Assembly: GCA_002722095.1 (NCBI GenBank)
Contig: PBKG01000021.1
Location: forward strand, 1-25,109
DNA from: Rhodospirillaceae bacterium
GTDB lineage: Bacteria; Pseudomonadota; Alphaproteobacteria; UBA8366
Reading direction: 5' to 3'
DNA: 25,109 bases
Position numbers and translations under genes: made by a program
Part shown: one piece after another, positions 1-25,109 of the stretch
Layout of the letters: each line of letters starts with the position of its first letter
Position numbering within the stretch: position 1 is the stretch's first letter
The notes under the pieces: generated by a model
Database searches by the model: none
What the model saw: only the letters and a program-made list of their open reading frames with translations
What the model was told of the DNA's origin: nothing

Positions 1-2275
1 CCGCACGCAGCCGGCTGATCGCGGTGAAAAGCCCGAGAGCGCCACCGCCGGCGGCCAAAAAGAGCTCACGATATGCCGCGGCCACCTGATCGAATTTATC
101 CTTGCGCACGTCCTTAACGATGAAGACCCGCGTCAGCGCGCCATAATCGAAAGGAGACGGCACCTCGGCCCGGATCGGCGGTTCGGGCAAATGTACCGCG
201 CCAGTCCGCGTTTCCGCTGCCAGCCAATCGGCTTCGGTTTCGCCGGTGCCGTCCCGAAGTGTCGCCGAGGTAACCAACAATCCGTGGGCGGGCCCGGCGA
301 CCTGCTCGGCAAACGGAATAGTCGGATCTACCCAATGGCGGTGCATACCCACATCGAAGTCGCGCCCATCGATTCGTTCGACGCTAAACCAATCGACGAA
401 TTCCGCAGGCCGTTCGGTGGCGAGGGCGGCCAACATGCCCCGCCAGGCGGCAAGACTTTGTTCACCGCGATGGGCAATAGATTGTGCCAATGCCTCGATG
501 CGGTTGCGCGTCTGAGTGTCGAGTTCATCCGCCTCCTCATCGAGACGCGCTTCGAGCCCTAATCGAAGCGCCTTCAAGGGACGCTCGATTAGAAATAGCG
601 CCTCCTCCAGTGCAGCCGCCGCTTCAAGCAAGCCATCGACCGGCTCGCCGATATCGCATTCGAGATCGTAGGGGCTGCGTGCATCGGGACTGCGGGCATA
701 GGCCTGCTCACGTACCTGGGCCAGGAAGGCCTCCGTGGGACCAACCGCCCGACCATCGCTACATCGCTGATGCCAACCTTCGCCCGGAAGGGCTTGGGCT
801 GCTTTCAGCGCCCCGGTGAGATGAGCCATTAGACGGTCATCTTCGCCGATTAAATCTTCAAGCCGGCGCTTCAAGCCACGGGCCCGGCTGCGCGATCCCC
901 CTTCACTGCCGCGCAGCCAACGCCGAAGTTCGGCCGCTTCCCGGCCGCTCAAGTAGGCAGAGAACGCGCTGTCGGCCGCGTCGAAAACATGATGGCCTTC
1001 ATCGAAAACAAATCGTGTGGGCGCGCCCGGTCCCGTAAACCGGCCTCGCGCTGCCTGCACCATCACTAGCGCATGATTGGCAACCACCAGATCCGCACGC
1101 CGGGCACGCCGGATACCTTTCTCGATAAAGCATTTGCCGTAGTGGGCGCAGCTCGCATAGATGCACTCGCCGCGCCGGTCCGTCAGGCCCACCGTGCGGG
1201 CGCGGCCGACGAGATCGACCAGCCAGGCCGGAAAATCGCCTCCGGTCATACTGCCGTCGCGGCTAACCGAAGCCCAACGCGCCAAGAGGCCAAGCGCAAT
1301 TGCGTCACGCTTGCGTATCGCAACGCCTTTCACCGCATCTTCGAAATTCAGCAAGCAGAGATAATTTTCGCGTCCTTTACGAACGACCACCCGTCGGGCC
1401 TTTTCGGCCTCCTCGGGGAACAACCGGTCGAGTTCCTGATCTATCTGATGCTGCAGATTGCGGGTATAGGTCGAGACCCAGACCGGCGCCTCGTTCTTTT
1501 CCGCCCACACACTTGCCGGCGCCAAATAGCCCAAAGTCTTGCCGACCCCGGTACCCGCTTCGCCTAAAACCATATGCGGGGCTCCCGCATGGTTTCGGGG
1601 CTGAAAGGCGCCCGTCGCAGCCGAGGCGTAGTCCGCTTGGCTCGGACGCTCCTCGGACCCCTCGCCCAACAATTGCGTCAACCGGTCCCTCGCCTCCACC
1701 GGCGCCACCGGTTCCTCGCCGGGCGGGGTGCTCGGCGCATGCTCCGACCATTCGGTAAGCAGGTTCCAAACATCCAGCCCACTGCCAGGCGCGCGCATCC
1801 GGTCGTCCACTTCCTCTCCGAGAGCGGCCAATACTGCGGGAGCCCAGACCCAACCTCCCCGCCCCATGGCGAAAGCGAGACTGACAAGCCCCTTCGGCGA
1901 CAGTTCGCTCAAGCGCTGCAATAGTTCCAGCGCTACTTGCCGGAGCGCGGACGCCTCCTCGGCAAGTGATCCCGGCGCCGGAAGCTCCAATGCATCGGTT
2001 AATCCCTGCGGTGTAGGAATCGTAAATTGCCCTGGACAAACGAAAGCGTAGAGTTCCAGCAAATCGAATGCCTCGAACGGATCGAGCCTCAAGCGACCTG
2101 CCGTAACGGGCCCGTGGCAGATCATTGGTTTCGCCCCGTCGCGTATCCGCCGGGCGGCCTCTTTCAAAGGCAGTTCCTCGATTTCTCCATCCGCCGGAAG
2201 CCAAACCGCACTGGTCAAACCGGCAACCAGTATCGGTGCTGCGGGGAGTCGGAGAGAAGGAACTGGAGCGAGCAC
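1..2275 (-). CDS. DinG/XPD-type ATP-dependent DNA helicase, Fe-S (partial, C-terminus outside window)
   Basis: This is a superfamily 2 helicase of the DinG/Rad3/XPD type, expected to unwind DNA 5'->3' in repair or replication. The minus-strand frame stays open from 2275 to the window edge, giving 758 codons with no stop. The P-loop GEAGTGVGKT lies at residues 238-247 and the Walker B box DEGH at 425-428. Four cysteines between them (C307, C371, C376, C382) match the Fe-S cluster of this family. A TSATL motif follows near residue 668. Roughly 230 N-terminal residues precede the P-loop, as in alphaproteobacterial long DinG-like proteins. The start chosen is GTG at 2275. A TGA lies in frame at 2308-2306 and no ATG falls between, but no Shine-Dalgarno is evident, so the start is the weakest part. 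The family assignment is secure; the exact physiological role is inference. Confidence 0.9.
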   Translation of the reverse strand, partial: MLAPVPSLRLPAAPILVAGLTSAVWLPADGEIEELPLKEAARRIRDGAKPMICHGPVTAGRLRLDPFEAFDLLELYAFVCPGQFTIPTPQGLTDALELPAPGSLAEEASALRQVALELLQRLSELSPKGLVSLAFAMGRGGWVWAPAVLAALGEEVDDRMRAPGSGLDVWNLLTEWSEHAPSTPPGEEPVAPVEARDRLTQLLGEGSEERPSQADYASAATGAFQPRNHAGAPHMVLGEAGTGVGKTLGYLAPASVWAEKNEAPVWVSTYTRNLQHQIDQELDRLFPEEAEKARRVVVRKGRENYLCLLNFEDAVKGVAIRKRDAIALGLLARWASVSRDGSMTGGDFPAWLVDLVGRARTVGLTDRRGECIYASCAHYGKCFIEKGIRRARRADLVVANHALVMVQAARGRFTGPGAPTRFVFDEGHHVFDAADSAFSAYLSGREAAELRRWLRGSEGGSRSRARGLKRRLEDLIGEDDRLMAHLTGALKAAQALPGEGWHQRCSDGRAVGPTEAFLAQVREQAYARSPDARSPYDLECDIGEPVDGLLEAAAALEEALFLIERPLKALRLGLEARLDEEADELDTQTRNRIEALAQSIAHRGEQSLAAWRGMLAALATERPAEFVDWFSVERIDGRDFDVGMHRHWVDPTIPFAEQVAGPAHGLLVTSATLRDGTGETEADWLAAETRTGAVHLPEPPIRAEVPSPFDYGALTRVFIVKDVRKDKFDQVAAAYRELFLAAGGGALGLFTAISRLRA

Positions 2276-2593
2276 TATTGTAAATGAACCGTGACAGCCG
2301 GGCGATCAGCGTCGCGGCTGAGACAAATAATCACTGTTGCAGATGAGAGGCGGACAGCCTAAGCGCGCAATTGGGAACCGACAGGTTCGCATAGAACTTC
2401 TATTGAAATTGCAAAACGTGCGCAAAAAATTACCTCACTCGAATCAACCAAGACAGTAACCACAGTTCTTGTTTTGTTCAATACGCAAATTTCGAGGCCA
2501 GAACCCTAAAACCGCATTGACGCTCCGAACACGCCGCCATAGGTTCCGCGCATCGACGGCGCACCGATAGGCGCCGCCCAACGGAGTGAATCG
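2276..2593. other. 318-bp gene-free divergent intergenic region
   Basis: This gap separates the divergent helicase and lysyl-tRNA synthetase genes, so it should hold promoters for both. I find no convincing gene, tRNA or strong hairpin. An AT-rich stretch at about 2400-2490 is the likeliest promoter area, but no -35/-10 pair is good enough to call. The only clear signal is GGAG at 2583-2586, 7 nt before the lysyl-tRNA synthetase ATG. Confidence 0.5.
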
Positions 2594-4180
2594 ATGGCGA
2601 TCACGCGAGAGATTGCGGAAAAGGCCAAGGCCTGGCCGTTCGACGAAGCACGGCGGCTGCTTAAAAGACTTGGTGGCAAACCGCCGGAAAAGGGCTACGT
2701 GCTCTTCGAAACCGGCTATGGCCCCTCGGGCCTGCCTCATATCGGTACTTTCGGTGAGGTGCAGCGCACGACCATGGTGCAACGCGCTTTTCAGGAACTA
2801 TCCGACATTCCGACCAAACTGTTCGCCTTTTCCGACGATATGGACGGGTTTCGCAAAGTGCCTGAGAATTTGCCAAATCAGGATTTGCTCACGGAAAATC
2901 TCAACAAGCCGTTGACCGAGGTGCCGGACCCGTTCGGCACCCATGAAAGTTTTGCGCATCACAACAACGCTCGTCTTCGCGCTTTCCTAGATGATTTCGG
3001 CTTCGACTATGAATTCAAGAGCTCGACCGAGTGTTATAAGGCGGGACTGTTCGACGACGCCCTCAAGCGTATGCTCGAGGTCTATGACGACGTAATGGGG
3101 ATCATGCTGCCGACGTTGGGCGCCGAACGGCAAAAGACCTACAGCCCGTTTTTACCTATTTGCCCCGAGACCGGTCATGTATTGCAGGTACCGGTGATCG
3201 AAACCGATCCGTCGGCGGGCACCATCGTTTATCAGCGGGATGACGGAACGCAGGTGGAAACCGAAGTCACCGGCGGCAAATGCAAACTGCAATGGAAACC
3301 CGATTGGGCAATGCGCTGGTATGCGTTTTCGGTCGATTATGAAATGTCGGGCAAAGACCTGATCGACTCGGTCCAACAATCGGGACGCATCGCCAAAGCA
3401 CTCGGCGGGCGAACGCCGCAGAACCTCACTTACGAATTGTTCCTGGACGAGAACGGCGAAAAGATTTCAAAGTCGCGTGGCAACGGCCTGACCATCGAAG
3501 AATGGCTCTCCTACGCACCAAAAGAGAGTCTCGCGCTCTTCATGTTTCAAAAGCCGAAGTCGGCAAAGCGTCTCTATTTCGACGTGATTCCAAAAAATGT
3601 GGACGACTATCTGAATTTCCTCGGCAAGTTTCCCGAGGAGGAACCGGCGCGGCAGGCGGAGAACCCAAGCTGGCATATTCATCGGGGCGACCCGCCGCCG
3701 AGCGACGTGCCACTCAACTTCGCAATCTTGCTCAACCTGGCAAGCGTCTGTAACACCGAAGACAAGGCGGTGCTGTGGGGGTTCATCACCCGCTACGCAC
3801 CGGAGGCGAGTCCTGAGAAAAACCCGACGCTCGATGCGATGGTCGGATTCGCTATTCGCTACTATCAGGATTTCGTCAAGCCGACCAAAAGTTACCGGGC
3901 GGCTACCGAGCAGGAACAGGCGGCGCTCGGCGATCTCGCCGCCGCGCTTGACGACATGGCCGCGGACGCAGAAGCGAGCGACTTACAAAACCAAGTTTAT
4001 GAGATCGGCAAATCGCACGGATTCGAGAATCTGCGCGATTGGTTCAAGGCCTGCTACGAAGTCTTATTCGGGCAGGAACAGGGCCCTCGCATGGGCTCGT
4101 TCATCGCGCTTTACGGTGTCGCAGAAACCGCAACATTAATTCGCCGCGCCCTTGCCGGCGACGACCTTAGCGCTGAATGA
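2594..4180 (+). CDS. lysS: Class I lysyl-tRNA synthetase (LysK type)
   Basis: This cytoplasmic enzyme charges tRNA-Lys with lysine using ATP. It is the class I, archaeal-type enzyme (often called LysK), not the class II LysS of most bacteria. The class I Rossmann signatures are both present: HIGT at residues 49-52 within [10 protein letters not shown], and KISKS at 290-294, the counterpart of KMSKS. At 528 residues it has the family's usual length, with an alpha-helical C-terminal anticodon-binding half. ATG at 2594 is supported by GGAG 7 nt upstream. The gene stands alone: a helicase is divergent upstream, and the amidase stop on the other strand lies 1 bp beyond its TGA. Class I LysRS is common in alphaproteobacteria, so this is not by itself a sign of recent transfer. 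Confidence 0.96.
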
Positions 4181-4181
4181 T

Positions 4182-5552
4182 TTAGGCCGCGATGAGCGGC
4201 GGCGTTCCTAGGATTTCGCGAGCGGTACCGAGTATTTTTTCTGCAGCCAGGGCAACCGAGATAATTTCCCTATCGGCGCCGTTCCTCCCAATCAGATGCA
4301 ACCCAACCGGCATACCGGCCTTGTCCAAGCCCACCGGCAAGCTAACAGCACACTGATCGAGAAGATTGACGATCGAAGTGTTGCGAAGCGTCGCCATATT
4401 GCAGCGGAAATATTCTTCCGGCACCGACACTGCTTCTACCGTCGGCGGCGTGATCGGAACCGTCGGGCCGATTAGCGCATCGATGCTCTCCAGCGCTTGG
4501 TCTGCCTCGGCGGCAAGTTCCGCGAGCCGGTTTCGGCGCGAGATATAGTCGATCGCAGGAATCGCTTCCATCCTTTCGAACCGCGCCAACACATTGGGAT
4601 CGAGCGTCGGCTTCCAGTCGGCAAACTGATCGTTGATCAAGGCTGCAAACTCCGGCGCCGCCAGCCCGCCACGGCCGAAAATTTCTCCGGCCTCCACGAC
4701 GGACGGAAGCGTGATCTCGGCGACGGATGCGCCGGCCTTTTCCAACTTGGCGACCGACGCTTCAATCGTTTCCGCGATACCGGGGTCGCAATCCTCGAAA
4801 AACCACCTGCACAGTCCCAATTTGATGTCCGAAAGATCTCTTTCCCGTAACGTCGCTAAGAACCGCTCGAACGGTTCACCCTTATCGGGATCGATCACCG
4901 AAAATGCCACCGCCATATCGGCCGCCGAGCGTGTCAGAAGGCCAGGCGTGTCCAAACTCGTACTGAGCGGCACAAGACCGTCCGTGGACCAGCAGCCCTT
5001 GGTGGTCTTGAGCCCGACCGTACCCGTAAAGCTCGCAGGGACCCGGACCGAACCGGCGGTATCGCTGCCGAGCGCAACCAATGCCGAACCCTCCCAAATA
5101 CTGACACCGGCACCGGAGCTGGAGCCGCCCGGGACACGAGGCGTCTTCACATCCCACGGGTTCGCCGGCGTTGGCCAATGGGGATTAGTGCCGATACCGC
5201 CGAAGGCGAATTCGACCATATGGGTTTTGCCCATGATCGTGGCACCAGCGGATTTGAGTGCGGCAACAACCGGCCCTTCGACGCACCAATTAGCCGGAAG
5301 CGGGCTTGGCGAGCCGGCAAATGTCTCGAAACCTTCGAGGCCGAAAAGATCTTTTGCCGAAACCGGTATTCCCGCAAGCACGCCACCGCCTGCAACTGCG
5401 GGCGCCGGGTCCCAACGCAGATAAGCCTGCAATTGGTCGCCAAAAGTTTCGTGGCGCGCGCTGGCGGCGGCGATTACGTCATCCGCTGCACACTCGCCTT
5501 TCTGCAGCATGGGAATCAGCGTTTCCAACGGTAGGTCGAGAGGGTCGGTCAT
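4182..5552 (-). CDS. Amidase signature family hydrolase
   Basis: The protein is a 456-residue serine hydrolase of the amidase signature family, which cleaves amide bonds. The Ser-cisSer-Lys triad is visible: K67 in SAKD, S144 in PGGSSSG, and S168 in DTAGSVRVPA. The 24-residue gap between the two serines is the spacing seen in characterised members such as malonamidase E2. No signal peptide is evident, so it should be cytoplasmic. It lacks the neighbours (gatC, gatB) expected for the aspartyl/glutamyl-tRNA amidotransferase subunit GatA, and so is better treated as a stand-alone amidase (AtzF or aryl-acylamidase-like) with unknown substrate. Its stop converges on the lysyl-tRNA synthetase stop with a 1-bp gap. 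It starts at ATG 5552, with a weak AAGG about 11 nt upstream. Confidence 0.9.
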   Translation of the reverse strand: MTDPLDLPLETLIPMLQKGECAADDVIAAASARHETFGDQLQAYLRWDPAPAVAGGGVLAGIPVSAKDLFGLEGFETFAGSPSPLPANWCVEGPVVAALKSAGATIMGKTHMVEFAFGGIGTNPHWPTPANPWDVKTPRVPGGSSSGAGVSIWEGSALVALGSDTAGSVRVPASFTGTVGLKTTKGCWSTDGLVPLSTSLDTPGLLTRSAADMAVAFSVIDPDKGEPFERFLATLRERDLSDIKLGLCRWFFEDCDPGIAETIEASVAKLEKAGASVAEITLPSVVEAGEIFGRGGLAAPEFAALINDQFADWKPTLDPNVLARFERMEAIPAIDYISRRNRLAELAAEADQALESIDALIGPTVPITPPTVEAVSVPEEYFRCNMATLRNTSIVNLLDQCAVSLPVGLDKAGMPVGLHLIGRNGADREIISVALAAEKILGTAREILGTPPLIAA

Positions 5553-5647
5553 CAGATGTGCTTACCTTTTACTGAACTGGGTCCAATCTATAGACTAGTT
5601 TGCATGAGTCTCTAGGCCCTTTCGGCGAATCGCATTAGGGTCGCCCC

Positions 5648-5989
5648 ATGCCAACGATCTATCATCTCGCCCGAGAGGCTGATTGGAAGAGCGCACTTAG
5701 GTCGCGCCGTTATGAAGGAGGACTCGCGGATAAAAATGACGGCTTCCTACATTTTTCTTCCGCCGAGGAAATCGAAACCAGTGCCGAGCTCTATTGCAAG
5801 GGGCTCGCTGACTTGCTGTTGATCGCCGTCGAAGCGGAAAGCCTCGGCGATAACTTGAAGTGGGAAATGTCACGGGACAACAAAGCGTTTCCGCACCTCT
5901 ACGGCGTGCTCGACCCGGCCCATGCGCTTTGGGCGAAACCGCTGCCGCTCGACGCCGACGGGAACCATATCTTCCCACCCTTGGACTGA
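5648..5989 (+). CDS. DUF952 family protein
   Basis: This small 113-residue cytoplasmic protein belongs to the DUF952 family, whose function is unknown. Recognisable family features are the N-terminal IYHLA, the GFLHFSSA segment with its conserved His (residues about 37-44), and FPHLYG near residue 81. It covers essentially the whole domain. It lies 12 bp before pyrD on the same strand and is very probably co-transcribed with it. That link suggests no obvious biochemical role. The upstream 95 bp, shared with the divergent amidase gene, should hold its promoter. I recognise the family but do not assign a function. Confidence 0.85.
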   Translation: MPTIYHLAREADWKSALRSRRYEGGLADKNDGFLHFSSAEEIETSAELYCKGLADLLLIAVEAESLGDNLKWEMSRDNKAFPHLYGVLDPAHALWAKPLPLDADGNHIFPPLD

Positions 5990-6001
5990 CGGACCGGCCT
6001 A

Positions 6002-7054
6002 ATGAACCTCTCTCGCGCCCTGCTGCCGCTCCTCCACCGACTAACGCCGGAACGGGCCCATCGGCTGACACTACTTGGCCTTCGCACGGGACTCGGTCCT
6101 CGTGTGACGGCGCCCGACCCGCCGTCGCTCGCAACCGAAGTTGCCGGGCTCTCCTTCCCTAATCCGATCGGTATAGCGGCCGGTTTCGACAAGGATGCGG
6201 AAGTCTTCACCGCCATGCTGAACGCGGGTTTCGGGTTTGCCGAAACAGGCACCGTGACGCCCAAACCACAGGCCGGAAACCCCAAACCACGCGTTTTCCG
6301 ACTGCCGGAGGACAAGGCGGTCATCAACCGTCTCGGTTTCAACAATGGGGGCCTCGACGCCTATGCGGATCGTCTGGCCGCGCGGGACCAGACCGCGGGC
6401 ATCGTCGGCGCCAATATCGGCCGGAACAAAGATTCGGAAAGTGCCGTCGCCGACTACGTTGTCGGCGCAAAGCGCGTAGCGCCAATTTGCGACTATCTCA
6501 CCATAAATGTCTCTTCCCCCAATACGCCCGGCCTGAGGGCTCTGCAAAGCAAAGAAGCCTTGAGCGAATTGATCGTGGCAGTCCAGAAAGCCGTTGCGGA
6601 CGCCAATGCAGCCCCCCCGCTTTTCGTGAAGATTGCGCCCGATCTCACCGATCAGGACAAAGACGATATTGCCGAAATTTCCCTCACTTCGGGAATTGCC
6701 GGCTTGATCGTGTCCAATACCACCGTCGAACGCCCCGATACGTTGCAAGCCAGCCATAGTTCAGAAGAGGGAGGGCTAAGCGGCGCACCTTTATTTGCAC
6801 CCTCGACAGCATTGCTCGCTGAAATGTATCTCCGCTGTCAGGAAAGGTTGCCGCTCATCGGCGTTGGCGGCATCGCATCGGGCGAAGATGCTTACCGCAA
6901 AATCCGTTCAGGAGCCTCATTGGTGCAACTCTACACCGCGCTTGTCTACCAAGGGCCTACATTGATCGAAGCAATAAAGCGCGATTTAGCCGCCTTACTT
7001 GAACGCGATGGATTTTCGAATGTCGCGGATGCAGTTGGTATAGATGCAAATTGA
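6002..7054 (+). CDS. pyrD: Dihydroorotate dehydrogenase (quinone), class 2
   Basis: PyrD oxidises dihydroorotate to orotate in pyrimidine synthesis and passes electrons through FMN to membrane quinone. Class 2 features are clear: an N-terminal amphipathic extension that docks on the membrane (about residues 1-40), FMN-binding NPIGIAAGFDKDAE, and NVSSPNTPGLR at 169-179. In the latter motif the second Ser (S172) corresponds to the catalytic Ser of the E. coli enzyme. KIAPDL and the C-terminal phosphate-binding IGVGGIASGEDA are also present. At 350 residues it has the usual length. The gene follows the DUF952 gene by 12 bp. Downstream, 99 bp containing an 18-bp perfect palindrome separate it from the TipF-like gene. 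Confidence 0.96.
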   Translation: MNLSRALLPLLHRLTPERAHRLTLLGLRTGLGPRVTAPDPPSLATEVAGLSFPNPIGIAAGFDKDAEVFTAMLNAGFGFAETGTVTPKPQAGNPKPRVFRLPEDKAVINRLGFNNGGLDAYADRLAARDQTAGIVGANIGRNKDSESAVADYVVGAKRVAPICDYLTINVSSPNTPGLRALQSKEALSELIVAVQKAVADANAAPPLFVKIAPDLTDQDKDDIAEISLTSGIAGLIVSNTTVERPDTLQASHSSEEGGLSGAPLFAPSTALLAEMYLRCQERLPLIGVGGIASGEDAYRKIRSGASLVQLYTALVYQGPTLIEAIKRDLAALLERDGFSNVADAVGIDAN

Positions 7055-7117
7055 ACGATTTTACCTGCTGACAATGCTTGCCCCCGGCGGAATCGCTGCG
7101 TAACCTCCTAGTGATTC

Positions 7118-7135
7118 GGTGCTTTTGAAAGCACC
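7118..7135 (+). promoter_or_regulatory. 18-bp perfect palindrome / hairpin upstream of tipF-like gene
   Basis: GGTGCTTTTGAAAGCACC reads identically on both strands, with 8-bp arms around a central TG. It lies 63 bp after the pyrD stop and 18 bp before the TipF-like ATG (12 bp before the alternative TTG). No run of T follows directly, so it is a poor intrinsic terminator. It could be a protein operator or an RNA hairpin near the ribosome entry site. Confidence 0.4.
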
Positions 7136-7153
7136 TATGAAGTTCTTTTGGGA

Positions 7154-8431
7154 ATGTCGAAGCAATATCACGCATTCATTTTCGGTTGTTACACGGCGGC
7201 GGCGATTACCGCCATGTTCGCGCTTCCCGAACTAATCCACGGGCTCGATCATTTCACGGCCATCCTGTTCGGCATCGTCATCATGCTGGCCGGTGGCCTC
7301 GCGCAGGAAACCGTCACCCGTCGCACCAACGAGACCCAGGCCGTGCGCAGGTTGATTGTCCTGCGTAAAGCCTACAACCAGAACCAGGAAGATTTAGCCC
7401 GGAACCGTGACGAATTGCGCCGTGTCTACGAAGTGTTGGAGCAATTCAAGAGTAGAAACGAAGCGAAACGCGCACCGGAGGACATCGAGGAGGTCGCCTC
7501 CGAGGTCAAAGTGCTGCATGGCTTGGTCGAGCAACTTTATTCGTCGGGCAAGCACGAAACGCGCCCGACTACGGCAGCATCGCTCGATGAAGACCCGACC
7601 GCCGAAGCCGGCCCAAAAGTGCCAAGCGTCGGCGCACGCAAAATTAGCGAGCTTGGCGATGATTTGCTGGTCGATATCATCCGCGATGCACTGCGGCACA
7701 ACCGGGTCGACTTATTCCTTCAACCAATCGTCAGCCTGCCTCAGCGGAAGAGACGTTTTTTCGAGAGCTTCATTCACATCCGCTCGGCGGACGGCGCTGA
7801 AATTACGCCACCTCAGTATTCCGGCGTCGCCAAGGAAAAGGCCCTCAGTCTCGCCATAGACAATATGTTGCTCTTCCGCAGCGTTCAGCTATTGCAGAAG
7901 GCACAGCAGCATAATTATTCGACCGCCTTTTTCTGCAACATTTCACCGAGCACTTTCGGCGACCGCAAATTCTTTGCCGATTTCATTGAATATCTCGAAT
8001 CGAACCGGGATATGGCGCCCTGCATTGTGTTCCAACTCTCTCAATCGGACCTCGCCGCACATGCGGAAGATGCGAGCGGCGACTTGCAGCGGCTGGTCGA
8101 CGTCGGCTACCGGCTTTGCATGAATCAGGTTGCCGACCTCAATTTCGACCCATCGGGCCTTTCCGAAATTGGTTTCCGGTTCGTCAAAGTTCACGTCGAT
8201 CGTATCCTCCAATCCAATGGCATTTACACGCCGGAATCGATCCGCGCGGTAAAAGCCGCGCTGGATGAAGTTGGCGTGGACCTGATTATCGAGGGTGTAG
8301 AAACCGAACAGGCACTGATCGAACTGCTCGAATACAACATCGACCTTGGCCAGGGCTTTTTGTTCGGCGAACCTCGGGTCAGCAAAGACCCGGAACAAAA
8401 AAACCAAGCCCCCGAACTTCGGGTCGTTTGA
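7154..8431 (+). CDS. tipF: TipF-like membrane protein with degenerate EAL domain
   Basis: Three parts are visible in 425 residues: two hydrophobic helices (about 7-27 and 35-52), a charged coiled coil (about 60-130), and an EAL domain (about 172-408). This is the architecture of Caulobacter TipF, a c-di-GMP receptor needed for flagellum assembly at the pole. The EAL domain is degenerate. E204 (in FFESF), N262 (CNIS), K345 (VKVHVD), E380 (IEGVET) and Q400 (GQGFLF) remain. The acidic residue of the usual LELTE strand is Q294, and the metal-binding DD pair of IDDFG is replaced by M323-N324. It should therefore bind rather than hydrolyse c-di-GMP. ATG 7154 is chosen; an in-frame TTG at 7148 is the alternative. 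The HAD gene follows after 36 bp. The architecture is seen in the sequence; the flagellar role is inferred. Confidence 0.75.
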   Translation: MSKQYHAFIFGCYTAAAITAMFALPELIHGLDHFTAILFGIVIMLAGGLAQETVTRRTNETQAVRRLIVLRKAYNQNQEDLARNRDELRRVYEVLEQFKSRNEAKRAPEDIEEVASEVKVLHGLVEQLYSSGKHETRPTTAASLDEDPTAEAGPKVPSVGARKISELGDDLLVDIIRDALRHNRVDLFLQPIVSLPQRKRRFFESFIHIRSADGAEITPPQYSGVAKEKALSLAIDNMLLFRSVQLLQKAQQHNYSTAFFCNISPSTFGDRKFFADFIEYLESNRDMAPCIVFQLSQSDLAAHAEDASGDLQRLVDVGYRLCMNQVADLNFDPSGLSEIGFRFVKVHVDRILQSNGIYTPESIRAVKAALDEVGVDLIIEGVETEQALIELLEYNIDLGQGFLFGEPRVSKDPEQKNQAPELRVV

Positions 8432-8467
8432 TCGCAGCGTAACTGAAGCCGGTTATCTGAACGCCAA

Positions 8468-9334
8468 ATGTCTCGCCCCGAATTCATCGACAGCGTTGAG
8501 CCGCTTGCCGAAGCCTACGATCTTTTTATTCTCGACCAATGGGGCGTACTCCATGACGGCGCCAAGGCCCATACAGGGGCCGCGGAGGCCATGGCCAAAC
8601 TCAAAGCCGCGGGAAAGACCATCATTCTGGTGTCGAACTCATCGCGGCGCATCTCGGTCAGCATCGAACGATTGACCAAGCTGGGCATCGCGCCCGAGCT
8701 TTACGATCACATTCTCACTTCGGGTGAACTCGCCTGGGATGCAATCAAAACCCAGTCAGATCCGCTCTACCGCGAAATAGGGCCGAAATGTCTCTTGATC
8801 GGCAAGGATCGGCGAGCTGACTTTTTCGACGGTCTCGCGCTCGAACTCACTGACGATGTAGGTAGCGCTGATTTGATAATAGTTGGCGATTTGCCGGATA
8901 GCCCACTCGACGCGCTGGAACCCATGTTCCGCGAAGCAGTGGCACGCGACTTGACAATGGTAGTCCTCAATCCCGACTTTCACAGCGTGGATCCGAATGG
9001 AGCGCTCACCCCGTGCCCCGGTCAAGTGGGGCTCGCCTATGAAGCGCTGGGCGGCAAGATTAAAACTCATGGCAAGCCCAACCGGAGCGTCTATGAGGTT
9101 TGTTTCCAGCTCGCCCCAGACCCCGAACGCGCTCTCGCCATTGGAGATTCGCTCCATCACGATATTGCGGGTGCTAACGGGTCTGCGATCGATTCGGTTT
9201 TTATCACTAGCGGCATCCATGTATTCGAAATGGAAACCACACCCGGAGTCACCCCCACACAAGACCTGGTCGAAAAGGTCTGTCAAAAGATCGGTCAAAC
9301 ACCGACCTACTGGAGCACTCTTTTCACTTGGTGA
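8468..9334 (+). CDS. HAD hydrolase, NagD/UmpH-like (TIGR01459-type)
   Basis: This 288-residue HAD-superfamily protein has the NagD-like (class IIA) cap layout. Motif I is LDQWGVLHDG with nucleophile D23, motif II is LVSNSSR near residue 60, and motif IV is IGDSLHHDIAGAN near 237. The second Asp of the usual DxD motif I is W25, as in the subgroup commonly annotated as TIGR01459 family HAD hydrolase (DxWG). The substrate is unknown; relatives dephosphorylate nucleotides or sugar phosphates. It lies 36 bp after the TipF-like gene on the same strand and may share its transcript. It converges with the broken aminotransferase gene 17 bp further on. No strong Shine-Dalgarno precedes ATG 8468. Confidence 0.88.
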   Translation: MSRPEFIDSVEPLAEAYDLFILDQWGVLHDGAKAHTGAAEAMAKLKAAGKTIILVSNSSRRISVSIERLTKLGIAPELYDHILTSGELAWDAIKTQSDPLYREIGPKCLLIGKDRRADFFDGLALELTDDVGSADLIIVGDLPDSPLDALEPMFREAVARDLTMVVLNPDFHSVDPNGALTPCPGQVGLAYEALGGKIKTHGKPNRSVYEVCFQLAPDPERALAIGDSLHHDIAGANGSAIDSVFITSGIHVFEMETTPGVTPTQDLVEKVCQKIGQTPTYWSTLFTW

Positions 9335-9351
9335 GCGGTGAGTACCAAGCT

Positions 9352-10518
9352 TTATAATTTTGCGATAGCGCGCGACAGTCGGCGGTAATCTTCAATCTCG
9401 CTATAGATAAAAGCGGATATGCGCACCCAAAGCCGATGGCCGATGGGAATGACCGGCACTTCGACATTGTGATCCCGGCGCAAGCTTTGGCGGATACGTT
9501 CGGCCGATCGCAAATTGGCGTCGAAACCCGGCGGCAACGCAACGTTGGTCATACCGCTGGCCAACGCCGACGAAGTGCCCCGCTCCGTACCCCAGTCGGC
9601 TGCAAGAGTATTTGCCGCCTGGTTCGCCAATGCATGGCAATAGGTCTGAATGGCTTCCGGCCCGAACTCCGCTTGAAAGTCGAGCGCAGCCGAGACCGCG
9701 AGCCAAGCGCCCGGATCATGGGTCCCGGGCCACAGAAAAGATTCGCGATAACCATCGCCGTGATGGTTGCCAATTACCGCCGGATGCATCCGCGCCTGCC
9801 AATCCGATCGAGTCCAAAGAAAGGCTGCGTTTTTCGGCGCGCACAACCATTTATGACAATGTCCCACATAAGCGATGGCCCCAGCGGCGGCCAATGACGC
9901 AAGATCGACCGGGAGATTACCGGGTCCATGAGCGCCGTCGACAACCACCGGCAGATCGCGGCCCACCGCGAAGTTCAAAATTTTCTGCAGCGGCATACGA
10001 ATTGCGCTCGGCGACGTCACGTGATCGACAACCAACAGCCGTGTACGCGACCCAAGTGCCCCAACGATCACGTCCACTATTTCCTCTTCGTCATGAACCG
10101 GAAACGGCAATTCAACGATCTTCAATTCCGCTCCGTGACGCTTTCAGATTTCATTCAGACATTTGGCAATCGCTTCATAGGCATGATCCGTCGCGACCAC
10201 CTCATCACCGGCGCGCAATTTCATCGATTGCAGTGCCGCGTTCATTCCGGTGGTCGCATTATCGACGAAAGTTAAATCTTCCGGCGTCGCACCGACATAT
10301 TCGGCAAGCTGTTCCAACACATCGAAAAGTGCCGGGAAAAGATCTTCCTCCATGAAGCGAGTTGGCTGCGCCTCGAACCGCCGGCGCCATTCATCGGCAA
10401 CCGCAAGTGTGGATTTTGGCGTCGCGCCGTAACCCGCATGATTCAGGTACGAAACGCCCTCCTCCAGCAACCAGCGGTCTCGCACCGCGTGTCCAAAATT
10501 TACATTTTGAAGTTTCAT
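9352..10518 (-). pseudogene. Class V aminotransferase-fold PLP enzyme, interrupted by in-frame TGA
   Basis: The reading frame from ATG 10518 to the stop at 9352 would encode about 388 residues of a fold-type I, class V PLP enzyme (isopenicillin N epimerase-like). A single TGA at 10146-10144 (codon 125) splits it. The first piece, 10518-10144, ends in CLNEI. The second piece continues in the same frame with KRHGAELKIVELPFP and could restart at TTG 10125. Both halves look conserved: NHAGYG near the N-terminus, VVVDGAHGPG for the PLP-contacting Asp, and HCHKWLCAPK with the Schiff-base Lys at codon 223. A CGA-to-TGA change or a sequencing error would explain it. Neither half could be active alone. 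It is divergent from methylmalonyl-CoA mutase, with a 134-bp gap. The substrate is unknown. Confidence 0.8.
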
Positions 10519-10652
10519 CTACCCCATCCGACGGACGGACTCTCAGCAGCTTCCGCCGTCACGTCAAGGGACAACGGTTGCCAATCTATTCGCACCTCGC
10601 TATTGGACTTGGCGCTATCCCAACCGATAGAATGGGATATCGAGGAATTGGA

Positions 10653-12818
10653 ATGTCGAAGCGCAAAAAAACCGGCGAAGAGCCCTCCAACGCGGCGTGG
10701 CGTGACCGAGCCGACAAGGAAATCAAGGGCGATGCCGAAACTGCACTAACTTGGACGACACCGGAAGGTATTCCGGTGAAGCCGCTTTATAGTGCTGAAG
10801 ATTTGGACGAGCTCGATCATTTGGGATCGTTGCCGGGCTTGCCCCCGTTTACGCGCGGGCCACGGGCGACAATGTATGCGGGCCGGCCATGGACGGTGCG
10901 CCAATATGCGGGCTTCTCCACCGCGGAAGAATCCAACGCTTTCTATCGAAAGAATCTCGCCGCCGGGCAAATGGGACTTTCGATCGCCTTCGATCTCGCC
11001 ACCCATCGCGGATACGATTCCGATCATCCGCGTGTTGTCGGGGACGTGGGCAAAGCGGGCGTCGCCATCGATTCCGTCGAGGATATGAAAACCCTATTCG
11101 ATGGAATCCCGCTGGAGAAAATGAGTGTCTCCATGACCATGAACGGGGCGGTACTTCCCGTGCTGGCCAATTTCATCGTCGCTGGCGAGGAACAGGGTGT
11201 CGCCACAGAGAAACTCTCGGGAACCATTCAGAATGATATTCTGAAAGAGTTCATGGTCCGCAATACCTATATCTATCCGCCGGCGCCTTCGATGCGGATC
11301 GTCGCCGATATCATCGAATACACCGCTCAAAATATGCCGCGCTTCAACTCGATCTCGATCTCCGGTTATCACATGCAGGAGGCAGGTGCGACGTGCGTTC
11401 AGGAACTCGCGTTCACGTTGGCCGATGGGATCGAATATGTCCGCGCTGCTGCGGCAAAGGGTTTGGATGTGGACGCATTTGCGCCGAGGCTCTCCTTCTT
11501 CTTCTGCCTTGGCATGAATTTTTTTATGGAGGTCGCCAAACTCCGTGCTGCCCGTTTGCTGTGGGCCGAATTGATGCAAGAACATTTCAGCCCGAAGGAC
11601 GAGCGCTCGCTGATGCTGCGCACCCACTGCCAGACGTCTGGCGTCTCGCTCACCGAGCAGGACCCCTACAACAACATCATCCGCACCACCGTCGAGGCGA
11701 TGGCCGGTGCGCTCGGCGGCACCCAATCACTGCATACTAATAGCTTCGACGAGGCCTTGGCGCTGCCGAGTGAATTTTCCTCACGCATCGCGCGGAACAC
11801 CCAGCTTGTCCTGCAGGAGGAAACCGGGATCACCAAAGTGGTCGACCCGCTGGCAGGTAGCTATTACGTCGAAGCGCTGACCGCGAGTGTGGCCGACGAG
11901 GCACGTAAGCTGATCGGCGAGGTCGAGGATCTGGGCGGCATGACCAAGGCAATCGAGGCCGGCATGCCGAAACTCCGCATCGAAGAAGCGGCGGCCCAAC
12001 GTCAGGCTCGTATCGACCGTGGCGAAGAAGTCATCGTCGGCGTCAATAAATACCAGCCGGAGGAGCAGGACCCGGTGGAGTTGCTCGATATCGACAATAG
12101 CGCGGTACGCGACGCCCAGATCTCTAGGCTCGAGAGAATTCGCGGCGACCGCGATGATGCCCGCTGCCGGGCAACACTCGATGCGCTCACCAAAGCGGCC
12201 GAAGAGGAAAGCGGCAATCTGTTGGAACTCGCAGTGGACGCTGCGCGGGCACGGGCCAGTGTCGGCGAAATTTCGGATGCACTTGAAAAAGTCTATTCCC
12301 GCCATCGCGCCGTGGTGCGCTCGATCTCGGGCATCTACGGTTCAGCCTATGAAGGCGATGAAGGGTTCGAAAAAATTCAGGCGGAAATAGACGCGTTTCG
12401 AGCCGAAGAAGGGCGCCGGCCACGCATGCTGGTGGTCAAGATGGGACAGGACGGGCATGACCGCGGCGCCAAGGTAATCGCCACTGCCTTTGCGGATATC
12501 GGCTTCGATGTGGATGTGGGTCCGCTTTTCCAGACACCCGACGAGGCGGCACGTCAGGCGATCGAGAACGATGTCCATGTTGTCGGCGTTTCGAGTCAGG
12601 CGGCGGGACATAAAACACTTGTGCCGCAATTGGTCGAATGTCTGAAAGAGCAAGGGGGCGAAGAAATTCTCACGATCTGCGGTGGCGTGATCCCCCCGCA
12701 GGATTACGACTTCCTGCAGGAAGCCGGTGCGGCGGCAATCTACGGTCCGGGTACGAATATTCCGGTCGCCGCGAGCGAAATTCTCCAACTGGTCAAAAGA
12801 CGGCGATTGGCAGCCTAG
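10653..12818 (+). CDS. scpA: Methylmalonyl-CoA mutase, single-chain (MutB/ScpA type)
   Basis: This adenosylcobalamin enzyme interconverts methylmalonyl-CoA and succinyl-CoA. The 721-residue chain has an N-terminal CoA/radical TIM barrel (about 40-560), with [20 protein letters not shown] near the start and [14 protein letters not shown] in the barrel. A C-terminal B12 domain follows, whose DGHDRG motif (600-605) carries axial ligand H602. Residue [10 protein letters not shown] and the GGVIPPQD loop complete the domain. The start is ATG 10653, supported by GAGGA 6 nt upstream. The frame stays open to 10362, but that part overlaps the opposite gene and is not homologous. Its chaperone gene meaB lies at 16067-17068 on the other strand. 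A weak TTGGAC/ATAGAA promoter pair sits at 10603-10632. Confidence 0.96.
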
Positions 12819-12866
12819 AAAAGGTTTCCACGTCTCGGCCAAATTAGGCCCCAAGCCGCGCCGCTT

Positions 12867-14318
12867 CTAACCGTCCTGTTTTTCCTTAAGGCGTTTCAAA
12901 CGTTCGAGTGCGCGGGTGCGGGCAAACCCATGATCGACTACCGGCATCGGATAGTCGGCTCCAAGGGTGAGGCCCGCGTCGGCCAGCTCAAGGGGACTAG
13001 CCGTCCAGGGCGCATGAATCAGTTTGTTCGGCAGGCTGGCGATTTCCGGCACCCATCGCCTGACATAGTCGCCTTCCGGATCGAACTTCGCCCCCTGCAG
13101 CGTCGGATTAAAAACGCGAAAATAGGGCGCCGCATCGGTACCCGATCCCGCTACCCACTGCCAACTCGCGGAATTGCTCGCCAAATCCGCGTCGACCAGC
13201 GTGTCCCAAAACCAAGCCGCCCCCTCGCGCCAATGGATGAGTAGGTCTTTGATCAGGAACGACGCGACGATCATGCGCACACGATTATGCATCCAGCCGG
13301 TGGTCCAGAGTTCGCGCATGCCTGCATCCACGATGGGGTAGCCCGTTTCGCCACGCTGCCAACGGCCGAGCCCCTCCGGATCGTCCTCCCAATCGAAACC
13401 GGCGAACTGCGGCCGCAATGGCTCGTGCGGTAGTTTCGGGAAGTGAAACAACAGATGGTATGAAAATTCTCGCCATGCGATTTCGGAGAGGTAGGTTTCC
13501 ACCCCTTTCGGCATCGGATCTCTGAAATGCGTCAGTGCGCTGCTCACGACCGACTGCCAAATTTGCCTCGGGCTGATCTCACCGAAATGAAGATGCGGCG
13601 ATAGGCGCGACGTGCCGGCGACGCCTGGCAGATCGCGCGCCTCGCGATACGAGAAAACGATGTCCTCAGCAAAAGCGGCAAGCCGGGTCTGCGCGGAATC
13701 CTCGCCAGGCTGCCATGTTTCCCTGAGCCCCGCTGCCCAATCCGGCGTCGTCGGGCGCAATTCCCAAGAGTCCAATCCGTCGCTTTCAGGCCGTTGGGCC
13801 GGTGCGAGAATATCTTCCGGTGCAGGCGACGGAGCAGGTGGTTCACCAAGCGCCCGTAACGCGCGCCAGTAGGGTGTAAACACTTTGTAAGGCGCACCTG
13901 CCTTCGTTTGCACTTCCCACGGCTCGCGCAGAAGGCTCCCGTTGAAGCTTTGTGCGTCCACCCCCGACGCTTTCAACATTGACTTGATTTCTTCGTCACG
14001 TGCTTTGGCCCATGGCTCGTAGCGGCGGTTCCAAAAAACATGACTGGCATCGGTTTCTTCAACCAACGCTGCGAGCACGGTTGCGGCGGATCCCCGCCTT
14101 AGAACAAGTTCGTTACTGTGCCGCTCAAGCGCCGAGCCCAATGCTGCGAGAGAACCGTGTAGCCACCATCGGGAAGCGCCACCGGGACGCCAATCGCCCG
14201 CATCGTCATCATCGAGAATATAGACGGGAAGGACTGGCCGGCCGGTCGCAACCGCAGCCTCCAGGGCCGGGTTGTCACTGACGCGAAGATCGCGTCGAAA
14301 CCATAGGATAGCGGTCAT
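12867..14318 (-). CDS. phrB: Deoxyribodipyrimidine photolyase (class I CPD type)
   Basis: Photolyase repairs cyclobutane pyrimidine dimers using light and FADH-. The 483-residue protein has an N-terminal alpha/beta antenna domain beginning TAILWFRRDLR and a C-terminal FAD domain. Hallmarks of the latter are TRLSPHLHFGEISP (236-249), TGYPIVDAGMREL (325-337), GWMHNRVRM (341-349) and a SNSASWQW segment near 381-388. The electron-transfer tryptophans expected from the E. coli spacing fall at W310, W363 and W386. It converges with methylmalonyl-CoA mutase (48 bp between stops). It lies 82 bp downstream of tgt on the same strand, perhaps with its own promoter in that gap. A CPD photolyase fits best; a cryptochrome cannot be excluded by sequence alone. 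Confidence 0.94.
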   Translation of the reverse strand: MTAILWFRRDLRVSDNPALEAAVATGRPVLPVYILDDDDAGDWRPGGASRWWLHGSLAALGSALERHSNELVLRRGSAATVLAALVEETDASHVFWNRRYEPWAKARDEEIKSMLKASGVDAQSFNGSLLREPWEVQTKAGAPYKVFTPYWRALRALGEPPAPSPAPEDILAPAQRPESDGLDSWELRPTTPDWAAGLRETWQPGEDSAQTRLAAFAEDIVFSYREARDLPGVAGTSRLSPHLHFGEISPRQIWQSVVSSALTHFRDPMPKGVETYLSEIAWREFSYHLLFHFPKLPHEPLRPQFAGFDWEDDPEGLGRWQRGETGYPIVDAGMRELWTTGWMHNRVRMIVASFLIKDLLIHWREGAAWFWDTLVDADLASNSASWQWVAGSGTDAAPYFRVFNPTLQGAKFDPEGDYVRRWVPEIASLPNKLIHAPWTASPLELADAGLTLGADYPMPVVDHGFARTRALERLKRLKEKQDG

Positions 14319-14400
14319 TGAGAAGTCTCAGTCAATTCGGCACCCGTCTACATACGCTGTTCTCACACTTGCTTCAGCATGGACGATTTAAGCTAGACCT

Positions 14401-15609
14401 CTAGCCTAGCCACTCCCGCTTCGCTTCGGCAAATTGGCCGCGCAAAAGCGCGCTTCTGATTTCCGCCATAAGCCCGACCATGAAGGCGATGTTGTGTTGC
14501 GTCAGCAATTGTAATCCGAGAATTTCATCCGCTTTGATCAAGTGATGAATGTAGCCTCGTGAAAAGTTTTCACAGGCATAGCAGCCGCACTTGTCGTCCA
14601 AAGGTTTTCCGTCCTCGCGGAAACGGGCGTTGCGAAGATTTATACGGAAGTCCTTGGCGTTCTTTTTAAGTGCCCAACCATGGCGGGCGATGCGGGTTGG
14701 CGACACGCAATCAAAGGTATCGACGCCCATTGCTACGCCTTCCCAGATGTCGTGGATGCCGCCGATGCCGAGCAAATGGACCGGCTTTTCCTGCGCGGTT
14801 TCGGCAAGCGGTGCCATGGCGAACTCGACAATGTCGTACATGGCGTCCTTGTGATCACCGAGGCATCCACCGACCGCATGGCCGAAAAACGGTAACGAGG
14901 CGATAAATTCGGCCCCTTCGCGACGCAGGTCCTCGTAGATGCCGCCTTGAATCACGCCGTAAAGCCCTTGCGTCCCGTCATGATGACGGGCGAATTCGGC
15001 AAGGCTGCGCTCGGCCCATTTATGCGTGAGCTTGAGCGAATTTTCCGTATAGGATCGCTCCACATGCACCGGCGTACATTCGTCTAATACCACAGCCAGA
15101 TCGGGCCGCAGTTGACGTTGAATACGGATCGCGGATTCCGGCGTCAATTTGTGTTTGGTGCCGTCGCGTGGCGAGCGAAATACCGCCCCCTCTTCCGACA
15201 GATCGAGCAACAGGGGATTTCGTTTACCATCACGGCTCCCCTTAATCTCGGAGCTTTCGGTGCCCTGACCGAGACTGAAGATCTGGAACCCGCCACTATC
15301 GGTCAGCATCGGGCCGTCCCAGCCCATAAATTTGTGCAACCCTCCGAGCTTCTCGACCACGTCGGGGCCGGGCTGAATTAACAAGTGGTAGGTGTTGGCA
15401 AGAACCATTTCCACATTGGCCGCTCGGAGGTCGCGGGGACTGGCACCTCTGATCGCCGCTTTGGTCGCGCAAAAAATAAACGCCGGGGTCATCAATTCCC
15501 CGTGCGGAGTACTCAAACGTCCGAGCCGGGCACGGCTCGCCGCATCGCGCTCCAAAATTTCGAAGCCGAAGCCGGGATACTCGAGCTTATCTGGGACGGA
15601 TGTGCTCAT
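14401..15609 (-). CDS. tgt: tRNA-guanine transglycosylase (queuine/preQ1 tRNA-ribosyltransferase)
   Basis: Tgt exchanges guanine-34 of His, Asp, Asn and Tyr tRNAs for preQ1, the first tRNA-bound step of queuosine synthesis. Numbering from ATG 15609 (402 residues): MLTDSGGFQIFSLG carries D104, GVIQGGIYEDLR is the substrate loop, and DTFDCVSPTRIAR carries the likely nucleophile D300. The zinc site is CGCYAC followed by the His of the IHHLI segment. A TTG at 15621 would add MSPV, but it lies inside the T-rich tail of the rpmB terminator, so ATG 15609 is preferred. Neither start has a recognisable Shine-Dalgarno. The gene follows rpmB on the same strand and precedes phrB. No other queuosine genes are in the window. 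Confidence 0.95.
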   Translation of the reverse strand: MSTSVPDKLEYPGFGFEILERDAASRARLGRLSTPHGELMTPAFIFCATKAAIRGASPRDLRAANVEMVLANTYHLLIQPGPDVVEKLGGLHKFMGWDGPMLTDSGGFQIFSLGQGTESSEIKGSRDGKRNPLLLDLSEEGAVFRSPRDGTKHKLTPESAIRIQRQLRPDLAVVLDECTPVHVERSYTENSLKLTHKWAERSLAEFARHHDGTQGLYGVIQGGIYEDLRREGAEFIASLPFFGHAVGGCLGDHKDAMYDIVEFAMAPLAETAQEKPVHLLGIGGIHDIWEGVAMGVDTFDCVSPTRIARHGWALKKNAKDFRINLRNARFREDGKPLDDKCGCYACENFSRGYIHHLIKADEILGLQLLTQHNIAFMVGLMAEIRSALLRGQFAEAKREWLG

Positions 15610-15621
15610 AACAGGAGACAA

Positions 15622-15652
15622 TAATAGAAAAGGCCCGCATTGGGCGGGCCTT
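15622..15652 (-). terminator. Rho-independent terminator downstream of rpmB
   Basis: On the minus strand a perfect 9-bp stem, AAGGCCCGC / GCGGGCCTT (15652-15644 and 15638-15630), closes a 5-nt loop and is followed by TTCTATTAT. It begins 23 bp after the rpmB stop. It ends only 12 nt before the tgt ATG, so it may act as a partial terminator or attenuator for tgt. Confidence 0.8.
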
Positions 15653-15675
15653 AAATGGCAAAAAACTAAAAAACT

Positions 15676-15972
15676 TTAGGCAGCTGATTGTTTTTCCGCA
15701 GCACGTACGATTCGTTTTTTTAAACGCTTTGCTTCCGGTGTCAGCTTCCGGTTCGGCGTTCCCAACAGATAAGCGTCGAGCCCGCCCTTATGCTCAATGG
15801 TGCGAATTGCCGACGGCGTTATTCTCAGCCGTACCATTTCACCCAGAACATCGCTCAAAAGAGACGTATTTTGCAGGTTCGGCAAATAACGACGCTTGGT
15901 CTTGTTATGGGCGTGACTGACATTGTTGCCTGTGCGGACGCCCTTACCCGTGATCATGCAGCGGCGTGACAT
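15676..15972 (-). CDS. rpmB: 50S ribosomal protein L28
   Basis: This is a basic 98-residue ribosomal large-subunit protein. The N-terminus [20 protein letters not shown] and the [12 protein letters not shown] segment are typical of alphaproteobacterial L28. The C-terminal tail is lysine and arginine rich. ATG 15972 has GGAG 6 nt upstream and matches the family start. A GTG at 15984 in frame would add four residues (MERE) and is disfavoured. A strong intrinsic hairpin follows the gene, as expected for a highly expressed single gene. The Cys at residue 5 is isolated, so this is not the zinc-ribbon form of L28. Confidence 0.96.
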
Positions 15973-16066
15973 TTCTCGCTCCACCTTAATGATTTACCAA
16001 CCCAGCGACCGAACTGGAATTCGCCCGCCGATGAGGCGAGCGTTGTAGGGCAGTGGCCAAACTCCG

Positions 16067-17068
16067 TCAAGAAGGTTTCAAGTCTCGAAACTGCCGAATG
16101 AGGGCCGCCGCCGCTTCAGGCGCGGTCGTTTTACCGTCAGCCACCGATTGGGCCAACGCATCCAAATCACCGACACCACCAAGTCCTGCACGAATTTCGC
16201 TTTCAAGCCGTTCGCGGAGTGCATCCCACAACCAGACCCGCGCCTGACGCGCGCGATTCTGCGCTAGGGCGCCATTCGTGGTCATCACCTTCCGCCAGTC
16301 CTGGATCAATTCCCAGGCTTCGGCGATACCAGCGCCGGTCAACGCCGAGCATGTGCGAACGGGCACGGTCCAATCGTCCATCGCCGGGCGCAACATGTGT
16401 ATCGCGCTTTGGTAATCCGCCGCCGCGTGGGTAGCCGCTTTTTCTAGGTCGCCGTCAGCTTTGTTGACCAGCACCAGATCGGCCAATTCGACGATACCTT
16501 TTTTCATCCCTTGCAGCTCATCACCACCCGACGGCAGCAGCAAGAGCAGAAACAAATCGGTCATATCCGCAACCGTGGTTTCCGACTGCCCCACGCCGAC
16601 GGTTTCGACAAAAACCACATCGAACCCCGCCGCCTCGCAAGCGATCAGTGCCTCCCGGCTACGGTGACCGACGCCGCCAAGCGCGTCGCCTGCCGGTGAT
16701 GGCCGTATGAAGGCATTGGGATGGCGTGACAGCTCTTCCATCCGCGTCTTGTCGCCCAAAATTGAGCCACCGCTCCGCTTTGAACTCGGGTCAATCGCAA
16801 GGACAGCCAGCTTGTGACCTTGTTCGACAACGTAAAGGCCGAACCGTTCGACAAATGTGGATTTGCCGACACCGGGCACGCCCGAAATCCCAATCCGGAT
16901 GGATTCACCTGCACGAGGCGTTAATTCCGCCAGCAGATTTGCGGCGGCGGCGGCATGATCCTGATTCGTCGATTCCAGGAGTGTGATCGCCTGTGCGAGG
17001 GCCCGTCGGTCTCCCTTCACCACCCCTTCGACCAGCGTACCGCCAGCGTTCGATTTTGCCGATGCCAT
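16067..17068 (-). CDS. meaB: Methylmalonyl-CoA mutase-associated GTPase MeaB
   Basis: MeaB is a G3E-family P-loop GTPase that gates cofactor loading and protects methylmalonyl-CoA mutase from inactivation. Motifs in order: GVPGVGKS at 63-70 (Walker A), DPSSKRSGGS at 93-102, VETVGVGQSE at 154-163 (switch II region), and NKAD at 202-205 (base specificity). At 333 residues it has the family's length. Its stop-to-start gap to the upstream VOC gene is 1 nt (VOC stop 17072-17070, ATG 17068), so it is probably the last gene of an Lrp-GNAT-VOC-meaB transcript. Its client enzyme is encoded at 10653-12818 on the opposite strand. It was historically called ArgK; a role in arginine transport is not supported. 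Confidence 0.95.
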   Translation of the reverse strand: MASAKSNAGGTLVEGVVKGDRRALAQAITLLESTNQDHAAAAANLLAELTPRAGESIRIGISGVPGVGKSTFVERFGLYVVEQGHKLAVLAIDPSSKRSGGSILGDKTRMEELSRHPNAFIRPSPAGDALGGVGHRSREALIACEAAGFDVVFVETVGVGQSETTVADMTDLFLLLLLPSGGDELQGMKKGIVELADLVLVNKADGDLEKAATHAAADYQSAIHMLRPAMDDWTVPVRTCSALTGAGIAEAWELIQDWRKVMTTNGALAQNRARQARVWLWDALRERLESEIRAGLGGVGDLDALAQSVADGKTTAPEAAAALIRQFRDLKPS

Positions 17069-17069
17069 T

Positions 17070-17531
17070 TCAGACGCCTCTGTTGCCGGACTCTTGCGCC
17101 AAGGCGCGATCTGCCTCTTCGGCCCCGGGGCCTAGAGGTTGGCCAAATGAGAATTCCACGAAATTACCGTCCGGATCTTTGAGTCCGCAATAATAGCCCG
17201 CTGGATATACATCCTGACGGGGTGCCCAGGCCAAACAACCCGCCGCATCGGCCCTCGCCGCGAGCGCGTCGACCGCGTCTCTGCTGTCGAGTGCGAATCC
17301 GAAATGGCTAAAGTCCCGCTCGCTCTGATCCCGTCCGGGCCCTCCCGGTAAAATAACGAAAATAAACTCCCGCTCTTTGCCGGGCTCCGATAGCCAGACG
17401 ATGCGGCCACTTTTATCGGGCCGCTCGTGAATGATCTGCATTCCGCAATAGTCCCGGTAAAATTCAATACAAGCTTCTACATCGCGAACGTGGAGCGCGA
17501 GGTGAGTTAGCGCCGGCGAGGCAAAAGTCAT
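17070..17531 (-). CDS. VOC superfamily (glyoxalase-like) protein
   Basis: This 153-residue protein has two paired beta-alpha-beta-beta-beta modules of the vicinal oxygen chelate fold. Possible metal ligands are H10 (LTHLALHV), H76 (FSHFGFAL) and E126 (NFVEFSFG). The expected fourth ligand in the FIFVI strand (about 57-60) is not obvious, so the metal site may be incomplete. It overlaps the upstream GNAT gene by 4 bp (ATGA), indicating translational coupling, and meaB starts 1 nt after its stop. Despite the neighbourhood it does not read like methylmalonyl-CoA epimerase, so I leave the reaction open (lyase, dioxygenase or resistance protein). No signal peptide is seen. Confidence 0.85.
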   Translation of the reverse strand: MTFASPALTHLALHVRDVEACIEFYRDYCGMQIIHERPDKSGRIVWLSEPGKEREFIFVILPGGPGRDQSERDFSHFGFALDSRDAVDALAARADAAGCLAWAPRQDVYPAGYYCGLKDPDGNFVEFSFGQPLGPGAEEADRALAQESGNRGV

Positions 17532-18097
17532 TCGGGGCCTGTTTCGAGCAGTTTCGACATCACGATTTCGTCCACATAGGCGCCGTCGATATAGAGCGAT
17601 TCCCGACGTGTTCCCTCGACCTGGTAGTCCATCTGTTCGTAGAGCCTCAATGCACGCGGATTATGACTCATGACTGTTAGTTCGAGCCGATGTAAGTCGG
17701 CCTTGTGAGCAAAGAACTCCAGCCCTTCCATCAATTTACGACCTAGGCCATTCCCGGTATGGGCTTGGAGGACGCCGACACCGACGGTCGCAGTGTAACG
17801 ATTGCGCTCAAGTTCGCCTCCCATTACTACCGCCTCGCCTACCGGCGCATCATCCAACCAGGCCGTGAGCAGCAAATGGCGCGGCAATTCGCGAAACCGT
17901 TCGATGATCAGACGCATTTCGTCGACCGAGCGGGCGCGCTCGGAAGGGCCGCGCAGGAAAAAACTGGTTTCCGCCAACAGCGCACGGCCGAAATGATAGA
18001 GTGCTTCGGCGTCTTCGCCCTCTGCGGCACGCAGTTTATAGGCCGGGCGTTGCTCTGAGTCCGATCGTTCAGGGGTTTGTTTGGCGTCGACCGCCAT
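17528..18097 (-). CDS. GNAT family N-acetyltransferase
   Basis: This 189-residue acyl-CoA-dependent acyltransferase of the GNAT fold has its acetyl-CoA pyrophosphate loop at VGVLQAHTGNGLGRKLMEG (motif A, about residues 106-124). The family's RLELTVMSHNPRALRLYEQ segment follows, near 136-154. It resembles RimI- and ribosomal-protein- or amine-acetylating members, but the substrate cannot be read. Residues 1-20 are a polar, possibly disordered lead. ATG 18097 is preceded by AGGAG at 8 nt. The start lies 11 bp after the Lrp gene's stop, and the 3' end overlaps the VOC gene by 4 bp. It therefore sits inside a tight unit controlled by an Lrp-type regulator. Confidence 0.88.
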   Translation of the reverse strand: MAVDAKQTPERSDSEQRPAYKLRAAEGEDAEALYHFGRALLAETSFFLRGPSERARSVDEMRLIIERFRELPRHLLLTAWLDDAPVGEAVVMGGELERNRYTATVGVGVLQAHTGNGLGRKLMEGLEFFAHKADLHRLELTVMSHNPRALRLYEQMDYQVEGTRRESLYIDGAYVDEIVMSKLLETGPE

Positions 18098-18108
18098 TTC
18101 CTTGGCTC

Positions 18109-18555
18109 CTATTCGCTTTCTATGGCACCGATCGCCGGTTTTTGTTCCACCACCGACGACAAAACCACCGAACTTTCCGCTTCCCCATGTTCACGGAAGC
18201 GCTCGATTAAGGCTTCCAGCGACTCCACCGTCGGGGCAGCAAGCTTGACTAAAAAACATGCTTCACCGGTGATGTGATGACACTCGAGCACCTGCGGCAA
18301 TTCCAACGCCAGACGCCGTACCGCCTGAAACTTAGCGCCTGGGCAGCGTAAGCGCAAAAAGGCGGTAATCGGCAACCCGATCGCTCGCCGATCGAGCTTT
18401 GCATGATATCCCAATAAAGCGCCGGATTCCTCCAATCGCCGCACCCGTTCGGCCACTGCAGGCGGGGATAGCCCAACCCGTCGCGCGAGAGCATTGAAAG
18501 ACAATCGCGCGTCTTCGGCGAGATATCTTAATAAATTTAATGTTTTTTGATCCAT
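18109..18555 (-). CDS. Lrp/AsnC family transcriptional regulator
   Basis: This is a 148-residue feast/famine regulator. It has an N-terminal winged helix-turn-helix (about 4-60, with DARLSFNALARRVGLSPPAV) and a C-terminal RAM/AsnC effector domain (about 65-140, with ITAFLRLRCPG and a VLECHHITGEACFLV strand that normally helps bind amino acids). It is the first gene of the Lrp-GNAT-VOC-meaB run. It is also divergent from a LysE-type exporter, a common arrangement in which the regulator senses an amino acid and controls its export. Autoregulation through the AT-rich intergenic region is likely. The start is ATG 18555; its Shine-Dalgarno is weak. Confidence 0.92.
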   Translation of the reverse strand: MDQKTLNLLRYLAEDARLSFNALARRVGLSPPAVAERVRRLEESGALLGYHAKLDRRAIGLPITAFLRLRCPGAKFQAVRRLALELPQVLECHHITGEACFLVKLAAPTVESLEALIERFREHGEAESSVVLSSVVEQKPAIGAIESE

Positions 18556-18705
18556 AACTTAATAATCACATAGTTTTATACCTTTTTAAATATATTTATA
18601 AAGTTTTATGATTTTATGCCTTTCGTTTGAAAGCTTGTCAGGCCTTACACTTATGATTATCAAGCTGATGCGGCCTTGGCGCCACGTCCGGTGGAGATTT
18701 TAAAT
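18556..18705. promoter_or_regulatory. AT-rich divergent control region with repeated AGTTTTAT motifs
   Basis: This 150-bp gap between the Lrp-type regulator and the exporter is far richer in A+T than the flanking genes, especially 18556-18620. AGTTTTAT occurs at 18572-18579 and again at 18602-18609, exactly 30 bp apart (about three helical turns). A third, related ATTTTATG lies at 18611. Phased AT-rich sites suit Lrp-family multimers. Specific promoter boxes are not clear. GGTGGAG at 18690-18696 is the likely ribosome site of the exporter. Confidence 0.45.
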
Positions 18706-19335
18706 TTGGATTTCGTGTTGTTTTTGAAGGCTATCGGGATCGGATTCTCGATTGCGGCACCGGTCGGTCCGGTCGCGATGCTCTGTATCCAACGCAGTTT
18801 GAAAACCGGCTGGTGGCCAGGGTTTTTCACAGGGCTCGGTGCCGCCGCGGCCGATACTTTTTATGCGGCAATCGCGGTTTTCGGCCTTGCCGCCGCCTTA
18901 ACCGCCCTTTTCGATCAGTCGCCGTGGATTCAGCCGGTCTGCGGCATCATTCTAATCGTCGTGGGTACGCATATTTTTCGCGAGAAACCCAGTGAGACAA
19001 GCGGACAACGGCGGGTAATGAAAGCACACCATATGGCGGGCAATTGGTTGAGCGCATTTGTGATCACTTTGCTCAATCCGGCGACGATACTGGCGTTTCT
19101 GGCGGTCTTCGGCGGCCTGAAAATTGCCGACGGCGTTGAAGATCCAGTACAAGGCTTAACCACGGTGGGTGGCGTGTTTGTCGGTGCCGCGATCTGGTGG
19201 ATCGGATTGACCACGGTTGCGGCCGTGTTTCACCACCAAATTCAGCCTAAAACCATGCTCCTGATCAACCGGCTCGGCGGCCTGGTGGTATTTGGATTTG
19301 GCGTATTCGCTCTCGTCGATTGGGGTATGGGCTGA
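18706..19335 (+). CDS. LysE family amino-acid exporter
   Basis: This is an inner-membrane translocator of the LysE/RhtB family, which exports amino acids or related metabolites. The 210-residue protein has about six hydrophobic segments. It includes the family signature GIGFSIAAPVGPVAMLCIQR near the start and a HHMAGNWLSAFVITLLNPAT stretch with the conserved NP in the middle. TTG 18706 is chosen because GGTGGAG lies 9-15 nt upstream and the family usually begins a few residues before FLK. In-frame GTG 18691 and TTG 18676 are alternatives that add 5 or 10 residues. It is divergent from an Lrp-type regulator that probably controls it, and converges on the TipN-like gene 13 bp downstream. The substrate is unknown. 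Confidence 0.9.
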   Translation: MDFVLFLKAIGIGFSIAAPVGPVAMLCIQRSLKTGWWPGFFTGLGAAAADTFYAAIAVFGLAAALTALFDQSPWIQPVCGIILIVVGTHIFREKPSETSGQRRVMKAHHMAGNWLSAFVITLLNPATILAFLAVFGGLKIADGVEDPVQGLTTVGGVFVGAAIWWIGLTTVAAVFHHQIQPKTMLLINRLGGLVVFGFGVFALVDWGMG

Positions 19336-19348
19336 TAGAGCAGCCGGT

Positions 19349-22300
19349 CTATTTGCCCGACACGATATCGCGACCCAGCGCGCGACAGAGCAACAGGTAA
19401 AGCTTGCCCACATCAGCGGTCATGAAGGTGGAATGGAGCAGATGTTCCGGATCCACCTCTTCGGCTTCGCGCAGTAGAGTTTCGAAATGATCGAAATAGC
19501 GCATCACGTAGCGGCGCATTTCTTCTTCGCGCTGAACCTTCTGGGCAATCAACGATGCGGTGGCGGACGGTTTGTTGCCGAGCAGCGCGCGGGTGAAAAT
19601 ACCCCGATCGCCTTTGACGTAGCGTTTCCAGTCCGCGTCCGGCACTTCGGTCCGCAAGAGACGGGTCAGGTCGACTGCCGTCGAATGCAGATCTTCGATG
19701 ATATAGCGTGCGGTTTTGAGGAACACATTGCGGCGGCCGGAGAGATCCATCTCCTTCAACCGCTCCGCCTGATCGGCCGCATCGGCGGCGGCCTGCGCCA
19801 GCACTGCGGCATGCTGATCGAAGCTGGTGCTGGCTTCGCTAGTCTTCGCCATCACTTCGTCGGTCGTGTTGAGAAGATTTGCCCGATGATGCTCGACCTT
19901 TTCGGTCAGGCTGTCGATCTGGCTGCGCGCATCGCCGGTCGCCTGAACCAGCGTATGAGTTTGACGGCCAAGAATTTCGCCAACCTCGCGAACCTGCCCG
20001 CTCGCCTCTTCGCCGGCCTGACCAAGATCACGTGCCTGCTGACGAAGCCGCTCGGTAAGCGCGCCCATGCGTGAGGAAAGCTGATCGGTCGACTCATGTA
20101 AATTCGCGGTCTGCTGCGTGAAGGCGTCTCCAATCAACCGCATGCGCTCGGTCGCCTCTTGTGCGACGCGCATGACTTGCTCCGATTCCTTTTGCAGCGC
20201 TTCGTTATTATCGTTGATCTGCATGCCAGCTTGCAGCGAAGCCGAGGTCAGGCGTTCTGCCTGGGCATTGAACCGTTCGCCGATTTCGTTCATCAGACGT
20301 AGCCCTTCGCCGAGGGCGTGATTCATCGTCGTGGTTTCCTTGTCGAAATTCTGTCCTGCTTCGCCCAACCGCGCGGCGACAGTTCCCGCCGCCTCGAGGA
20401 GCTGCGCCACTTGCTGCTGTAGAACGGATGAAATTTCTCCCGCCTGTTCGGAGGCTTTGGTCGATGACTCCTTCAGCGCTTCCGAATGAGCCTGGATCTG
20501 CGTGTCGATCTGTTGCGAACGTTTCTGCAGGAAAGTGGCAAGCTCGCCCAAATTTTTGCTGTCTTCTGCCAGTGCCGCCTTGACCTGGCCCGCACGCTCG
20601 CCAACCTGGGTCGCCGCCGCACTGAGCTCGGTCGTATTTTCGCTAAGCGCCTCACGAATCTCTTGCACGCGGCCGGCAACGTGCTCCGACGCTTCGTTCA
20701 TTTCCTGGCTGCGCTGGCGCATCAATTCGGCGATAGACCCCGCTTGCGCCGACGATCGGTCTGCCGCGTCGCGCAGCGTTGCAGCCTGTTGTGTAAGCGT
20801 TGCCGCCATGGTCTGAGCTTCGGCAGCGGTTGGGCCCAGGGCATCGCTTATTTCGGTGACGCCATCCCTCACCGCAACGGTAATCTCGGAGGCCTTGGAC
20901 TGTAACAGCGCCTCGATATCGCGGGCCTGGGAAGCCGCGTGGTCGGAGGCGGCGCGCAAATCCTGCGCTTGCCGATCCAGAGCCGCACGCAATGCGTCCG
21001 CGCGGTCGGTAGCAAGGTCGGTCGATTGACCCAGCGACTGGGCCTGGTCCTGAAACATTTGCCCCATTGTTTGGATACGTTCGGCGGTTTCGTCGGAGGC
21101 TTTGGTGAGCTGTTCCGATTGCTGCCGCACCGCTGCCTGAACGAGCCTGGTCTGCTCCGCAACGTGCTCCGCCGTCGCCGACAAATCGCCAGCTTGCGCT
21201 TTTAGCGCCGTAATCATGTTTTCGGTCTCGACGCCGGAACGCTCGGTAACGTTCGCAAGGTTCTGCGACTGATCGTTCATCACGAATGTGAGGCGGCCGA
21301 TCTGTTCCTTTGCCTGCTCCACCGCATGGCCGATCTGGGACGCATTATGCGTGATTGCCTCACGTAAGCCCTGGCTTAGGGCGGAGGCCTGTTCGTCGAC
21401 CTGATTCTTGAGCTCATCCATGCGATGTTCGGCCGCGGTCAGAATCCGGTCCACGCTATTAATTTGCTTCTCTAGCGTACCTTCGAGGTGACTGGTCACC
21501 CCGGCAGTTTGCCGTGACAAGCCTTCGGCCATGCGCTCGATACGCTCGCCGGTGCGGTCGGTCATCTGACCGACAGCGTCGGATTGTTCGTCGAGGGCGA
21601 CCTGCAGCTTTTCGGACATTTGTCCGATTTCGTCCCGAAGTTCACTGGCAACCGTCGTCGCTTTGGCGTTGACCCGTTCAGCGGCGGATTGCAATCCTTC
21701 AGCACTGGCGGCCAAATGTTCTTCGGCGGCACTCGCTTGATCCTGAGCGTGACGGCTCGCTTCGGTCAAATTTTCCGAATAGCGCTCGAACATTTCGCCA
21801 ATGGTCTTCGCCTGATCCGCGGCTTTGTCCGACACGCTGGTCAAGTCGGAAGCCTGTAAGCGGAGTGCCGCGTTGATGTGATCCGAATGCTCGATCGCCT
21901 GTTGGGTCACCCGGCCAAGCGCTTCGGCCTGTCCGGTTACGGTCGATTCAATCGCCTGGCGTTGTTCGTCGACCTTTTCGACGACATTCTGAAGAGTCTT
22001 AACGTCCGCAAGCAACCGATCGCGCATGCGATGCGCCTCGGCCGCCGCCTTGTCACCCACTTCGCCAAGATCGGCTGTCTGCGATTCCACCGCCGAGACC
22101 AACTCCGACAAGTGCGTCGTTGCCTGTTCGCTGACCGCCGCAAGCTCTTCGGTCTGTTTTTTCAGAAGATCGGAAACCGTTGCCACCCGGTTTTCATATT
22201 CTTCGGCGGGATAAGCCAGAAGGTCGAGGTGACGCCGCAACATTTCCGTATGGAACCGCACATCGTGCGTCCGGCGGAAATAAGCGATCGCCGCCCAAAG

Positions 22301-22558
22301 CATCGCTAATGGCAATGCAAACCCGGCCACCAGCGCACCTGTCTCATGCGGCAGGAATTGCGCCGTAAAATCCCAGCCGAGATTTCGGTGAATGTATGCA
22401 AGACACGCAATCGTCCACAGCACCGAAAGTGCCGCGCCCCCCTGCAGCAACCACTTTGCCTGGCGCTCTGCACGTTGGGCGGTTTGACGCAAACTCGCAA
22501 GGCTCGGCCCGGATTCCTCCTGCCCTGCCCGGCGCAGCTCTGTCACATTGTCGGCCAT
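19349..22558 (-). CDS. TipN-like polar coiled-coil membrane protein with 25-residue repeats
   Basis: This 1069-residue protein has two hydrophobic helices (about 36-58 and 74-93), then a continuous helical rod (139-919), then a compact C-terminal domain (about 940-1069) with RRNVFLKTARYIIEDLHS, KGDRGIFTRALLG and DVGKLYLLLCRALGRDI. This layout matches my recollection of Caulobacter TipN, the new-pole landmark that recruits TipF; the C-terminal domain supports this more than the low-complexity rod. The rod is built from 25-residue units: 8 in 139-338, 6 in 409-558 and 13 in 595-919, joined by 70- and 36-residue linkers. It is rich in Ala, Gln, Glu and Ser. ATG 22558 is used; an in-frame GTG at 22615 would add 19 residues. 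Neither has a clear Shine-Dalgarno. It should sit in the inner membrane with the rod in the cytoplasm. Orthology is inferred. Confidence 0.8.
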   Translation of the reverse strand: MADNVTELRRAGQEESGPSLASLRQTAQRAERQAKWLLQGGAALSVLWTIACLAYIHRNLGWDFTAQFLPHETGALVAGFALPLAMLWAAIAYFRRTHDVRFHTEMLRRHLDLLAYPAEEYENRVATVSDLLKKQTEELAAVSEQATTHLSELVSAVESQTADLGEVGDKAAAEAHRMRDRLLADVKTLQNVVEKVDEQRQAIESTVTGQAEALGRVTQQAIEHSDHINAALRLQASDLTSVSDKAADQAKTIGEMFERYSENLTEASRHAQDQASAAEEHLAASAEGLQSAAERVNAKATTVASELRDEIGQMSEKLQVALDEQSDAVGQMTDRTGERIERMAEGLSRQTAGVTSHLEGTLEKQINSVDRILTAAEHRMDELKNQVDEQASALSQGLREAITHNASQIGHAVEQAKEQIGRLTFVMNDQSQNLANVTERSGVETENMITALKAQAGDLSATAEHVAEQTRLVQAAVRQQSEQLTKASDETAERIQTMGQMFQDQAQSLGQSTDLATDRADALRAALDRQAQDLRAASDHAASQARDIEALLQSKASEITVAVRDGVTEISDALGPTAAEAQTMAATLTQQAATLRDAADRSSAQAGSIAELMRQRSQEMNEASEHVAGRVQEIREALSENTTELSAAATQVGERAGQVKAALAEDSKNLGELATFLQKRSQQIDTQIQAHSEALKESSTKASEQAGEISSVLQQQVAQLLEAAGTVAARLGEAGQNFDKETTTMNHALGEGLRLMNEIGERFNAQAERLTSASLQAGMQINDNNEALQKESEQVMRVAQEATERMRLIGDAFTQQTANLHESTDQLSSRMGALTERLRQQARDLGQAGEEASGQVREVGEILGRQTHTLVQATGDARSQIDSLTEKVEHHRANLLNTTDEVMAKTSEASTSFDQHAAVLAQAAADAADQAERLKEMDLSGRRNVFLKTARYIIEDLHSTAVDLTRLLRTEVPDADWKRYVKGDRGIFTRALLGNKPSATASLIAQKVQREEEMRRYVMRYFDHFETLLREAEEVDPEHLLHSTFMTADVGKLYLLLCRALGRDIVSGK
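19802..22144 (-). repeat. Tandem 75-bp / 25-residue coiled-coil repeats
   Basis: Inside the TipN-like gene, 27 complete 25-residue units can be laid out without gaps in three blocks. Typical units begin LTSVSDKAADQAK, LTKASDETAER, LRAASDHAASQAR and LGQAGEEASGQV. Leu or Met is favoured at position 1, small residues at 4-5, Asp or Glu at 6, Ala or Val at 8, hydrophobics at 12, 15 and 19, and Gln near 22. Twenty-five residues equals two heptads plus one hendecad. The DNA units have diverged, so the period is conserved at protein level. Confidence 0.8.
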
Positions 22559-22707
22559 GCCCCAGAGTCTACGCCAAACCTGCTCCACGGAAAAGCGGCA
22601 CGTTGAATTTTTCACGCTTTCGTAAGGAGTTGGTGCGAATTCGAGACGATGTCGCGGTGCAGCGAAAATAGCTTGCGATTGGCACTTGAAAACGGTACTA
22701 AATCAAG

Positions 22708-22739
22708 CCATTTTGTTTAATGGACCAATTTGGTACACT
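22708..22739 (+). promoter_or_regulatory. Candidate sufR promoter and overlapping inverted-repeat operator
   Basis: Two adjoining dyads lie upstream of the SUF regulator: CCATT-N6-AATGG at 22708-22723, then ACCAA-T-TTGGT at 22724-22734. A -35-like TTGTTT (22713) and a -10-like TACACT (22734) bracket the second dyad, though the 15-bp spacer is short. An operator between promoter boxes fits autorepression by an Rrf2-type regulator. This is inferred from position and symmetry only. Confidence 0.4.
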
Positions 22740-22780
22740 TTTAACCTACTGAAATTAAAGGTATTCAGACCAGGGTCAAA

Positions 22781-23245
22781 ATGATCAAACTTAGCCGACT
22801 GACCGACTATGGCGTTGTGGTGATGGCGCAGATCGATCGAAGCGGTAGTGACGTTACCACCGCGCACGATCTCGCTCGCGCTACGGGCCTGCCTTCGCCG
22901 ACGGTCAGCAAGCTGTTGAAAAAGCTATCTAAAACAAACTTACTAATGTCCCATCGTGGGGTCCATGGGGGCTACTCCTTAAGCCGTCCCCTCGAAAAGA
23001 TCACCGTCGCCGAATTGATCGAGGCCTTGGATGGGCCGGTAGCGTTGACCGCATGCGTCGGCGATACAGAAGACAAGTGTAAGGTCGAATCGCTTTGTCC
23101 AGTACGTGGCGGCTGGGACCGGCTTAACCGGGCGGTTCGTGCGGCCTTGGAGGAAATGTCACTCGCAGATTTGTGCATGCCGATTGAATTTCCAGAAATC
23201 ACGGCACCCAAACACTCAAACAGCCTTCGACGGGAGCATGTCTGA
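22781..23245 (+). CDS. sufR: Rrf2-family SUF system Fe-S cluster assembly regulator
   Basis: This 154-residue IscR-like repressor is expected to sense Fe-S cluster status and control the suf operon. The N-terminal winged helix-turn-helix covers about residues 1-75, with [20 protein letters not shown] as recognition region and the wing [10 protein letters not shown]. Three cysteines suited to a cluster follow: C92, C100 and C106 (C-x7-C-x5-C, versus C-x5-C-x5-C in E. coli IscR). Its TGA overlaps the sufB ATG by one base (TGATG), so the two are translationally coupled. The upstream 165 bp, shared with the TipN-like gene, holds overlapping dyads that may be its operator. The symbol sufR is used loosely: this is an Rrf2 protein, unrelated to cyanobacterial SufR. 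Confidence 0.9.
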
Positions 23246-24699
23246 TGTCTGCCACCGTTGAAACCGTCGAACAGGTCAAGGCGCTTGGTGACAAGTACGA
23301 ATTCGGCTTTGTCACCGATATCGACCTGGAAAAAGCCCCTAAGGGGCTGAGCGAAGAGATCGTCCGATTTATTTCGGCGAAAAAGAACGAGCCGGAATGG
23401 TTGCTCGAGTGGCGTTTGAAGGCCTATGCCCACTGGCTGACCATGCCTGAACCCGAATGGGCCAAGGTCGAGTTTCCACCGATCGACTATCAGGATGCCT
23501 ATTACTATGCCGCGCCAAAATCCGACGCGGACAAACCGAAAAGCCTCGACGAGGTCGACCCGAAACTGCTCGAAACCTACGAAAAGCTCGGCATTCCCTT
23601 AAAAGAACAAGAAATGCTGGCGGGCGTTGCCGTCGACGCGGTGTTCGATAGCGTATCCGTCGCCACCACCTACAAGGCGAAGCTCGAAGAAAAGGGCATC
23701 ATTTTCTGTTCTATCTCGGAAGCGGTGCAAGAACATCCGGAATTGGTGCAAAAGTATCTCGGTTCGGTCGTTCCCTACGGCGATAACAAGCACGCCTGCT
23801 TGAACTCGGCGGTATTCACCGATGGTTCCTTCGTTTACATCCCCAAAGGCATCAAATGCCCCATGGAACTGTCGACCTATTTCCGTATCAACGCGGAAAA
23901 TACCGGCCAGTTCGAACGCACCTTGATCATCGCCGATGAAGGCTCCTATGTGAGCTATCTCGAAGGCTGCACCGCGCCGATGCGAGACGAGAACCAGCTG
24001 CACGCCGCCGTGGTCGAGCTGGTCGCGATGGACGATGCCGAGATCAAGTATTCGACCGTGCAGAATTGGTACCCCGGCAACGCCGATGGCGTTGGCGGGA
24101 TCTACAATTTCGTGACCAAGCGCGGGCTGTGCCAGGGCGCACGGTCCAAGATCAGCTGGACGCAGGTCGAGACCGGCTCTGCGGTGACGTGGAAATACCC
24201 GAGCTGCGTGCTCAATGGCGAGAACAGCGTGGGCGAGTTCTACTCGGTCGCGGTCACCAACAACCACCAGCAGGCCGATACCGGGACCAAGATGATCCAC
24301 AACGGCAAGGGCAGCCGCTCGACGATCATCTCCAAGGGGATCAGCGCCGGGCAGAGCAGCAACACCTATCGCGGGCTGGTCCGCGTGGCCGCCAATGCCG
24401 AGGGCGTGCGCAACCGCACGGAATGCGATTCGCTGCTGCTGGGCGACAAGTGCGGCGCGCACACTGTGCCCTATATCGAGGTGAAGAACCCCACCGCGCA
24501 GATCGAGCGTGAGGCGACAACCAGCAAGATTTCCGACGACCAGCTGTTCTACGCGCAGCAGCGCGGGCTGGACGAGGAAGCGGCGATCGCGCTGATCGTC
24601 AACGGCTTCGCCAAGGAAGTGCTGAAAGAGCTGCCGATGGAATTCGCGGTCGAGGCGCAGAAGCTGCTGGCGATTTCGCTCGAGGGGAGTGTGGGGTGA
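23245..24699 (+). CDS. sufB: Fe-S cluster assembly scaffold SufB
   Basis: SufB is the core of the SufBC2D scaffold, where sulfide and iron are assembled into clusters in the cytoplasm. The 484-residue chain is full length, with a beta-helix core containing [32 protein letters not shown] and the [20 protein letters not shown] segment. C394 corresponds to the conserved sulfur-accepting Cys (E. coli C405). GGGAG lies 8 nt before ATG 23245. The gene is compositionally two-part. Before about 23962, Glu is 22 GAA to 5 GAG and CTG is 6 of 20 Leu codons. After about 23989, Glu is 4 GAA to 14 GAG and CTG is 14 of 16 Leu codons, with no TTG or TTA. The protein is continuous, so the junction is either an assembly chimera or a recombination point. 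Confidence 0.96.
23962..23991. other. Composition junction inside sufB
   Basis: The last GAA of the A/T-tolerant half is at 23962-23964 and the first GAG of the GC-rich half at 23989-23991. The stretch encodes a highly conserved SufB segment ([10 protein letters not shown]), where two different genomes could share identical sequence. Downstream genes carry the GC-rich style. Confidence 0.6.
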
Positions 24700-24959
24700 G
24701 CCTCGGCGATTTTCTTGGCTATGCCTTTGCGGCGCTCATGCTGGTCGGATGGTTATATCTGACTGTCGAGTATGTAAGGGCGGCGATCCGGGGTCGCTTC
24801 TCGTTCTGGCGGCGCAGGGCTGGCAAAAAGACATGGCCTCCTGTCCGCGCCGAACGCCCACTTGCGTTCTGGGTGATTTGGGCGCTGATGGCTGGGCCAA
24901 TCCTTATGCTGACGGCGCTTGTGCTGAGCGGCGTAATTATGGTGGCGTTTCAAGCATGA
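24696..24959 (+). CDS. Small two-helix membrane protein in suf operon
   Basis: This 87-residue protein has two hydrophobic segments, about 7-29 ([19 protein letters not shown]) and 58-84 ([20 protein letters not shown]). They are separated by a short, strongly basic loop ([14 protein letters not shown]), which by the positive-inside rule should face the cytoplasm. It starts at GTG 24696, overlapping the sufB stop by 4 bp (GTGA). It ends by overlapping the next gene's ATG (ATGA). This tight coupling supports a real gene despite its small size. I recognise no family. It lies wholly on the GC-rich side of the sufB junction, so it may belong to a different organism from the bulk of the window. 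Confidence 0.7.
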
Positions 24960-25109
24960 CTGACCGCAAAACTCTCCAGCTCCGCGATCCGTCCGAGAGC
25001 GATTCCGAGACCCCCGCCGTCAAGCGCAAGGGCCGCGGGTGGGAGATCTCGGAGAAGCGGCTCGACGCGTTGCATGATCGTGCGCGCGAGATGCGTCGCC
25101 ATGCGAGCC
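24956..25109 (+). CDS. Partial N-terminus of suf-operon gene, possibly a DUF559 endonuclease-like protein
   Basis: Only the first 51 residues are inside the window. The ATG overlaps the preceding stop (ATGA), so it is co-translated with the membrane protein. The start is polar, with LQLRDPSESDSETPAVKRKG followed by WEISEKRLDALHDRAREMRR, an amphipathic basic helix. In sphingomonad suf operons a DUF559-type endonuclease-like gene often lies between sufB and sufC, and its N-terminus commonly contains a similar RLDxLHDRAR-like helix. That is a recollection of context rather than a domain visible here, because the catalytic part would lie beyond the edge. Confidence 0.6.
   Translation, partial: MTDRKTLQLRDPSESDSETPAVKRKGRGWEISEKRLDALHDRAREMRRHAS

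Follow-up and report, generated by a model that had tools for sequence, protein, structure and literature searches.

The window analysed here is a whole contig of 25,109 bp, and its sufB gene lies close to the right end. The gene occupies positions 23245-24699 on the plus strand, as an open reading frame (ORF) encoding a SufB protein of 484 amino acids. According to Pfam, the protein contains both the SufBD core (PF01458, E 1.6e-77) and the SufB N-terminal domain (PF19295, E 4.9e-12). Directly upstream, at 22781..23245 on the plus strand, is a gene for an Rrf2-family regulator (PF02082, E 1.2e-30) with a GC3 of 0.61 and the codon usage of the left arm. Downstream follow a small ORF at 24696..24959 (plus strand), named membrane-protein-like by eye, and the 5' end of a DUF559 gene at 24956..25109 (plus strand), which is cut by the contig end.

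Two further genes of the left arm deserve mention. The product of 14401-15621 is presumably a queuine tRNA-ribosyltransferase-like (Tgt-like) protein, judging by its sequence. The ORF at 19349-22615 encodes 1088 amino acids, has weak apolipoprotein-type matches below the Pfam cut-offs, and is probably a long helical or coiled-coil protein.

A codon-usage switch within sufB

Codon usage changes abruptly within sufB, and this change is a real property of the sequence. The original prediction had counted glutamate codons GAA:GAG as 22:5 before the switch and 4:14 after it. These figures are reproduced with a cut at 23989; a cut at 23962 gives 21:5 and 5:14, a trivial departure. The leucine counts hold as well: CTG makes up 6 of 20 codons before 23989 and 14 of 16 after it, while TTG and TTA fall from 6 to 0, vanishing as had been stated. 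Fisher's p between the two halves of the gene is 1.4e-4 for glutamate and 7.6e-4 for leucine.

The best change point for synonymous codons lies at 23986-23989, with a log-likelihood gain of 46.6. A gain of this size was reached in 0 of 300 synonymous shuffles (mean 26.9, maximum 41.5). Across the switch, GC3 rises from 0.68 to 0.89. In the left arm it averages 0.669 and peaks at 0.754 (3276 sliding stretches of 100-236 codons from 18 ORFs). Since the left arm never exceeds that peak, the jump marks the right half of sufB as foreign to the rest of the contig. The switch falls in a conserved motif of 26 residues, as predicted; the motif is identical in five of the seven SufB proteins compared and has one change in the other two.

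Relatives of the two halves

The original prediction had proposed that SufB residues 1-239 and 249-484 be searched separately and placed in separate trees. In the searches, the two halves have different nearest relatives. The best match to the N-terminal half (residues 1-239) is P0003, with 92% identity; the C half of P0003 is only 78% identical. The relatives of this half are SufB proteins of uncultured Rhodospirillales-like alphaproteobacteria, whose C halves reach about 78%. The C-terminal half (residues 249-484) is 99% identical to Citromicrobium SufB such as P0122, whose N half reaches 69%. On the DNA, the N-terminal half of the left parent, an uncultured Rhodospirillales-like alphaproteobacterium, covers 23245..23958 on the plus strand (about 69% protein identity to Citromicrobium), and the C-terminal half of the right parent, of the Citromicrobium lineage, covers 23985..24699 on the same strand (98-99%). 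The family and order names given to the Citromicrobium and Rhodospirillales-type relatives are assumed, in part from record titles, source names and tree labels.

The protein searches covered a non-redundant set clustered at 90%, with the best 120 of about 8000 scored matches taken per search and 263 proteins overall. When all 263 were scanned for a fit to two parents, the window protein showed the largest two-parent gain (0.089), with a breakpoint at residues 232-259. Non-overlapping parts of the contig are best matched by different species, as expected of an interspecies assembly chimera.

In the same clustered set from a single database, the full-length hybrid (P0001) is represented by one sequence on one contig, the window itself. 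The next full-length match has 86% identity (best 120 of 7999 scored). No second copy is among the matches listed in the full-length, N-half and C-half searches (263 proteins), so that in the one database searched no independent record repeats the hybrid. Recurrence in a sister genome or a second assembly, which would be expected of a real replacement, was not seen among the 263 proteins, nor was a genome of the left parent's own species found. Nor was a native full-length SufB of the left population found in these searches, the top N-half match being the one at 92%.

Trees of the "quick" kind were built from 67 rows, with 62 distinct sequences for the N half and 59 for the C half. They are incompatible, each half being rejected from the parent of the other. 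Forcing the N half of the window into a group with 12 Citromicrobium-type rows costs 167 log units and is rejected (p-AU 1e-4). The C-half tree by itself has the window in one clade with these 12 rows (support 96), and holding it with P0003, P0005 and P0012 is rejected at a cost of 66 log units (p-AU 0.001). The groups for these two tests were picked after the first trees had been seen. With broader groups, the N half of the window is not rejected from all 15 Rhodospirillales-type rows (AU p 0.307), and its placement with all 32 sphingomonad-type rows does not reach rejection (AU p 0.086). In the C half, placement with the same 15 Rhodospirillales-type rows is rejected (p 9e-5).

The join and its two arms

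The join can be confined to 23959..23984 on the plus strand. The last mismatch between the window and the genome G380 is at 23958, and the A at 23985 is common to the window and G380 alone, being found in 1 of 43 related loci. To the left of the join, 33 of 147 bases differ from G380 (23812-23958); from 23959 to 24060, all 102 bases are identical. A relative on the left side, L124, matches the window exactly over 23956-23984. With L124 as a proxy for the left parent, 26 bp are shared with G380, and it is plausible that the two parents had an exact stretch of about 26 bases in common at 23959-23984.

Exact sharing between the two groups was measured in 396 pairs of 18 left and 22 right loci, with the left loci L117 and L128 excluded as truncated. 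The longest exact run has a median of 29 bp and a maximum of 46, and in 155 pairs it starts in the bin 23950-23999, followed by 56 pairs in the bin 24250-24299. The loci L001 and L111 are the same sequence; if the duplicate is kept, the counts are 19 left loci, 418 pairs and 172 in the join bin. The join bin is the commonest site of the longest shared run and therefore the likeliest place for a k-mer graph to tangle two genomes. A 151-bp query across the junction found at best 92% identity in 289 genomes of the class, of which 154 had a match. Three loci fetched with this query were tried as the right parent and ruled out, their C parts being only 73-78% identical to the window.

A search of 397 sampled genomes of the Aurantiacibacter luteus family yielded matches in 389. 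Of these, only the match in G380 covers the entire right arm, with 98% identity at its locus L089. G380 is called Citromicrobium-like because of the protein matches. From 24235 to 25109, a stretch covering the 3' end of sufB and both ORFs downstream of it, 873 of 875 bases are identical, and the DUF559 fragment has zero differences from L089. Just right of the join, at 24061-24234, identity is 152 of 174 (22 differences), so the right arm derives either from a related strain or from a mosaic of strains. In this block, L092 of the genome G253 has an identity of 0.96 to the window at 24061-24149 and 0.92 at 24150-24239. The sufB of L089 itself has an in-frame stop where the window has a glutamine (24061), at the opening of the 174-bp divergent block between near-identical flanks. 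Errors in sequencing or assembly, a mosaic of strains or a broken gene may account for the stop and the block.

The right flank had been predicted to resemble a sphingomonad suf operon, and the match to L089 and the gene order bear this out. In G380 the gene order, with frames read by eye, begins with an Rrf2-like frame and sufB; next come a small membrane-type ORF and a DUF559 gene, and a sufC-like frame lies farther downstream. The small ORF of the window is the one directly after sufB in L089, and the L089 copy has no Pfam family. The complete L089 counterpart of the last gene belongs to DUF559 (PF04480, E 1e-10 in Pfam). After the join, the contig continues for about 1.1 kb and then stops.

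The left arm has no such close match. In contrast with the 873 of 875 bases shared with G380 on the right, a search of 61 genomes from the Aquibaculum order, 60 of which matched, gave at best 80% identity to left-parent DNA. The Rrf2 gene belongs to the left parent by its codon usage, and L001 likewise has an Rrf2 gene directly upstream of sufB. At a threshold of 1e-150, the Tgt-like protein matches 14 of 289 sampled genomes of the class with 57-60% identity, and no Aquibaculum genome is among the 14. The Tgt-like protein does not pin the left parent, which is therefore placed by its SufB half only, in a Rhodospirillales-like lineage. From these identities it would seem to be a poorly sampled lineage.

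Origin of the hybrid gene

The contig is very probably an interspecies assembly chimera, with a false join at a k-mer shared within sufB. In this model, about 23.96 kb would derive from a single uncultured Rhodospirillales-like alphaproteobacterium, and the final 1.15 kb from a Citromicrobium-like erythrobacterium that presumably co-occurred in the same sample. Starting at 23959, in the region coding for the motif, the two sufB genes would have been identical over roughly 26 bases or more. An assembler using k-mers no longer than this stretch could have reached it through the left genome and continued into the Citromicrobium-like one, so that the join would have arisen in assembly rather than in the cell. 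Because the join lies at homologous positions, the frame survives and the product looks like one intact SufB of 484 amino acids.

This is also the reading that the original prediction preferred, and it is supported by the differing relatives, the incompatible trees and a join where exact sharing is most often longest. It is favoured because two organisms contribute, the join is conserved, the right arm is near-identical to a known genome, the contig ends early and the hybrid is a single record. Points against it are the two broader N-half tree tests (AU p 0.086 and 0.307), the block at 24061-24234, which keeps the right arm from being an uninterrupted copy of the G380 strain, and the fact that the searches gave no SufB of the left parent with its native C half. 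The finding is most likely a data error and not new biology. Nodes common to several species are a documented cause of chimeric contigs in metagenome assembly; they are described in a metagenome-assembler paper that also gives counts of chimeric contigs for its test assemblies (PMC8171044). Judged by titles and the beginnings of abstracts, the literature on sufB chimeras or recombination yielded no such case.

Another explanation is real intragenic recombination: after a recent uptake of Citromicrobium-like DNA by the left bacterium, the 3' half of its sufB would have been replaced, together with at least the next 0.4 kb of the suf operon. An intact frame and a join in highly conserved DNA would follow equally, since homologous recombination also favours a conserved stretch, and a donor near-identical to G380 would be expected of a very recent event. 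The partners are strongly diverged, however: the DNA of the window is 65% identical to G380 in the N half and 73-74% identical to the left relatives L109-L111 in the C half. Moreover, the contig stops inside the putative donor segment, which puts the far end of the replacement out of view, and no second hybrid copy is among the matches listed (best 120 of about 8000 per search, 263 proteins). Recombination also gains from the existence of other mosaic-looking SufB proteins in the database, although those with a listed contig are single records on short contigs and fit an artefact at least as well. On balance, recombination is improbable. The specific case of a living Rhodospirillales-like bacterium with a functional hybrid SufB, born of very recent between-order recombination with Citromicrobium, would be quite improbable on this evidence.

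A laboratory chimera would give the same sequence outcome, by template switching at the homologous stretch during an amplification step such as MDA or library PCR, followed by faithful assembly. Chimeric reads can be numerous after whole-genome amplification (PMC6777429, citing Lasken and Stockwell). Such molecules would have to be abundant enough to assemble, and nothing in the sequence prefers template switching to a graph error; this origin is highly improbable. A native codon switch, in which the two halves of sufB normally differ in this lineage, for example through selection on the conserved core domain, would agree with the slightly higher GC3 and GAG content of the C half in many relatives. 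The difference in GC3 between halves is 0.204 in the window, compared with -0.058 to 0.082 in 43 related loci (42 distinct); the comparison covers relatives with DNA sequence, P0003 and the other nearest left relatives being represented by proteins only. The original prediction had held that the same codon pattern in the sufB of relatives would make the switch native, and the largest difference in these loci is 0.082. Together with the different relatives of the protein halves in the trees, the codon usage of these loci makes native heterogeneity so improbable that it is rejected.

The mosaic-looking records come from the 20 best rows of the two-parent scan; further rows, such as P0039 and P0252, have closer parents. 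Two parents fit better than one in P0002 (breakpoint 337), P0189 (174), P0218 (179), P0149 (113) and P0180 (120). Their parents are of Rhodospirillales type and sphingomonad type, and the fits are partial, with a composite identity of 0.84-0.94. Four of the five (P0189, P0218, P0149 and P0180) are represented by a single sequence on a single contig of 2.4-4.7 kb, and no contig is listed for P0002. Together, these records fit recurrent assembly errors in conserved parts of sufB, though repeated recombination would fit them too. If the living hybrid were real, P0002, P0149, P0180, P0189 and P0218 would suggest that conserved sufB stretches are natural recombination hotspots between alphaproteobacterial orders. 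In a record of another kind, P0132 on a 10,475-bp contig, an N-terminal part of aminotransferase type (PF00155) is joined directly to the C-terminal part of a SufB of erythrobacterial type, and this record looks like another assembly chimera.

An assembly chimera of the type proposed for the window passes ordinary checks, since it is homologous, in frame and intact in both domains. Left uncorrected, it yields a hybrid protein record, a false signal of horizontal transfer and a contaminated 3' end in any bin that holds the contig. We recommend splitting the contig at about 23959.

Each arm of the window can be compared with a known suf operon. With the Citromicrobium-type operon of G380 (L089), the window shares the C half of sufB, the membrane-type ORF and the start of the DUF559 gene. 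G380 differs in having its own N half, the divergent block at 24061-24234 and the in-frame stop at the counterpart of 24061. In the Rhodospirillales-type operons of Aquibaculum arenosum (L001) and a Kiloniellaceae MAG (L003), SufB has 484 or 483 amino acids, and in L001 the Rrf2 gene lies upstream as in the window; in both, however, the ORF after sufB is of the ABC-ATPase type and has the size of sufC, and it stands in place of the membrane ORF and the DUF559 gene. The join itself resembles the chimeric de Bruijn nodes described for metagenome assembly (PMC8171044), in which a stretch is common to two species, the flanks diverge and the contig crosses from one to the other. For the window, such a node is proposed from the contig sequence.
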